Shown here: positions 1-64,000 of the stretch, in pieces
Numbering within the stretch: position 1 is the stretch's first letter
Layout: the number at the start of each line of letters is the position of its first letter
NCBI RefSeq assembly: GCF_002777825.1
Contig: NZ_MEIR01000043.1
Location: 62,001 to 126,000 of the forward strand
Direction: 5' to 3'
DNA from: Snodgrassella alvi
GTDB lineage: Bacteria; Pseudomonadota; Gammaproteobacteria; Burkholderiales; Neisseriaceae
DNA: 64,000 nt
Program-made: the position numbers and the translations under genes
Notes under the pieces: generated by a model
The model's database searches: none
What the model was told of the DNA's origin: nothing
What the model saw: only the letters and a program-made list of their open reading frames with translations

Positions 1-321
1 GCTGTGATCCTGACTTATGGAATTTGCCAATTACCTGTAAGTACACAATTTAATATATTTGAATAAATAATTTATAAGCAAAAATTTATTGGAAGATATA
101 ATGAGCAAACATATTGAGTACAAACTAGCAAATTTATATAGCTCTTTATATTCATAATTAAATTAATAAATACAATAATTTCCTAAAGAAAACATTAGTT
201 ATTCTGTAAGCTTCAGCTAATCTAAGCCTTGCCACTCTCTGCAATTTCATTAAGGATAAATGATATGGTTTCATCAACACATCAAACCATATCATGATGC
301 CTATATTAATTTGGCTGAATG
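1..321. other. AT-rich spacer, no gene seen
   Basis: I see no coding sequence in this stretch. It is very AT-rich and its only distinct feature is the inverted repeat at 261-294 just beyond the dxs stop codon. What lies further left is outside the window. Confidence 0.6.
261..294 (-). terminator. Putative dxs terminator
   Basis: Eleven-base arms, TGATATGGTTT (261-271) and AAACCATATCA (284-294), enclose a 12-base loop about 30 bases past the dxs stop. On the minus strand the stem is followed by a moderately T-rich tract (ATTTATCCTT). The stem is AT-rich, so termination may be inefficient. Confidence 0.55.
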
Positions 322-2199
322 TTATGCCATCCATTGAAGAATTTGTTGCTGAATTTTGTCAGCACTTAACCCTACTTGATTGAGTAGTTGTGCTGTATCG
401 CCATGTTCAGTAAATATATCAGGTATCCCCAGCGTCAATACCGGTTTATTCTGGTTATGCTGCGCCAGTACCTCAAGAACAGCGCTTCCTGCACCGCCAA
501 TCTTACTATTTTCTTCCAGCGTAACCAAATAATCATGTTTTGCAGCCAGCTGTAATAGCAGCTCCGTATCCAGTGGTTTAACGAAGCGCATGTCTGCTAC
601 AGTAGCATCAATTGCATTAGCCACAGTAAGGGCGGGTTGCACCATACTGCCAAATGCGATTAAAGCAATTTTACTTCCCTGACGGCGCAGTATTCCCTTG
701 CCAATCGCTACTGTAGCCAAATCAGCTCCTGCATCAATACCCGTACCTGTACCGCGAGGATAACGTACTGCCGCAGGCTGATTAAGCTGATAGCAGCTTG
801 ATAGCAACAAACGGCATTCACGCTCATCACTGGGCACTGCAATGACCAGATTAGGTACACAGCGCAGATAGCTCAAATCATAAACACCAGCATGTGTTGG
901 GCCATCTGCCCCAACAATTCCGCCGCGATCAATTGCAAACAAAACCGGCAAATTCTGTAATGCCACATCATGAATCAACTGATCATAAGCCCGTTGCAGG
1001 AAAGTTGAGTAAATCGCTACCACCGGTTTCATCTGTTCACAAGCCAATCCAGCAGCAAAAGTCACGGCATGCTGCTCAGCAATACCGACATCAAAATAAC
1101 GTTCTGGATATCGCTGAGCAAATTCTACCAGACCACTACCCTCACGCATGGCCGGCGTAATTGCCAGCAAATTTTGATCTACTGCTGCCTGATCTATTAT
1201 CCATTGGCCGAAAATTTGCGTATACGTAGGTTTAGTTGCTGTCCCAGACACATGCAAGCCCTGCTGCGGATCAAACGCACTGACAGCATGAAAACTAACT
1301 GGGTCATTTTCCGCCAGTTTATAACCATGGCCTTTTTTAGTAATGATATGCAACAATTGCGGCCCTTTACGGTTACGCATTTCCTGAAGCACATCTACTA
1401 GTTGAATGACATCATGCCCATCAATCGGCCCTGAATAAGTAAAGCCGAAATTATCGAATAATGACAGCGTTTCAGAACTGGTACTTTCTTCAATCAAACC
1501 TTTGATTTTATTTTCAACCCGCTGCGCTACATCCAGCGCACCCGGTACTAAACCCAATACCTTTTCTGATTTATGCTTGATTGATTTCACCAATCCCTTA
1601 ACATCATGCAAAGGATTTTTTGCTAGATACTTGGGCAAAGCGCCAACATTTGGTGAAATGGACATCTCATTGTCATTAAGAATAACCAGCAAATCAATAT
1701 CCATATCACCGGCATTATTTAATGCTTCAAATGCCTGCCCCGCCGTCATCGCACCGTCACCAATAATAGCAACATTGCGGTTGGTTTTATGCTGTAATTT
1801 ATCGGCTACCGCCATACCCAGCGCAGCGCCAATTGAGGTGGACGAATGACCAACACCAAACACATCGTATTCCGATTCGCTGCGCTTGGGAAAACCGGCC
1901 AAACCACCATATTGCCGCATCGTAGCCATACGTCTTTTACGTCCAGTCAGGATTTTGTGCGGATAACTCTGATGCCCCACATCCCAGATCAGATGATCCT
2001 GCGGAGTCTGATATACATAGTGCAAGGCAACCGTTAGCTCAACTGCACCCAGATTACTGGCAAAGTGTCCTCCCGTTTTGCTTACTGATTCCAGTAAATA
2101 AGCGCGTAACTCATTTGCCAGCTGGGGTAACTGGCTCTTTTGCAAACGGCGCACATCCTGTGGCAAATCAATGGTATCAAGCAGAGAGGTAGGATTCAT
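322..2199 (-). CDS. dxs: 1-deoxy-D-xylulose-5-phosphate synthase
   Basis: This thiamine-diphosphate enzyme condenses pyruvate and glyceraldehyde 3-phosphate into 1-deoxy-D-xylulose 5-phosphate, the first step of the MEP isoprenoid pathway and a branch point to thiamine and pyridoxal phosphate. The 625-residue length is normal for the family. The TDP-binding GDGAMTAG is at about residues 147-154, with NDNEMS just after it, and the pyrimidine-binding and C-terminal transketolase domains follow, including [10 protein letters not shown]. It stands alone on the minus strand, separated from rlmH by about 200 bases and a GC-rich hairpin, so it probably has its own promoter. The identification is secure. 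Confidence 0.97.
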
Positions 2200-2280
2200 A
2201 ATCAGACTTTACTTGTTATTAATGCAAGATAACAGGCCATATATACCTGCCAAACTAAGTGCACGGTAATTATATACTAC

Positions 2281-2303
2281 AATACCCCCTGCACGGGGGT
2301 ATT
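2281..2303 (-). terminator. Hairpin between rlmH and dxs
   Basis: AATACCCCC (2281-2289) and GGGGGTATT (2295-2303) form a perfect nine-base stem with a five-base loop, downstream of rlmH. The T-tract on the minus strand is poor, so it may be a weak terminator. A TATAAT-like sequence follows immediately on the minus strand and could be the -10 of dxs. Confidence 0.45.
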
Positions 2304-2405
2304 CATTCTATGTCAAGAAATTATTTCTATCGTGATTAATTAAAATAAGCTGTATTCATCAAGGCTGTTAAGACATGCATTCAAGTTATCTGGTTTTCAT
2401 CAGAA

Positions 2406-2876
2406 TTACTCACGATGATACGGATGATTATGTAAAATCGACTGGGCTCGATAAAGCTGTTCAGTCAACAGTACGCGCACCATGCCATGTGGTAAAGTCA
2501 GACTGGAAAGGCGCACTAACAGATTTGCCCGCTGTTTTAAACTCGCAGTCATCCCATCAGCGCCACCAATAACAAAACACAGATTATTCCCCTGCTGCTG
2601 CCATTTTTTTAACCAGTCCGCCAGCTCCATGGACGTTGGTGCTTTCCCACGTTCATCCAGTACAATTAGATAACTATGTGGTGGGATTGCCGCAACAATA
2701 CGTTCCTCTTCAGCTGCCATTGCCTGTGCCGCATTAACACCCGCACCGCGTTTTTCCGGTTTGATTTCCCTGAGCTGAAACTGAATCTCACGGCCAAACC
2801 TCTTACTATAATCGGCCACCGCATAATCCACCCATTGCGGCATTTTCGTTCCCACCGCCAGTACTGTAATATTCAT
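2406..2876 (-). CDS. rlmH: 23S rRNA pseudouridine-1915 N3-methyltransferase
   Basis: RlmH is a small SPOUT-family enzyme that methylates pseudouridine 1915 of 23S rRNA in helix 69, acting on assembled 70S ribosomes with S-adenosylmethionine. The protein has the usual 156 residues. The knotted SAM site is visible as VIGGADG (about 102-108), and the C-terminus LYRAQSILHNHPYHRE is the family's most conserved end. It is the last gene of a minus-strand cluster with rsfS and nadD, about 30 bases after rsfS, and this grouping is widespread in proteobacteria. Confidence 0.96.
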   Translation of the reverse strand: MNITVLAVGTKMPQWVDYAVADYSKRFGREIQFQLREIKPEKRGAGVNAAQAMAAEEERIVAAIPPHSYLIVLDERGKAPTSMELADWLKKWQQQGNNLCFVIGGADGMTASLKQRANLLVRLSSLTLPHGMVRVLLTEQLYRAQSILHNHPYHRE

Positions 2877-2908
2877 TCAATTCCAATAAATGTAGCATCC
2901 AGTAAACA

Positions 2909-3298
2909 TCAATCTACTGCTTGCCATGGTTTAGCCGCACCTGCATGAAAAGAAGGTTTTTCTCCACCCCATAAAGCTTCAATATCATAATAGTCACGCA
3001 CCGCAGGCTGCATCACATGTACAACCAGATCACCAGCATCAACCAGTGCCCATTCACCACTATCAAGGCCTTCCGTGCTAATAATTTCGTAACCAGCTTC
3101 TTTTAAATCTACAGCAACATTATTTGCCAACGCCTTTACCTGACGCGTACTGTCACCACTGGCAATAATCATCCGAGAAAACAGCGAAGTTTGTGCCGAT
3201 GTATCCAGTACAATAATGTCTTTACCTTTAACATCTTCAAGTGCATTAACGCTAATGGCTACCATATTGTCCCATTGAGCGATAAGATTTTCATCCAT
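2909..3298 (-). CDS. rsfS: Ribosomal silencing factor RsfS
   Basis: RsfS (DUF143/YbeB) binds ribosomal protein L14 on the 50S subunit and blocks joining to 30S, lowering translation in starvation or stationary phase. The 129-residue protein shows the family core: KGKDIIVLD near the N-terminus, the SRQVKALAN-like helix (here STRQVKALANN), the EG.DSGEWALVDAGDLVVHV stretch and the RDYYDIEALW end. It lies between nadD and rlmH on the same strand. The roughly 60-base spacing from nadD is consistent with co-transcription. Confidence 0.95.
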   Translation of the reverse strand: MDENLIAQWDNMVAISVNALEDVKGKDIIVLDTSAQTSLFSRMIIASGDSTRQVKALANNVAVDLKEAGYEIISTEGLDSGEWALVDAGDLVVHVMQPAVRDYYDIEALWGGEKPSFHAGAAKPWQAVD

Positions 3299-3361
3299 AC
3301 AGCAAATATCCTATTGAGTTGAAAGCATTTCCTGCTCAGAAACACCTTATAAATATGCAAA

Positions 3362-3997
3362 TTATGCCTGATAAAGGTGTTCGCGGTCGATATATTCCGC
3401 CACACTAGCCGGAACGTCATCATGATTGCCCATCGACCATTGCACACGAATATCAGTCGAACTTACCGGTAAAAAAGACGCCTGCAATAACACTGCGCGT
3501 CCGCCATCATTACCGTCCGGTGTAGTCAGATTTTTGGCTAATGCATCGGGCAACCATTGCTGTAATGCCACCGGCAAAGCAGCTAAGCCCTGCCCGCCAC
3601 GTTGAGCAATAGCCAGATTAACACTTTGCAATAAAGCCCGATAACGATGCCAGTCTGGCAGTTGTAACAATGAATCCATTCCCAGTAACCACCATAACTG
3701 TGCCTGCGCAAATACCTGACGAAACAGAGATACAGTATCAATTGTATAAGTGGGTCCATTGCGTGCCACATCACAGTCAGACACACTAAAGCGTTCATCT
3801 ACGACAATCGTCTGCTCCACCATAGCCAGACGTTGTGCAGCTGTAGTACGAGTAGCAACCTGTTTATGGTATGGATCACCTGCTGGAATAAAAATAACAC
3901 TATCCAACTTTAATTCATCAGCAAAAGCCTGCGCGATATGAATATGGCCATTGTGTGGCGGATCAAAAGTACCACCAAATAAACCGATACGTTTCAT
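3362..3997 (-). CDS. nadD: Nicotinate-nucleotide adenylyltransferase
   Basis: NadD transfers AMP from ATP to nicotinate mononucleotide to give deamido-NAD, a required step of NAD synthesis. The 211-residue protein begins with the nucleotidyltransferase signature GGTFDPPHNGH (residues 8-18) and has the second ATP-binding motif SSTDIR near residue 187. Its ATG overlaps the TGA stop of the upstream carbonic anhydrase (ATGA arrangement), which suggests translational coupling. Downstream lie rsfS and rlmH. Confidence 0.97.
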   Translation of the reverse strand: MKRIGLFGGTFDPPHNGHIHIAQAFADELKLDSVIFIPAGDPYHKQVATRTTAAQRLAMVEQTIVVDERFSVSDCDVARNGPTYTIDTVSLFRQVFAQAQLWWLLGMDSLLQLPDWHRYRALLQSVNLAIAQRGGQGLAALPVALQQWLPDALAKNLTTPDGNDGGRAVLLQASFLPVSSTDIRVQWSMGNHDDVPASVAEYIDREHLYQA

Positions 3998-4557
3998 ATT
4001 TTATTTCCATTAACCACAATATTCAGCTTACCGGTAATGGGGTGAATGACCAGACCATGTACTTTAATCTCACTGGGCATCAGTGGGTGTTTTCGTATCA
4101 TATTAACCGAATGCATAATCGCATCTTCCACACTATCAAAATCGGTGAGCCACTTATGAAAATCTACACCTGCATTCTCCAGAATTTCAAGACGCTCATC
4201 ACTAACCCCCCGGGCACGCATTCGATCAAGCATATCGGGAACATGCAACTCCTGCATACCACAATCATAATGCCCGATCACCATAATTTCATGTACATGC
4301 ATCTCATATACAGCCACCAACAATGAGCGCATCACTGAACCCCACGGATGAGTAACCAAAGCACCCGCATTACGAATCACCTTGGCATCTCCATTTTTTA
4401 GCCCCAGAGCACGCGGTAACAAATCCAGAATTCGTGCATCCATACAGGAAACAATGGCCAGATTCTTTTCTGGATACTTGTCCGTAAAAAACTGCTCATA
4501 CTCTTCAGCATCAACAAATTTCTGATTAAAGTCCATAATCTCATCAATTAAAGACAT
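3994..4557 (-). CDS. Beta-carbonic anhydrase
   Basis: The protein interconverts CO2 and bicarbonate at a zinc site. The ligands of the beta class are all present: Cys38 in SCMDAR, with the Asp40-Arg42 pair, and His96 and Cys99 in GHYDCG. At 187 residues it belongs to the shorter beta-carbonic anhydrases. No signal peptide is seen, so it is probably cytoplasmic, supplying bicarbonate for carboxylation reactions. It overlaps nadD by four bases, so the two are probably made from one message. The gene symbol is left open because several paralogous subclasses exist. Confidence 0.92.
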   Translation of the reverse strand: MSLIDEIMDFNQKFVDAEEYEQFFTDKYPEKNLAIVSCMDARILDLLPRALGLKNGDAKVIRNAGALVTHPWGSVMRSLLVAVYEMHVHEIMVIGHYDCGMQELHVPDMLDRMRARGVSDERLEILENAGVDFHKWLTDFDSVEDAIMHSVNMIRKHPLMPSEIKVHGLVIHPITGKLNIVVNGNKI

Positions 4558-4644
4558 AATTTCTCCCTTTTCATTTATATAATAGTTGCACTCGGCTCAA
4601 TATATTGGCACATCAGCCCCCAGAATATACAGTTCTAAAGTATT

Positions 4645-4667
4645 CAGGCAGCCGCAACGGCTGCCTG
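4645..4667 (-). terminator. Terminator of the NCS2 permease, DUS-like arms
   Basis: CAGGCAGCCG (4645-4654) and CGGCTGCCTG (4658-4667) are ten-base arms around a CAA loop, immediately after the permease stop codon. On the minus strand the distal arm reads on as CGGCTGCCTGAA, which resembles Neisseriaceae DNA-uptake-sequence dialects. Uptake sequences in this family are often arranged as inverted repeats serving as terminators. Confidence 0.7.
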
Positions 4668-4684
4668 TTACAAACCGGATTATC

Positions 4685-5998
4685 TTACGCCCCTAGCCAG
4701 AGCAATTTAAATGCCCACAATATAGCAATAATCCACACCATGTAAGATACTTCTTTAACCTTACCACAGAACAATTTAATCAGTGCGTAACTGATGAAAC
4801 CCATCGCAATACCATCTGCAATAGAATAGGCAAAAGGCATAAAAATCAGAGTAAAGAATGCTGGCGCGGCCTCAGTAACATCTTTCCAGTCAATTTCCGT
4901 CATACTGCGCATCATCAGCACTCCCACATATAGCAATGCAGGAGCAGTAGCATACTCTGGAACACTAGCCGCTAGCTTAGAAAACCATAAACTTGCCAGC
5001 ATCAAAATGCCAACTACTACTGCTGTCAAACCTGTGCGGCCACCGACAGCAGCTCCAGCTGCTGATTCCACATAGGCAGTTGTAGAAGAAGTACCGAGGC
5101 CGGCACCGACCACAATTGCCGTCGAATCAGCCAGCAACGCTTTTTTTACCCGTGGCAGCTTACCATCTACCAGCAAACCTGCACGACCAGAAACACCAAT
5201 CAGAACACCGGTACTGTCAAACAAATCCACAAAGAAAAATACAAAAATAACACTAACCAGACTCATGGTAAATAAATCATGAAAGTCTAGCTGTAAAAAA
5301 GTCGGAGCTAACGAAGGAACTGGAGCAAATACACCCTGAAACTGATTGATTCCCAGCACCGAAGCAATAGCAGTAATTACTAAAATCCCAATAATAATCC
5401 CGCCACGCACCCGAAAATGTTCCAGTGCAACAATCAGACAGAAACCAACAATTGCCAAAAGCACCTTAGGAGAATGGATATCGCCCAAACTAACCAGTGT
5501 AGCTGGATTGGATACCACGACACCAGCACTTTTTAGAGCCACCAAGGCCAGAAACAGACCAATGCCGCCGCCAATAGAATATTTGAGAGAATTCGGTAGC
5601 GAATTAACAATCGCCTCGCGCACTTTAAACAGGCTCAGAATAATAAAAATGATGCCGGAAACACAAACCGCTCCCAATGCCACCTGCCACGGAATACCCA
5701 TCCCTCTTACCACAGCATAAGTGAAATAAGCATTCAATCCCATTCCGGGCGCCAGAGCAATCGGATAGTTTGCTATCAGCCCCATCATCATGCAAGCAAA
5801 CGCAGAAGAAATACAGGTAGCCACAAAAACCGCACCGAAATCCATACCCGCTTCTTCGAGAATAGTGGGATTAACTACCAAAATATAACTCATTGCCAAA
5901 AAAGTAGTCAGGCCGGCCAACACCTCCGTGCGTACACTGCTGCCACTTTCTTTAATTTTAAAAAAACGATCCAAAAAAGAAGTACCCGCTGGGCTCAT
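4685..5998 (-). CDS. NCS2 family purine permease (AdeQ/PbuG-like)
   Basis: This polytopic inner-membrane transporter of the azg-like branch of nucleobase-cation symporter family 2 imports adenine, guanine or hypoxanthine with protons. The 437-residue protein has some 12-14 hydrophobic segments and the family N-terminus, with FLAMSYILVVNPTIL near residue 35, APGMGLNAYF near residue 85 and GTSSTTAYVESAAG at about 300, all typical of purine permeases. The exact substrate cannot be read from sequence. It is monocistronic, with a terminator just downstream and paired short palindromes about 140 bases upstream. Confidence 0.9.
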   Translation of the reverse strand: MSPAGTSFLDRFFKIKESGSSVRTEVLAGLTTFLAMSYILVVNPTILEEAGMDFGAVFVATCISSAFACMMMGLIANYPIALAPGMGLNAYFTYAVVRGMGIPWQVALGAVCVSGIIFIILSLFKVREAIVNSLPNSLKYSIGGGIGLFLALVALKSAGVVVSNPATLVSLGDIHSPKVLLAIVGFCLIVALEHFRVRGGIIIGILVITAIASVLGINQFQGVFAPVPSLAPTFLQLDFHDLFTMSLVSVIFVFFFVDLFDSTGVLIGVSGRAGLLVDGKLPRVKKALLADSTAIVVGAGLGTSSTTAYVESAAGAAVGGRTGLTAVVVGILMLASLWFSKLAASVPEYATAPALLYVGVLMMRSMTEIDWKDVTEAAPAFFTLIFMPFAYSIADGIAMGFISYALIKLFCGKVKEVSYMVWIIAILWAFKLLWLGA

Positions 5999-6132
5999 GC
6001 CAATTCCTTTTAATACCGAAAAAAGGCCAGATAAAACCGGTTACCGCAAAAAATCTTTACTAATAACCGAATAATAAAAAACTCAAATAAATCTTGCATC
6101 ATAATCCGACAACATGCACAGCCTTTATATCT

Positions 6133-6152
6133 GTATTAATACGTACATGTAC
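6133..6152. promoter_or_regulatory. Two adjacent palindromes upstream of the purine permease
   Basis: GTATTAATAC (6133-6142) and GTACATGTAC (6143-6152) are two perfect ten-base palindromes side by side, and ATTAATACG recurs at 6171-6179. They lie in the 212-base spacer between miaB and the permease, about 135 bases upstream of the permease start. They could be a repressor binding site. No known operator consensus was recognised. Confidence 0.3.
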
Positions 6153-6210
6153 CTGTATCCACACAAATGGATTAATACGGCGTTTTCCCTCTATTTTGCA
6201 AATTGATAAC

Positions 6211-7539
6211 TTACTCGGCTAAAACCATTTTCCCACGCAAAGAAAATGTATGCGCTTCGGTGATTTCCAGCTCCACCATTTGATTGATTAAACGAGGATG
6301 TCCCGTAAAATTAACTACCCGATTATTTGCCGTACGCGCCTGTAGCTGATCTGGGTCTTTTTTCGATACACCCTCTACTAGACAACGTTGTACACTACCA
6401 AGCATAGACTGATTAATTCGTGCTGTTTCAGCCTCAATCACCATATTCAATGCTTCCAAGCGGCGTACTTTTTCAGCATGTGGTGTATCATCTGGTAAAT
6501 TTGCTGCCGGCGTACCTGGACGTGGGCTATAAATAAATACAAAGCTCAAATCAAAAGCTAAGTCCTGCACCAGTTTCAGAGTTTGCTCAAACTCACGTTC
6601 AGTTTCCCCTGGAAAACCAACAATAAAATCTGAGCTTAAACATAAATCTGGTCGAATAGCGCGTAATTTACGAATAATATGTTTATACTCCAATGCGGTA
6701 TAGCCACGCTTCATCGCCGTTAGCACACGATCCGAACCAGACTGCACTGGCAAATGCAAATGCGATACCAGTTTGGGTAAATCGCGATAGCATTCAATAA
6801 TAGCATCAGAAAATTCACGTGGATGGCTAGTGGTAAAGCGTATGCGCTCAATACCAGGTATCTCGTGAACTATGCGTAACAAAGTAGCAAAATCACAGAT
6901 TTCGCCGTCACCCATATCACCGCGATAGGCATTCACATTTTGCCCAAGAAGATTAATTTCCTTAACCCCTTGTTGTGCTAAACCAGCTATTTCAGTTAAT
7001 ACATCTTCCAGCGGACGTGAAAACTCTTCACCACGGGTATAAGGTACAACACAAAAACTGCAATACTTAGAGCAGCCTTCCATAATGGATACAAACGCTG
7101 CACCACCTTCAACCCGTGCGGGTGGCAGATGATCAAATTTTTCAATTTCCGGAAAAGAGATATCTACTTGTGACAGGCCACTGGTTTCCTTATCCAGAAT
7201 CATCTGTGGCAAACGATGTAGAGTCTGCGGACCAAACACTACATCTACATAAGGCGCCCGCTGAATAATGGCTTCACCTTCCTGTGAAGCAACACAGCCA
7301 CCAACCCCGATAATCAAATCTGGATTTTTAGCTTTTAATGGCCTGATGCGTCCCAAATCTGAAAATACTTTTTCCTGAGCTTTTTCCCGCACTGAGCAGG
7401 TATTAAAAAGAATAATATCCGCATCTTCAGCTCTGTCAGTACGTTCTAGTGGTTGTCCTTCAGCAAGTACAGACAGCATTTTGTCACTGTCATACTCATT
7501 CATCTGACAACCAAAGGTTCGTATAAATACTTTTTTCAT
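6211..7539 (-). CDS. miaB: tRNA-2-methylthio-N6-dimethylallyladenosine synthase
   Basis: MiaB is a radical-SAM methylthiotransferase that converts i6A37 to ms2i6A37 in tRNAs reading UNN codons. The N-terminal UPF0004 domain carries conserved cysteines (Cys11 in CQMNEYDS, then NTCSVRE and GVGGCVAS). The radical-SAM cluster is [17 protein letters not shown], and a C-terminal TRAM domain follows. I chose the ATG at 7539 ([11 protein letters not shown]) rather than an upstream TTG, which gives 442 residues. The small exported-protein gene ends just upstream, so the two may be co-transcribed. Confidence 0.96.
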
Positions 7540-7553
7540 AACACCTAACAATA

Positions 7554-7940
7554 TTAATCAACCTGGGGATTATTCGGATGAACTAATGCTTTCTGTTCTT
7601 CATCCGTCAATACCCAAATCTCTTGAATCTGATTTGCTCTGTCGAACCGTACGGCTATCGGTGCATTCTTAAACCTATACAAATTATTATAGGTTACAAA
7701 ACGATTATTAGTATCATGCACCCGTACTGCCCTACTTAACTGAAATGTTTTATTACCATTCACCAAACCTAAACTTAAAGTACGTAACCAAGCCTTTTTC
7801 GCTGTTCCCAACACCACCTGCTGTCCTTGGACATTCTTCAATACAACAATATGAACATCGCTAGGTAAAACACGGCCAGCCCATGCAAATGAGGAGGTCA
7901 GGAAAATCAAACAGTATAGAGCCAAACGCAAGTACTTCAT
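7554..7940 (-). CDS. Small exported protein of unknown function
   Basis: I do not recognise this 128-residue protein. It starts with a typical signal peptide: Lys2 and Arg5, a hydrophobic core [12 protein letters not shown], and a likely cleavage after SFAWA. The mature part is about 105 residues, basic, and looks beta-rich with no cysteines, so a soluble periplasmic protein is likely. The ATG at 7940 is favoured over an upstream one because AGGAGA sits just before it at 7944-7949. It precedes miaB by a few bases on the same strand. Confidence 0.75.
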
Positions 7941-8446
7941 GGTTTCTCCTTTAATAACAATGGTCAAGTTACAGACAACAATTATACGCAGAAGACAAAT
8001 TACAAGCAGCTTTCAAAATGAAAAATAGTCTTTTTAAAATCTAAATAATTGAATAGTAAATACAATTGTATTAATGCAAACAAAGAAATATCTTACTAAA
8101 ATTCGAGAGATACTATTAAATTAGAAATATGGTCAAACTTAAACAAGGAAATCAGCCAGTTCCCAATATCTATAAACAATTCCCAGCTAAAATCAGTATT
8201 TTAAATATTTGCTACAATAGAGCACCAATAACAAAAGACCACCAACCAATCATATAAAACGAAGCTTTCACTATCCAGTAAGAGTTTAATGCTCACATAA
8301 CATTTAATAAAATCTGTATACATTACTTATCAGCAAATACCATGAAGTGAATCAGAAATATTAAACTAATGTACAAAATACACTGATTAAGAAAAGAAAT
8401 CTATTAAACCCACTAAGCATACTGGAAACAAAACATCAAAATGAAA
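7941..8446. other. AT-rich spacer, no gene seen
   Basis: About 500 bases separate the exported-protein gene from the rplQ terminator. The region is very AT-rich, carries no plausible reading frame on either strand and has no clear RNA structure. A promoter for the exported-protein gene and miaB presumably lies at its left end. Confidence 0.55.
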
Positions 8447-8471
8447 CAAGCCAGCCTAAAGGGCTGGCTTG
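8447..8471 (-). terminator. Terminator of the ribosomal protein operon
   Basis: CAAGCCAGCC (8447-8456) and GGCTGGCTTG (8462-8471) form a ten-base GC-rich stem with a five-base loop, 15 bases past the rplQ stop. It is followed on the minus strand by a T-rich stretch (TTTCATTTTG). This is a convincing intrinsic terminator for the whole alpha operon. Confidence 0.85.
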
Positions 8472-8485
8472 TCCGTGAAGCTTTA

Positions 8486-8869
8486 TTACTCAGCTACAGC
8501 TTCAGTTTCGGGAGCTTTCTCAACTAACTCAACCAAAGCTAGTGGAGCATTATCACCTTTACGAAAACCATACTTCAAAATGCGCAGATAGCCACCATTA
8601 CGATTAGCGAAGCGCGGGCCTAACTCATTGAATAATTTTACAACAACATCACGATCACGAGTACGATTAAAAGCTAAACGGTGATTAGCTAATGAAGGTT
8701 TCTTACCTAAAGTAATCAATGGTTCAGCTACGCGGCGTAACTCTTTTGCTTTAGGCAAAGTAGTTACAATTGCTTCGTGAGTCAACAAAGAATTGGCCAT
8801 ATTACGCAACATAGCAGCACGGTGACTACTTGTGCGGTTTAATTTGCGGTTACCATTACGATGACGCAT
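8486..8869 (-). CDS. rplQ: 50S ribosomal protein L17
   Basis: L17 is a bacteria-specific protein of the large subunit near the exit-tunnel surface. The 127-residue protein has the expected start [17 protein letters not shown], the [14 protein letters not shown] segment, and the C-terminal Y.RILK.G.RKGDNAP stretch. It is the final gene of the operon, 18 bases after rpoA, and is followed by a strong terminator. The acidic extension PETEAVAE at the C-terminus is variable in the family. Confidence 0.97.
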
Positions 8870-8887
8870 GTCATTATCCTTTAATCA

Positions 8888-9874
8888 TCAAACTTGTGGC
8901 TTTTCCAGACTGGCCGGCGGCCAGGCTTCCAGTTTTGAACCCAACGTCAAACCTTTGGAAGCCAGAACTTCCTTGATTTCGTTCAGAGATTTTCTACCCA
9001 AATTTGGAGTCTTCAATAATTCAGTCTCTGTGCGTTGAATCAAATCGCCAATATAGTAAATATCTTCAGCTTTCAAGCAGTTTGCTGAACGAACGGTCAA
9101 CTCCAGATCATCAACTGGACGAAGTAAAATCGGATCAATCGGTGGTTCTTTTTCTTCCACCACTGCAACCGGCGTACCCTGTAAATCTGCAAAAATTGAC
9201 ATTTGGTCAATTAAAATACAGGCTGCACTGCGAACCGCTTCTTCTGGATCGATAGCACCATTAGTTTCAATATCCAGAACCAGGCGGTCTAAGTCAGTGC
9301 GTTGTTCCACACGTGCAGGTTCCACTTCAAAGCTGACACGACTGATAGGCGAAAAGCTTGCATCTAGTTGAATAGCGCCGATACGTTTGTGGTCGTCTTT
9401 ATTCCGACGCCCAGACACAGATTCATAACCCCGACCTTGTTCAACCTTAATTTCCATATTGATACTACCACCTTCAGAAAGGTGGCAGATAACATAATCA
9501 GGGTTAACAATTTCGACATCATGCGGCAACTCAATATCAGCAGCAGTGACAACACCAGCACCTGATTTTTTCAGACTTAAAGTTACCTCTGTACGACCAT
9601 GCACCTTAAACACCACGCCCTTCAGATTCAGCAGGATATCAACAACATCCTCCTGTACACTGTCGAGCGTAGAGTATTCATGCAATACGCCTTCAATCGT
9701 TACTTCTGTCGACGCATAACCATTCATTGATGACAGTAAGATACGACGCAAAGCATTACCCAATGTATGGCCGAAACCACGTTCAAAAGGCTCCATAGAC
9801 ACTTTGGCACGGGTTGCAGACAAGGTGTCAACGTCAATTTGACGCGGCTTCAAGAATTCGGATGTGTTTTGCAT
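8888..9874 (-). CDS. rpoA: RNA polymerase alpha subunit
   Basis: The alpha subunit nucleates RNA polymerase assembly as a dimer through its N-terminal domain and contacts UP elements and activators through its C-terminal domain. The 328 residues are standard. [18 protein letters not shown] (about residues 33-50) is the dimerisation region. [13 protein letters not shown] followed by [16 protein letters not shown] is the C-terminal helix-hairpin-helix. It sits between rpsD and rplQ as in most proteobacteria. Confidence 0.98.
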
Positions 9875-9898
9875 TTAACTGTCCTCACTTAACCAGCT

Positions 9899-10519
9899 TT
9901 ATTTAGAGTAAAACTCTACCACCAGCTGTTCATTAATATCGCCACTCAATTCAGTGCGATCTGGCATGTTTTTGAAAACACCTTCCAGCTTGCCTTCTTC
10001 AACAGAAACCCAGCTTGGTAAGCCAATCTGGCTAGCAAGGCTGAATGCCTCCTGAATACGCACCTGTTTTTTGGCTTTTTCGCGAACTGCAACAACATCA
10101 CCAGCTTTCACCTGAAAAGAAGGGATGTTCACAACCTGGCCGTTCACGGTAATGGCTTTGTGAGATACCAACTGACGGGCTTCGGCGCGGGTAGAACCAA
10201 AACCCATACGGTATACCACATTATCTAAACGAGATTCCAACAACTGAAGCAGCAGTTCACCAGTCGAACCTTTACGACGGGCTGCTTCAGCAAAATAACG
10301 GCGAAACTGACGTTCTAAAACACCGTAAATACGGCGGATTTTCTGTTTTTCACGCAATTGCAAACCATAGCCAGACAAACGGGGCTTTTTCGCACCATGC
10401 TGACCAGGAGCAGAGTCCAGTTTACATTTAGAATCCAGAGAGCGACGTGCACTCTTCAGAAACAAATCAGTGCCCTCACGACGGGCTAATTTACATTTCG
10501 GGCCGGTATAACGTGCCAT
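9899..10519 (-). CDS. rpsD: 30S ribosomal protein S4
   Basis: S4 nucleates assembly of the 30S body and in many proteobacteria also represses the alpha operon. The protein starts [21 protein letters not shown] and carries the S4 RNA-binding domain ([24 protein letters not shown]). I place the start at the ATG at 10519, which has a good AGGAG upstream, rather than a TTG two codons earlier. This gives 206 residues, the family norm. It follows rpsK closely. Confidence 0.97.
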
Positions 10520-10534
10520 TCTCAAATACTCCTG

Positions 10535-10927
10535 TTAGATACGACGTTTTTTAGGTGGCCGACAACCATTGTGTGGCAATGGAGTAACGTCTGTAATACT
10601 GGTAATCTTAAAACCAAGAGCGTTGAGCGCACGTACAGAAGATTCGCGACCAGGACCCGGCCCCTTAATGCGAACTTCCAGATTTTTTACGCCATACTCT
10701 TGGGCAACTTTACCAGCTGCTTCTGCCGCAACCTGAGCGGCAAATGGTGTGCTCTTACGTGAACCTTTAAAACCAGCACCGCCAGAGGTAGCCCAAGATA
10801 ATGCATTGCCCTGACGATCAGTGATAGTAATGATGGTATTATTGAAAGATGCATGAACATGCACAATACCTTCACTTACGGATTTACGTACTTTCTTGCG
10901 CACACGAGCTGTGTTTGCTTTAGCCAT
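10535..10927 (-). CDS. rpsK: 30S ribosomal protein S11
   Basis: S11 lies on the 30S platform and helps form the E site and the cleft contacting the Shine-Dalgarno helix. The 130-residue protein shows the hallmark [17 protein letters not shown] and the C-terminal [18 protein letters not shown] ending, both near-invariant in bacteria. It lies between rpsM and rpsD. Confidence 0.98.
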
Positions 10928-10943
10928 TATTGTTCCTTATCAA

Positions 10944-11306
10944 TTATTTCTTGCCTGCAATCGCCTTACGCGGACCTTTACGCGTACGTGCATTGGTACG
11001 GGTACGCTGACCACGACACGGTAAACCGCGACGATGACGCAGACCACGATAACAGCCCATGTCCATCAAGCGTTTGATGTTCATGGTCACTTCACGACGC
11101 AAATCACCTTCTACATGGTATTTGGCAATCTGTTCACGTAAAGCATCAAGTTGAGTCTCGTCCAAATCTTTTACTTTAGTGCTCGGCACAACGCCGGCAG
11201 CTTCGCAAACCAGTTTAGCGCGAGACGAACCAATACCATAAATAGCCTGAAGGCCAATTACGATATGGGCATTGTTAGGGATATTTACCCCTGCAATACG
11301 AGCCAT
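10944..11306 (-). CDS. rpsM: 30S ribosomal protein S13
   Basis: S13 is a head protein of the 30S subunit that forms inter-subunit bridges and contacts P-site tRNA with its basic tail. The 120-residue protein begins [19 protein letters not shown]. It contains YGIGSSRA and the conserved [25 protein letters not shown] region, shown here only as its recognisable core. It follows rpmJ and starts the alpha part of the operon. Confidence 0.98.
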
Positions 11307-11364
11307 ATTTTTTCCTTAGGGCAAAAAGTCTGTCACTATAACACAAAGACTTATGGTTATCCAA

Positions 11365-11478
11365 TTAGCCTTGGCGTTGTTTATGACGAGGGTCAGTACA
11401 AATCACACGCACAACACGGTTGCGACGAATGATTTTACAATTGCGGCAAATTTTTTTCACCGACGGCTGAACGCGCAT
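11365..11478 (-). CDS. rpmJ: 50S ribosomal protein L36
   Basis: This 37-codon gene sits between infA and rpsM and is too short for many gene finders. The translation starts [15 protein letters not shown] and ends DPRHKQRQG. It is the zinc-binding C+ form of L36, with Cys11, Cys14, Cys27 and His32 as ligands. Its start follows infA by 18 bases with an AAAGGAA-type ribosome binding site. The position between infA and rpsM is the standard one. Confidence 0.97.
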
Positions 11479-11496
11479 ATTATTTCCTTTCTACTC

Positions 11497-11715
11497 TTAG
11501 CGGGCGCGGAAAACGATGCGGGCACGAGTCAAATCGTACGGAGTCAATTCCACAGTCACTTTATCTCCAGGAGAAATGCGTATGTAGTGCATGCGCATTT
11601 TTCCAGAGATATGACCTAAAACGACGTGATCGTTTTCAAGTTTAACTTTAAAAGTTGCGTTGGGCAGGGTTTCAAGAATTTCACCCTGCATTTGTATGGT
11701 ATCTTCTTTGGCCAT
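11497..11715 (-). CDS. infA: Translation initiation factor IF-1
   Basis: IF-1 is a single OB-fold protein that occupies the ribosomal A site during initiation and assists IF-2 and IF-3. The 72-residue length is exact for the family. The start [20 protein letters not shown] and the segments [19 protein letters not shown] and [10 protein letters not shown] are diagnostic. It lies directly after secY and before rpmJ. Confidence 0.98.
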
Positions 11716-11719
11716 AATA

Positions 11720-13036
11720 CTAACGACGTGATGATAATGATTTCATCGCAGATCGCTTCATCAAATGTTCGTACTGACTACTCATGACATATGAAGCAAT
11801 TTGCGTTTTAAAATCCATGGTCACCACCACCAGAATAAGTAGTGAGGTGCCACCTAGGTAGAAAGGTACATTCATCGCAGAAGTCAGTACTTCTGGAATC
11901 AGGCACACGATAGCTATATAAATTGCGCCCCAAAAAGTCAAACGCAATACAACTTTCTCCAGATAACGGCTGGTTTGTTCACCAGGGCGGATACCCGGCA
12001 CGAAAGCACCACTTTTCTTCAGATTTTCTGCCATTTCTCTTGGACTAAATACAAGAGCCGTATAGAAATAACAAAAGAAGATGATAGTAGCTGCAAATAG
12101 CAAAATATAAACAGGCTGACCATGCTGTAACAAACCGGCCAGTTTCTGTAGCCATCCATCCTGATTTGCCGAACCAAACCAGCTTAACAGAGTAGATGGA
12201 AACAAAATAATGCTGGATGCAAAAATCGGCGGAATAACGCCAGCCATATTCAATTTAAAGGGTAAATGGGAATTTTGCGCCTGCATAATGCGATTACCAA
12301 CCTGTCGCTTAGCATACTGCACAGGTACTTTGCGCTGGGCGCTTTCGATATAGACAACTGCATATATCAACGCCAAAGCACCAACTATCAGTGCAATAGC
12401 CATCAGATAACTGATGGAACCTTGACTGGTTAATGTCAATAGACGACCAATACCGGCAGGCAGACTTGCTGCAATACCGGCAGTAATAATCAGCGAAATA
12501 CCATTACCAATACCACGTTCAGTAATCTGTTCACCCAACCACATTAAAAACATGGTTCCGGTAACCAGACATACCATGGTTGAAAGATAAAACTCGAATT
12601 GGCCAGAAACTACTACATTTTGTTGGTAAACAAATGCAGCAGCTCCAAAACTTTGCAAGGTAGCCAGCAAAACGGTGCCATAACGCGTATATTTAGTCAA
12701 AGTACGACGTCCGGCTTCCCCTTCCTTTTTAAGCGCTTTCAGGGAAGGAATGATTTCGGAAGCCAGTTGTACAATAATTGACGCTGAAATATAAGGCATC
12801 ACACCTATTGCAAAGATACTGAATCGCTGCAGTGAACCGCCGGAAAACATATTAAGCATACTTAATATGCCTCCGCCGGCACTTTCATACAGTTTGGTCA
12901 AAGCAGCACCATCCACACCGGGCACGGGGATATGTGAACCGATGCGGAATACAACCAACGCACCAAGTAAAAATAACAGACGATTTTTTAAATCACCGAA
13001 CTTTGAAAGTCCTGTTGCGGATTGCGGATTAGCCAC
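11720..13036 (-). CDS. secY: Preprotein translocase subunit SecY
   Basis: SecY forms the protein-conducting channel of the Sec translocon in the inner membrane together with SecE and SecG. The 438-residue protein has ten hydrophobic segments. [12 protein letters not shown] after the first segment, the GIMPYI-like [15 protein letters not shown], and the cytoplasmic loop [13 protein letters not shown] are all hallmark sequences. Its location after rplO, at the end of the spc part of the operon, is conserved. Confidence 0.98.
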
Positions 13037-13049
13037 TTGATTCCTTGCC

Positions 13050-13484
13050 TTATTCTGCTACTTTACCACCGGCAGCTTCAATGGCCTGTTGCGCACCTTT
13101 GGTGGCTTTAATACCATTTAAAGTTACCGCCTTATCAATACTGCCTGATGCAATGATTTTAACATTTAAGGCAGTAGCAGGCACCAGTCCGGCCTGTTTC
13201 AGTACCAAAACATCAATTTCGTCAACTGCAACTTTAGCCAGATCATCCAAACGCACTTGAGCATTAAAACCGGCGGTTAAAGATTTAAAGCCACGTTTCG
13301 GCAGGCGACGCTGCAAAGGCATCTGACCACCTTCGAAACCAACTTTATGATAACCACCTTTACGGCTTTTCTGACCTTTGTGGCCACGACCACAGGTTTT
13401 GCCTAAACCGCTGCCAATGCCGCGACCCACACGGCGAGCCGCGTGTTTAGCACCTTCAGCAGGTTGAATGGTATTCAAAAGCAT
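13050..13484 (-). CDS. rplO: 50S ribosomal protein L15
   Basis: L15 is a late-assembly protein of the large subunit with a long glycine-rich basic N-terminal extension that threads into 23S rRNA. That extension is clear here ([19 protein letters not shown]), followed by [18 protein letters not shown]. The 144-residue length is normal. It lies between rpmD and secY, with only a single base between it and rpmD. Confidence 0.97.
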
Positions 13485-13485
13485 G

Positions 13486-13671
13486 TTACTTCTCCACTTT
13501 CAAAAGGTAGCTGATTTTGTTGATCATGCCACGATTTTCGGGGGTATCAAGCACCTCAACAGTATGCTCACGGTGACGCAAACCCAGACCGCGTGCACAG
13601 GCACGGTGAGCGGCAATAGTACCAATCAGGCTTTTAACCAATGTAATGCGTACGGTTTTTTGCTCACTCAT
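13486..13671 (-). CDS. rpmD: 50S ribosomal protein L30
   Basis: L30 is a small peripheral protein of the large subunit. The 61-residue protein begins [17 protein letters not shown] and contains the family segment [23 protein letters not shown]. Its start overlaps the end of rpsE by eight bases, indicating translational coupling, and rplO follows almost at once. Confidence 0.96.
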
Positions 13672-14182
13672 GATCTGCTCCTAAAATTTCTTCTACGGTC
13701 AGGCCACGTTTGGCAGCTATTTCAGCTGGCGTATACAGTTTGGACAAGCCATCCAGAGTTGCGCGAACAATATTGTATGGATTGGTTGAACCGTGTACTT
13801 TAGCAGAGATATTGTGAATACCCATTGCATCAAATACCAAACGCATTGGACCACCAGCTTTCACGCCATTACCTTCTTTAGCAGGCTGCATGAATACGCG
13901 GGTAGCGCCATGACGACCAATTACTTCGTGGTGAATAGTACGGCCATTTAAAGGCACTTTAATCATATTACGACGGGCTTGATCCATAGCTTTCTGTACT
14001 GCTACAGGTACTTCTTTAGATTTACCTTTACCCATGCCGATACGACCATCGCCATCACCAACTACGGTTAAAGCCGAGAAAGCCATAATGCGGCCACCTT
14101 TAACCACTTTGGTCACACGGTTTACGGCAACCATTTTTTCGATGAGGCCGTCACCGCGTTCTTCAGTTTCGTGTTTTGCCAT
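13664..14182 (-). CDS. rpsE: 30S ribosomal protein S5
   Basis: S5 is a 30S protein lining the mRNA entry channel and important for decoding fidelity. The 172-residue protein has the double-stranded-RNA-binding-like domain ([18 protein letters not shown]) and the second domain with [17 protein letters not shown] and [14 protein letters not shown]. It lies between rplR and rpmD and overlaps rpmD. Confidence 0.98.
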
Positions 14183-14201
14183 ATTTCTGGTCTCCAGTTT
14201 A

Positions 14202-14555
14202 TTAGAAGCTCAAGCCGTTTTCACGAGCTGCCTCAGCCAAGGCTTTAACGCGACCATGGTATTGAAAACCTGAACGGTCAAATGCCACTGCGTCAATGCC
14301 AGCTGCTTTAGCTTTTTCAGCAATGCGTTTACCAACTACTACAGCAGCATCAACATTGCTGCCATATTTAATGCTGGAACGCACATCAGCCTCTAGAGTA
14401 GAGGCCTGAGCCAATACTCGATCACCTTCAGCGCTAATAACCTGGGCATAAATGTGATTATTGGTGCGGAAAACGCACAATCTCACTTTGTTCAGAGCTG
14501 CAATTTTGGCACGGGTTTTACGTGCACGACGCAGTCTTGCTACATTTTTATCCAT
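14202..14555 (-). CDS. rplR: 50S ribosomal protein L18
   Basis: L18 binds 5S rRNA together with L5 and L25 in the central protuberance. The 117-residue protein starts [18 protein letters not shown] and ends with the conserved [24 protein letters not shown]. It lies between rplF and rpsE in the usual spc order. Confidence 0.97.
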
Positions 14556-14568
14556 CAGTGAGCCTCAA

Positions 14569-15102
14569 TTATTTTTTCTTGGTTTCTTTAATAACGACGC
14601 GCTCATCAGCGTAACGTACACCTTTACCTTTGTAAGGTTCTGGCGGACGGAATCCACGAATTTCAGCGGCCACCTGCCCTACCACCTGCTTATCAGCACC
14701 GGCAATAATTACTTCGGTAGCTGAAGGAGTTGTGGCAGTGATACCTTCTGGTAATTCATAGTTAATTGGATGAGAGTAACCCAAAGAAAGGTTTAATACT
14801 TTACCTTGAGCCTGAGCGCGATAACCTACACCAATCAGTTGCAGTTTTTTCTCAAAACCACTGCTTACGCCTACAACCATGTTGTGCAATAACGCACGTA
14901 CAGTACCAGACAATGCATTTGCTTTTGTACTGTTGTCGTTAGCAGTAATAACCAACTGGCCATCATTCAATGCTACATTTACTTCAGCGTGTTGATGTAG
15001 GGATAATTCGCCGTTTTTACCTTTAACGATAATAGCCTCTGGAGAAAACTTAACGTCAACGCCAGCCGGAACCACTACCGGATGTTTTGCAATTCGAGAC
15101 AT
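14569..15102 (-). CDS. rplF: 50S ribosomal protein L6
   Basis: L6 sits near the sarcin-ricin loop and the factor-binding site of the large subunit. The 177-residue protein has two tandem L6 folds. It starts [17 protein letters not shown] and ends with the conserved [16 protein letters not shown] and a lysine-rich tail. It lies between rpsH and rplR. Confidence 0.98.
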
Positions 15103-15111
15103 GTTTTCCCC

Positions 15112-15504
15112 TTAGGCAACCACGCACAATAACTCACCACCAATACCATTGGCACGGGCTTTACGGTCAGTCATTACGCCTTTAGAAGTGCTCACAATCA
15201 CAACGCCCAGACCATTCATTACAGAAGGAATGTCGTTGGAACCTTTATACACACGAAGACCAGGACGTGATACGCGTTGAATGCGTTCAATCACAGGCTG
15301 ACCAGCGTAGTATTTCAATTGTATTTCCAATGTCGCCTTGGTTTCAGCAGATACAACGAAGTCTTCTACATAACCTTCTTCTTTCAAAACTTTGGCAATA
15401 GCCACTTTTAATTTGGAAGAAGGCATGTTTACAGTAGCTTTATTCGCACGCTGAGCATTGCGAATGCGGGTCAACATATCGGAAATAGGATCATGCATAC
15501 TCAT
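15112..15504 (-). CDS. rpsH: 30S ribosomal protein S8
   Basis: S8 binds helix 21 of 16S rRNA and in Escherichia coli also represses the spc operon by binding its message near rplE. The 130-residue protein has the start [18 protein letters not shown] and the C-terminal [23 protein letters not shown] region in recognisable form. I did not identify an obvious S8-type operator near rplX-rplE by eye. Confidence 0.97.
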
Positions 15505-15518
15505 ATTTTATACTCCTA

Positions 15519-15824
15519 TTACCAGCTGGCTTTGATTACGCCCGGAATTTCACCACGCATGGCGATTTCACGGATTTTGGTACGGGCCAAGCCGAATTTA
15601 CGGAAATTACCACGCGGACGACCAGTCAAAGCGCAGCGACGACGTTGACGAATCGGAGCAGCATTACGCGGAATAGCCTGTAATTTCAAGCGTGCCTGAA
15701 ATTGCTCTTCATCAGTCGCATTGGCATCATTGATGATAGCGAAAATGGCTTCGCGTTTGGCAGCATATTTTTTTGCCAAAGCTTCACGCTTCAGCTCACG
15801 ATTAATAAGTGCTTTCTTAGCCAT
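15519..15824 (-). CDS. rpsN: 30S ribosomal protein S14
   Basis: S14 is a 30S head protein. This is the long, zinc-free C-minus form: 101 residues, start [20 protein letters not shown], and end [21 protein letters not shown], without the CxxC pairs of the short zinc form. The two bases between its start and the stop of rplE, and the short gap to rpsH, keep it within the spc cluster. Confidence 0.97.
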
Positions 15825-15826
15825 AA

Positions 15827-16366
15827 TTAACCCTTAAACGGAAATTTGAACAGAGACAGCAGTGCTTTGGCTTCTGCATCAGTTTTAGCAGTTGTGGTAA
15901 TGGTAATATTCAAACCACGCAAAGCATCGATTTTATCGTATTCAATTTCCGGGAAAATAATTTGTTCACGCACGCCCATGTTGTAGTTACCACGGCCATC
16001 GAACGATTTACCATTTACGCCACGGAAGTCACGTACACGTGGCAGAGCAATGGCAATCAGGCGATCCAGAAACTCATACATACGGTCACGACGCAAGGTT
16101 ACCTTACAACCGATCGGATAGTTATCACGGATTTTGAAACCTGCAATTGACTTGCGTGCTACGGTTACTACCGGTTTCTGACCAGCAATTTTTTCCAGAT
16201 CACCAACTGCATGTTCCATTACTTTTTTATCGGCAACCGCTTCACCTACACCCATATTCAGGGTGATTTTTTCAATACGCGGTACTTCCATGATAGATTT
16301 GTAACCGAACTGTTTGGTCAACTCAGGAACAACAGTGGTGTTATAAAAGTCTTTTAAACGAGCCAT
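15827..16366 (-). CDS. rplE: 50S ribosomal protein L5
   Basis: L5 binds 5S rRNA and contacts P-site tRNA from the central protuberance. The 179-residue length is exact. The protein begins [20 protein letters not shown] and contains [20 protein letters not shown] and a [18 protein letters not shown] segment. It lies between rplX and rpsN. Confidence 0.98.
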
Positions 16367-16376
16367 TGATTACTCC

Positions 16377-16700
16377 TTAAGCTCCCACGGTGGCACCGGT
16401 AGATTTGTATACACGGGTACGTACTACTTTTCCGTCTACTGTTTCTACCTTGATACCGACGCGGTCAGCTTTTTGGGTTTCCGGATTGAAAATCGCCACA
16501 TTGGAAATAGCCAATGGCGCATCTTTGGTGATTACACCACCTTCAATCCCACGCATGGGGTTAGGTTTCTGGTGACGTTTAACACGGTTTACACCGTCAA
16601 CAATCACTTTATCACCCAGAACACGCACTACTTTACCCTGTTTGCCCTTATCTTTACCGGCAATGATGATCACCTGATCACCAGTTTTAATCTTTTTCAT
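16377..16700 (-). CDS. rplX: 50S ribosomal protein L24
   Basis: L24 is an assembly initiator of the 50S subunit and carries a KOW motif. The 107-residue protein starts [20 protein letters not shown], which is the KOW region, and contains [16 protein letters not shown]. It lies between rplN and rplE, 11 bases before rplE. Confidence 0.97.
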
Positions 16701-16711
16701 TGCAACCTCAC

Positions 16712-17080
16712 TTACAGTACTTCAGGAGCCAATGAAACGATTTTCATGAATCGCTCAGTACGTAGCTCACGGGTTACCGGGCCAAAAATACGGGTACCAA
16801 TTGGTTCCAGCTTGGTATTCAACAGCACGGCTGCATTGTTATCAAATTTGATCAGTGCTCCGTCGTTACGACGCACACCTTTAGCTGTACGTACTACCAC
16901 AGCGTTATATACATCGCCCTTTTTAACGCGACCACGAGGAGCTGCGTCTTTTACGGCCACTTTGATAATGTCGCCTACAGATGCGTAGCGACGCTTAGAT
17001 CCACCTAATACTTTGATGCACATTACACGGCGCGCACCAGAGTTGTCAGCCACATCTAAGATGGTCTGCATTTGAATCAT
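16712..17080 (-). CDS. rplN: 50S ribosomal protein L14
   Basis: L14 contributes to inter-subunit bridges and is the binding site of RsfS, which is also encoded in this window. The 122-residue length is exact. [21 protein letters not shown] and a C-terminus with [19 protein letters not shown] are diagnostic. It is the first gene after the structured 230-base spacer, so it may begin an independently initiated spc transcript. Confidence 0.98.
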
Positions 17081-17312
17081 GTTATTACCTTTTAAAATCC
17101 AACTTAATTTACCGCTTTCAATCAGCCTGCTACTACTTTATAGCTGTTTGAAACCATTAACGGTTCTAGTAAACCAGTCTTGGGTCCCGAAGGGAGAGCT
17201 CCGGCGATCGCCGGATACTTTCAAGAAACTGAAAGTTAAGGAACGAAGTTTACAGACAATATCCGATTGTCGCAAGACTTCGTTCCCTAATTGTAGCACA
17301 TTGTTGTGTTAA
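17081..17312 (-). promoter_or_regulatory. Structured spacer and probable spc leader upstream of rplN
   Basis: This is the only large gap inside the ribosomal operon. On the minus strand an extended -10 (TGCTACAAT, -10 at 17290-17295) is followed almost at once by nested stems: GGAACGAAGT (17240-17249) with ACTTCGTTCC (17277-17286) enclosing GACAAT/ATTGTC (17255-17260, 17266-17271). Next comes ACTTTCA/TGAAAGT (17217-17223, 17230-17236), then a 16-base perfect palindrome (17200-17215), and a TCCC-gaa-GGGA hairpin at 17185-17195. The -35 is weak. I infer a promoter plus a structured mRNA leader at the S10/spc junction, perhaps autoregulatory. Confidence 0.55.
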
Positions 17313-17579
17313 TTACACATTGCGTGCTTTTTCAATCAGCTCTGTTACAACCCAGCTTTTGGTTTTTGACAATGGGCGACCTTCGGAAATGACAACAACG
17401 TCACCAATACCGTATTGGTTCTGCTCATCGTGTGCATGGATTTTGGTAGAACGGCGAATTACTTTGCCATACAGCGGATGTTTTACCTTACGCTCCACCA
17501 GCACGGTTACAGTTTTATCCATTTTGTCGCTCACGACTTTACCCTGCAAAGTACGTACGTTTTTAGCTTCAGTCATCAT
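17313..17579 (-). CDS. rpsQ: 30S ribosomal protein S17
   Basis: S17 is an OB-fold primary binder of 16S rRNA. The 88-residue protein contains [20 protein letters not shown] and the family segment [25 protein letters not shown] in part. Two ATG codons follow one another at its start. The first overlaps the TGA of rpmC, so starting at 17579 or 17576 is equally possible. It is the last gene before the structured spacer. Confidence 0.97.
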
Positions 17580-17767
17580 TCACCATCCTTCTGGTGCAAA
17601 ATGGTTTTTACACGAGCAATATTACGACGCACTTTTTTCAGCTCACTGTTTTTACCCAGCTGGCCGGTGGCATGCTGCATGCGCAGTCCAAACTGCGCTT
17701 TCAACAGGCCAACCAGTTCTTCGTTTAACTGCTCAACAGATTTGTCTTTCAATTCACTGGTTTTCAT
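17576..17767 (-). CDS. rpmC: 50S ribosomal protein L29
   Basis: L29 is a small helical protein at the exit of the peptide tunnel, near the binding site of trigger factor and SRP. The 63-residue protein starts [19 protein letters not shown] and contains RMQHATGQL and [12 protein letters not shown]. It overlaps both neighbours, the stop of rplP and the start of rpsQ, which points to translational coupling. Confidence 0.97.
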
Positions 17768-18183
17768 TATTGACCTACCTGGCGTTTAACAAATACGGTC
17801 TGAATCGGCAATTTGGCCGCGGCAAGTTCGAAAGCCTGACGTGCCAAAGTTTCATCTACACCATCCATTTCGTAGAGCATCTTGCCCGGCTGGATTTCGG
17901 CAATGTAATATTCCACATTACCTTTACCGCCACCCATACGTACCTGAATTGGTTTTTCAGTAATGGGTTTATCTGGGAATACGCGAATCCAGATACGACC
18001 ACCACGTTTAATGTGACGGGTCATTGCACGACGTGCCGCCTCAATCTGGCGTGCAGTCAAACGACCACGACCCACAGCTTTCAGACCAAAATCACCAAAG
18101 CTAACTTTATTGCCACGAGTAGCAATACCGGTGTTGCGGCCTTTTTGCTGTTTGCGGTATTTCATTCTAGTTGGCTGCAGCAT
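17767..18183 (-). CDS. rplP: 50S ribosomal protein L16
   Basis: L16 helps shape the A site and the peptidyl-transferase region of the 50S subunit. I start it at the ATG at 18183 ([19 protein letters not shown]), which gives the family-standard 138 residues and has AGGTGG just upstream. The longer open frame to 18243 would add 20 residues that merely read rpsC in another phase. The gene therefore overlaps the end of rpsC by 17 bases. The conserved [19 protein letters not shown] region is present in part. Confidence 0.96.
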
Positions 18184-18871
18184 TTCGACCACCTGCCTTT
18201 CTGCTGTGTTTCTTGTCCTGTTCCGGCTTGGCCTGAATTTCACCCGGGGTTAATTCACCCTTATAAACCCAGACTTTGATACCGATAATGCCATATGTGG
18301 TTTTGGCTTCGCTAGTTGCGTAGTCAACATTGGCACGCAGGGTATGCAAAGGTACACGACCCTCACGATACCATTCGGTGCGGGCAATTTCGATACCGTT
18401 TAAACGGCCAGAAGACATGATTTTGATACCTTTAGCACCAACGCGCATGGCATTTTGCATGGCACGTTTCATGGCACGGCGAAACATTACACGTTTTTCC
18501 AGCTGTGCAGCGATATTGTCTGCAATGATTTGCGCATCGATTTCCGGTTTGCGGATTTCTTCGATGTTGACGTGTACCGGCACACCCATGATTTTCTGCA
18601 AATCACGTTTTAATACTTCAATGTCTTCGCCTTTTTTACCAATTACAATCCCTGGACGGGCGCTATAAATGGTAATGCGTGCAGATTTAGCCGGACGTTC
18701 AATTACAACACGACCAACAGAAGCATTAGCCAGACGTTTACGCAAAAAGTTACGTACGTCGATATCTTCTTTCAGCACTTTGGAAAAGTCGCCGCTTTTG
18801 GCAAACCACTTGGAAGACCAATCTTTATTCACTGCCAGGCGAAAGCCTGTAGGGTTAATTTTTTGTCCCAT
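18167..18871 (-). CDS. rpsC: 30S ribosomal protein S3
   Basis: S3 lies at the mRNA entry site and contributes to mRNA helicase activity of the ribosome. The 234-residue protein starts [18 protein letters not shown], has a KH domain ([20 protein letters not shown]) and a C-terminal domain with [19 protein letters not shown]. The C-terminal tail is basic and variable. It is followed by rplP with a short overlap. Confidence 0.98.
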
Positions 18872-18880
18872 CGCTTTTCC

Positions 18881-19210
18881 TTAGTTGCCCACAATCACGT
18901 TGATGTGACAAGTTTGTTTCTCGATGCGATTACCACGACCTTTGGCACGCGCCTGAAAACGTTTCAGGCTTGGTCCTTTGTCGACATAGATGGTAACCAC
19001 TTTCAATTCGTCGATATCGGCACCTTCGTTATGCTCGGCATTAGCCACAGCAGATTCCAGTACCTTTTTGATCAACTCAGCACCTTTTTTCGGGCTGAAT
19101 GTCAAAATATTCAACGCTTGGGCAATATCTTTGCCACGCACCAGATCAGCAACCAAACGGGCTTTTTGCGCAGAAATGCGGGCATTTTTATGTTGTGCAC
19201 TAACTCTCAT
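18881..19210 (-). CDS. rplV: 50S ribosomal protein L22
   Basis: L22 lines the peptide exit tunnel through a long beta hairpin and is a site of macrolide resistance mutations. The 109-residue protein contains [21 protein letters not shown] and the tip region [20 protein letters not shown]. It lies between rpsS and rpsC. Confidence 0.97.
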
Positions 19211-19220
19211 GTTTTATCCC

Positions 19221-19496
19221 TTATTTTTTAGCCTTCTTATCAGCCAGATGGCCTTTGAAGGTACGGGTCAATGAGAACTCACCTAATTTGTGACCAACCA
19301 TATTGTCGCTGATGAATACTGGCACGTGGGTACGGCCGTTGTGTACAGCAATGGTCAGACCGATAAAATCAGGCAGAATAGTGGAACGACGTGACCAGGT
19401 TTTAATCGGGCGCTTGTCGTTAGTAGCACGAGCCGCATCGACTTTTTTCAGTAAATGCAGGTCGACATATGGGCCTTTTTTTAATGAACGAGCCAT
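19221..19496 (-). CDS. rpsS: 30S ribosomal protein S19
   Basis: S19 is a 30S head protein that forms a complex with S13. The 91-residue protein starts [19 protein letters not shown] and has [20 protein letters not shown] and the end of the family pattern [16 protein letters not shown]. It lies between rplB and rplV. Confidence 0.98.
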
Positions 19497-19501
19497 ATCA
19501 G

Positions 19502-20338
19502 TTAACCTTTATTTGAGTAACGGCGGCGAACAATCATGTTGTTCGTGCGTTTATTACGACGAGTACGATAGCCTTTGGTTGGTGTACCCCATGGGCTAAC
19601 TGGTTCACGAGCTTCACCAGTACGGCCTTCACCACCACCATGCGGGTGATCTACCGGGTTCATTACCACACCGCGTACGGTAGGACGGATACCGCGCCAG
19701 CGCTTGGCACCGGCCTTACCCAGTTTTTGCAGGCTTTGTTCTTCGTTGCCTACCTCACCAATGGTGGCACGGCAGTCAACGTGAATTTTACGTACTTCGC
19801 CAGAACGCAGACGCAACTGGGCATATACACCTTCTTTAGCCAACAGTACGGCAGATGCGCCAGCTGAGCGGGCAATCTGAGCGCCTTTACCCGGTTTCAT
19901 TTCGATACAGTGGAGCGTTGTACCAACCGGAATATTGCGAATTGGCAGATTATTACCAGCCTTGATTGCAGCTTCGGAACCGGAAACCAGTACGGCACCT
20001 ACCTGTACATTGCGCGGAGCAATAATGTAACGGCGTTCACCATCGGCAAAACACAACAGTGCAATGTGTGCAGTACGGTTTGGATCGTATTCAATGCGTT
20101 CTACTTTGGCAGCAATACCGTCTTTATCGTTACGTTTGAAGTCTACAACACGGTAATGATGTTTATGGCCACCACCTTTATGACGGGTGGTAATCCGTCC
20201 ACCGTGGTTACGACCAGCGGTTGAAGACTGTTTTTCCAATAATGGTGCATATGGTGCACCTTTGTGCAAGCCTTCTGTTACCACGCGTACCATGCCGCGA
20301 CGGCCAGCAGAAGTCGGCTTCATTTTAACAATAGCCAT
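19502..20338 (-). CDS. rplB: 50S ribosomal protein L2
   Basis: L2 is essential for subunit association and peptidyl-transferase assembly. The 278-residue protein has the start [17 protein letters not shown] and the C-terminal [19 protein letters not shown] block containing the conserved histidine near the active centre. It lies between rplW and rpsS, with six bases before rpsS. Confidence 0.98.
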
Positions 20339-20343
20339 AGTGC

Positions 20344-20658
20344 TTATTCCTTATCTGCAGAAGCGGCAGCAGATTCGATGTCCAGCTCTTGACCAGCCGC
20401 CAGGCTGACATAAGCTTTTTTCACATCACTGCGCTTACCGATGGTACGGCCAAAACGTTTACTTTTGCCTTTAATGAGGGTGGTGGCTACAGAATCCACT
20501 TTTACATTAAACAACAGTTCCACAGCAGCCTTGATTTCTGGCTTGGTGGCGTTTGGCAATACTTTAAACGTCATCTGGTTGCGTTTTTCAGCCAGCATGT
20601 TGCTTTTTTCAGAAACAACAGGAGCCAAGAGCACTTGCATTAAACGTTGTTGATTCAT
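20344..20658 (-). CDS. rplW: 50S ribosomal protein L23
   Basis: L23 docks trigger factor and SRP at the tunnel exit. I place the start at the ATG at 20658 ([19 protein letters not shown]), which overlaps the TGA of rplD as ATGA and stands eight bases after GGAG. An ATG two codons upstream is only two bases from that GGAG. This gives 104 residues. The segments [11 protein letters not shown]-like (here [13 protein letters not shown]) and [14 protein letters not shown] fit the family. Confidence 0.95.
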
Positions 20659-21275
20659 ACCCATTGCTCCTCAAGTTGTGCAACTGCTGCTTTGGTAAGC
20701 ACTACTTTCTTAAAGCGTAACAGATTGTACGGATCAGTTTGCTGTGCTTCCAGAACCAGTACATTCGGCAGGTTGCGGCTAGACAAGTAAACGTTTTCAT
20801 CCAGCTGTTTGGTGATGAATAATACCTGCTCCATACCCAGATTTTTTACCTGTTCGGCAAACGCTTTGGTTTTAGGTGTAGCAGCAGACAATTCATCAAT
20901 TACAAACAGGCGTTCGTCACGTACCAGCTGAGACAGGATGGCAGCCATACCCGCGCGGTACATCTTGCGATTTACTTTCTGGGTAAAGTTTTCATCTGGC
21001 TTATTGGGGAACGCACGACCACCACTGCGCCACAGCGGAGAAGATGTCATACCGGAACGGGCTCGGCCAGTTCCTTTCTGACGCCATGGTTTTTTAGTAG
21101 AGTGTTTTACTTCGGCACGAGTCAGCTGTGAACGGTTACCGGAACGGGCATTGGCCAGAAAGGCAGTAACCAACTGGTGAACCAGATCTTCATTGTATTC
21201 ACGTGCAAACAATGCGTCAGAAGCAGCAACTGCGCCTGCAACCTGACCTTGAGCATCAATTAATTTCAGTTCCAT
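20655..21275 (-). CDS. rplD: 50S ribosomal protein L4
   Basis: L4 reaches into the exit tunnel, and in enterobacteria it also represses the S10 operon. The 206-residue protein contains the basic loop [20 protein letters not shown] and the [17 protein letters not shown] region. It overlaps rplC by one base upstream and rplW by four bases downstream, indicating tight coupling. Confidence 0.97.
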
Positions 21276-21919
21276 TACGCACCTACCTTCACGCTCGGAC
21301 GCACGACAACGTCGCTGTTAACCGCACCGGGCACTGCACCTTTCACCAGCAATAGCTGACGTTCGGTATCTACGCGTACGATTTCCAGATTCTGGATGGT
21401 AGATTTAACGTTACCGTACTGACCAGCCATACGTTTACCTGGGAATACGCGACCCGGATCCTGTGCCATACCGGTTGAACCTGGCACACGATGGGAACGG
21501 GAGTTACCGTGAGAAGCACGCTGAGAACCAAAATTGTGACGTTTGATGGTGCCAGAAAAGCCTTTACCTTTGCTGGTACCAGTGACATCAATCAACTGAC
21601 CTGCTGCAAAAATGCTGACATTAATTTCAGCACCCGCAGACAATTCAGCCAATTTTTCTTCAGAAACGGCAAATTCTACCAAGCCACGACCGGCTTCAAC
21701 ACCAGCTTTGGCAAAGTGACCTGCCTGCGCCTTGCTTACGCGATTGGCTTTTTTCTGACCGAAAGTCACCTGTACGGCAGTGTAGCCGTCGGTAGCTTCG
21801 GATTTGAGTTGAGTGACGCGGTTAGCAGACATGTCCAGTACAGTTACTGGAACTGAAGCGCCGTTCTCATCGAACACGCGCGTCATGCCTACTTTGCGCC
21901 CAACCAGACCTAAAGTCAT
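21275..21919 (-). CDS. rplC: 50S ribosomal protein L3
   Basis: L3 is an early assembly protein close to the peptidyl-transferase centre. The 214-residue protein begins [20 protein letters not shown]. It contains the conserved stretch [20 protein letters not shown] and the [14 protein letters not shown] loop with the glutamine that is methylated in E. coli. Here it is the first gene of the operon: the promoter stands directly upstream, and rpsJ is not adjacent. Confidence 0.98.
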
Positions 21920-21977
21920 AGTTATTTCCTTTTATAAAGGGACCAATTACGATTGATTGGCCTCGCACAAATAAAGA

Positions 21978-22004
21978 ATCTTGCCGACGTAAAATCGGCA
22001 AGAT
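21978..22004 (-). promoter_or_regulatory. Stem-loop at the 5' end of the S10-operon leader
   Basis: ATCTTGCCGA (21978-21987) and TCGGCAAGAT (21995-22004) form a perfect ten-base stem with a seven-base loop. It falls just downstream of the predicted rplC promoter, so it would lie at the very 5' end of the message. It could stabilise the transcript or take part in autoregulation. It does not look like a terminator of rsgA, because its T-tract is interrupted. Confidence 0.5.
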
Positions 22005-22008
22005 GGCG

Positions 22009-22038
22009 ATAGTATCACGTTTATTCTGCCCGAATCAA
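22009..22038 (-). promoter_or_regulatory. Predicted promoter of the ribosomal protein operon
   Basis: On the minus strand TTGATT (22033-22038) is separated by 18 bases from TACTAT (22009-22014), preceded by TG one base before the -10. This is a good sigma-70 match with an extended -10. Transcription would begin near 22002, about 80 bases upstream of rplC. Confidence 0.65.
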
Positions 22039-22178
22039 TTTTTTATGCAAGTAAAGCACGGATTTTTAGATAAAAAACAACGTTTATGTTTTATACATGA
22101 CTGCTTATGCGGTTTTTTGGGATTTTTCTACTATCACATATACATTTAATACAATATGATTTTTGCTTTTGACAAATT

Positions 22179-23063
22179 TTATCTGGTTAACTCATTGGTG
22201 ATATTTTGCAGAAATTGAAGCCGCTCCGGCTTCAGCTTTCCGTCTGCCACAGCCTGCTTAAGAGCACAGCTCGGTTCCTGACGATGGCTACAATTATGAA
22301 AACGGCACTGTCCAATATACTGGCGCATATCGGGAAAATAATGTAGCAAATCGCTCACCTGTAAATGATGCAGACCAAATGCCTGTAAACCAGGAGAGTC
22401 GATAAGCTGACTGTGTGCATCCAAATCATACAATTGTGCATGGGTTGTGGTATGACGACCAGAATCCAGTGCAGCTGAAATGCCACCTACCCGTGCCTGT
22501 TCATTACCCAGCAAGGCATTGGTTAATGTAGATTTACCCATACCAGATTGGCCTAACAGGATTGCACATTCTCCCTGCAAATGCTGACGCAGCGCGGCTA
22601 CATCACACAAAGCACTGATATTTATCACCTCATAGCCTAACCCCTGATAAAACACCAATTTTTCCAGCCATTGCGCATTCTGAGGCAAATCTGCCTTGTT
22701 TAATACTATTAGCGGCGGTATGTTTGCTGCTTCTGCGGCCAGCAGTGCGCGCTGTAACAATAATTCACTCGGAGTGGGTACAGCGGCCAGTACGATTAGC
22801 ATCAACGTCACATTGGCGGCAATGAGCTTGCTGCGCGTGGCATCCTGACGGTAAAGCAGGCTGCGCCGTGGTAAGTAATCTTCAATCACAGCCTGCTGCT
22901 GATTGATACGCCCGATATGAACTTCATCACCACAGGCAAAATCAATTCTTTTTTTACGGGTAGTAGCTTCATAAGTTTTACCAGCAGGCGTGCGCACGAT
23001 AAAGCGTCGTCCAAAACTGGTAATAATCTGCGCTGTCAACAACTCATTTATTTGCTGCACCAT
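22179..23063 (-). CDS. rsgA: Ribosome small subunit-dependent GTPase RsgA
   Basis: RsgA is a circularly permuted GTPase that checks late 30S assembly and releases RbfA. The 294-residue protein has an N-terminal OB fold, then G4 (LNKADL) before G1 (GQSGMGKSTL), and G3 (DSPGLQAFG), the permuted order. It ends with a zinc-binding domain with Cys/His ligands in CRFHNCSHRQEPSC. It follows the M48 protease gene by two bases, so the two are probably co-transcribed. Proximity to orn is common in proteobacteria. Confidence 0.96.
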   Translation of the reverse strand: MVQQINELLTAQIITSFGRRFIVRTPAGKTYEATTRKKRIDFACGDEVHIGRINQQQAVIEDYLPRRSLLYRQDATRSKLIAANVTLMLIVLAAVPTPSELLLQRALLAAEAANIPPLIVLNKADLPQNAQWLEKLVFYQGLGYEVINISALCDVAALRQHLQGECAILLGQSGMGKSTLTNALLGNEQARVGGISAALDSGRHTTTHAQLYDLDAHSQLIDSPGLQAFGLHHLQVSDLLHYFPDMRQYIGQCRFHNCSHRQEPSCALKQAVADGKLKPERLQFLQNITNELTR

Positions 23064-23065
23064 AC

Positions 23066-24352
23066 TTAATCTGCCTTTGTGTCTGCCTGCAATGCAGCAA
23101 TGCGTTCTCGCGCACCCGGATGTGAATCATAAAAGCGTGAATACCAGATATCGCTAACCAGACTGGCTGCATTGGCGCGATAAAGTTTGGTTAAGGCCTG
23201 AATCAAATCATTGGCATTAGCATATTTTGCCGCAAATCGGTCTGCCTCAAACTCATTCTTGCGCGACAATACACTTGCTAATGGTGAAAACGGGAAGGTA
23301 AAAACCGGCAGCACCAACATAAATAATAATAAAGCCATGGCATGGCTGGGTTCGTGTACACCCAAACCAAGATAAAAGCCCGACTGAGGTAATAACCAGC
23401 CTAAAGCCGCAAATACGATTAATGCCAGTATAAATGTGACAATCATTTGTTTAAATACATGTTTATGCGCAAAATGCCCCAACTCATGTGCCAGAACCGC
23501 CTCAACTTCGCTTATCTGCATATCTTTCAGCAAGGTATCAAAAAATACAATGCGTTTGTGTTTTCCCAATCCCGTAAAATAAGCGTTGCCATGCCCGCTG
23601 CGTTTGGAACCATCCATGACGAAAATACCATCACTGTGAAAACCTGTACGTTGCAACAGACTTTCGATTCGTGTGCGCATTACATCATCTTTCAATGGCT
23701 CAAACTTATTGAACAGTGGAGCAATCCATTTAGGAAATGCCCACATCAGCAACAGAGAAAAGATTACCCATACTAACCAAACAACCAGCCACCAAATGCC
23801 ACCTAGCCAGTGTGCCTCAATCAAGGTTTGCATCAAAAAAAGAACAATATACAGCAAAGGTAAACCAACAATAATGGCTAACAGGCAACCCTTGAACTGA
23901 TCAGCAAAAAATGTAGCCAATGTCATTTTATTAAAGCCAAATTTAGCTTCCAGACGAAAGCTGCGATACCAGGCCATTGGCCAGCCTAGAACCAGGTTAG
24001 CCAGCGCAAATAAACCAATAAGTACAATTCCTTGGGCAATATTATAATGTACCCATTTTTGACTTAAACGCGCCAGCAAATCCAGCCCGCCACCAATCGT
24101 GAACAGCAGCAATAATAATGCCTGAAACAGAGTTTCATAACGTGCCAGACGTTGCTTGGCCAAAGTATAATCTGCCGCTTTCTGATGCTCGGCCAGTGAT
24201 ACACTTTGTGCAAAAGCCGCAGGTACATGGTTACGATGCGCTAACACAGCCTTGCTCTGGCGCATAGACAGATACAGCTGGCCACATGTACTGCATACAA
24301 AAAAGAGTAAAAACAGCATATAAACTGTTTGCGCAGAAAGATAAAACGCCAT
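23066..24352 (-). CDS. M48 family metalloprotease (Ste24/CAAX protease-like)
   Basis: This is an integral inner-membrane zinc protease of family M48. The 428-residue protein has several hydrophobic segments before the catalytic HELGHFAHKH motif (about residue 290), a further zinc-ligand Glu in the NEFEADRFAAKYA segment, and a hydrophobic hairpin between them. The length and multi-segment N-terminus match Ste24-like CAAX proteases rather than the shorter HtpX. Its bacterial substrate is unknown, and protein quality control in the membrane is likely. It immediately precedes rsgA. Confidence 0.9.
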   Translation of the reverse strand: MAFYLSAQTVYMLFLLFFVCSTCGQLYLSMRQSKAVLAHRNHVPAAFAQSVSLAEHQKAADYTLAKQRLARYETLFQALLLLLFTIGGGLDLLARLSQKWVHYNIAQGIVLIGLFALANLVLGWPMAWYRSFRLEAKFGFNKMTLATFFADQFKGCLLAIIVGLPLLYIVLFLMQTLIEAHWLGGIWWLVVWLVWVIFSLLLMWAFPKWIAPLFNKFEPLKDDVMRTRIESLLQRTGFHSDGIFVMDGSKRSGHGNAYFTGLGKHKRIVFFDTLLKDMQISEVEAVLAHELGHFAHKHVFKQMIVTFILALIVFAALGWLLPQSGFYLGLGVHEPSHAMALLLFMLVLPVFTFPFSPLASVLSRKNEFEADRFAAKYANANDLIQALTKLYRANAASLVSDIWYSRFYDSHPGARERIAALQADTKAD

Positions 24353-24715
24353 AAAAATACACTATGCTTGAAAATAATCATTGTAGCGGAGTTTATCTAT
24401 TACTGGTTAATAAAGCAGCACAATAATCGGTGATCAGCCAAATACCACTATGATTACCCATTTTAATGAGATGTGTTCTACCTAAACATAATCTTGTAAC
24501 TGTACTAAATACTGGTTACATTAGACTGATAAAATAATCTGTCTAGATAATATTCATATAAACTATCCAAGTTTGTCTGTTGCAGTTTTATTTTCTTTTA
24601 AAACAATTACAGCAATTCGGTTAATGACCTATTTACAGATAAAAAAGCACGTTAAACTATCAGCCATAACAGAAAAAAGCTAAAATGATGTTTTATTATT
24701 AATCAAGATTAAGAT
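24353..24715. other. Divergent intergenic region, promoters only
   Basis: This 363-base AT-rich region lies between the divergently transcribed M48 protease and orn genes. I see no coding sequence or conserved RNA structure. It presumably holds both promoters, but none stands out clearly. Confidence 0.5.
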
Positions 24716-25264
24716 ATGCAAAACGCTAAAAATCTTGCCTGGCTGGATATGGAAATGACCGGATTAAATCCAGATACTGACCGGATTATAGAAGTGGCCA
24801 TGATTATCACCGATAGTGACCTGAATGTACTGGCACAATCTGAGGTACTGGTTATTCACCAGCCTGACAGTATTATTGACCACATGGATAAATGGAATAC
24901 TACTACCCATACCCGCACCGGTCTGGTGGACAAGGTAAAAGCATCCACCCTGACGGAAGCCGAGGCCGAAGACAAATTGCTGGCCTTTATCAGTGAGTGG
25001 ATACCAGAAAAAGCTTCGCCGATGTGTGGCAACTCCATTCATCAGGATCGCCGCTTTATGGTGCGCTACATGCCACGGCTGGAAGCTTACTTTCATTATC
25101 GTAATCTGGATGTATCGACACTGAAGGAATTGGCTAAACGCTGGAACCCTGCCATTGCCAAAGGTATCAGCAAAAAGGGCGCACATCAGGCTCTGGATGA
25201 TATTAAGGAAAGCATTGAAGAAATGGCCTATTACCGCGAACATTTCTTAACTATATCGGCCTGA
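24716..25264 (+). CDS. orn: Oligoribonuclease
   Basis: Orn is a DEDDh 3'-5' exonuclease that degrades RNA dinucleotides, including pGpG from cyclic-di-GMP turnover, and it is essential in many proteobacteria. The 182-residue protein shows the first acidic motif in WLDMEMTGL (residues 10-18), the [12 protein letters not shown] motif in the middle, and the [13 protein letters not shown] end with the catalytic His and Asp. It is followed by pgi after about 45 bases. Confidence 0.97.
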
Positions 25265-25309
25265 TTTTGTATACTGCGCCATTAATTTTTGCTGAAATCA
25301 ACACCAGTT

Positions 25310-26971
25310 ATGATGAATCCATCCTGTCCTATTAATCAGACAGCTATTTGGGCACAGCTGCATCAACACCAACGTAGTACCCGTTTTTTGCACATGCGCG
25401 ATTTATTTCGGCAACAGCCAGATCGTTTTGCACAAATGCATGAGCAATTAAACGGCCTGCTACTGGATTACAGCAAAAATCGCATCACTGAAGATAGTCT
25501 GACATTATTAATTGAACTGGCAAACATTGCCGATATACGTGGCTGGACTGATAAGATGCGCCGTGGCGATAAAATCAATATCAGTGAAAACCGTGCCGTG
25601 CTGCATACAGCACTTAGGCTGCCACCACATGCCGCAGTATACGTTGACGATCACAATATCGTACCAGATATTCATCGTGAACTTGAGCGTGCCTACAGTT
25701 TTGCCGAATCAGTACGCAATGGTGAATACACGGGTGCTCACGGTGAACGCATTACCGATATTATCAATATCGGCATTGGTGGCTCCCATCTTGGCTCGGA
25801 AATGGTCACACTAGCATTGCGTCCGTTTCAGCAGGCGGGGTTAAATATCCATTATGTCGCCAATGTTGATGGTGCCAATTTAATGCAGGTACTGGGCAGC
25901 GTTAATCCGGCTACTACCATTTTCATTATTGCCAGTAAATCCTTCACCACACCTGAAACTTTGCTTAATGCGCAAACCGCGCGCAACTGGTTTTTACAAC
26001 AGGGGATGCGCGAAGCCGATATCGGCCGTCATTTTATTGCCATTACCAGTGCTGTTGATAAAGCACAGGCCTTCGGCATTACTTTGGAACATATATTTGC
26101 TATGTTCGACTGGGTAGGAGGCCGCTATTCCGTCTGGTCTACTATTGGTCTATCGGTAATTTGTGCTATTGGTAAAGAAAATTTCCAGAATTTTCTTGCT
26201 GGTGGACGGGCGATGGATGAACATTTTTTTCATGCGCCTTTACGACATAATATCCCAGTATTACTTGGCCTGATTGGTTTGTGGTATCACACTTTTTATA
26301 CCACTACCAGCCATGCCATTATTCCTTATGATCATGGGCTACGCCGTCTGGCCGCACATTTGCAGCAACTGGACATGGAAAGTAATGGTAAACAGGTAAG
26401 CCGTTATGGTGAGCGTCTGGACTTTGATACTGGCCCCATTATCTGGGGTGAAGAAGGTGTTAACTGCCAGCATGCTTTTTTCCAGCTACTCCATCAAGGG
26501 CCACGACTGATTTCCTCTGATTTTATTGTTCCGATCAACAGTTTTTACCATGTCAGTACCCAGCATAAAGTTCTGGTAGCCAATGCCTTTGCTCAGACTG
26601 AAGCATTAATGCGTGGAAAAACATTGACAGAAGCATATGCAGAACTTGTGCATCTGGACAATAAATATCGTGATATCATGGCACCACAGAAAGTATTTCC
26701 CGGCAATCAGCCTTCCAATACACTGCTACTAGATGAAGTCAATCCATTTAATCTGGGCATGCTATTGGCCATGTATGAACATAAAGTGTTTGTACAGGGA
26801 GTAATCTGGGGGATTAATTCATTCGATCAGTGGGGTGTGGAATACGGCAAAGTTTTGGCTAAAAGTATTGAGCCGGAGTTGAGCACAGACGACCCGCTAC
26901 ACCATGATGCTTCTACTAACGGCCTCATTAACTATTTTAGAAAACATCACCATGACACAAACCTTGCTTGA
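25310..26971 (+). CDS. pgi: Glucose-6-phosphate isomerase
   Basis: Pgi interconverts glucose 6-phosphate and fructose 6-phosphate in glycolysis and gluconeogenesis. The protein has the sugar-isomerase signatures: IGIGGSHLGSEMV, FIIASKSFTTPET, FDWVGGRYSVWS, and the C-terminal GVEYGKVLAK containing the catalytic lysine. Two consecutive ATG codons at 25310 and 25313 are the likely start, giving 552-553 residues. An earlier TTG at 25289 is less plausible. No strong ribosome binding site precedes it. pncC overlaps its 3' end. Confidence 0.96.
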   Translation: MMNPSCPINQTAIWAQLHQHQRSTRFLHMRDLFRQQPDRFAQMHEQLNGLLLDYSKNRITEDSLTLLIELANIADIRGWTDKMRRGDKINISENRAVLHTALRLPPHAAVYVDDHNIVPDIHRELERAYSFAESVRNGEYTGAHGERITDIINIGIGGSHLGSEMVTLALRPFQQAGLNIHYVANVDGANLMQVLGSVNPATTIFIIASKSFTTPETLLNAQTARNWFLQQGMREADIGRHFIAITSAVDKAQAFGITLEHIFAMFDWVGGRYSVWSTIGLSVICAIGKENFQNFLAGGRAMDEHFFHAPLRHNIPVLLGLIGLWYHTFYTTTSHAIIPYDHGLRRLAAHLQQLDMESNGKQVSRYGERLDFDTGPIIWGEEGVNCQHAFFQLLHQGPRLISSDFIVPINSFYHVSTQHKVLVANAFAQTEALMRGKTLTEAYAELVHLDNKYRDIMAPQKVFPGNQPSNTLLLDEVNPFNLGMLLAMYEHKVFVQGVIWGINSFDQWGVEYGKVLAKSIEPELSTDDPLHHDASTNGLINYFRKHHHDTNLA

Positions 26972-27425
26972 TATCACTACCAAACTGGATGCACTGGGGC
27001 ATACCGTAACTTGTGCCGAATCGTGTACTGGTGGCCTACTGGCAGCAGAACTGACCCGCCTACCGGGCAGCTCCAGCTGGTTTAATATGGGTTACATTAC
27101 TTATAGTAATCAGGCCAAACAGCAACTGCTTAATGTTAATGATACAACTTTGCGCCATTATGGTGCTGTGAGTGAAGAATGTGTGCGCGAAATGGCTTTA
27201 GGTGCATTGATTGATGCCAAGGCGGATTATGCCCTTTCTGTTTCTGGTATTGCAGGACCAGCTGGCGGCAGTGCTGAAAAACCTGTAGGCACTGTATGGT
27301 TTGGACTGGCAACCAAACAACGCATCTGGGCCAAACATCACCAGTTTAATGGTGATCGTGATATCATTCGAACACAGGCAGTAGAATATGCATTGCGTTT
27401 TTTACGTCAGTATTTATACCGCTAG
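26952..27425 (+). CDS. pncC: Nicotinamide-nucleotide amidohydrolase (CinA C-terminal domain)
   Basis: PncC deamidates nicotinamide mononucleotide to nicotinate mononucleotide, recycling the NMN made by NAD-dependent DNA ligase. That product is the substrate of NadD, which is encoded earlier in this window. The stand-alone CinA_C domain is recognisable by CAESCTGGLLAAELTRLPGS and GIAGPAGGSAEKPVGTVWF. I start it at the ATG at 26952 (MTQTLLD), giving 157 residues. This overlaps the end of pgi by 20 bases, so the two are likely one transcript. Confidence 0.93.
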   Translation: MTQTLLDITTKLDALGHTVTCAESCTGGLLAAELTRLPGSSSWFNMGYITYSNQAKQQLLNVNDTTLRHYGAVSEECVREMALGALIDAKADYALSVSGIAGPAGGSAEKPVGTVWFGLATKQRIWAKHHQFNGDRDIIRTQAVEYALRFLRQYLYR

Positions 27426-27464
27426 GCTGAATTATATCAAGCAAAAAAATTGAATAGACAAATT

Positions 27465-27498
27465 AAAACTGGCCAGTTAATCAAAACCGGCCAGTTTT
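27465..27498. terminator. Bidirectional terminator between pncC and amtB
   Basis: AAAACTGGCC (27465-27474) and GGCCAGTTTT (27489-27498) form a ten-base stem with flanking A and T tracts. It lies between the convergent ends of pncC and amtB and can serve both. Confidence 0.85.
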
Positions 27499-27530
27499 TC
27501 ATTTCCAGCAATTCGCAAAATTAGCCATTT

Positions 27531-28856
27531 TTATTCAATACGTTCGCCATGGATACTCACGTCCATACCTTCACGTTCAGCATCATGGTCAATACGTAAA
27601 CCGCGACAAGCAATTGCTACAATTTTAAGAATCAGATAAGTCATCATCACACTGTACACAACGGTAATGGCTACATCCTTGATTTGTACCAGTAGCTGAG
27701 TGCCAATCGTGGCTTCCCCACCAAAAATAGCATTACTGAACAGTAAACCAGTTAAAACTGAACCCACAATACCGCCAAAGCCATGGATACCAAAAGCATC
27801 AAGTGAATCATCATAACCAAATCTGCGTTTTAAAAATACCGCAGCAAAATAAGCAGCAATAGCCGTTACCACGCCAATCACCAGTGCAGCCTGTGGGCCA
27901 ACAAAACCAGCAGCAGGCGTAATTCCCACCAGACCGGATACGGCACCGGAAGCCATACCTAAAGCAGATGGCTTATGCCCGGCCAGTTTTTCACACAACA
28001 TCCACGTTAGTGCAGCAGCAGCAGCAGCCACTTGAGTAACTGCCATGGCCATACCAGCAGATGCATCCGCAGCACCGGCAGAACCAGCATTAAAGCCAAA
28101 CCAGCCTACCCATAACATAGCAGCACCGGTTAAAGTTAACACCATATTATGTGGTGCCATCACATCTTTACCATAACCAAGACGTTTACCAATCACCAAT
28201 GCGGCTACCAAGCCGGCAATACCGGCATTAATATGTACCACTGTTCCACCGGCAAAATCCAGAACTGGCGTATATGTATCAGCCATAAAACCGCCCCCCC
28301 AAACCCAATGACAGACTGGTGCATAAACAAAAGTTACCCAAAGACCAGAAAACAATAATAAGGCTGAAAATTTCAAACGTTCAGCAAAAGCTCCGGTTAC
28401 AATAGCAGTAGATATAATCGCAAAAGTCATTTGAAAAAACATAAACACCGATTCAGGAACAGTACCATCTCCATTAACAATAGTCGTCATTCCTCTGGTC
28501 TGATCCAACCCCATACCATCAAGCATAAAACGGTCAAACCCGCCAATAAATGCGTTACCAGGCGTAAAAGCAAACGAATAGCCTATTACCATCCACAATA
28601 CACTTACCAGTGCGGCAACCGTAAAACTATGCATCATTGTGCCCAGTACATTTTTCTTACGCACCATGCCCCCATAAAACAAAGCTAAGCCAGGTACCGT
28701 CATCAGCAGAACCAATACCGCAGAAGTCATTACCCACGCCGTATTGCCAGCGTTTATTTCCGACAGTGGCCGCCACCAGCCGGCCAGATCAGCGGCCAAT
28801 AGCGGTAATGGCAATAACAGTACCGCGACTATCACCCATGTTCTTATCCGATGCAT
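27531..28856 (-). CDS. amtB: Ammonium transporter
   Basis: AmtB is a trimeric inner-membrane channel that takes up ammonium when nitrogen is scarce. The 441-residue protein has a cleavable signal peptide (hydrophobic core to about residue 21, LLAADLAG) and eleven further membrane segments. The recruitment and pore motifs are present: FAFTPGNAF, the first pore His region CHWVWGGGF, and the second pore His in DAFGIHGFGG. AGGAGA precedes the ATG. It follows glnK, the usual operon for PII-controlled transport. Confidence 0.96.
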   Translation of the reverse strand: MHRIRTWVIVAVLLLPLPLLAADLAGWWRPLSEINAGNTAWVMTSAVLVLLMTVPGLALFYGGMVRKKNVLGTMMHSFTVAALVSVLWMVIGYSFAFTPGNAFIGGFDRFMLDGMGLDQTRGMTTIVNGDGTVPESVFMFFQMTFAIISTAIVTGAFAERLKFSALLLFSGLWVTFVYAPVCHWVWGGGFMADTYTPVLDFAGGTVVHINAGIAGLVAALVIGKRLGYGKDVMAPHNMVLTLTGAAMLWVGWFGFNAGSAGAADASAGMAMAVTQVAAAAAALTWMLCEKLAGHKPSALGMASGAVSGLVGITPAAGFVGPQAALVIGVVTAIAAYFAAVFLKRRFGYDDSLDAFGIHGFGGIVGSVLTGLLFSNAIFGGEATIGTQLLVQIKDVAITVVYSVMMTYLILKIVAIACRGLRIDHDAEREGMDVSIHGERIE

Positions 28857-28889
28857 GTTCTCTCTCCTTTCTTGAATATCAGTTATCGT

Positions 28890-29772
<883 letters not shown>

Positions 29773-30597
29773 ATGCTAATTTGCAATCCATATGAAATTG
29801 TTATTCAGGGCATGACAAATAATAATAAACCTTTTCGCCCCAGTGACTGGGCTGAAAGACTATGCGGTGTTTTGTCTTCTTTTGATCAGGGACACCGTCT
29901 GTCCTATCACCAATGGGTACGGCCGATTCTAGTAGACAATATCCGCTGTGTCGCCGTTGATCGCAAACTCGAACAGATCAGCGCCACCGCTTTTAATTTC
30001 CTCATGGATTTTGCCCGTGATAATGACTTACGTGTTCTGGATTGCAAAGCCTTATTAGAAGAACAACAACACACTCAAATTCCATTAAAAAACGCAATCA
30101 AACAGGAAAAGTCTACACAACAAACAACCGTCACAGACCAACCGGCAGCCAACACAATCAATACAGCATTACGAGAACTTACACCAGAAGAAGATACCAC
30201 AGCATTCCCGGCACTCCACCGCCTGCATACTAATATTCGTGGTATCGGACAATTTCAAGAACTGATACAGACCCAGCGAGCGGAAGGCTATCGCCTCTTA
30301 GGCATATTCGAAGAAGGCAAACAAAATGCCACTACCATTTGTGGCTTCCGCATCCAAACTACCCTGATAGCAGGAAAACATCTGAATATTGAAGACCTGA
30401 GCAGCCACCATCAGCCTATCGACGACAACCATATTCACACAATCTTAAGCGAACTGAAAAAAATTGCTCATCAAGAACACTGCACCTGCATTCATGCAAA
30501 CTCCAGCGTAACAACAGACAGCAACAACCTACATCATTTATATCTGAAACATGGCTTCACATTAAACAGCCACCAATTCACCTATCAACTCACTTGA
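29773..30597 (+). CDS. DUF3579 and GNAT-like two-domain protein
   Basis: The first 95 or so residues match DUF3579, with RPSDWAERLCG, RLSYHQWVRPILVDNIRC and FNFLMDFARDNDLRVLDC. After a Gln/Thr-rich linker (about residues 95-140), the C-terminal half looks like a GNAT acetyltransferase: an ALHRLHTNI start, LLGIFEEG, CGFRIQTTLIAGKHLNIEDL and a closing LHHLYLKHGF of the kind that ends the CoA fold. The substrate is unknown. AGAGG precedes the ATG. It is single, with its own terminator at 30631-30659. The GNAT assignment is by pattern, not by search. Confidence 0.7.
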   Translation: MLICNPYEIVIQGMTNNNKPFRPSDWAERLCGVLSSFDQGHRLSYHQWVRPILVDNIRCVAVDRKLEQISATAFNFLMDFARDNDLRVLDCKALLEEQQHTQIPLKNAIKQEKSTQQTTVTDQPAANTINTALRELTPEEDTTAFPALHRLHTNIRGIGQFQELIQTQRAEGYRLLGIFEEGKQNATTICGFRIQTTLIAGKHLNIEDLSSHHQPIDDNHIHTILSELKKIAHQEHCTCIHANSSVTTDSNNLHHLYLKHGFTLNSHQFTYQLT

Positions 30598-30630
30598 ACA
30601 TCACAATCTCAGAGATAATCCAAACTTAGC

Positions 30631-30659
30631 AAGGATAAATCCAAATAATATTTATCCTT
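30631..30659 (+). terminator. Terminator after the DUF3579-GNAT gene
   Basis: AAGGATAAAT (30631-30640) and ATTTATCCTT (30650-30659) form a ten-base AT-rich stem with a nine-base loop followed by TTT, 33 bases beyond the stop codon. It marks the left boundary of the restriction-type island. Confidence 0.6.
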
Positions 30660-30794
30660 TTAAACAACCATTTAAATCAGAATTAAAACATCAGCTATCA
30701 CCTAACAAAGTAATCTTAGCGAAGCAAATGCCATATCAAATACAAATTATAACTTAATTAAATTTAAATTAACTCAACCTAGTCCAGCAAAACA

Positions 30795-33700
30795 ATGGGA
30801 ATCATAGATAACATCACCAAAACGCTCCATGAAGATTTATCAGACGAAATTAAACAAGGAAGTAAATTATCAATTGTTGCAGCATGTTTTTCATTCTTTG
30901 CTTTTGAAAAATTGAAAAAAGAGTTGAAAAATATTGATGAACTCCGTTTCATATTCACCTCACCAACTTTTATCACCGAACAAACCCCAAAAACGCAAAG
31001 AGAATTTTATATTCCACGACTAAACAGAGAACGCAGCCTTTATGGTACTGAATTTGAAATTAAACTTCGCAATGAATTAACACAAAAAGCGATTGCTAAA
31101 GAGTGCGCTGATTGGATTAGACAAAAGGTCACATTTAAATCCAACATCACCAATGAAAACATGAATGGATTTATACATGTAGATGATAATGCTTATATAC
31201 CCATCAATGGATTTACAACTATTGATCTAGGTTGTGAGCGGGGAAACAATGCTTACAATATAGTACAAAAGATTTCTTCCCCAGATTCAATTAAATTTCT
31301 TTCCATTTTTAATGAGCTTTGGCAAGATAAAACTAAACTTCAGGATGTAACCAATGTTGTTATCGACAATATTGCCAGTGCCTACAATGAAAATTCACCT
31401 GAGTTTATCTATTTTGTTATCCTCTATAATATTTTTAATGAATTTCTTGAAGACATCTCAGAAGATGTATTACCAAACGAAGCTACTGGATTTAAAAATA
31501 GCAAAATTTGGAATATGCTATTCAACTTTCAAAAAGATGCGGCTTTAACAATCATCAATAAACTTGAAAAATATAATGGCTGTATTTTAGCAGACAGTGT
31601 TGGGCTGGGAAAAACATTTACTGCTTTATCAGTAATTAAATATTATGAAAACCGAAATAAGTCTGTGCTTGTTTTATGCCCCAAAAAACTAAACAATAAC
31701 TGGAACACCTATAAAGCAAATTATATTAATAATCCCATCGCTGAAGATCGATTACGATATGATGTGCTTTTTCATACTGATCTTAATCGCTCTTGTGGCA
31801 AATCAAATGGTATAGATTTAGATCGGATTCATTGGAATAATTACGACCTTGTGATAGTTGATGAATCACATAACTTCCGTAATGGTGGCAAATTATCTGG
31901 AAAAGACAACGAAAAAGAAAATCGATATTTAAAATTACTTAATAAAGTGATTCGAAAAGGTGTCAAAACTAAAGTATTGATGCTTTCTGCAACACCAGTT
32001 AACAATCGTTTCAATGATCTAAAAAATCAATTAGCTCTTGCTTACGAAGGCAAAACCAATCATATTGATGAAAATCTCAATACTCACCGATCATTGGATG
32101 AGATTTTTAAAAATGCACAAAAAGCATTTAATATTTGGAGTAAACAAGATACAGCTGAAAGAACGACAGAAAACCTACTAAGAAGGTTAGATTTTGATTT
32201 TTTTGAAGTTTTGGATTCTGTTACAATTGCGCGCTCACGAAAACACATTCAAAAATATTACGACACCACAGATATTGGTACTTTTCCAACCAGGCTCAAA
32301 CCTATTTCAGTAAGACCTAAATTAACAGATTTAGCTGATGCAATAAGTTATAACGAAATTTTCGAACAACTAATGTTGCTGAATCTATCAATTTATACAC
32401 CCACCCACTTTATTTTACCAAGTAAAATGGATAAGTATGCAGAAATATATGAGGACAATAAAATAAATATCGGATTTACCCAAGCTAATCGAGAACAAGG
32501 GATTCGTCGTTTAATGGCAATCAACTTGATGAAACGACTCGAAAGCTCGGTATTCTCATTTAATCATACATTAGAGCGTATAAAGAACTTTATTCAGCAA
32601 ACTATAGCTACTATTGAATCCTATAGCCAAAGTGTAAAAAAAGAAATTGAGCTTACCGATATTACTAATTTAAATGATCTTGATGAAGATGAACAAAATA
32701 ATGATCATTTATTTACATTTGGCAAAAAAGTGAAAATTTCTTTATCTGATATGGATTATTTTTCATGGAAACACTATCTCACTAAAGATTATGAAATCTT
32801 ATCATTATTAACTCATATGATAAGTGACATCACAGCAAAACATGATACTAAATTACAAAATTTACTTACCATTATTAAAAATAAGCAACTCAATCCCATT
32901 AATAACAATAATAAAAAAGTAATTATATTTACCGCTTTTGCTGATACAGCAAGTTATTTGTTTGATCACGTTAGCCAGTATGTAAAAAATCACTTTTCCC
33001 TACATACCGCAATGATAACCGGTTCAGTTGACGGCAGATCTACTGTACCTAAATTGCATTGTGACTTAAACACTGTTTTAACCTGCTTTTCACCCAAATC
33101 AAAAGATAAACACTTGTTGATGCCAAATGACACTCATGAGATTGATATATTAATTGCTACTGACTGCATCTCTGAAGGGCAAAACTTACAAGATTGTGAT
33201 TATTTAATTAATTACGATATACATTGGAATCCGGTACGAATCATTCAACGTTTTGGACGTATTGATCGCATAGGTAGCAAAAATCAGTCAGTTCAGCTAG
33301 TTAACTTTTGGCCTGATGTTACTTTAGATGAATATATTGATCTAAAAGCAAAAGTAGAAACCCGCATGAAAATTGTCGACATGGCCGCAACGGGTGATGA
33401 CAATATATTGAGTGAAGAGGAAAAATTCGATTTAGCCTATCGTAAAGCACAGCTCAAACGCTTACAAGACGAAGTGGTTGATATTGAAGATATCACTAAT
33501 AGTATATCAATCATGGATTTAGGCCTAAATGAATTCAGACTTGATTTACTAGAATATATAAAAAACCATCCCGAACTTGATAAAACACCGTATGGATTAC
33601 ATGCCGTTGTGCCAGCTTTACCAGATATGCCCGCAGGTGTTATTTATATATTAAAAAACCGAGCAAACAGTATTAATATTAATAATCAAAATCGCCTTCA

Positions 33701-34052
33701 CCCATTTTACATGGTTTATGTTGCAAATAATGGCGAAATTATTTGTGACCATTTATCGCCAAAACAATTACTTGATAAAATACGCTTACTTTGCAAAGGC
33801 AAAACAGAACCCATTACAAAATTGTATCAACAATTCAATAAAATCACAGCCGATGGTGATAATATGACACATTTTTCACAACGACTTGGTGACGCCATAA
33901 ACTCCATTATTGAAGTAAAAAAACACAGTGATATTGATAATTTTTTAAGCGGTAACGCAATTAGTTTTGTTGCCGATAGTATAAAAGGTCTAGATGACTT
34001 TGAATTAATCTGTTTTTTAGTTGTTAGCGAATCAGAAAATAAGGTAGCATAA
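30795..34052 (+). CDS. SNF2-type helicase with degenerate PLD-like N-terminus
   Basis: This 1085-residue superfamily 2 protein heads a four-gene operon. Residues 1-150 resemble the phospholipase-D-like domain found fused to such helicases, but where the HxK motif is expected there is IHVDDNAYIPING, so the lysine is missing and nuclease activity is doubtful. The helicase motifs are intact: Walker A ADSVGLGKTF (about 266), VDESHNF (about 354), LSATPVNN (about 397), and motif VI IIQRFGRIDRIGS (about 815). A DNA or nucleoprotein translocase role is likely. The base composition is more AT-rich than flanking genes. Its stop overlaps the next start (TAATG). No strong ribosome binding site is seen at its own start. 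Confidence 0.85.
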   Translation: MGIIDNITKTLHEDLSDEIKQGSKLSIVAACFSFFAFEKLKKELKNIDELRFIFTSPTFITEQTPKTQREFYIPRLNRERSLYGTEFEIKLRNELTQKAIAKECADWIRQKVTFKSNITNENMNGFIHVDDNAYIPINGFTTIDLGCERGNNAYNIVQKISSPDSIKFLSIFNELWQDKTKLQDVTNVVIDNIASAYNENSPEFIYFVILYNIFNEFLEDISEDVLPNEATGFKNSKIWNMLFNFQKDAALTIINKLEKYNGCILADSVGLGKTFTALSVIKYYENRNKSVLVLCPKKLNNNWNTYKANYINNPIAEDRLRYDVLFHTDLNRSCGKSNGIDLDRIHWNNYDLVIVDESHNFRNGGKLSGKDNEKENRYLKLLNKVIRKGVKTKVLMLSATPVNNRFNDLKNQLALAYEGKTNHIDENLNTHRSLDEIFKNAQKAFNIWSKQDTAERTTENLLRRLDFDFFEVLDSVTIARSRKHIQKYYDTTDIGTFPTRLKPISVRPKLTDLADAISYNEIFEQLMLLNLSIYTPTHFILPSKMDKYAEIYEDNKINIGFTQANREQGIRRLMAINLMKRLESSVFSFNHTLERIKNFIQQTIATIESYSQSVKKEIELTDITNLNDLDEDEQNNDHLFTFGKKVKISLSDMDYFSWKHYLTKDYEILSLLTHMISDITAKHDTKLQNLLTIIKNKQLNPINNNNKKVIIFTAFADTASYLFDHVSQYVKNHFSLHTAMITGSVDGRSTVPKLHCDLNTVLTCFSPKSKDKHLLMPNDTHEIDILIATDCISEGQNLQDCDYLINYDIHWNPVRIIQRFGRIDRIGSKNQSVQLVNFWPDVTLDEYIDLKAKVETRMKIVDMAATGDDNILSEEEKFDLAYRKAQLKRLQDEVVDIEDITNSISIMDLGLNEFRLDLLEYIKNHPELDKTPYGLHAVVPALPDMPAGVIYILKNRANSININNQNRLHPFYMVYVANNGEIICDHLSPKQLLDKIRLLCKGKTEPITKLYQQFNKITADGDNMTHFSQRLGDAINSIIEVKKHSDIDNFLSGNAISFVADSIKGLDDFELICFLVVSESENKVA

Positions 34053-34657
34053 TGCTTGGTTTGCCCAAAACGACAGAAATAAATCACCAATTAGCTAAAA
34101 AAACAATCTATGCAAAGTTTCAATTGAACAATGCTACGAAAGAAAAAGTCGATGCGGATATAGCCAAAATTACCCTTGTTAACGAGGTTTCCGCTGCAAA
34201 AATAAATCTCGCAGCAGGAAATAACATTAATGCTTTTTTTGTGGCATTGGTACAACTAAAAAAAATCAATTTTAATGAAACAAGCCTTATTTTATTATCT
34301 AAGCTAATACCGCAAAATATACTATTTATTTTGCAATATGCTCAGCAGGCTAAATTGGCCATTTTTCAACATAAATTAATACAAAGCGATTGGCAACCTA
34401 AAAAAGATCTCAGAATTGAATTAAAAGGGGTAAACCTCGATAATGTATGGCACAACCTCATTCAACAAATCGGCAAGTTCAATATTGAGCAAGGCAATAG
34501 CCTTGAGCAGCAGATTATTATTGCTGATAAAAGACAAAAACTGATTTTAAACATTGCTCGCCTTGAAAAGCAAGCAAGAAAAGAACTACAGCCTAAAAAA
34601 GCATTTGAATTGGTGCAAAAAATTAACCAATTGAAACAAGAATTAAAGGATTCTTAA
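34052..34657 (+). CDS. DUF4391 family protein
   Basis: The protein has 201 residues and matches my recollection of DUF4391: a start like MLGLPKTTEINHQLAKKTIY, a lysine-rich strand-helix segment, LAIFQHKLIQSDWQ near residue 110, and a C-terminal coiled-coil-like helix rich in Lys, Gln and Glu. No enzymatic motif is visible. Proteins of this family are usually annotated beside helicase, Mod and Res genes as here, so a subunit or adaptor role is inferred. It overlaps the helicase stop by one base, has AAGGT upstream, and abuts mod with no gap. Confidence 0.75.
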   Translation: MLGLPKTTEINHQLAKKTIYAKFQLNNATKEKVDADIAKITLVNEVSAAKINLAAGNNINAFFVALVQLKKINFNETSLILLSKLIPQNILFILQYAQQAKLAIFQHKLIQSDWQPKKDLRIELKGVNLDNVWHNLIQQIGKFNIEQGNSLEQQIIIADKRQKLILNIARLEKQARKELQPKKAFELVQKINQLKQELKDS

Positions 34658-36499
34658 ATGGATAAATTAAAGATGCATTCACTCAATAAAGTGGATGAAA
34701 ATATCAAAAAAATCGGAGCACAATTCCCAAACTGTATTACAGAACGCAAAAACCAACAAGGTGAAGTGGAATACGCCATCGACTTTGATATGCTCAAGCA
34801 GGAACTTTCATCAGTGATTGTTGAAGGCAGAGAAGAACGTTATCAATTTACCTGGCCAGATAAAAAGAAATCGATTCTACTTGCTAATGCGCCCATAGCC
34901 AAAACCTTACGACCTTGCCGTGAAGAAAGTGTTGATTTTGACAATACCGAAAATTTATATATTGAAGGTGATAATCTTGAGGTATTAAAACTATTGCAGG
35001 AAACTTATCTTGGCAAAGTCAAAATGATCTATATCGATCCGCCTTATAATACCGGTAATGATTTTGTCTATGAAGATGATTTTGCGCAAAATACCTCTGA
35101 ATACCTTGAAAACAGTGGGCAATTTGATGATGAAGGCAACCGTTTAGTAAAAAATACAGAAACCAATGGCCGCTTTCATACTGATTGGCTGAATATGATT
35201 TATCCACGTTTAAAACTCGCCAGAGATCTACTGACTGATGATGGCGTGATTTTTATTAGTATTGATGACAATGAGGTGGCACAACTTAGAAAAATTTGTG
35301 ATGAGATTTTAGGCAGTAATAATTTTATTGCTGAATTAGTATGGCAAAAAAGAAAGGGTGGGGGGAATGACACAATGTTTATAGGTATTGATCATGAGTA
35401 TATTTTAGTTTATGCAAAAAGTTTGGTTTCTCAACCAACAGCATGGCGTGTAAAATATGAAGATGAATATCTAAAACGTTATAATCACAAGGATGCTATC
35501 GGAAAATACTATTATGATACTCTTTCTCGACCTGGTCTAAAAAATCCTATTATTTACGATGTAACATGTCCCGATGGTAGTATTATAAAAGACGGGACAT
35601 GGCAAATATCTAAGGAATCCTTTTTTAATGGACTAGAAACAGGTGAAGTATTATTTATTAAAAATAAATATGGCAAATATTCGGTAGTACGAAAAGTTCG
35701 TCAACCAGAAGGAAGAGTCTTTCGTTCGATTTTGAGTTCAGTTAGCAATAAAAACGCAGCCGACGAAATGGAAGATATATTTAATGCAAAAAAAACTTTT
35801 TCGTCACCAAAACCCCACAAATTACTTTTAGAGTTGTTAGAACTGTGTACAGAAAATAATTCAATAATTCTCGACTTCTTCTCAGGTTCCTCGACTACCG
35901 CTCATGCTGTTATGCAACTCAACGCAGAAGACGGTGGCAACCGTAAATTTATCATGGTGCAACTGCCAGAATCAACGGATGAGAAAAGCGAAGCTTACAA
36001 AGCAGGTTATAAAAATATCTGTGAAATTGGTAAAGAGCGTATTCGCCGTGCAGGCAATAAAATTGCCCAAGAAAATCCACAGGCTAAATTTGATAAAGGC
36101 TTTCGCGTCTTAAAGTGTGATAGCAGTAATATGAAAGAGGTTTATTACAATCCTGCTGAGTATAATACTGATCTTCTTGACGCCCAGATTGACAATATCA
36201 AAGCCGATAGAACAGCAGAAGATTTATTGTTCCAAGTTATGCTGGATTTAGGGGTATTACTCTCCAGTGATATCAAACAAACCACCATTGCCGATAAAAC
36301 CGTGTTTAATGTAGCAGATAACTTTTTAATGGCTTGCTTTGATACAGACATTAATGAAGAAGTCATCACCGCTATTGCCAAACAGAAACCTTACTATTTT
36401 GTTATGCGTGATAGCTCAATGGCAAATGATAGTGTTGCCACCAATTTTGAACAAATTTTTACTATCTACAGCCCGGAAACCAAGAGGAAGGTGTTGTAA
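34658..36499 (+). CDS. Type III-like DNA methyltransferase (Mod)
   Basis: This 613-residue site-specific DNA methyltransferase would modify an amino group of adenine (or cytosine) in the recognition site of the restriction partner. The order of motifs is that of the beta class: the catalytic DPPY in MIYIDPPYNTG (residues 127-130), a central variable region of about 200 residues that should contain the target-recognition domain, and the SAM-binding LDFFSGSSTTAHAV near residue 405. AAAGGA precedes the start. The stop TAA shares a base with the ATG of res. The frame is intact. Specificity cannot be predicted by eye. Confidence 0.9.
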   Translation: MDKLKMHSLNKVDENIKKIGAQFPNCITERKNQQGEVEYAIDFDMLKQELSSVIVEGREERYQFTWPDKKKSILLANAPIAKTLRPCREESVDFDNTENLYIEGDNLEVLKLLQETYLGKVKMIYIDPPYNTGNDFVYEDDFAQNTSEYLENSGQFDDEGNRLVKNTETNGRFHTDWLNMIYPRLKLARDLLTDDGVIFISIDDNEVAQLRKICDEILGSNNFIAELVWQKRKGGGNDTMFIGIDHEYILVYAKSLVSQPTAWRVKYEDEYLKRYNHKDAIGKYYYDTLSRPGLKNPIIYDVTCPDGSIIKDGTWQISKESFFNGLETGEVLFIKNKYGKYSVVRKVRQPEGRVFRSILSSVSNKNAADEMEDIFNAKKTFSSPKPHKLLLELLELCTENNSIILDFFSGSSTTAHAVMQLNAEDGGNRKFIMVQLPESTDEKSEAYKAGYKNICEIGKERIRRAGNKIAQENPQAKFDKGFRVLKCDSSNMKEVYYNPAEYNTDLLDAQIDNIKADRTAEDLLFQVMLDLGVLLSSDIKQTTIADKTVFNVADNFLMACFDTDINEEVITAIAKQKPYYFVMRDSSMANDSVATNFEQIFTIYSPETKRKVL

Positions 36500-39400
36500 T
36501 GAAATTTAATTTTAAAATTCAGCAATATCAAACTGATGCAGTAAATGCAGTAGTTCAAGCGTTTAATGGGCAAGGTTATCAAAATAGCCTGCGTTATGTG
36601 CGTGATTTAGGCAATACACCTACTCAGGCAGAAATGAGTTATGAAACTGCTTCAAGTTATACATCAGATGACAGCGCAATCGATATCGGTTTTAAAAATG
36701 AAATTATTTCATTATCCGATAACGAGTTACTTGCTAATATCAAAAAAATACAAAACCTAAACAATATTAAACAGTCCACTGATTTAATTAAAAACTTAGG
36801 TCGGTGTAGTCTTGATATCGAAATGGAAACGGGTACCGGCAAAACCTATGTTTACCTCAAAACCATGTTTGAACTAAACAAGCATTATGGCTGGAGCAAG
36901 TTTATTGTGGTTGTCCCCTCTATTGCCATTCGTGAGGGAGTAAAAAAAACCTTTGAAATAACTACAGACCATTTTATGGAGCATTATAGTCAAAAAGCTC
37001 GCTTTTTTGTCTATGACAGTAAAAATTTAAACTTATTAGATAGTTTTGCTGCCAATTCGGGCATTAATGTTATGATCATTAACACCCAAGCTTTTGCTTC
37101 CTCGCTAAAAGAAGACGGCAAAAATAAAGAAGCACGAATTATTTACTCAAAACGCGATGAGTTTGCCTCGCGCCGGCCGATTGATGTGATAGCCGCGAAT
37201 AATCCCATTATTATTTTGGATGAGCCTCAAAAAATGGGCGGCGAAGTCACGCAAAAAGCTTTAAAAAATTTTAATCCATTATTTTCGTTAAATTATTCTG
37301 CCACCCATAAAAAACAGAATAATCTCATTTATGTTCTTGATGCACTTGATGCATACAATAAACGACTGGTAAAAAAAATCGAAGTAAAGGGCTTTGAAGT
37401 CAAAAATCTAAGAGGTACTGATAGCTACTTATATCTTGAACAAATCGTCTTATCCAGTAAAAAACCGCCACTGGCAAAAATTGAGCTGGAAATAAATCAC
37501 AGCAATGGCATCAAACGTGAAATTCGCCATTTCACTGAGGGCGATAATCTCTATTCTGTTTCAAAACAGATGCAGCAATACAAGGGATATACGGTATCTG
37601 AAATCAATCCTTTGACTGGAATAGTCACTTTTACCAATGGTGTTGCAATTAAAACTGGTGAAGTGATAGGTGATATTTCTGAAGAAAATATGCGCCGCAT
37701 TCAAATTAGAGAAACCATATTATCCCACTTTGACAAAGAAGAAAAATTGTTCAATATGGGCATTAAATCACTATCATTGTTTTTTATTGATGAAGTGGCA
37801 AGATACCGCCAATATGATGAAAACAATAACGAAATATTGGGCGAATATGGCCAAATCTTTGAACAAGAATACCTAACGATTTTGCAACAATACTTAGACC
37901 AAGCCAGCAACACGCCTTATCAGCAATATTTAAAAACTAAGTGTAATGATGCAAGCCAAGTACATAAAGGCTACTTTAGCATTGATAAAAAAACCGGCAA
38001 AAGTATTGATAGCCAATTAAAACGAGGTAGCGAATCTTCAGATGATATTTCAGCTTACGACCTGATTCTTAAAAATAAAGAACAGCTATTAAGTTTTGAT
38101 GAGCCCACTCGATTTATCTTCTCACACTCAGCGCTACGTGAAGGTTGGGATAATCCCAATGTTTTCCAGATTTGTACATTAAAACACTCCGATAACCAAA
38201 CAGCCAAACGGCAAGAAGTCGGCCGTGGTCTTCGTTTATGTGTTAATCAAGATGGTAATCGTATGGATATTGAAAGCTGCGGCGAACAAGTCCACGATAT
38301 CAACATGTTAACCGTTATCGCCAGTGAAAGTTATAGAAACTTTGTCAGTGCTCTTCAAGCCGATATCAAAACCGTTATTTATGATCGACCAACTGTCGCC
38401 ACCAGTGAGTACTTTTTCGGTAAATATGTAGAAGTTAATGGCGTATCGACCATTATCGATAAAGCCACTGCTGATAAAATTGAATTTTATTTAATTAGTC
38501 GTGGCTATGTTGATATCGAGCGTAAAATAACCGATAAATACCGCAACGATGTTGCAATGGACACAGTGGCACCATTACCAGATGAACTACAACTAATGGG
38601 TGACGGAATTCATCGCTTAATTCAGGCTATTTATAGTGATAGCGTGTTAGATGCCATGTTTACCGATGGTCATGAAACAAAAATTAAAGATAATCCGCTT
38701 AATGATAATTTCGACAAAGCCGAATTCCAAGCATTATGGCAGCAAATTAATCAGCAATATGCCTATACTGTTGACTTTGATAGCGATGAATTAATCAACA
38801 AAGCAATTGCTCATATCAACGATAAGTTATTTGTCTCACAGCTACAATACATTACGGCTGTCGGTCAACTTAAAGAGCAGATAACAACACAGAGTATCTA
38901 TCAAAATGATGCGTTTAAAACTCAAGAAACAAAGACTGCCACTTTGGAACATGCTTATTTTAAACAAATAAAATACGACCTGATTGGTCAGATTGCGCAA
39001 GAAACCACATTAACCCGCAAAACAGTAGTGTCCATATTAAAGGGACTAGATTCAAAAAAACTAGATATGTTTAAGGATAATCCAGAAGAATTTATTGCTA
39101 AAATTATTAAATTAATTAAAGAACAAAAAGCAACTACGATTATAGAACATATTACATACAATAAAACTTCAGGCAAATATGACAGTACCATTTTCACTCA
39201 GGAAAAAAGTTTACAAAGTTACGATAAAGCGTTTTTAGCGAAAAAAGCAATCCAAAATTATGTATTTACTGATGGCTTAGCCGAAAAAAGTATTGAACGA
39301 AAATTTGTTGAAGACCTTGATACGGCAGAAGAAGTATGCGTATATGCAAAATTACCAAAAGGTTTTCATATTCCAACACCTGTTGGTAATTATTCACCCG

Positions 39401-39612
39401 ATTGGGCAATTGCTTTTCATGTTGGGAAAGTAAAGCATATCTTTTTCATTGCTGAAACCAAAGGTACGATGGATAGTTTAAATTTAAGGCCTATTGAACA
39501 AGCAAAAATTTCGTGCGCAAAAAAGCTTTTTAACGAATTTTCGACTAGTAAAGTACGCTATCATGATGTTGATAGTTATCAAAGCCTGATGAGTATAATG
39601 AATTCATTATAA
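36499..39612 (+). CDS. Type III-like restriction subunit (Res): helicase-nuclease
   Basis: This 1037-residue protein would use ATP to translocate or signal along DNA and then cleave unmodified targets. Walker A is METGTGKTYV (about 109-118), and the DExx box is DEPQKM, the DEPQ variant typical of Type III Res. SHSALREGWDNPNVF and RQEVGRGLRL are later helicase motifs. The C-terminus has a PD-(D/E)xK nuclease: SPDWAIAF followed by FFIAETKG (about 963-985). The reading frame is complete. AGGAAGG precedes the start, and translation is coupled to mod. It ends the four-gene operon. Confidence 0.9.
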   Translation: MKFNFKIQQYQTDAVNAVVQAFNGQGYQNSLRYVRDLGNTPTQAEMSYETASSYTSDDSAIDIGFKNEIISLSDNELLANIKKIQNLNNIKQSTDLIKNLGRCSLDIEMETGTGKTYVYLKTMFELNKHYGWSKFIVVVPSIAIREGVKKTFEITTDHFMEHYSQKARFFVYDSKNLNLLDSFAANSGINVMIINTQAFASSLKEDGKNKEARIIYSKRDEFASRRPIDVIAANNPIIILDEPQKMGGEVTQKALKNFNPLFSLNYSATHKKQNNLIYVLDALDAYNKRLVKKIEVKGFEVKNLRGTDSYLYLEQIVLSSKKPPLAKIELEINHSNGIKREIRHFTEGDNLYSVSKQMQQYKGYTVSEINPLTGIVTFTNGVAIKTGEVIGDISEENMRRIQIRETILSHFDKEEKLFNMGIKSLSLFFIDEVARYRQYDENNNEILGEYGQIFEQEYLTILQQYLDQASNTPYQQYLKTKCNDASQVHKGYFSIDKKTGKSIDSQLKRGSESSDDISAYDLILKNKEQLLSFDEPTRFIFSHSALREGWDNPNVFQICTLKHSDNQTAKRQEVGRGLRLCVNQDGNRMDIESCGEQVHDINMLTVIASESYRNFVSALQADIKTVIYDRPTVATSEYFFGKYVEVNGVSTIIDKATADKIEFYLISRGYVDIERKITDKYRNDVAMDTVAPLPDELQLMGDGIHRLIQAIYSDSVLDAMFTDGHETKIKDNPLNDNFDKAEFQALWQQINQQYAYTVDFDSDELINKAIAHINDKLFVSQLQYITAVGQLKEQITTQSIYQNDAFKTQETKTATLEHAYFKQIKYDLIGQIAQETTLTRKTVVSILKGLDSKKLDMFKDNPEEFIAKIIKLIKEQKATTIIEHITYNKTSGKYDSTIFTQEKSLQSYDKAFLAKKAIQNYVFTDGLAEKSIERKFVEDLDTAEEVCVYAKLPKGFHIPTPVGNYSPDWAIAFHVGKVKHIFFIAETKGTMDSLNLRPIEQAKISCAKKLFNEFSTSKVRYHDVDSYQSLMSIMNSL

Positions 39613-39752
39613 TGAATGTAATCACCTCATAGTTAGCACAACTATCACATCAGAATCTTGCGATGCAGAAACAATTGAGAATGCTTCTGCTTTGTCGCCA
39701 TACCGCTTGAGTATAGAGTACTTACTACCCTAAAGACATCTGTTCTTCTAGA

Positions 39753-39796
39753 AAAAAACTGCATAGACCAGCTAAATCTGATCTATGCAGTTTTTT
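39753..39796. terminator. Bidirectional terminator between res and rpoH
   Basis: AAAAAACTGCATAGA (39753-39767) and TCTATGCAGTTTTTT (39782-39796) are perfect inverted repeats with long A and T flanks, between two converging genes. It is a strong terminator in both directions. Confidence 0.9.
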
Positions 39797-39809
39797 CACT
39801 CAAACTAAA

Positions 39810-40658
39810 TTATTCGGCTTCTGCCAGATAAGTGCGTAATTTCTGCATCGCCTTGGCTTCAATCTGGCGAATGCGTTCTGCAGATACCCCATACTCACCA
39901 GCAAGATCATGCAGGGTTAACCCGCCATCATCTGCCAGCCAGCGACTTTCAACAATATGGCGACTGCGGTCGTCCAGTTTGGCTAGTGCTTTCTGTAAGC
40001 CTTCAGTCTGTAAAGCATAATGTGCCTGTTGTGCCAATACTTGTGTTGGTTCGGTAGTGCTATCAGTTAACCAGTCTATCGGCGCAAAATTATCTTCATC
40101 ATCATTTTCTGCCAGCAATGACATGTCCTTACCGGTCATGCGCTGTTCCATTTCCATAACCTCAGAGAGCTTTACACCCAAATCATCAGCAATCGACTGC
40201 GCTTCCTTATTGCTCAATGCTGCCATGGATTTACGCATACTGCGTAAATTGAAAAATAGCTTACGCTGCGGTTTAGTGGTAGCTACGCGTACCAGACGCC
40301 AGTTACGTAAAATAAATTCGTGAATTTCAGCTTTAATCCAATGTACCGCAAACGAAAACAGACGTACGCCACGACTTGGCTGAAAGCGTTTTACCGCTTT
40401 CATCAAACCAATATTGCCTTCCTGAATCAAATCCGCCTGATTCAGGCCATAACCATCATAACCACGTGCAATAGAAACCACTACACGCAGGTGAGACAAA
40501 ATCAGTTTTTTAGCAGCCTCTAAGTCCCCTTCGGTCTGGCGTATAGCCAAATCCTGCTCTTCCTCAGGGGAAAGCATAGGAATATTGTTCACGGTATGAA
40601 TGTATTGCTCCAAACTACCATGCCCGGTCGGCACGGGTAATGCAAAAGCGGTATTCAT
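39810..40658 (-). CDS. rpoH: RNA polymerase sigma-32 (heat shock) factor
   Basis: RpoH directs RNA polymerase to heat-shock promoters. The 282-residue protein has region 1.2/2.1 (MLSPEEEQDLA, AAKKLILSHLRVVVSIARGY), region 2 (LIQEGNIGLMKAVKRFQPSRGVRLFSFAVHWIKAEI, shown in part), the RpoH-box-like segment near QRKLFFNLR, and region 4.2 (GVSAERIRQIEAKAM). The QRKLFFNLR box separates it from other group-3 sigma factors. AAGGA precedes the ATG. The 235-base spacer upstream holds no gene. Confidence 0.97.
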   Translation of the reverse strand: MNTAFALPVPTGHGSLEQYIHTVNNIPMLSPEEEQDLAIRQTEGDLEAAKKLILSHLRVVVSIARGYDGYGLNQADLIQEGNIGLMKAVKRFQPSRGVRLFSFAVHWIKAEIHEFILRNWRLVRVATTKPQRKLFFNLRSMRKSMAALSNKEAQSIADDLGVKLSEVMEMEQRMTGKDMSLLAENDDEDNFAPIDWLTDSTTEPTQVLAQQAHYALQTEGLQKALAKLDDRSRHIVESRWLADDGGLTLHDLAGEYGVSAERIRQIEAKAMQKLRTYLAEAE

Positions 40659-40893
40659 GCCTGTCCTTTCTGTGTGTGCCTAGTTATTTTAATTACCTCA
40701 ATTTCAACACAATAACATGTTGTTTGTTACAGGAAAACTAATCAATCAATAACTAAGCTAATAATTTATCATTGTAATTAAAATATGAATGTACTTCAAT
40801 TACTATTTATGATTCGTTCATTATTGGTAAAATAATGTATATTAAAAATTTCGATTGTAGAAATCTATTATTATACACATCGATATGGTTTAT

Positions 40894-42456
40894 TCAATGA
40901 CGATAACGTCCATACACGCCGATTATTAACAGTAAAAACAAACTGATAAAGGTTAAAGGCCAGCTACTCCCCAGCCACATATAAGGCGTATTACCCCGAT
41001 AACCAGATATTTCTCCTTCCAGTACAGCTGCAGTATCAGGTTTCAGCTGTGCCACAATTTGCCCTTTGGGATTAATAATGGCAGTCATACCGGTATTGGT
41101 AGCGCGTACTATATAGCGTCCGGTTTCCAGTGCTCGTGCCTGTGACTGCTGTAAATGCTGCTGCATGGCATGTGAGTGTCCGTACCAGGCCATATTGCTT
41201 ACATTTGCCAGCAAACTGGCCTGCTTGGCTGTCGCGATTAATTCATCACCAAAACCGTCTTCATAGCAAATATTAAAAGCAACACGCTGGTTAGCTAACT
41301 GTAATGGCGCCTGAGCAGAACCACCTTTGGAAAAGCCTGTCAGTGGCATATCCATCCAGCGATATAACCAGTCCAGTAATAGCGGTAATGGAATATATTC
41401 ACCAAATGGAACCAGATGATCTTTAGCATAATAAGGTAGTCCTGCTTCCGAGGGGGTAGCAGTAAAATTAACCACTGCATTCAGATAACCGGTTCCATCT
41501 GCCGTATACTGTGGAATACCAACGGCCAATGCTGAACCATGTTTACGTGCAAGATGGGCAAATATATCCAGCTGCTCTGGTGCCATATCCTGCCGCATCA
41601 CCGGAATAGCTGTTTCTGGCAGAATAACAATACTGGCACGTGTGCTGGCTATTTGATCAAGATAGCGCTGTAGGGTTGGTTGTAACGAACGCTCATCCCA
41701 CTTAAGCGATTGTGGAATATTACCTTGCGCCAGTGCAACAGTTGCATGGGTACCATCTGCTTGGGTAAAGTTGCATTGTAATAAAACCGCTCCTAGCAAC
41801 CACACGCTTATCAGGCTTACACCACAACCAATCTTTGCCTTGCGTTTTTTTGCTAGTAACAGTTCAGCCAACCATGCTCCACTGGCAACAGTAACCAGTG
41901 TCACCAGAAAAATGCCACCTACTGGCGCAAAGCCAGCTAGAGCTGAATCTGCTATCTGACTGTATCCCCAGATACCCCAGCCAAAACCGGTTAGCGCGCG
42001 TTCTCGTACAAATTCGGCCAGTGTCCATAATAGTGGTAATACCACAGTATGACAGGTTGTACTGGAGAACCTGAATTTTCCCAACAACCAGAATACCAGA
42101 GCAGGATAAATAGCCAGATAGGCCGGTAACAGCATGGTTAGTGGCCACGCTAAAAACTGTGGCAATCCGGCAATATCATGTAAGGCAATATCTATCCAGT
42201 ACAGTAGTGCTGTATAGGCTGTTAGCGCCCAAAGATAAGCAGAACGAACACGCCATTGTGGCCGTGCAGTCTGTAAAATCAGTAACACGGCCAGCAAAAC
42301 GGGTAACAGCCAGTAATGATAATAGGGAGCAAAAGCAAATGGCACCAGAGCTGCTGACAGTAATAATAGCGGCCAGTACACCCATGCTCTTGCTAAAACA
42401 GCATAATATTTCATGCCAAAAGGATGTTGCGCAGACATATCCAGTTTATTAATCAC
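40894..42456 (-). CDS. lnt: Apolipoprotein N-acyltransferase
   Basis: Lnt adds the third acyl chain to the N-terminal cysteine of lipoproteins in the inner membrane. It has about six N-terminal membrane segments, a periplasmic nitrilase domain with the catalytic Glu in ILPETAIPV, the lysine near YAKDHLVPFGEY, and the Cys in NICYEDGFGD, then a final membrane segment. The start is uncertain. A GTG at 42456 has GGAG six bases upstream and is preferred; a GTG at 42468 and an ATG at 42438 are alternatives. It follows corC and ybeY, the common lnt neighbours, though a 170-base gap separates it from corC. Confidence 0.95.
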   Translation of the reverse strand: MINKLDMSAQHPFGMKYYAVLARAWVYWPLLLLSAALVPFAFAPYYHYWLLPVLLAVLLILQTARPQWRVRSAYLWALTAYTALLYWIDIALHDIAGLPQFLAWPLTMLLPAYLAIYPALVFWLLGKFRFSSTTCHTVVLPLLWTLAEFVRERALTGFGWGIWGYSQIADSALAGFAPVGGIFLVTLVTVASGAWLAELLLAKKRKAKIGCGVSLISVWLLGAVLLQCNFTQADGTHATVALAQGNIPQSLKWDERSLQPTLQRYLDQIASTRASIVILPETAIPVMRQDMAPEQLDIFAHLARKHGSALAVGIPQYTADGTGYLNAVVNFTATPSEAGLPYYAKDHLVPFGEYIPLPLLLDWLYRWMDMPLTGFSKGGSAQAPLQLANQRVAFNICYEDGFGDELIATAKQASLLANVSNMAWYGHSHAMQQHLQQSQARALETGRYIVRATNTGMTAIINPKGQIVAQLKPDTAAVLEGEISGYRGNTPYMWLGSSWPLTFISLFLLLIIGVYGRYRH

Positions 42457-42642
42457 GTAAAGCTCCACAGCCTTTAGCCAGCCGAATCAAATCTGATTAA
42501 TTACCATAGTCACTGCCAGCAAAAGCTCACATTTACCATGCCTAGCCTATATTTTCTGCCAGTGCAAAAGCAGTATATTTCAAAAGCCGTGCCAAACCAA
42601 TGGTATTTCCACACACAACTATATCAGGTACTTAATTAAATA

Positions 42643-43479
42643 TTAATGAGCATTATTTTTTACGGTTACCATTAATGTCTGTAAACGCCGTGCGTCGGCT
42701 CTGGCTACAGTGAAATTCAATTTACCAATGGTAATTTTTTCACCCCGAACTGGCATATGTCCTAATTCCTGAATCACCAGACCACCAATGGTATCTACTT
42801 CATCATCAGAATAATCGGTACCAAAAAAGGTATTGATGTCTTCGATTTCTGTAACAGCATTCACGCGAAAACGTTCAGCGGACACAGCAAAGATATTATC
42901 GGCATCATCATCTTCATCAAATTCGTCTTCAATATCGCCGATAATGGGTTCAATCACATCTTCAAATGTTACCAGTCCTGATGTACCACCATATTCATCG
43001 ACCACAATAGCCATGTGATTGCGTTGCTCACGAAATTCTTTTAGCAGCGTGTTCAGAGATTTACCTTCAGGCACAAACACGGCTGGACGCAGTACCTGTT
43101 CTAGCTGGAAATGTTCGCCTCTACCCCAGTATTTAAGTAAATCTTTGGCGTGCAGGATACCTAGAATCTCATCTTTATCTTCACCAATCACTGGAAAGCG
43201 TGAATGGGCTGTATCAATAATATAAGCAATAATTTTATCTAACGGATCTTCTATTTTAATCACATCCATCTGGCTGCGCGTAATCATCGCATCACGCACT
43301 TCCAGATCGGCAAAATCCAGTACATTTTCCAGATATTGTAAGGTATCCGCATCAAAAACCTGCCGCTCATGTGCTTCCCGCAGAGTTTGCAATACTTCTT
43401 CTTCAGTATCTGGAGCCTCTCCAGATATACGATTTACCAGTCGTTCAAAAAATCCGGGTTTCGACGAACTTTCGTCCAT
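42643..43479 (-). CDS. corC: CorC/YbeX-type CBS-domain protein
   Basis: This cytoplasmic protein has two CBS domains and a C-terminal CorC_HlyC transporter-associated domain. The family is linked to magnesium or cobalt efflux and, with YbeY, to ribosome maturation. Visible hallmarks are VRDAMITRSQMDVIKIED, HSRFPVIGEDKDEILGILHAKDLL, VDEYGGTSGLVTFEDVIE and GDIEDEFDEDDDADN. It has no membrane segments, unlike CNNM-type proteins. The ATG at 43479 fits Neisseria homologues (MDESSSKPGFFERL). A TTG two codons earlier with AGGA at good spacing is an alternative. It follows ybeY directly. Confidence 0.93.
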   Translation of the reverse strand: MDESSSKPGFFERLVNRISGEAPDTEEEVLQTLREAHERQVFDADTLQYLENVLDFADLEVRDAMITRSQMDVIKIEDPLDKIIAYIIDTAHSRFPVIGEDKDEILGILHAKDLLKYWGRGEHFQLEQVLRPAVFVPEGKSLNTLLKEFREQRNHMAIVVDEYGGTSGLVTFEDVIEPIIGDIEDEFDEDDDADNIFAVSAERFRVNAVTEIEDINTFFGTDYSDDEVDTIGGLVIQELGHMPVRGEKITIGKLNFTVARADARRLQTLMVTVKNNAH

Positions 43480-43481
43480 AA

Positions 43482-43997
43482 TCAATATTCATCCTGTGTA
43501 TAGGGATTCGCGTATCCTAACTGATGCAGGATACGGATTTCAAGCGCTTCCATGATTTCAGCTTCTTCATCATCAATATGATCATAGCCCATCAGATGCA
43601 AAGTCCCGTGAACAGTCAGATGAGCATAATGCGCTATCAATGGTTTATGTTGTGCCATTGCTTCTTTTTCTATAACCTGAGGACAAAAAATCAGATCGCC
43701 ATTGAGTCCTCCGCTGTCAGGCAAATACATGTTTTCACCTTCGTTGAGCGCAAAGCTTAATACATTAGTGGCATAATCCTTGTGGCGGAAATCGTGATTG
43801 AACTGGCGTGCTTCTTCTTCATCACATAGCAATATAGCAATATTGGCACGTTTATAACTATTTTTACAAGTTTGCCATATCCACTGCCGCCACTGATTGA
43901 GAACTGGAATATGGTTAGCACTACTGCGATTGTCAACATTTAAACTGAATACCTGATTCAAATGCTGTAAAACCGGCTTTTTCTTGGCAACTTTCAT
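43482..43997 (-). CDS. ybeY: Endoribonuclease YbeY / rRNA maturation factor
   Basis: YbeY is a zinc metalloprotein needed for 16S rRNA 3'-end maturation and ribosome quality control. The 171-residue protein has the diagnostic H-x3-H-x5-H zinc motif HGTLHLMGYDH in its C-terminal part and the TNVLSFAL segment in the middle. It leads a cluster ybeY-corC-lnt. That order is conserved in many proteobacteria. Confidence 0.96.
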   Translation of the reverse strand: MKVAKKKPVLQHLNQVFSLNVDNRSSANHIPVLNQWRQWIWQTCKNSYKRANIAILLCDEEEARQFNHDFRHKDYATNVLSFALNEGENMYLPDSGGLNGDLIFCPQVIEKEAMAQHKPLIAHYAHLTVHGTLHLMGYDHIDDEEAEIMEALEIRILHQLGYANPYTQDEY

Positions 43998-44615
43998 TTA
44001 ATTTATTTGTAATCCTGATGATTATATTTTAGCAAGCACAACTGATAAATGCACTTATCCGGCCAAATCTGGCGATAATCGTCATTAAGCTGTTCTAATA
44101 AAATATAATATTTAATTTAAATTATCAGTAGTTTGTACGGAAAAAACTGTTTAATATAGACTTATCTGTTTTATCACAAAGTTTATTATGATTAATGATA
44201 AACATATTGATAATTGCTTAATCTGCACTTCTTATCTGTATAGCTCAGACAATTTATGCAACAGCTAAATTTAAATTTATTTTAAGATTAGACTAATTAT
44301 TTATTATTATAGAATAATATAGTTGAATACATCAATACAATAAAATATATTCAGGAATATTGCCAGCAAATACACCTAGTTAGGCAGTGATTAAGGAATC
44401 TGTTTCACCAATAACATAAAATCCATAAGCAAATTCAGTTTTAGTTTTAAAACATAAATTTTTTTATGGCAAAAGACATGTGGTAAATTGATTTTTCCCT
44501 ATAGAATTATGAATTGTGCTGCTATTTTAAAACAGTTATCAATTTACTTCTGGATATTACAACCCGTTAACCCTGTCTAATTACTAGAAACAGGGTTTTC
44601 ATCATAAATAATCAG
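43998..44615. other. AT-rich spacer with one inverted repeat
   Basis: This stretch of about 620 bases lies upstream of ybeY and downstream of the roadblock gene. I see no coding sequence. The only distinct structure is the inverted repeat at 44569-44597. Confidence 0.5.
44569..44597. terminator. Inverted repeat downstream of the GTPase operon
   Basis: AACCCTGT (44569-44576) and ACAGGGTT (44590-44597) enclose 13 bases, 19 bases past the roadblock-gene stop. The T-tract (TTTTC) follows on the plus strand rather than the minus strand, so its efficiency for the operon is uncertain. Confidence 0.5.
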
Positions 44616-44981
44616 TTAACGTAAGATATCTACGATACTGCGGGCTGCGCGACGGGCATCCAGTAAAATTAGTCCCAGTTTGGCACCTTCATTGGCAGTC
44701 ACTGCCAATACATTGGTATCTCCTGCCTGAATCAGCAGAATGTAACCATGCTTACCCTTAACCATAACCTGTTCCAGCTCATCACATTGTAATTCACGGG
44801 AAGTACGATTACCCAAAGCAAGCAGAGCTGCTGCCATTGCACCAACGCGGTCTGGATCAACACCATTCGGTAACAAGGTTGCTACCGGCAGACCATCGGA
44901 GGAAATTACAGCAGATGCAGTAATGTCAGCCGAAGAGCTATTTAAATCACTTAATACCGAAACCAGTAATTGTTCTTGCAT
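44616..44981 (-). CDS. Roadblock/LC7 domain protein (MglB-like)
   Basis: The protein has 121 residues and is a single roadblock fold. It starts with a helix (QEQLLVSVLSDLNSSS), then ASAVISSDGLPVATLL, the helix DRVGAMAAALLALGNRTS, the strands VMVKGKHGYILLIQAG and NVLAVTANEGAKLG, and a C-terminal helix. Such proteins dimerise and act as GTPase-activating or regulatory partners of MglA-type small GTPases, one of which is encoded two genes upstream in the same operon. It is the last gene of the operon. Confidence 0.85.
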   Translation of the reverse strand: MQEQLLVSVLSDLNSSSADITASAVISSDGLPVATLLPNGVDPDRVGAMAAALLALGNRTSRELQCDELEQVMVKGKHGYILLIQAGDTNVLAVTANEGAKLGLILLDARRAARSIVDILR

Positions 44982-45003
44982 CTTGATGTCTTTCTATTGA
45001 TGT

Positions 45004-45663
45004 TTATTCATTTACTACATGAATGTCTTCACCAGCCAATACAAACAGGCCGCGTACCATAGTGACGAAAGCTTCACTGTTAAGTAATGGCAATCCAGCT
45101 GTTACCAAAATATTTTTGGTATTCCCAATATATAATGGGAAGAATGTCAACTCACTCTGGCCAGCAGGATCACAGATCCCGATAGCATTGTTGTAGATAT
45201 TGAGGTTATTTTTAATCAGCAGACTGTGTTTTTCTGTCAGTCTGGTTGCCTCACTGGCCAGATTAGCCACCTCTTCGGCAGTTTCATGATTAAAACCGAC
45301 ATTAGCAAAGTAGAAACCATCCTGATCAACCAGCAGTGCCTTATGGCTATCTGACAGTTGACCCAGAATATCTTCAAATCCATCAGAAGTTACCTTAACC
45401 AGTTGTGAACTGGGTTTGGTTTCTCCATATAAGAATTCCAAGCGTTGTAAACGATACAATAAATTTAATGCAGTATGAACATCATCTGTTTCAGCCCATT
45501 GCCTCAAACGCTCTTCTGTTAATTTAGCGTTAATATCTGCCTGCAGAATATTAGCCAGTAACATACGGCTGGCACTGTGACTTGGGCTGGATACTGCATA
45601 AAATGCACCCGCCGGCATCACTTTCGGATACAAATCATGATGTAATTGTAATGTAGAGTCCAT
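45004..45663 (-). CDS. Probable second roadblock-like protein of the GTPase operon
   Basis: I do not recognise a named family for this 219-residue protein. Its N-terminal 90 residues are largely helical. The C-terminal half reads like a roadblock fold: strand ALLVDQDGFYFANVGF, a helix with ETAEEVANLASEATRLTE, strand AIGICDPAGQSELTFFPLY, strand NILVTAGLPLL, and a closing helix. No signal peptide is present. It sits between the GTPase and MglB-like genes with gaps of 5 and 22 bases, so a role in the same complex is inferred. Confidence 0.6.
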   Translation of the reverse strand: MDSTLQLHHDLYPKVMPAGAFYAVSSPSHSASRMLLANILQADINAKLTEERLRQWAETDDVHTALNLLYRLQRLEFLYGETKPSSQLVKVTSDGFEDILGQLSDSHKALLVDQDGFYFANVGFNHETAEEVANLASEATRLTEKHSLLIKNNLNIYNNAIGICDPAGQSELTFFPLYIGNTKNILVTAGLPLLNSEAFVTMVRGLFVLAGEDIHVVNE

Positions 45664-45668
45664 ACTGA

Positions 45669-46205
45669 CTATCCTTCCAAACCCGGATCAATAGAATACA
45701 GCATAGCAGTAACCAGTTGCTTCACATCGTCTTCATTACGTGCATCAACCTCAAATACAGGTACATTGAGATTGTGTTGTGCCAGATACTGCTGATAAAC
45801 ATCCACACCTGGCTGTGGATTTAAATCCATTTTGGTAACTCCTACAACAACCGGAGCATCTTCCAGCAAATCATGAAAAGAAGTAAGGAAAAATTTCAGG
45901 TCTTTCAGTGGATTCTGACGAGTGTTATCCAGTAGCAAAATCAATCCCATACTGCCCCTGCTCAGAATGCTCCACATGAAATCGAAGCGTTCCTGACCTG
46001 GTGTGCCATATAAATGGACTTTAGTATGTTCATCCAGTCGAATAACACCATAGTCCATAGCGACAGTAGTATGACCTTTTCTGTCCTGTGTCATATCCGA
46101 TGCACTGGCATCAGTCTGTATCGGAGGATCATCCGATAATGCGGCGATAGCAGTTGTTTTTCCCACCCCAACTGGGCCGGTAAAGATAATTTTATTTTCA
46201 ACCAT
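45669..46205 (-). CDS. MglA-like small Ras-family GTPase
   Basis: This 178-residue Ras-like GTPase has G1 as GPVGVGKTT (residues 10-18), a switch region with KGHTTVAMDYG, G3 as YGTPGQERF, and G4 as TKMD. The fold and the G3 GTPGQ are those of bacterial MglA-type GTPases, which in Myxococcus and Thermus set cell polarity and type IV pilus function. It is flanked by two roadblock-like genes downstream and a receiver-like gene upstream. Regulation of twitching or another polar process is an inference. Confidence 0.88.
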   Translation of the reverse strand: MVENKIIFTGPVGVGKTTAIAALSDDPPIQTDASASDMTQDRKGHTTVAMDYGVIRLDEHTKVHLYGTPGQERFDFMWSILSRGSMGLILLLDNTRQNPLKDLKFFLTSFHDLLEDAPVVVGVTKMDLNPQPGVDVYQQYLAQHNLNVPVFEVDARNEDDVKQLVTAMLYSIDPGLEG

Positions 46206-46225
46206 AATTACTCCCTGCTTAGGTA

Positions 46226-47377
46226 TTAATTGCCACGCAAGCGACCCATTAAACGTGCCAGTAAACCTTTCGGCTTGTTTTCATCGCTTTCATTATGCTC
46301 TGCCGTTTGTACGCCTGCTGCTGGTTTGGTAACAGCCTGAGGTGTTTTGCGGGTCAGAGTCATTGCTTTTTCCTGTTGCGCAGCAGAATGAGTTAATGGC
46401 TGCTCGATAATCAGGGAACCAATTGAATATGTGGCAGCTATATAATTTAATACATCTTCAAGTGAAACGGGCAACAGCTTGTATAAAGTGTTAAGTGCTA
46501 CAGGTGTACGCACCAGAAAAGCTGACAGGCGCATAGATTCAGGCAGATAGGCCATACGAGTCATATTTGGCCAAGCCCTCAGCTTAATAATTGTATCAGG
46601 TGTAATAGGATCAATCAGGCGACCACGAGCCGTCCAGATCGACAACTGCCATATACAGGCTTGTAGAGTTAGTTTGGCTTTATCATGCAGCTGTGCGGTT
46701 GGTGCAGACGCTGGAACAGCCTTTATCTGCCATTCAACATCTGTTTGCATACACAACTGCTGTAAAGCGTCACTTTCAACTGCCAGCAATACTTTTTCAA
46801 CACTTGGGAAAACAATCAATACAGGCTTGTTTTCAAACAGGATTGCAGTATCTTCAGTTTGCTGCGCCAGTTTTTGTACCATGCCCAGCAATGTTCCATT
46901 TGTATGGAAACGTACTACAGTTACTGCCTGCTGCGAATGATCCGCAGCATTGTGCTCCTGTTGTGCAGTATTGGACACAACTTGCTCACTGGCAGTTTCT
47001 TTCTCCGCCGCTGCTTTATTGTCAGCCAGCCAGACACCATTACCCTGCTGCAAATTACGCAGATGTTGAAACAGGGTATCGAATCTGATTGGTTTCATCA
47101 GATATGGTGCTGTAAATGAGGGCGAATTGCGACCAAAAAATACGACTACAGCATCAGGATATTTCTTTTTTACCTTTTGCCATACCGCTTCACCATCGGC
47201 TGCATCACCATCCACCAGAATCAGTTCCGGCTGTACATCATCCTCAGGCTGAATCAGCTGGTAGTTAACACTATTGTACATTTTGAATGCCATGCGCAAC
47301 ATGGCTGTCTGGCGATCATCCACATTGACGAGCAAAACATAGGCAGTTTTTACTTTAGGTATTGAATTGTTCATCAT
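46226..47377 (-). CDS. Receiver-like domain protein of the GTPase operon
   Basis: The protein has 383 residues. The first 115 resemble a response-regulator receiver: acidic pair in LLVNVDD, a putative phospho-acceptor in ILVDGDA (about residue 57), and the conserved lysine in LMKPIRF. The rest has no DNA-binding domain I recognise. It contains a roughly 60-residue helical segment near residues 260-330 that may be a winged-helix-like fold, and a basic C-terminal tail. It overlaps the preceding gene by four bases (ATGA) and precedes the MglA-like GTPase, so it may relay a signal to that GTPase. Confidence 0.6.
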   Translation of the reverse strand: MMNNSIPKVKTAYVLLVNVDDRQTAMLRMAFKMYNSVNYQLIQPEDDVQPELILVDGDAADGEAVWQKVKKKYPDAVVVFFGRNSPSFTAPYLMKPIRFDTLFQHLRNLQQGNGVWLADNKAAAEKETASEQVVSNTAQQEHNAADHSQQAVTVVRFHTNGTLLGMVQKLAQQTEDTAILFENKPVLIVFPSVEKVLLAVESDALQQLCMQTDVEWQIKAVPASAPTAQLHDKAKLTLQACIWQLSIWTARGRLIDPITPDTIIKLRAWPNMTRMAYLPESMRLSAFLVRTPVALNTLYKLLPVSLEDVLNYIAATYSIGSLIIEQPLTHSAAQQEKAMTLTRKTPQAVTKPAAGVQTAEHNESDENKPKGLLARLMGRLRGN

Positions 47378-48825
47378 TGATTTTGCACACCACCGTGGTT
47401 AATACGTTTCAATAATTGACTCATAGCAAGTACAACTTCTTCAGGTGGCGTCTGAATTTCAGCACGGATTACCTGTAACATTTTTTCCAGACGTGTCCAT
47501 TCTTCTGCACGTTCATACAAGTCAAATAAAGTAATGTAGAGCTGTGACTCCTGTGGATAAAGCAGGACTGATTTTTCCAGTAAATCCGTTGCTTCATCAA
47601 ACTGACCAAAAGTAAGCAATGATTCAACATCACGCAATACACGCTCTGCCGGCGTCTCGGCAACGTCATTATCTGAGGCAGCCTTATCGACCAAAGACAG
47701 GCGTTTGGCCTTGAGTGCACTGCTATTCACGGGCAAATAGCCCAGCGTTATTCCAATATCGCGCAGCACAGTTTCATTAGGTTTGGCCTCAAGCTGGTCA
47801 AACATTGGATGTTGCCCAAGACTATAGCCCCAACCCAGCATGCGTTCCTTTATAACATTACCGTACTGACCCAAAGTATAGTATAAACGCCACAGATGCT
47901 GAGCAAATACATTGATATTATTGCGTCGGTAATCCAACGCCAAGGCATCAATAATTAATCCGGCCGGTTTTCTGGATGTTTTAATAGCCTTGTTCAAGCA
48001 GCGGATAGCTGCATCATAGGGCAATTGCTCTTTCAGTAATACATAACTGTTTTCCGGTTTGGAGAAGCTTAGTAGAACATCACGCTCATCGCCACGAATT
48101 TTAAAATTACCCATATTACCTTCAACCAGTAATTCATGTGGCTGTTCAGTGATATGTTGGGTATTACTGGCTGACTCGACTTTCGGTCTGGTATCTTCTG
48201 GTTTTTTATCCTGATTGATACCAACTTCTTTTTCTGTTTCCTTAATGTCCCACTGTAGCAGATCTTCTGCCAACACGCGCAAGCCCAGATGATTCGCATC
48301 TAAGGCAAGACCTTGGCGAATCAGATTTTCCAGCTCAGGCCGTCGCAGATAACTGCGATACTGATCAATTACCTCAGCAAGCTTATCTGTATTTTTGGCT
48401 TCTACACATAACTCAGCCAGTTCATTGACCAGTGTATTGGCCATTGCCGGACTCTGCTGAGCAACATTCTGCTCCAGATATGAAGCAAGCGAGTCGGCAG
48501 CTTTCTGGAAGTAACCAAACTGTTTATAAACCTTATATTCAGTAAGATGATCCACAGTGGCAACAGAAACTGTAGCCTTGTCTGGCTGCATAGGTTGCCA
48601 GTCCCAATCTTCATCTGCCAGCGTTTCTGCCGCTTCTTCGCCAGCTGGTGCAGCCTGGGCGTTTGCAGCCTTGCTTTCTGTACCTTTATTACGTTTGGAT
48701 GCAGATTGTTTTTTGCGGGTAGCACTTTTGCCTTTGGCATGACCTCCCGCTTTCTGCCGTTTTTTCAGCACAAGCAATACAACCAGCAATATGACTAAAA
48801 GGGCAATAGGCAAATATAACTCCAT
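47374..48825 (-). CDS. Membrane-anchored repeat protein, first gene of the GTPase operon
   Basis: The 483-residue protein has an N-terminal membrane anchor (residues 3-21, LPIALLVILLVVLLVL), a positively charged stretch (KKRQKAGGHAKGK), and a low-complexity Ala/Glu linker to about residue 75. The remainder is helical, with several TPR-like helix pairs, for example EVYKQFGYFQKAADSLASYL-like and FGQFDEATDLLEKSVLLYP-like repeats. The overall plan is reminiscent of FimV-type polar scaffolds, but I cannot assign it. Its end overlaps the next gene by four bases. Confidence 0.6.
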   Translation of the reverse strand: MELYLPIALLVILLVVLLVLKKRQKAGGHAKGKSATRKKQSASKRNKGTESKAANAQAAPAGEEAAETLADEDWDWQPMQPDKATVSVATVDHLTEYKVYKQFGYFQKAADSLASYLEQNVAQQSPAMANTLVNELAELCVEAKNTDKLAEVIDQYRSYLRRPELENLIRQGLALDANHLGLRVLAEDLLQWDIKETEKEVGINQDKKPEDTRPKVESASNTQHITEQPHELLVEGNMGNFKIRGDERDVLLSFSKPENSYVLLKEQLPYDAAIRCLNKAIKTSRKPAGLIIDALALDYRRNNINVFAQHLWRLYYTLGQYGNVIKERMLGWGYSLGQHPMFDQLEAKPNETVLRDIGITLGYLPVNSSALKAKRLSLVDKAASDNDVAETPAERVLRDVESLLTFGQFDEATDLLEKSVLLYPQESQLYITLFDLYERAEEWTRLEKMLQVIRAEIQTPPEEVVLAMSQLLKRINHGGVQNQ

Positions 48826-48968
48826 AATTTACATCCCTTTTATCGTAGTTAACTGCCAGATGCATGAGCGCATGGTTAAATGCATGTTTTTCATTTACGG
48901 TAACGCTTCACATACAATTGTCAATACTTTAACTATTTTACCTTAGCTTGCATTTGTTCGCCAGATTT

Positions 48969-50285
48969 TTATTTAACCTGAGGCAAGATTCCATTGGGTA
49001 ATAGTTGCCATATGTAACCAGGATACTTCATTTTACCTGCCAGAGTGCCGGCATCATCGCCATAACCCCAGAAATAATCTACTCTTGTGGCGCCATTGAT
49101 GGCACTGCCGGTATCTTGCGCCATCAGTAACCGGTTTAATCCATAACCACTAGCCGGATGGGTTGTTGCCACAAATAGTGGTGCGCCAAGGTTAATAAAA
49201 TGACTGTCTACAGCAGCAGAATAGTCCTTGGTAAGTGGTACACCTAATGCACCTGTTGGTCCACTGGCTGGTTCTGCTGAAGCACGAAAGAAGACATAGC
49301 TTGGATTTTGTCCTAATACTTCGGCCAACTGCTGCGAGTGTTGTTTTAACCACACTTTGATGCCCTGCATTGAAGTCTGTGCCAAAGGCAAGTACCCTTT
49401 GTTAGCCATGTATTTACCAATTGATACATAGGGGTAGTCATTTTTATCGGCAAAACTGAGACGTATCATCCGTCCATCTGGTGTTTTCAACTGCCCTGAT
49501 CCCTGCACGTGCAGAAAAAATAACTCTACTGGATCATTGGCATAACCTAGAATGGGCGCTTTACCATTGAGTGCCCCGGCATTGATTTGAGCCCGAGTGT
49601 AATACGGGACAAGCTGATTACCGCTTATCCGGCCTTTTAGTGCTCGTGTTTTCTCATTTAAGGGAAAGGAAGCCAGATTGGCCGTGTAATTCCCACTAGG
49701 TGTGATGACACCACTGTTTGCGCCGGTAAGGCGAATACGAACGATACCCTGACGCTGCCCTGAGCTGAGCGGGACGACGACAAAGTCATTAGGAATACCA
49801 TAAATGGGAAAGCGTGCGGATGTTGTCTGTCTGGTATCGCCCAGCAGCATGGGTTCGTAATAACCGGTTACTGTACCGGCTAGTTGCCCGTTCTGACTAA
49901 CTTCCCAAGGTGTGAAGTAAGTTTCAAAAAATGCTTTGGCCTGATGATTGTGTCTGGTTGTACGTGCCGCCTGCTGACACACGGTTTGCCAGGCTGGCTG
50001 CATTTGCAATTTGTTGCAGCTGGTTTTAAATGCTTCCAGACTATCAATAAATGACTGGGCAGACCATTGCGGCAACTCCTGATAGGAGACTACCCGATAG
50101 CTGACTCCGGCTTTACCTGGAGTATAAACATAATTTGGTGGGAGGGGCTTGCCTGCTGGCAGTGCGCTACCCCCACCAGAAAGAATACTGTCTACTGGTT
50201 TATGACTGAGGGGACAGGCTGCAAGAAATAACACATTGAACCACAGCACCCAACGGCGAATTGAGCAGAATTTCATTGATGGCAT
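48969..50285 (-). CDS. mltA: Membrane-bound lytic murein transglycosylase A
   Basis: MltA is an outer-membrane lipoprotein that cleaves peptidoglycan glycan strands to form 1,6-anhydromuramyl products. It has a lipoprotein signal ending in the lipobox LAAC (Cys near residue 24), followed by the MltA domain with TGYYEPML, PYYTRAQI and FFLHVQGSGQL. It ends with a 3D domain containing AQDTGSAINGATRVDYFWG and the catalytic aspartates. The start is either at 50285 or at an ATG three codons later. It is transcribed divergently from mutS. Confidence 0.95.
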   Translation of the reverse strand: MPSMKFCSIRRWVLWFNVLFLAACPLSHKPVDSILSGGGSALPAGKPLPPNYVYTPGKAGVSYRVVSYQELPQWSAQSFIDSLEAFKTSCNKLQMQPAWQTVCQQAARTTRHNHQAKAFFETYFTPWEVSQNGQLAGTVTGYYEPMLLGDTRQTTSARFPIYGIPNDFVVVPLSSGQRQGIVRIRLTGANSGVITPSGNYTANLASFPLNEKTRALKGRISGNQLVPYYTRAQINAGALNGKAPILGYANDPVELFFLHVQGSGQLKTPDGRMIRLSFADKNDYPYVSIGKYMANKGYLPLAQTSMQGIKVWLKQHSQQLAEVLGQNPSYVFFRASAEPASGPTGALGVPLTKDYSAAVDSHFINLGAPLFVATTHPASGYGLNRLLMAQDTGSAINGATRVDYFWGYGDDAGTLAGKMKYPGYIWQLLPNGILPQVK

Positions 50286-50482
50286 GATTTTGACATATTC
50301 TTAAATGGAAAGCGATACGGATACAAATTGTATTTTTTGTATCATTATGACAGCCATCCGCACTATTAAACAAGAATCACTGGTGGTCATATTTTTCATC
50401 GGGATATCCGCCTGTAAACAAACGGAAGCTGAACACTCTGTTACAATAGCTTTTTTAGTCAAATCCAATATCTTGCTACGCC

Positions 50483-53101
50483 ATGAGTAAACCCACCCTG
50501 ACACCGATGATGACGCAATATCTGGCCATTAAGGCTGACCATCAGGACAAACTGCTGTTTTACCGGATGGGCGACTTTTATGAGCTGTTTCTGGATGATG
50601 CTGTTGAAGCTGCACGTCTGTTGGATATTACGCTAACTACTCGTGGGCAGATTAACGGGGAGCCCATCAAAATGGCTGGTGTGCCCTATCATGCGGTGGA
50701 ACAGTATCTGGCCAAGCTGGTAAAGCTGGGCAAAAGTGTGGCCATTTGTGAGCAGACTGGTGAAGTGGGCGCAAGTAAGGGGCCGGTTGAGCGGCAGGTA
50801 GTGCGTATTGTTACACCAGGCACGCTGACTGATACGGCCTTGCTGGAAGATAAGGAAACCAACCGTATTGTGGCCGTTTCTTTGTTGAAAAAGCAGCTTG
50901 GCGTAGCATGGTTATCGTTACAAAATGGAGAATTCTGTTGCAAAATTATTTCGCCGGAAACGCTGCCACATGAACTTGCCCGCTTGCAGGCTGCGGAAAT
51001 CCTGCTATCTGACCAGACACAGGACAAGCTGAATCTTGCCAGTCATGACCGGCGACTAACCCGTTTACATGCATGGCAATTTGCAGCTGATACGGGTGCC
51101 CGTATGATTCAGCGCTATTTTGGCAGTCAGGATTTACGTGCTTTCGGCTTGCAGTCAGGCGAACATGATGCCGCTATTGGAGCGGCAGGGGCTTTGCTGA
51201 ATTATGTGCAGCAGACACAAATGCAGTTACCTAAACATCTGGATAGTCTGACACTGGAGCAGGAATCGGCTTATATCGGCATGGATGCGGCCACACGGCG
51301 TAATCTGGAATTAACCCAGACGTTAAGCGGCCAGAAAGCGCCGACACTGTTTTCGGTTTTGGATCATTGTGCAACGCATATGGGTAGCCGCCTGCTGGCG
51401 CAGTGGCTGCATCAGCCGTTACGCCGGCATGAGCAAATTATAGCTCGCCAGCAGGCGGTGGCTGCACTGGCACCACAGTGTGTGCAAGTCACTGCTATGT
51501 TAAATCAGGTGGCAGATATTGAGCGTATTGCTGCACGTATTGCTATTGGTAGTGCACGGCCAAGGGATTTATCGGCTTTGCGTGATAGTTTGGCTGTTTT
51601 GTCAGCTTTTTGTTTGGAGGAGTCTGGCCAAAGTAGTCTGGTACAGACTCTGCTGGAGCAATTTCCGCCGGCAGCACCTGTCGCCCAGCAATTAACTATG
51701 GCTATTATGCCTGAACCGGCAATATGGTTGCGTGATGGCGGGGTGATTAATGACGGCTTTGATGCTGAGCTGGATGAGCTGCGCCGCTTGCAAAATCATG
51801 CAGATGAATTTTTGCAGCAATTGGAAAGCCGGGAGCGTGAGCGCACGGGCTTATCTAGTTTGAAAGTTGAATTTAATCGTGTGCATGGTTTTTATATTGA
51901 GTTAAGCAAGGTACAGTCTGAACAGGCACCGGCAGACTATCAGCGACGCCAAACTCTGAAAAATGCTGAACGTTATATCACTCCTGAATTAAAGGCTTTT
52001 GAAGAGAAAGTATTGAGTGCACAGCAAAATGCACTGGCTCGGGAAAAGCAGTTATATGATGCTCTGATGTTGCAGTTACAGGCCGAGCTGTCGCTATTGC
52101 AACGTTGTGCCCGCGCTGCCGCTACTCTGGATGTATTAACTACGTTGGCCAGCTATGCTGATACTGAACATTACTGTTTTCCAAAGCTGGTGAATTATCC
52201 ATGTCTACAGATTAGTAATGGCCGCCATCCTGTTGTAGCGGCACAGGTTAAGCAGTTTACCGCTAATGATACTCAGCTTGATGATAAACGCCGGCTGATG
52301 TTGCTGACTGGTCCGAATATGGGCGGTAAATCGACGTATATGCGGCAGGTAGCTTTAATTGTGTTACTGGCGCATATTGGTGCACCTGTGCCGGCAGACA
52401 ACTGTATTCTGGGAGAGTTTGATCAGATATTTACCCGCATTGGGGCTTCGGATGATCTGGCGGGCAATCGTTCTACCTTTATGGTGGAAATGTCGGAAAC
52501 TGCCTATATTCTGCATCATGCTACTGAGCGCTCGCTGGTATTAATGGATGAAGTTGGCCGTGGTACCTCTACTTTTGACGGTTTGGCGCTGGCACAGGCT
52601 ATTGCTGAACATTTGTTGCAAAAAAATCGCAGCTATACTCTTTTTGCCACTCATTATTTTGAGTTAACCAGATTACCGGAACAGTATACGCATGCATTCA
52701 ATATGCATCTGGCCGCTTTGGAGCAAGGGCAGGATATTATTTTTCTGCATCATATTGAACCCGGACCAGCCAGTAAAAGCTATGGGATAGCGGTGGCAAA
52801 ACTGGCCGGCCTACCTACACGGGCACTGAACGCTGCTTACCGGCATTTGCAGGCACTAGAACAACATGCGGCTGATAAGCAACCACAATTAGATATGTTT
52901 CAGGCACAGTTAGAAGATGTGGTAGAAGCAGAGGTGGCCAATGCCGATGCAGACACTTCTTCTGCAACCATGATGCCAGCGGATTTATGTGCTCAGCTAA
53001 ATGCTCTTAATCCCGATGAGTTGACGCCTAAAGCGGCTCTTACTGCGGTATATGATTTGGTACGTTGCTGGAAAAATCATCAGCAAAATCAACAGTCATA
53101 A
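50483..53101 (+). CDS. mutS: DNA mismatch repair protein MutS
   Basis: MutS recognises mismatches and small loops and recruits MutL. The 872-residue protein has the N-terminal mismatch-binding motif [14 protein letters not shown] (Phe of the FxE motif near residue 33), the connector, lever and clamp domains, and the ATPase core with [33 protein letters not shown] and [11 protein letters not shown]. The C-terminal end carries the typical [12 protein letters not shown] segment. No frameshift is seen. The initiator tRNA gene follows. Confidence 0.97.
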
Positions 53102-53131
53102 TAAAATATGTACGGTTAATCCGCTTTTTAG

Positions 53132-53159
53132 TTGACATTGCGCTGGTTATCCGTATAAT
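53132..53159 (+). promoter_or_regulatory. Near-consensus promoter of tRNA-fMet
   Basis: TTGACA (53132-53137) and TATAAT (53154-53159) are both perfect consensus hexamers with a 16-base spacer. Transcription would begin about 10 bases before the tRNA. This is the clearest sigma-70 promoter in the window. Confidence 0.92.
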
Positions 53160-53174
53160 GACTTTCTTACCAGA

Positions 53175-53251
<77 letters not shown>

Positions 53252-53257
53252 GATTTT

Positions 53258-53285
53258 AAAATGCCCTGTTACAACAGGGCATTTT
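53258..53285 (+). terminator. Terminator of tRNA-fMet
   Basis: AAAATGCCCTGT (53258-53269) and ACAGGGCATTTT (53274-53285) form a 12-base stem with a four-base loop and a T-rich tail, seven bases after the tRNA. Confidence 0.9.
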
Positions 53286-54554
53286 ATTTTGCCTGTTTAA
53301 TTTGAAGAATGATTTACTCAATTGCAATTATGGTGTAGGTAGGCAGATATTCATCTGGCTATATTATTTTGTTGCATACGGTTTTATAACTAATGACTTT
53401 ACAAAAATCTGCCAGGTACAAAACAGGCCAGTAAAGTTTATGTAATGTTGCTAAATATTATTCTGAATAGAATTTAGTCCATTTTTCTGCCAATAATATT
53501 AATATAATATCTCTATGATGTTCTGGTTGTAATCAGGATTTATGGTTAACCTGTAAATTAAAGATTCTTATCTAGAATGCAGCTAATTCATTTTTATGTC
53601 TGTTCTGCAATTAAGGTGATAATGAAATCTCATGTATTTATCAAGGTATTTTTCAGCGTATTGCTTAAAGCAAGTTATAAATCTAAAAATTGATTAGCAG
53701 TTATTTTTATTTCTAACAAATCATTTCTGTGTTTGTTTCTTCATTGACTAATATGTCTAGAACGGGAATCAAAAGTTTTCCCATTCAAGCAATCCATATT
53801 CTCATTTTATGGATGTGATGCTTTAGCTTATTAAATCGCATGGCTGGTTTCCATTGACCAGTAAAGAATGATTATTCTTCTGATTATAGCCAAGTCCACT
53901 ATCTATTAGTTTATCAGTATTGCGATGTTCGCTTTTATACTTTCCTTTTAATTTAAATAGTATATAACCTGCATTGGTATGGTTTAAGTTAAGAGCTATT
54001 TATACTAATGATGTTTTTATTTATGGATGGGCTAAAGTTAATTTAGCGATTTCTGCTGGTGTATTAAAAGCAAATTACATTAAATCTAGCCACTACAAGG
54101 CTACGCTGGTGGATATTTTAAAACTGTTTAAATTAGCTATGAATATGTGCATGCCAATTATCAACCTGTATCTGCGGTGTCTGGGACAAATAATACACCT
54201 GAAGTAGATTAGACGATGGCATTGGATGAAATTAATGAGAGTGCCTAGAACTTCATTTGCTGGATTAGAAGATTACACATATTGATGTCATTCTGTTGCG
54301 GGATAAGTTGATCTGTTTGCTTAAAGAGAGTTTTTTTCAAATAGCGGTAAACATATAAATAAATTGTAGATATTAGTGATATAGACAGGAAGCATTATGG
54401 ATCGCATTCATTTGCTCTAAATGAATTAACCTGTCTGGTCAAATTGTTGTTTATTCATCACTGGATTAATTTCATTGTTTGCTTTTTTCGTTCATGTATT
54501 TGTAACAAATGCTATTTGCTGTTCGAGTTGGGATTAAGAATGCGGCATGTTATT
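53286..54554. other. Gene-poor AT-rich stretch, probably decayed
   Basis: This is the longest stretch without a recognisable gene (about 1.27 kb). Stop codons are frequent in all frames. Around 53974-54260 the plus strand gives protein-like sequence that continues only by changing frame (see the separate entry). Elsewhere I see nothing that looks coding and no tRNA-like or strongly structured RNA. Confidence 0.55.
53974..54260 (+). pseudogene. Possible decayed gene fragment, unrecognised
   Basis: One frame gives a 77-codon stretch with FIYGWAKVNLAISAGVLKA. After about 54140 another frame continues with protein-like NYQPVSAVSGTNNTPEVD, then a stop, then TMALDEINES. Mixed frames with reasonable amino-acid composition suggest the remains of a gene interrupted by frameshifts and stops. 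I do not recognise the family, and chance cannot be excluded. Confidence 0.3.
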
Positions 54555-55199
54555 TCAGCTGACTTTTTTGACATCTGGATAAACCCAGAGTTTCTGTTCA
54601 TGCACTTCGGCCAGAAAGACTTCCTCCAGTTTCTGCCCCTGACGGTTGAGTTCTTTTTTCAGCCATTCTTCGTCATGTCCTAATGCTTCCAGACTGGGAT
54701 AATTAATTACACCATTTTCTATCACTACTACGGCCATGGCTGGATCGCCTTTTTTGACGACTGTCATCTGTCCGTTATATTCAAACCAAACATCACTGAG
54801 TACTTCTAGACTGGGATAGCCACGTTGATGCAATAACATGATGAAATCGCGGATTGACAGTTTGGCTTTGCGAAAGTTCTGTGATAGTACGATGCCATTT
54901 TCCATTAAGCGTACTGAGGTGCCATCGACAAAGTCTTTGGCGATATTGCGCTTGAATGTGACATAACGTACAAGTAATAACAGCCCTGCCCAGAAAATGG
55001 ATGCACTCATCAGTAATGTTATGCTGATGGAAGGATTATATAAAGGGCCACCAATAATCGCTCCCAAAACCACATTGCCTACTTGATCAATGGCGGAAAT
55101 CGGTGCCAGAGACCCTTTACCGGATAAATTGATGTACACCAGCAATATGCAAAATGCAACTAACATTTTGGAGATGATATTGATATAGATGGGGTTCAT
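54555..55199 (-). CDS. DUF421 (YetF-like) membrane protein
   Basis: The protein has three N-terminal membrane segments (about residues 5-90) followed by a cytoplasmic DUF421/YetF domain. Recognisable features are the AIGQVGNVVLGAIIGGPLYN-like segment after the first helix (here AIDQVGNVVLGAIIGG), the RLMENGIVL strand, and the DFIMLLHQRGYPSLEVLSDV helix-strand unit. I start it at 55199 (MNPIYIN), where AGGAAG stands at good spacing, giving 214 residues. The function is unknown; relatives occur in spore-formers and many other bacteria. It is alone, downstream of prfH. Confidence 0.85.
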   Translation of the reverse strand: MNPIYINIISKMLVAFCILLVYINLSGKGSLAPISAIDQVGNVVLGAIIGGPLYNPSISITLLMSASIFWAGLLLLVRYVTFKRNIAKDFVDGTSVRLMENGIVLSQNFRKAKLSIRDFIMLLHQRGYPSLEVLSDVWFEYNGQMTVVKKGDPAMAVVVIENGVINYPSLEALGHDEEWLKKELNRQGQKLEEVFLAEVHEQKLWVYPDVKKVS

Positions 55200-55455
55200 T
55201 ATGGCTTCCTTTGTCTGCATAACAGGCGTTTTATCTAGGCATGATTTGCATGGATTGTTTTTTACAACCGTAGCGTTTTGCCAGGTATTGTGCTGATACT
55301 GTATCTGTTATGCCTGAAGCAGACTATGGTAGCTACCTGTTTTTTATGATTTATTTACATTATTTTCCTCATGTATTTTGTTTTTTTCATAAAAGCACTT
55401 ATTGTAATTACTTGTTTAAGTGTAGCTATTATGGCTATTTGCAGGCTGTGTCTGG

Positions 55456-55485
55456 CAGGCAACCATGAATATATCTGGTTGCCTG
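55456..55485 (-). terminator. Hairpin downstream of prfH
   Basis: CAGGCAACC (55456-55464) and GGTTGCCTG (55477-55485) make a nine-base stem with a 12-base loop directly after the prfH stop. The T-tract on the minus strand is weak, so this may be a terminator or a stabilising 3' structure. Confidence 0.5.
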
Positions 55486-55492
55486 TAGACGA

Positions 55493-56101
55493 CTATAAAG
55501 GTTTGAAATCAAGTTGGGTAAATATTCGCACCGGATTACCGCGTGCTATCTGATGATGGTGTTTGTGCTGCACGGCTTTATGTTTTGCCTGTAACTGCTG
55601 CGCCTGTTGTGACAGTTTATGCTGAAGCAGCAACACAGCGAGTTTTTTGTTGGCATGCTGGCTACGCTCAGTTTGCACTTTAACGCTGATACCACTGGCT
55701 ACATGGGTGGCTCTGACTGCTGATTCGGTTTTGTTAATATGCTGACCACCGGCTCCAGATGCGCGCATGGTTTCAAAGACAATTTCATCTGGCTGTTGCT
55801 GAACAATTGGGTCAAAACAGCTTGCTCCGATAAACCAGTTTTTGCGTTTGTGCTTTGGGCGATAAGGGCTGGGGCAAATCCATTGAATGGTGCCCTGCCA
55901 CCTATCAGACAATGCCTTGGCCTGAGCACCCTCCAAGGTAACCAGTACTGAATGCAACCCGTGTTTAGCTGGTTCCTGTTCCACAATTTCTACTTTAACC
56001 TGCATTTGTTTGGCTTCATATTGTAAGCGTGCCAACGCTTTTACCACCGCCAGACAGCATTCTGCCGGTCCGTAAGCGGCAGATAATTGCAAAAGTTGCA
56101 T
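55493..56101 (-). CDS. prfH: Peptide chain release factor H
   Basis: PrfH is a release-factor-like protein with the catalytic GGQ loop ([10 protein letters not shown], about residues 113-122) but without the full stop-codon-recognising domain of RF1/RF2. The C-terminus has the basic RF-type helix ([16 protein letters not shown]). At 202 residues it matches the family length. It overlaps rtcB by one base, forming the known rtcB-prfH pair. Work on this pair supports rescue of ribosomes whose decoding centre has been cut, followed by religation of the rRNA by RtcB; applying that to this organism is inference. Confidence 0.92.
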
Positions 56102-57237
56102 TATTTTTTCTCCGTTTGAACTTTATAGGTGATTACCGGCTTGAAGCGTGCTATTGGCCGGATTAAATCGGCCTGAACCATGGCAGCAATGACACTGTCG
56201 ATTGATTTATAGGCTTGTGGTGCTTCTTCATACAGGAGCTCACGGTCGCAGCAGATTACCCGGCTGCCATGTACGGTACGGGTGAGCTGGTCAGCTGTAT
56301 AGCGTCCGTCCAGTCTGCCTTTGCAGGCTGAGCGCTGCCATTTGCGTCCGGCGCCGTGTGCCAGTGAATACAGTGCGGATGCTGTATCCAGTGGCTGCAC
56401 CAGATAGCTGAAGTCACCGCGTGAGCCCGGAATAATCACCAGTCCTTTCGTGGCTGCTGCGGCACCTTTGCGATGCAGCCAGCCGCATTCACCGTTAATG
56501 GTGACTGGCTCGATAAAGTTGTGGCTGATATCTACCAGCTTTTGTCCCTGCGCGCGCAGGTTGGCCAGTATGCGCCGGCTAATCAGCTCTCGGTTTTGTT
56601 GTGCATAATCCAGAGCCTGATTGTGCTGCATCAGGTAAGTGCTGCCAGCAACGCTATTGGCAACTAAACCCTGATGGCCATACTGGCGGATGTGCTTATC
56701 CAGAATCACACCGCCCAGACCACGTGAACCGCTATGCACCATCAGTTGCAGATGTTGCCGGTTTAAGCCAATTTGCCGGGCAGTTTCCGGCGCATAAATG
56801 GTTTCCAGCATTTGCAGTTCGGCAAAGTGATTGCCGCCGCCAATGGTGCCGGAAGCATACGTGTGTTCTGCAAGTGGCCGGATATCTGGCCACAGGCTGA
56901 TGCATTCTGCTTCAGACAGGGGCTGGTCGATATTGCCCAGACGTTTAATCAGTTTGGCCTGATTCATGGCATGGATTTTTACTGTGGTTTGCCATAATGA
57001 CATGCCACAGCCGATATCACCGCCAATGAGTGCCGGATAAAGATATTGTGTAGTAAAAAAAGCAGCACCTACCGGATAACCGCGGCCGGGGTGTAAATCC
57101 GGCATACCAGCTACGTATTTAATGTTAGGAAGTGTTGCTGTTGTTTGCAGTTGCTGGATGGCTTCGCCCTCTAACCAGAGTTCTGGTGTTGCTATCAGGG
57201 TGATGTTGTCCGCCAGCGGCTGAATAGAATTGCCCAT
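56101..57237 (-). CDS. rtcB: RtcB-family RNA ligase (RtcB2 type, PrfH-associated)
   Basis: RtcB joins RNA 2',3'-cyclic phosphate or 3'-phosphate ends to 5'-OH ends using GTP and manganese. Metal and catalytic motifs are present: [38 protein letters not shown] and the guanylylated His in [10 protein letters not shown]. The protein is 378 residues from the ATG at 57237, shorter than archetypal RtcB (about 400), which fits the PrfH-associated subgroup. A TTG five codons earlier is an alternative. A perfect inverted repeat lies 55 bases upstream. Confidence 0.93.
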
Positions 57238-57601
57238 TCTGATCCGTTCCAAATTATTTTATTTTGGTAATAAGCAAGCAATAGTTAGCCATGTTCATTA
57301 GAAATGAACAGGATTAGCGTGCTGAAGAATAAATTGGCAGGCCGAAGCCAAGGATCAGGAGATGATTAACCCTGGATTGACCTGCAAAGGATAGGTAGTA
57401 CAAACATAATTATTCCTTTCCATTGCAATGTTGATGATTTGATAGAGTGGCGTACTGTAAATTATGTTTTACAGGTAGTCAAAAATAATCAGCCGTTTTT
57501 ATTCTAATAGGCCAATTATGGTTAATGGTGTGTGGCTATTTCACTACTGTTTGGCTATTTTGGGCACTTTTGTTATGGGTTTATTTTAAGCTTAAAAAAT
57601 A
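57238..57601. other. rtcB upstream region
   Basis: This spacer of about 360 bases between rtcB and the GNAT pseudogene contains the inverted repeat at 57292-57310 and little else. No coding sequence and no clear sigma-54 site were seen, although rtcB operons in enterobacteria use sigma-54 and RtcR. Confidence 0.5.
57292..57310. promoter_or_regulatory. Inverted repeat upstream of rtcB, possible operator
   Basis: TGTTCATT (57292-57299) and AATGAACA (57303-57310) are perfect eight-base arms separated by AGA, about 55 bases before the rtcB start. The size and position suit a dimeric repressor or activator. No matching regulator gene is adjacent. Confidence 0.4.
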
Positions 57602-58005
57602 TTAAACAAATTGATCAGCAATTTGATATCCCGCCTGTTTATATAGGGCTCTTGCCTTGTGATTGTTACTGACGGTGCATAATGAAATGCTACTGTAGCC
57701 ACCATCACAGGCAAATTTTTTACGTATTGCATGAGATGGGCGGCGATGCCTTTTTGCCGGCAGCTTGCGGGGATATATAAGTCGTTGAATATTATAGTAG
57801 GCGATATTGGTAATGAAGAAAAGGAAAAATATGGCTGTACAAATCCGCAGGCTTGTTGCTGATAATAAGCACTGAAAATGGCTGAACTCTGCGTTTCTAG
57901 TCTATCCTGAATAGATTTTTATGCTTTCTATTTGGTTGTCTATCATGCTGTAAGCTGGCGATAGCAGGCAAACAGTAAAGCAGCATTATCAATGCTACTC
58001 TAATG
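57602..58005 (-). pseudogene. Frameshifted GNAT acetyltransferase pseudogene
   Basis: Joined translation of the minus strand gives a GNAT protein in pieces. An N-terminal piece carries IDNAALLFACYRQL. A middle piece runs from SIQDRLETQSSAIF through FVQPYFSFSSLP to the acetyl-CoA region IPASCRQKGIAAHLMQYVK. After a frame change in a run of six A residues the last piece reads FACDGGYSSISLCTV and ends NNHKARALYKQAGYQIADQFV before TAA at 57602. One added A would join the last two. Further frame changes and stops in the first part make inactivation likely. Confidence 0.8.
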
Positions 58006-58050
58006 CAAAAAAATTACAAATGTATCGATAATTTATCGCACAGATATTGA

Positions 58051-58518
58051 TTATGCGGATACATATTTAACGATGATAACCCGTGCTTTGGTTTCGACTG
58101 ATATCAGTGTTTCCTGCATGATTTGCAGTGCCTGCTCCGAACTGAAGCCACCTGAACCGGCGCCAATCAATGGAAAAGCAACAGAAGCATAGTTCTGGGT
58201 ATTAACAATATTCATGGCGGAAATAACTGATGTGCGAATTGAATAAGCACTGGCGCGCCAGAACATGTTGATGCCGGCTACATGAATAATGGCTCGATAG
58301 GGCAATTTACCGGCACTGGTAACGACTGCGGAACCTAATTTGAGCGCTCCTGCTCTGCCCAACTGGCGAAAGGGAGCGTAACCGGCTTTTCGCTTGATGG
58401 CACCGGATACACCCTGTGGCAACAGTAACCACCATGGAATGATGTTCCGGTTCCATGCGTTGACGATAACATCAACAGGTTGTTCCAATAAATTTCCATA
58501 GACGATTTCAGGCTGCAT
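58051..58518 (-). CDS. Macro domain protein
   Basis: Macro domains bind ADP-ribose or its derivatives, and some remove ADP-ribose from proteins or nucleic acids. The protein begins MQPEIVYGNLLEQPVDVIVNA and has the ligand-binding loops: VNAWN (usually VNAAN), PQGVSGAI, and the phosphate loop PLIGAGSGGFS. I chose the ATG at 58518, giving 155 residues; an upstream ATG at 58560 is possible. It stands alone between the GNAT pseudogene and divergent yciO. The substrate is unknown. Confidence 0.88.
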   Translation of the reverse strand: MQPEIVYGNLLEQPVDVIVNAWNRNIIPWWLLLPQGVSGAIKRKAGYAPFRQLGRAGALKLGSAVVTSAGKLPYRAIIHVAGINMFWRASAYSIRTSVISAMNIVNTQNYASVAFPLIGAGSGGFSSEQALQIMQETLISVETKARVIIVKYVSA

Positions 58519-58698
58519 GGTGAATTTTTCCGCAAAATTTCTGTTTATACTAATGCCCACATCTAAGCATTTGTTGTATCTGTTACTGCCTGTAGCACTT
58601 CTTGATGGCTAGTCGGGCATATTATTGTCTGTCAGTGTGGCATGCTTATGTTTACAATAACTGATTGTAATTATGAATACAAGATAAGGAAATCATTT

Positions 58699-59319
58699 AT
58701 GGCACAGTTTTTTGCTATCCATCCTACTGATCCGCAGGAACGACTGATTGCTCAGGCAGCGGATATTGTTCGTCATGGCGGTGTGATTGTTTATCCAACT
58801 GATTCCTGTTATGCACTGGGTTGCCAACTGGGTAATAAAGAGGCAATGGAACGGATTCTGCGTTTGCGTGGTATTGATCAGAAACACCATCTTACGCTGA
58901 TGTGCCATGATCTGAGCCAACTGGGTGTTTATGCCAAAGTAGATAATAGTCAGTTTCGCTTGCTCAAAGCCACGACGCCCGGCAGTTATACTTTTATTTT
59001 ACAGGCGACTAAAGAAGTACCTGCCCGTACGCTGCATCCAAAACGTAAAACCATTGGTTTACGTGTACCGGATAATCGGATTGCGCTGGCGTTATTACAG
59101 AATTTGGGTGAGCCAATGTTATCGTGTACGCTGATGCTGCCACATGAAAGTGAACCTTTAACTGATCCGTATGAGATACGCGACCAGCTGGAACATACAG
59201 TTGATTTGGTGATAGATGGTGGCTGGTGCGGTACGGAACCGACAACGGTAATCGATATGACCGAGGGTATTTCGCTGATACGCGCAGGCAAAGGTGATAC
59301 GGCCGTATTTGGTTTGTAA
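58699..59319 (+). CDS. yciO: YciO-type YrdC/Sua5-domain protein
   Basis: This is a YrdC-fold protein related to L-threonylcarbamoyladenylate synthase (TsaC) of the t6A tRNA modification pathway. The start MAQFFAIHPTDPQERLI, the GGVIVYPTDSCYALGC segment, KRKTIGLRVPDN and the C-terminal PTTVIDMTEG follow E. coli YciO closely, rather than TsaC. Whether YciO proteins make threonylcarbamoyl-AMP in the cell is uncertain. AAGGAAATC precedes the ATG at 58699, favoured over an upstream ATG. The length is 206 residues. Confidence 0.92.
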   Translation: MAQFFAIHPTDPQERLIAQAADIVRHGGVIVYPTDSCYALGCQLGNKEAMERILRLRGIDQKHHLTLMCHDLSQLGVYAKVDNSQFRLLKATTPGSYTFILQATKEVPARTLHPKRKTIGLRVPDNRIALALLQNLGEPMLSCTLMLPHESEPLTDPYEIRDQLEHTVDLVIDGGWCGTEPTTVIDMTEGISLIRAGKGDTAVFGL

Positions 59320-59384
59320 AGAACAAACTGGTACTATGTTGTGCTCAGTGTGGTAGTTTTTATTTATGTTTTAAGGATTTTACC

Positions 59385-60035
59385 TTGGAGAAAGTTGATT
59401 TAGCTTTTTTATTGCTGGCCATTTTGCCGATTTTACTGGCCATTACTCTTTCGGAAGCGGCCTGTGGCTATATGGCACGTTATTGTGGAGACCGTACGGC
59501 TGAGACGATGGGGCGGCTAAGCCTAAACCCAGCTAAATACATTGATATTATTGGAACAATCATTGTACCGATCTTTACACTAATTGTTTTGCAGGGTTTT
59601 TTTATGGTTGGCTGGGCAAAGCCAGTACCGATTGACCCGCGTAATTTCAAGGATCCGCGTAAAGGTGAACGTCTGGTAGCTATTGCCGGCCCTCTAGCCA
59701 ATCTACTGATGTGTGTATGCTGGACAATTGTGGTGATTATCAGCAACTGGGTACCAGAATACTTTCAGGAACCGATGGCACTGATGGGGGAACTGGGTGT
59801 TCTGTTTAATGCAGTATTCTGCTTTTTCAGTTTACTGCCGATCCCACCGCAACCCGGTGCCCGTTTCGTTAACAGCTTTCTGTCGCCACGTGCTTCGATG
59901 CAGTACCTCAAGCTGGAACCTTATGGCTCATGGATTCTTATATTTATGATTATCAGCGGTTTAATGTCGCCTATTCTACGACCGTTTATCAATCTAATTA
60001 TTTCGATGATGTCATTTTTAATTAATCTATTCTGA
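59385..60035 (+). CDS. Site-2-protease-like membrane protein lacking the zinc motif
   Basis: This 216-residue multi-span protein has the overall sequence of M50B site-2 proteases. The catalytic HExxH position reads SEAAC (in ITLSEAACGYMARYCGD), keeping only the Glu. The usual NLLPIPPLDGG region reads SLLPIPPQPGARF, without the metal-binding Asp. GRLSLNPAKYID, GWAKPVPIDPRNF and AIAGPLANLLM remain well conserved. Peptidase activity is therefore unlikely. A TTG start at 59385 follows AAGGA by seven bases. It follows yciO and is convergent with prmC. Confidence 0.85.
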   Translation: MEKVDLAFLLLAILPILLAITLSEAACGYMARYCGDRTAETMGRLSLNPAKYIDIIGTIIVPIFTLIVLQGFFMVGWAKPVPIDPRNFKDPRKGERLVAIAGPLANLLMCVCWTIVVIISNWVPEYFQEPMALMGELGVLFNAVFCFFSLLPIPPQPGARFVNSFLSPRASMQYLKLEPYGSWILIFMIISGLMSPILRPFINLIISMMSFLINLF

Positions 60036-60063
60036 GTATTTCAAGTAATGACAAATAGTATCG

Positions 60064-60088
60064 GGCCGCAGACTGTATTTCTGCGGCC
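60064..60088 (+). terminator. Terminator of the S2P-like gene
   Basis: GGCCGCAGA (60064-60072) and TCTGCGGCC (60080-60088) form a nine-base GC-rich stem with a seven-base loop, followed by TGTTTTTATTTT. It is a strong rho-independent terminator for the plus-strand gene. Confidence 0.9.
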
Positions 60089-60131
60089 TGATGTTTTTAT
60101 TTTGGATGAAAAAGTTAAGCTACGCGGCAAA

Positions 60132-60971
60132 TCAGGGATGGATATTGCTTTGTCCCAGTGTCACTCTGTCCAGACCGGCCAAATCAGGCAGGGTGTGAAT
60201 CTGGCTGAAACCATGTTGCGCCAGCATATCACGCACCGCTTTTCCCTGATCGAACCCATGCTCCAGTAACAGCCAACCAGCCGGACGCAGAAAGGCTGCG
60301 GCACCGGCAATAATTGTTACCAATGCACTCAAACCATTATGATTATCTGTTAGTGCATGCTGCGGCTCAAAGCGTAAATCCCCTTGCTGCAAATGCTGGT
60401 CGTGTGCGGGGATATACGGTGGATTGGATACAATCACATCTACACTATGCAACGCTGGCTGTGGCTGCGCCTGATACCATGAACCCTGCCCGAAATGTAC
60501 ATTTGCCTGCAAGGCCGTGGCATTGCTACTTGCGACGGCCAGTGCCTCTGTGCTGATGTCTGCTGCCCATACCTGCGCATCAGGACGTTCACAAGCAACG
60601 GTAACAGCGATAACGCCACTGCCTGTACCCAAATCCCACAGAGTGCCCTGTTCAGGCAAATGTGCCAGCGCAGCTTCTACCAGATGTTCGGTTTCCGGGC
60701 GGGGAATCAGTACTGCTGAGGAAACCTGAAAACGCCGGCTGTAAAATTCGCGCCAGCCAAGCAGATAGGCTAATGGTTCACCTGCCAGCCGTCGCTGTGC
60801 CAATTGATTCAGACTGGCCTGTTCACTAATACTCAATGGCTGCTGGCCATGAGCAATGATGTAGGTATGGTTGATATCCAGCACCTGCTGGAGCAACATG
60901 CGCGCTTCCAGTCGTGGTAAGCCACTGTTGCGTAACCAGCCCTCAAGGGTAATGGGTAAATCCGTATTCAT
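60132..60971 (-). CDS. prmC: Release factor glutamine methyltransferase
   Basis: PrmC (HemK) methylates the glutamine of the GGQ motif in release factors RF1 and RF2, raising termination efficiency. The 279-residue protein has an N-terminal helical domain, then the Rossmann SAM site WDLGTGSGVIAVT, and the catalytic NPPY in VSNPPYIP. It lies 21 bases after mgtE on the same strand. It is unrelated by context to the prfH pair, although both concern GGQ factors. Confidence 0.96.
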   Translation of the reverse strand: MNTDLPITLEGWLRNSGLPRLEARMLLQQVLDINHTYIIAHGQQPLSISEQASLNQLAQRRLAGEPLAYLLGWREFYSRRFQVSSAVLIPRPETEHLVEAALAHLPEQGTLWDLGTGSGVIAVTVACERPDAQVWAADISTEALAVASSNATALQANVHFGQGSWYQAQPQPALHSVDVIVSNPPYIPAHDQHLQQGDLRFEPQHALTDNHNGLSALVTIIAGAAAFLRPAGWLLLEHGFDQGKAVRDMLAQHGFSQIHTLPDLAGLDRVTLGQSNIHP

Positions 60972-60992
60972 TATTTACTTAGCAAAGCCGGT

Positions 60993-62426
60993 TTATAACA
61001 GAAACAGTGTGGCCAGACCGAGAAAGATAAAAAAGCCGCCGGAATCTGTGACAGCGGTAATCAGCACACTGCTGCCCAGTGCCGGATCGCGGCCGGCTTT
61101 CTGCATGCACACGGGAATGAGCACGCCTACGGTAGCGGCCAGTAACAGATTCAGTGTCATGGCAGCCACCATCACCAAACCAATACCAACACTGTGATAT
61201 AGGAAATAGGAAACTATGCCCATCACTGAGCCCCAGATAATGCCATTGACGAGAGCAACGCCCTCTTCTTTGCGCAGTAGACGCCACGCCTGACTATTGC
61301 TAATCTGGCCAGAAGTCATGGCACGCACAATCATGGTAATAGTCTGGTTACCGGAATTACCACCAATACCAGCCACAATCGGCATCAGGGTAGCCAGTGC
61401 CACAATCTTTTCAATTGAGTTTTCAAACATGCCAATCACGCGACTGGCCACAAAAGCCGTACACAGATTGACAGCCAGCCAAATCCAGCGGTTTTTTACT
61501 GAATCCACTACCGGTGCAAACAAGTCTTCCTCTTCGCGCAAACCTGCCATGTTCAGCATATCGGTTTCAGATTCTTCACGAATCACGTCGACCATTTCAT
61601 CTACAGTGATACGTCCGATTAATTTGCGGTTACTGTCTACTACCGGCGCCGTTACCAAGTCATAGCGTTCAAATGCTGCGGCCGCTTCTTCGGCATCGTC
61701 TTCAGGACGGAAAGTAACCACATCATCGGCCATGACGGCAGAAACCAGCAAATCAGGGTCGGCTACCAGCAGGCTGCGGATAGGCAATACACCTTGCAAT
61801 ACATCGTAATTATCGACAACAAAGATTTTATCTGTATGGTCGGGCAGGCGTTCAAACCGACGCAGATAACGCAATACCACTTCGCAGGTTACATCAGCAC
61901 GGATACTGACCAGTTCAAAATCCATCAGCGCTCCGACCTGATTGTCTTCGAACGACATAGCTGCGGTAATCTGCGCCCGTTCTTCTTCATCACGGCTGCT
62001 TATTGCTTCATAGACAACTTCTTTGGGCAAATCCGGTGCCAGCTGGGCAAGCTCATCGGCATCCAGATTATCCACCGCGGCCAGCAGCTCCTGCTGTGCC
62101 ATATTCTCAATCAGGGTTTCACGTACTGGATCAGAAACTTCCAATAACACTTCACCATCTTCAGTGGGTGTAGCCAGCTTCCACACCAGCATACGTTCCT
62201 GCAATGGCAATGATTCCAGCAGGGTAGCCATATCGGCAGGATGCAGTTCATGCAGAGCGGTAATCAGTTCAGCCAGTGCCTGCTGCTGTTCTGATGTCTG
62301 TAAATAAGACTGAGTAGGCGAATGAATATGTTCGGCAACCGGTAAAATGGTAGCAACCAGCTTACAAATGTGATCGGTGTCCAAATGCAGACGTTCCTGC
62401 TCGCCGAAATTGCTATGGCTATCCAT
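60993..62426 (-). CDS. mgtE: Magnesium transporter MgtE
   Basis: MgtE is a dimeric inner-membrane magnesium channel gated by intracellular magnesium. The 477-residue protein has the N-terminal helical MgtE_N domain (LHPADMATLLESLP), two CBS domains in the middle (VLQGVLPIRSLL, RYDLVTAPVVD), and five C-terminal membrane segments with VAGIGGNSGNQTITM and VNGIIWGSVMG. The leader of about 110 bases contains a hairpin (62532-62549). Confidence 0.96.
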   Translation of the reverse strand: MDSHSNFGEQERLHLDTDHICKLVATILPVAEHIHSPTQSYLQTSEQQQALAELITALHELHPADMATLLESLPLQERMLVWKLATPTEDGEVLLEVSDPVRETLIENMAQQELLAAVDNLDADELAQLAPDLPKEVVYEAISSRDEEERAQITAAMSFEDNQVGALMDFELVSIRADVTCEVVLRYLRRFERLPDHTDKIFVVDNYDVLQGVLPIRSLLVADPDLLVSAVMADDVVTFRPEDDAEEAAAAFERYDLVTAPVVDSNRKLIGRITVDEMVDVIREESETDMLNMAGLREEEDLFAPVVDSVKNRWIWLAVNLCTAFVASRVIGMFENSIEKIVALATLMPIVAGIGGNSGNQTITMIVRAMTSGQISNSQAWRLLRKEEGVALVNGIIWGSVMGIVSYFLYHSVGIGLVMVAAMTLNLLLAATVGVLIPVCMQKAGRDPALGSSVLITAVTDSGGFFIFLGLATLFLL

Positions 62427-63711
<1,285 letters not shown>

Positions 63712-63743
63712 CTAGTTTCAACAATAAAACACAGTTACTCTGC

Positions 63744-64000
<257 letters not shown>

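What the first reader, a model, noticed from the sequence alone, without database searches (positions are those of the whole stretch)
30795..39612. Four-gene helicase-DUF4391-Mod-Res island
An SNF2-type helicase with a PLD-like N-terminus and a DUF4391 protein are translationally coupled to a complete Type III-like Mod-Res pair (TAATG overlap, abutting, TAATG overlap). Ordinary Type III systems are only Mod plus Res. The second motor and an adaptor-like protein suggest a composite defence machine. It is distinct from DISARM (no DUF1998 gene) and BREX (no PglZ). The island is visibly more AT-rich than the core genes on both sides and is bounded by two terminators, consistent with horizontal acquisition.
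Basis: partly seen in the sequence, partly recalled or inferred. Interest (0 to 1): 0.75.

Follow-up and report, generated by a model that had tools for sequence, protein, structure and literature searches.

The report
Type III restriction system with motor
This is a four-gene bacterial DNA-restriction operon in which an ordinary two-part methylate-or-cut enzyme is joined by a DNA-motor protein whose own cutting site has decayed and by a small helper protein, an arrangement seen in many unrelated bacteria, on an archaeal plasmid and on an E. coli phage-like plasmid.

Summary
Window 30795-39612 is a tight operon: SNF2 helicase (HEL), DUF4391, type III Mod, type III Res. It is widespread. Of 80 named-genome loci found with the helicase, all 51 with at least 8 kb downstream carry DUF4391, Mod and Res. 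It also occurs on plasmids, including an SSU5-like E. coli plasmid and an archaeal one. Dependence is one-sided: in 299 genomes, 16 of 17 full helicases co-occur with DUF4391 and strong Res, while 11 of 29 strong-Res genomes lack DUF4391. A congener keeps intact Mod-Res beside a broken DUF4391, with no helicase found. None of 102 relatives has the PLD catalytic H-K pair, while ATPase motifs persist. Sister helicases without Mod-Res keep H-x-K (6 of 6) and accompany a DUF4391-like/Eco57I-type methylase. My reading: a type III enzyme carrying a nuclease-dead motor arm, DUF4391 probably the coupler. Those roles are inferred, untested. The searches listed found no description in print. New variant of a known kind.

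The parts
30795..34052 (+). HEL: SNF2/RapA-type helicase, 1085 aa, first gene of the operon; GLGKT (aa 270), DESH (356), SAT (398), QRFGR (818)
31161..31247 (+). Degenerate PLD-like core of HEL (aa 123-151); aligns to the HGKLIHIDD..GSSNFT stretch of the sister helicase in L193, catalytic H and K missing
34052..34657 (+). DUF4391 protein, 201 aa; AlphaFold2 model (pLDDT 91.6, pTM 0.73): alpha/beta domain then a C-terminal helical hairpin (aa 151-177, 181-200)
34658..36499 (+). Mod: type III N6-adenine-type methyltransferase, 613 aa, DPPY at aa 127, FFSGSST at 407
35258..35857 (+). Presumed target-recognition part of Mod (about aa 201-400): 16-62% identical per 50-aa block to congener G080, against 77-98% in the other blocks
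36499..39612 (+). Res: type III restriction subunit, 1037 aa; GTGKT (112), DEPQ (241), RQEVGRGLR (571)
39259..39573 (+). RE_endonuc nuclease domain of Res (aa 921-1025) with PD..ETK
30622..30668 (+). Hairpin followed by a U-rich run after the upstream DUF3579 gene (terminator-like)
   Evidence: z -5.3
39748..39800 (.). Two-sided hairpin between Res and the convergent sigma-70-family gene (rpoH-like, my label)
   Evidence: z -7.7; sigma-70 regions

Best explanation
The operon is a four-component type III restriction-modification system. SHOWN by sequence: Mod and Res have the parts of an EcoP15I-like enzyme, methylase motif and PD-(D/E)XK nuclease included; HEL keeps its SNF2 ATPase motifs but lacks the PLD catalytic pair; HEL and DUF4391 travel together and seldom without Mod-Res. 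INFERRED: Mod finds the target, Res is the only nuclease, and HEL-DUF4391 is a motor arm. DUF4391 docks HEL on the Mod-Res complex, and HEL pumps along DNA from an unmethylated site. This would strip or push past bound proteins and bring distant complexes together, so that Res cuts where passive sliding between two head-to-head sites would fail. The arm seems to descend from a restriction arm (PLD nuclease plus motor) that in a sister system works with an Eco57I-type methylase carrying a DUF4391-like domain; beside Res the PLD site was free to decay.
For: Linkage: of 80 named-genome loci, DUF4391 in 72 of 73 with >=0.9 kb downstream of HEL, Mod in 59 of 59 with >=4.5 kb, Res in 51 of 51 with >=8 kb (order). 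Sample of 299 genomes: 16 of 17 full-length helicases with DUF4391 and strong Res; 18 of 19 DUF4391 genomes with strong Res. Motifs in complete ORFs: Res PD..[ED]xK 75 of 75, Mod [DN]PP[YFW] 84 of 84, HEL GLGKT+DESH 97 of 97, QRFGR 95 of 97. PLD: the H and K together in 0 of 102 helicases; among 69 viral-contig helicases H-x-K and GSSN in 5, exactly those accompanied by a DUF4391-like/methylase protein. DUF4391 profile against the fused domain: hhalign E 9.8e-5, probability 58; reverse hmmsearch hits 7 of 92, best E 5.1e-8. Partial correlation of distances over 71 loci: HEL-Res 0.60, Mod-Res 0.49, HEL-DUF4391 0.35, HEL-Mod -0.01.
Against: No experiment and no complex model. Mod-Res exists without the arm in the same clades. 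The full HxK(x4)D is present in only 2 of the 6 sister helicases (L193, L262); the other four have H-x-K and GSSNFT without the D, so an active sister nuclease is likely but not sure. L118 has a histidine in the H column, and L070 and L110 have a stray HxKx4D at non-aligned places of the N-terminus. The DUF4391 link to the fused domain is weak: probability 1% with one sequence, Pfam E 0.0059 below cut-off, DUF4391 profile hits 1 of 6 fused proteins. Among 1023 closer pairs the HEL-Res partial correlation falls to 0.31 and DUF4391-Res rises to 0.35; DUF4391-Mod stays low (0.16, 0.12). My G[AST]GK[ST] pattern is met in 62 of 75 Res; I did not look into the other 13.
Confidence: 0.47

Rival explanations
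1. HEL-DUF4391 is a back-up or guard defence that fires when phage anti-restriction disables Mod-Res, and does not take part in ordinary cutting.
For: Some operons hold other inserted defence-like genes: Schlafen-like, RhuM, Fic, Abi_C, YhcG nuclease, GmrSD. Mod-Res can live without the pair.
Against: No nuclease or toxin domain is seen in HEL or DUF4391 by Pfam and the PLD pair is gone. Unlike the inserted genes, the pair is nearly always present and in front of Mod.
Confidence: 0.19
2. HEL-DUF4391 protects the host: it removes Res from host DNA at replication forks or unmethylated sites (restriction alleviation).
For: SNF2/RapA-type motors act on DNA-bound complexes (recalled knowledge of the family); the first-gene position could give early expression.
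Against: Congener G080 keeps Mod and Res as full-length ORFs (omega 0.22 and 0.095 against the window) with no helicase match in the genome and a stop-ridden DUF4391 remnant; loss of a protector should be costly while Res is intact. The PLD-bearing sister suggests descent from an effector.
Confidence: 0.12
3. The pair acts in modification: HEL-DUF4391 helps Mod find or methylate sites.
For: DUF4391 lies next to Mod, and a DUF4391-like domain is fused to a methylase in the sister system.
Against: Distances couple HEL to Res and not to Mod (partial 0.60 versus -0.01 over all pairs; 0.31 versus -0.16 over closer pairs).
Confidence: 0.13
4. Ordinary type III system plus a loosely linked passenger pair of no mechanistic importance.
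For: Mod-Res without the pair is common (11 of 29 genomes).
Against: Linkage holds in 51 of 51 named-genome loci with room, over many phyla by record title.
Confidence: 0.05

Closest known systems
Type III restriction-modification, EcoP15I (PDB 4ZCF)
   Same: Mod (E 8e-68) and Res (E 1.5e-75) are its relatives by sequence; mod before res.
   Different: Two further genes in front. [quoted passage not shown]
PADLOC C3a139 'HKD+Snf2' model (PDLC01075)
   Same: Near full-length match to HEL, E 4.5e-121; the PLD-bearing sister matches too, E 2.4e-104.
   Different: A protein model; no PADLOC model hits DUF4391 at E<=1. HEL lacks the residues the name implies.
PbeA / CxC-ABC-ATPase systems (PMC10853773, passages only)
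   Same: HKD nuclease fused to an SF2 helicase, with a small protein and a DNA methylase among the components.
   Different: PbeA models hit the sister weakly (43.8 bits) and are not among the 25 rows shown for HEL; no type III Mod-Res described in those passages.
Type-2 BREX-related (BR) systems (PMC12839542, passages and section 31)
   Same: HKD + Swi2/Snf2 helicase with an N6-methylase, proposed to act like restriction-modification.
   Different: Their DUF499 ATPase is not among the four genes here; HEL lacks the HKD pair and comes with Res.
DISARM (DrmD)
   Same: SNF2 helicase plus methylase; HEL has a secondary match to DrmD (140.8 bits).
   Different: Far below the NCBIfam DrmD cut-off (166 versus 610 bits); no DUF1998 gene among the four.

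Membership tests
Type III restriction-modification | Mod subunit: methylase with DPPY motif, EcoP15I Mod homologue | tested here: met
Type III restriction-modification | Res subunit: SF2 ATPase with C-terminal PD-(D/E)XK, EcoP15I Res homologue | tested here: met
Type III restriction-modification | Two-gene mod-res composition | tested here: not met
   Two further genes in front; hence filed as a variant, not as a plain type III
Type III restriction-modification | One-strand methylation of an asymmetric site; cutting needs two opposed sites | not testable with these tools
   needs methylome and cleavage assays
DISARM | DUF1998 gene and the DrmD equivalog | tested here: not met
   No DUF1998 match in the four genes or the two flanking genes (E<=1); DrmD cut-off not reached
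BREX | PglZ | tested here: not met
   No PglZ among Pfam matches of the four genes or the rows shown (capped at 25 per protein)
HKD+SNF2 nuclease-helicase (PLD-family nuclease) | HxK(x4)D catalytic motif | tested here: not met
   H and K together in 0 of 102 relatives. Sister set: H-x-K in 6 of 6, the whole motif in 2 of 6
PbeABCD / CxC ABC-ATPase systems | CxC ABC ATPase and DndE-like protein | tested here: not met
   Not among Pfam matches of the four genes; not sought elsewhere in the genome
Anti-phage defence | Protects cells from phage | not testable with these tools
   no assay

The most novel reading that the evidence does not exclude
HEL-DUF4391 is an exchangeable motor arm that makes powered, long-range restriction enzymes out of different methylases: with a PLD nuclease beside Eco57I-type methylases, and nuclease-dead beside type III Mod-Res, where it replaces passive sliding by directed translocation and lifts the two-site, head-to-head rule.
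Probability: 0.23. Interest if true: 0.78.

Novelty: new variant of a known kind. Interest (0 to 1): 0.6.

Why it matters
Type III enzymes are the textbook case of restriction by sliding between two opposed sites. A widespread form that carries an SNF2 motor with a decayed nuclease makes a direct test possible: does the motor change site-orientation rules, roadblock tolerance or phage range? The copy on an SSU5-like E. coli plasmid makes it tractable. DUF4391 gains a first testable role, and defence-gene annotation would gain a four-gene system now split into 'type III RM' plus 'HKD+Snf2'. The sister system suggests how a nuclease-motor module may move between methylases and lose its blade when another nuclease is at hand.

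Tried and rejected
Rejected: (1) an added PLD nuclease: H-x-K absent. (2) DISARM/BREX membership. (3) The promoter/terminator scan as evidence: no more than chance; folding used instead. (4) Old shared insertion versus transfer inside the genus: dS of Mod/Res between window and G080 (0.92, 0.78) is below that of the sigma-factor gene (1.69), which points to exchange between species, but one control gene does not settle it. (5) A viral-contig scan with the sister helicase alone found no relative.

Exceptions told: L030 has DUF4391 at a contig start and no Mod/Res in the 9.6 kb after it. L052 has no called DUF4391; an ORF at 5295-5477 looks to me like its C-terminal end (by eye). In the viral-contig set (74 loci; best 80 of 103 relatives kept) DUF4391 was called in 55 of 60, Mod in 46 of 52, Res in 36 of 45, all three in 36 of 45 with room. 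Of the ten exceptions, five are the methylase-fusion sister (L262, L267, L268, L271, L285); L276 has HEL directly followed by Res (missed by the script's strict test, so Res is 37 of 45); L283 has HEL-DUF4391 and no Mod/Res; L215, L223 and L288 hold only short Mod or Res pieces. The 80 named-genome loci are the best hits of a capped scan (585 relatives), so they lean to close relatives. L209 is a helicase relative beside a DpnII-MboI nuclease. Of ten genomes matched, five new loci opened (L205-L208, L210) show all four genes; G643 contig C81 and G445 were not opened. Acetobacter plasmid L214 has HEL-DUF4391-Mod and no annotated Res in the stretch. Some pair-less genomes are incomplete (G359, G284, G246, G261: 69-85%).

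Structure: structure prediction was answered 'busy', accepted and finished for DUF4391 only; fold search was busy, so the DUF4391 fold was not compared and no helicase model was made.
Full report
OBSERVATION. HEL is 1085 aa, best PADLOC match C3a139 'HKD+Snf2' (E 4.5e-121), with SNF2 and helicase matches in Pfam. The 201-aa protein is DUF4391 (E 1.9e-26). Mod (613 aa) and Res (1037 aa) match PADLOC type III models at E 6.3e-233 and 5.1e-291 and are sequence relatives of the EcoP15I subunits. Motifs in the window: HEL GLGKT, DESH, SAT, QRFGR; Mod DPPY, FFSGSST; Res GTGKT, DEPQ, RQEVGRGLR, PD..ETK. The genes have 0.32-0.36 G+C against 0.44 outside.

SITE AND ACQUISITION. The window lies in a 2.58-Mb genome. 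In the family, 2 of 83 genomes have DUF4391. In the genus (14 genomes, own included) the sigma-factor flank was found in all 14. In those 14 loci, 9 hold both flanks within the roughly 3.8-kb stretch with no island match, 1 (G074) has a short stop-ridden helicase remnant between the flanks, 1 (G080) has Mod-Res at the same place, 2 (L131, L134) could not be judged, and 1 is the window. So the island comes and goes at one site.

A NATURAL DELETION. G080 has Mod and Res as full ORFs (73% and 86% identical to the window) at the same site. Upstream, a DUF4391-like remnant is broken by stops and the contig then ends; no helicase match was found in that genome (94% complete) at E<=0.001. Pairwise omega is 0.22 for Mod and 0.095 for Res; this covers both lineages and does not date the loss. 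Mod is 77-98% identical per 50-aa block except in aa 201-400 (16-62%), so target recognition has probably been swapped.

LINKAGE. In 299 genomes of the phylum (same handles in three calls; the window's genome included): DUF4391 in 19, full helicase (>=700 bits) in 17, Res of >=388 bits in 29 (52 at E<=0.001). Crossing these lists by hand, 16 of 17 helicase genomes have DUF4391 and strong Res (exception G153); 18 of 19 DUF4391 genomes have strong Res (exception G104); the three DUF4391 genomes without a full helicase (G100, G104, G338) have DUF4391 at a contig end; 11 of 29 strong-Res genomes have no DUF4391. Of 20 stretches opened first, 13 show all four genes (in L029 Mod is split), 6 are cut by contig ends, and 1 (L030) is an exception. 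Neighbourhoods without the pair were seen directly, for example L177 and L178; L181 instead has a DrmD-like helicase (705 bits) abutting Mod. In a midpoint-rooted Res tree of 89 proteins several pair-less Res sit beside four-gene relatives (for example L137, L177, L178), L181 and L184 lie at the base of the second four-gene group and L187 outside. This fits repeated loss of the pair, though some pair-less loci (L179, L183, L186) have short Mod or Res ORFs.

MOBILITY. 103 plasmid records carry the helicase at E<=1e-30. Of seven plasmid stretches opened, six show all four genes (E. coli, Aeromonas, Listeria, Mycolicibacterium, the archaeon Methanomethylovorans, Acinetobacter NEB149) and one (Acetobacter) no annotated Res. 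The first four were also checked by profile; in the other two Mod and Res rest on annotation, in Listeria Mod is in two pieces, and in Aeromonas Res is cut by the end of the stretch. The E. coli one lies beside repA, and its neighbouring genes match Escherichia phage Cyrano (89% over 97% of the query) and Salmonella phage SSU5 (94.6% over 56%); hence 'SSU5-like'. An Erysipelothrix phage record also has all four.

DEAD PLD, LIVE MOTOR. No Pfam PLD family appears among the listed matches of 52 distinct helicases (rare families beyond the 25 shown cannot be excluded). One exceptional helicase, in G153, matches PLDc_2 (E 3.2e-8), has HGKLIHID and GSSNFT, and is not followed by Mod-Res. Aligned to it, 0 of 102 other helicases have both H and K; no sequence has the K and only L118 an H in that column. 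GLGKT and DESH are kept in 97 of 97 complete ORFs. Of 69 helicases from viral contigs (5 of 74 loci dropped as short), only five have H-x-K and GSSN. They are the same five that come with a protein resembling the G153 methylase and, at its N-terminus, its DUF4391-like part (1200-1560 aa in four, cut by the contig end in L271; in L267 a 277-aa gene lies between). Only L193 and L262 have the whole HxK(x4)D. In G153 the DUF4391-like and Eco57I parts lie in overlapping frames.

DUF4391. 73 relatives share one invariant and five near-invariant residues. The AlphaFold2 model is confident (pLDDT 91.6): an alpha/beta domain followed by a long helical hairpin, a shape that would suit a binding or dimerising part (inference). 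Homology to the methylase-fused domain is likely and not certain: hhalign E 9.8e-5, probability 58, with six sequences; 1% with one; Pfam E 0.0059 below cut-off.

INSERTS. Extra same-strand ORFs of 100 aa or more sit between the core genes in many loci (97 ORFs, overlapping frames included: 46 Mod-Res, 40 DUF4391-Mod, 11 HEL-DUF4391). Of ten examples sent to Pfam, seven match defence-like families (Schlafen-like, RhuM, zeta-toxin-like, Fic, Abi_C, YhcG nuclease, GmrSD) and three none of note. They vary; HEL and DUF4391 do not.

MECHANISM. Chosen model: Mod-Res with a nuclease-dead motor arm (HEL) held by DUF4391. Shown: composition, linkage, one-sided dependence and loss of the PLD pair. Inferred: docking, translocation and the effect on restriction. 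After partial correlation over 71 loci HEL couples most to Res (0.60) and not to Mod (-0.01); among 1023 closer pairs HEL-Res is 0.31, HEL-DUF4391 0.42, DUF4391-Res 0.35 and HEL-Mod -0.16. This favours the restriction side, with the caution that shared inheritance and alignment noise enter. Review passages on type III (PMC12707154) state the two-opposed-site rule and that powered translocation is used by Type I and ISP enzymes; the arm could supply that.

PRINT. Searches made: DUF4391 (1 paper, a list of enriched domains), PF14335 (0), C3a139 (0), and combinations on type III, SNF2, HKD, PLD, operon and SSU5. No description of the four-gene system was seen in those listings or in the passages read. 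The library holds open-licence papers only; Makarova 2013 (PMC3632139) was not held, so an earlier mention cannot be excluded; Makarova 2011 was not looked up.

Noticed in passing
L262, L267, L268, L271, L285; L193:8954-16234: Sister system: helicase with PLD H-x-K and GSSNFT accompanied by a DUF4391-like/Eco57I-type methylase protein; no Mod-Res seen in the stretches held.
   Followed up: partly
L181:5577-10961: A DrmD-like (DISARM-type) helicase abuts a type III Mod, with a very weakly HEPN-like gene (Pfam E 0.014) between Mod and Res: a second SNF2 motor family beside type III.
   Followed up: partly
L137:393-2249 against window 34658-36496: Mod aa 201-400 diverged (16-62% per 50-aa block) between congeners while the other blocks are 77-98% identical.
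   Followed up: yes
L138:3211-3420: Stop-ridden helicase remnant at the same site in G074, the congener with the most similar sigma-factor gene.
   Followed up: yes
L036, L083, L025, L064, L098, L094, L031 (between the core genes): Operon gaps hold a varying set of defence-like genes (Schlafen-like, RhuM, zeta-like, Fic, Abi_C, YhcG nuclease, GmrSD).
   Followed up: partly
L191: Erysipelothrix phage phi1605 record carries the four genes near annotated mef(A) and msr(D) and several recombinase genes.
   Followed up: no
L276:5858-12114: Helicase of this family directly followed by Res with no DUF4391 or Mod between them.
   Followed up: no
L209:1944-7556: A 1463-aa helicase relative next to a DpnII-MboI-type nuclease.
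   Followed up: no
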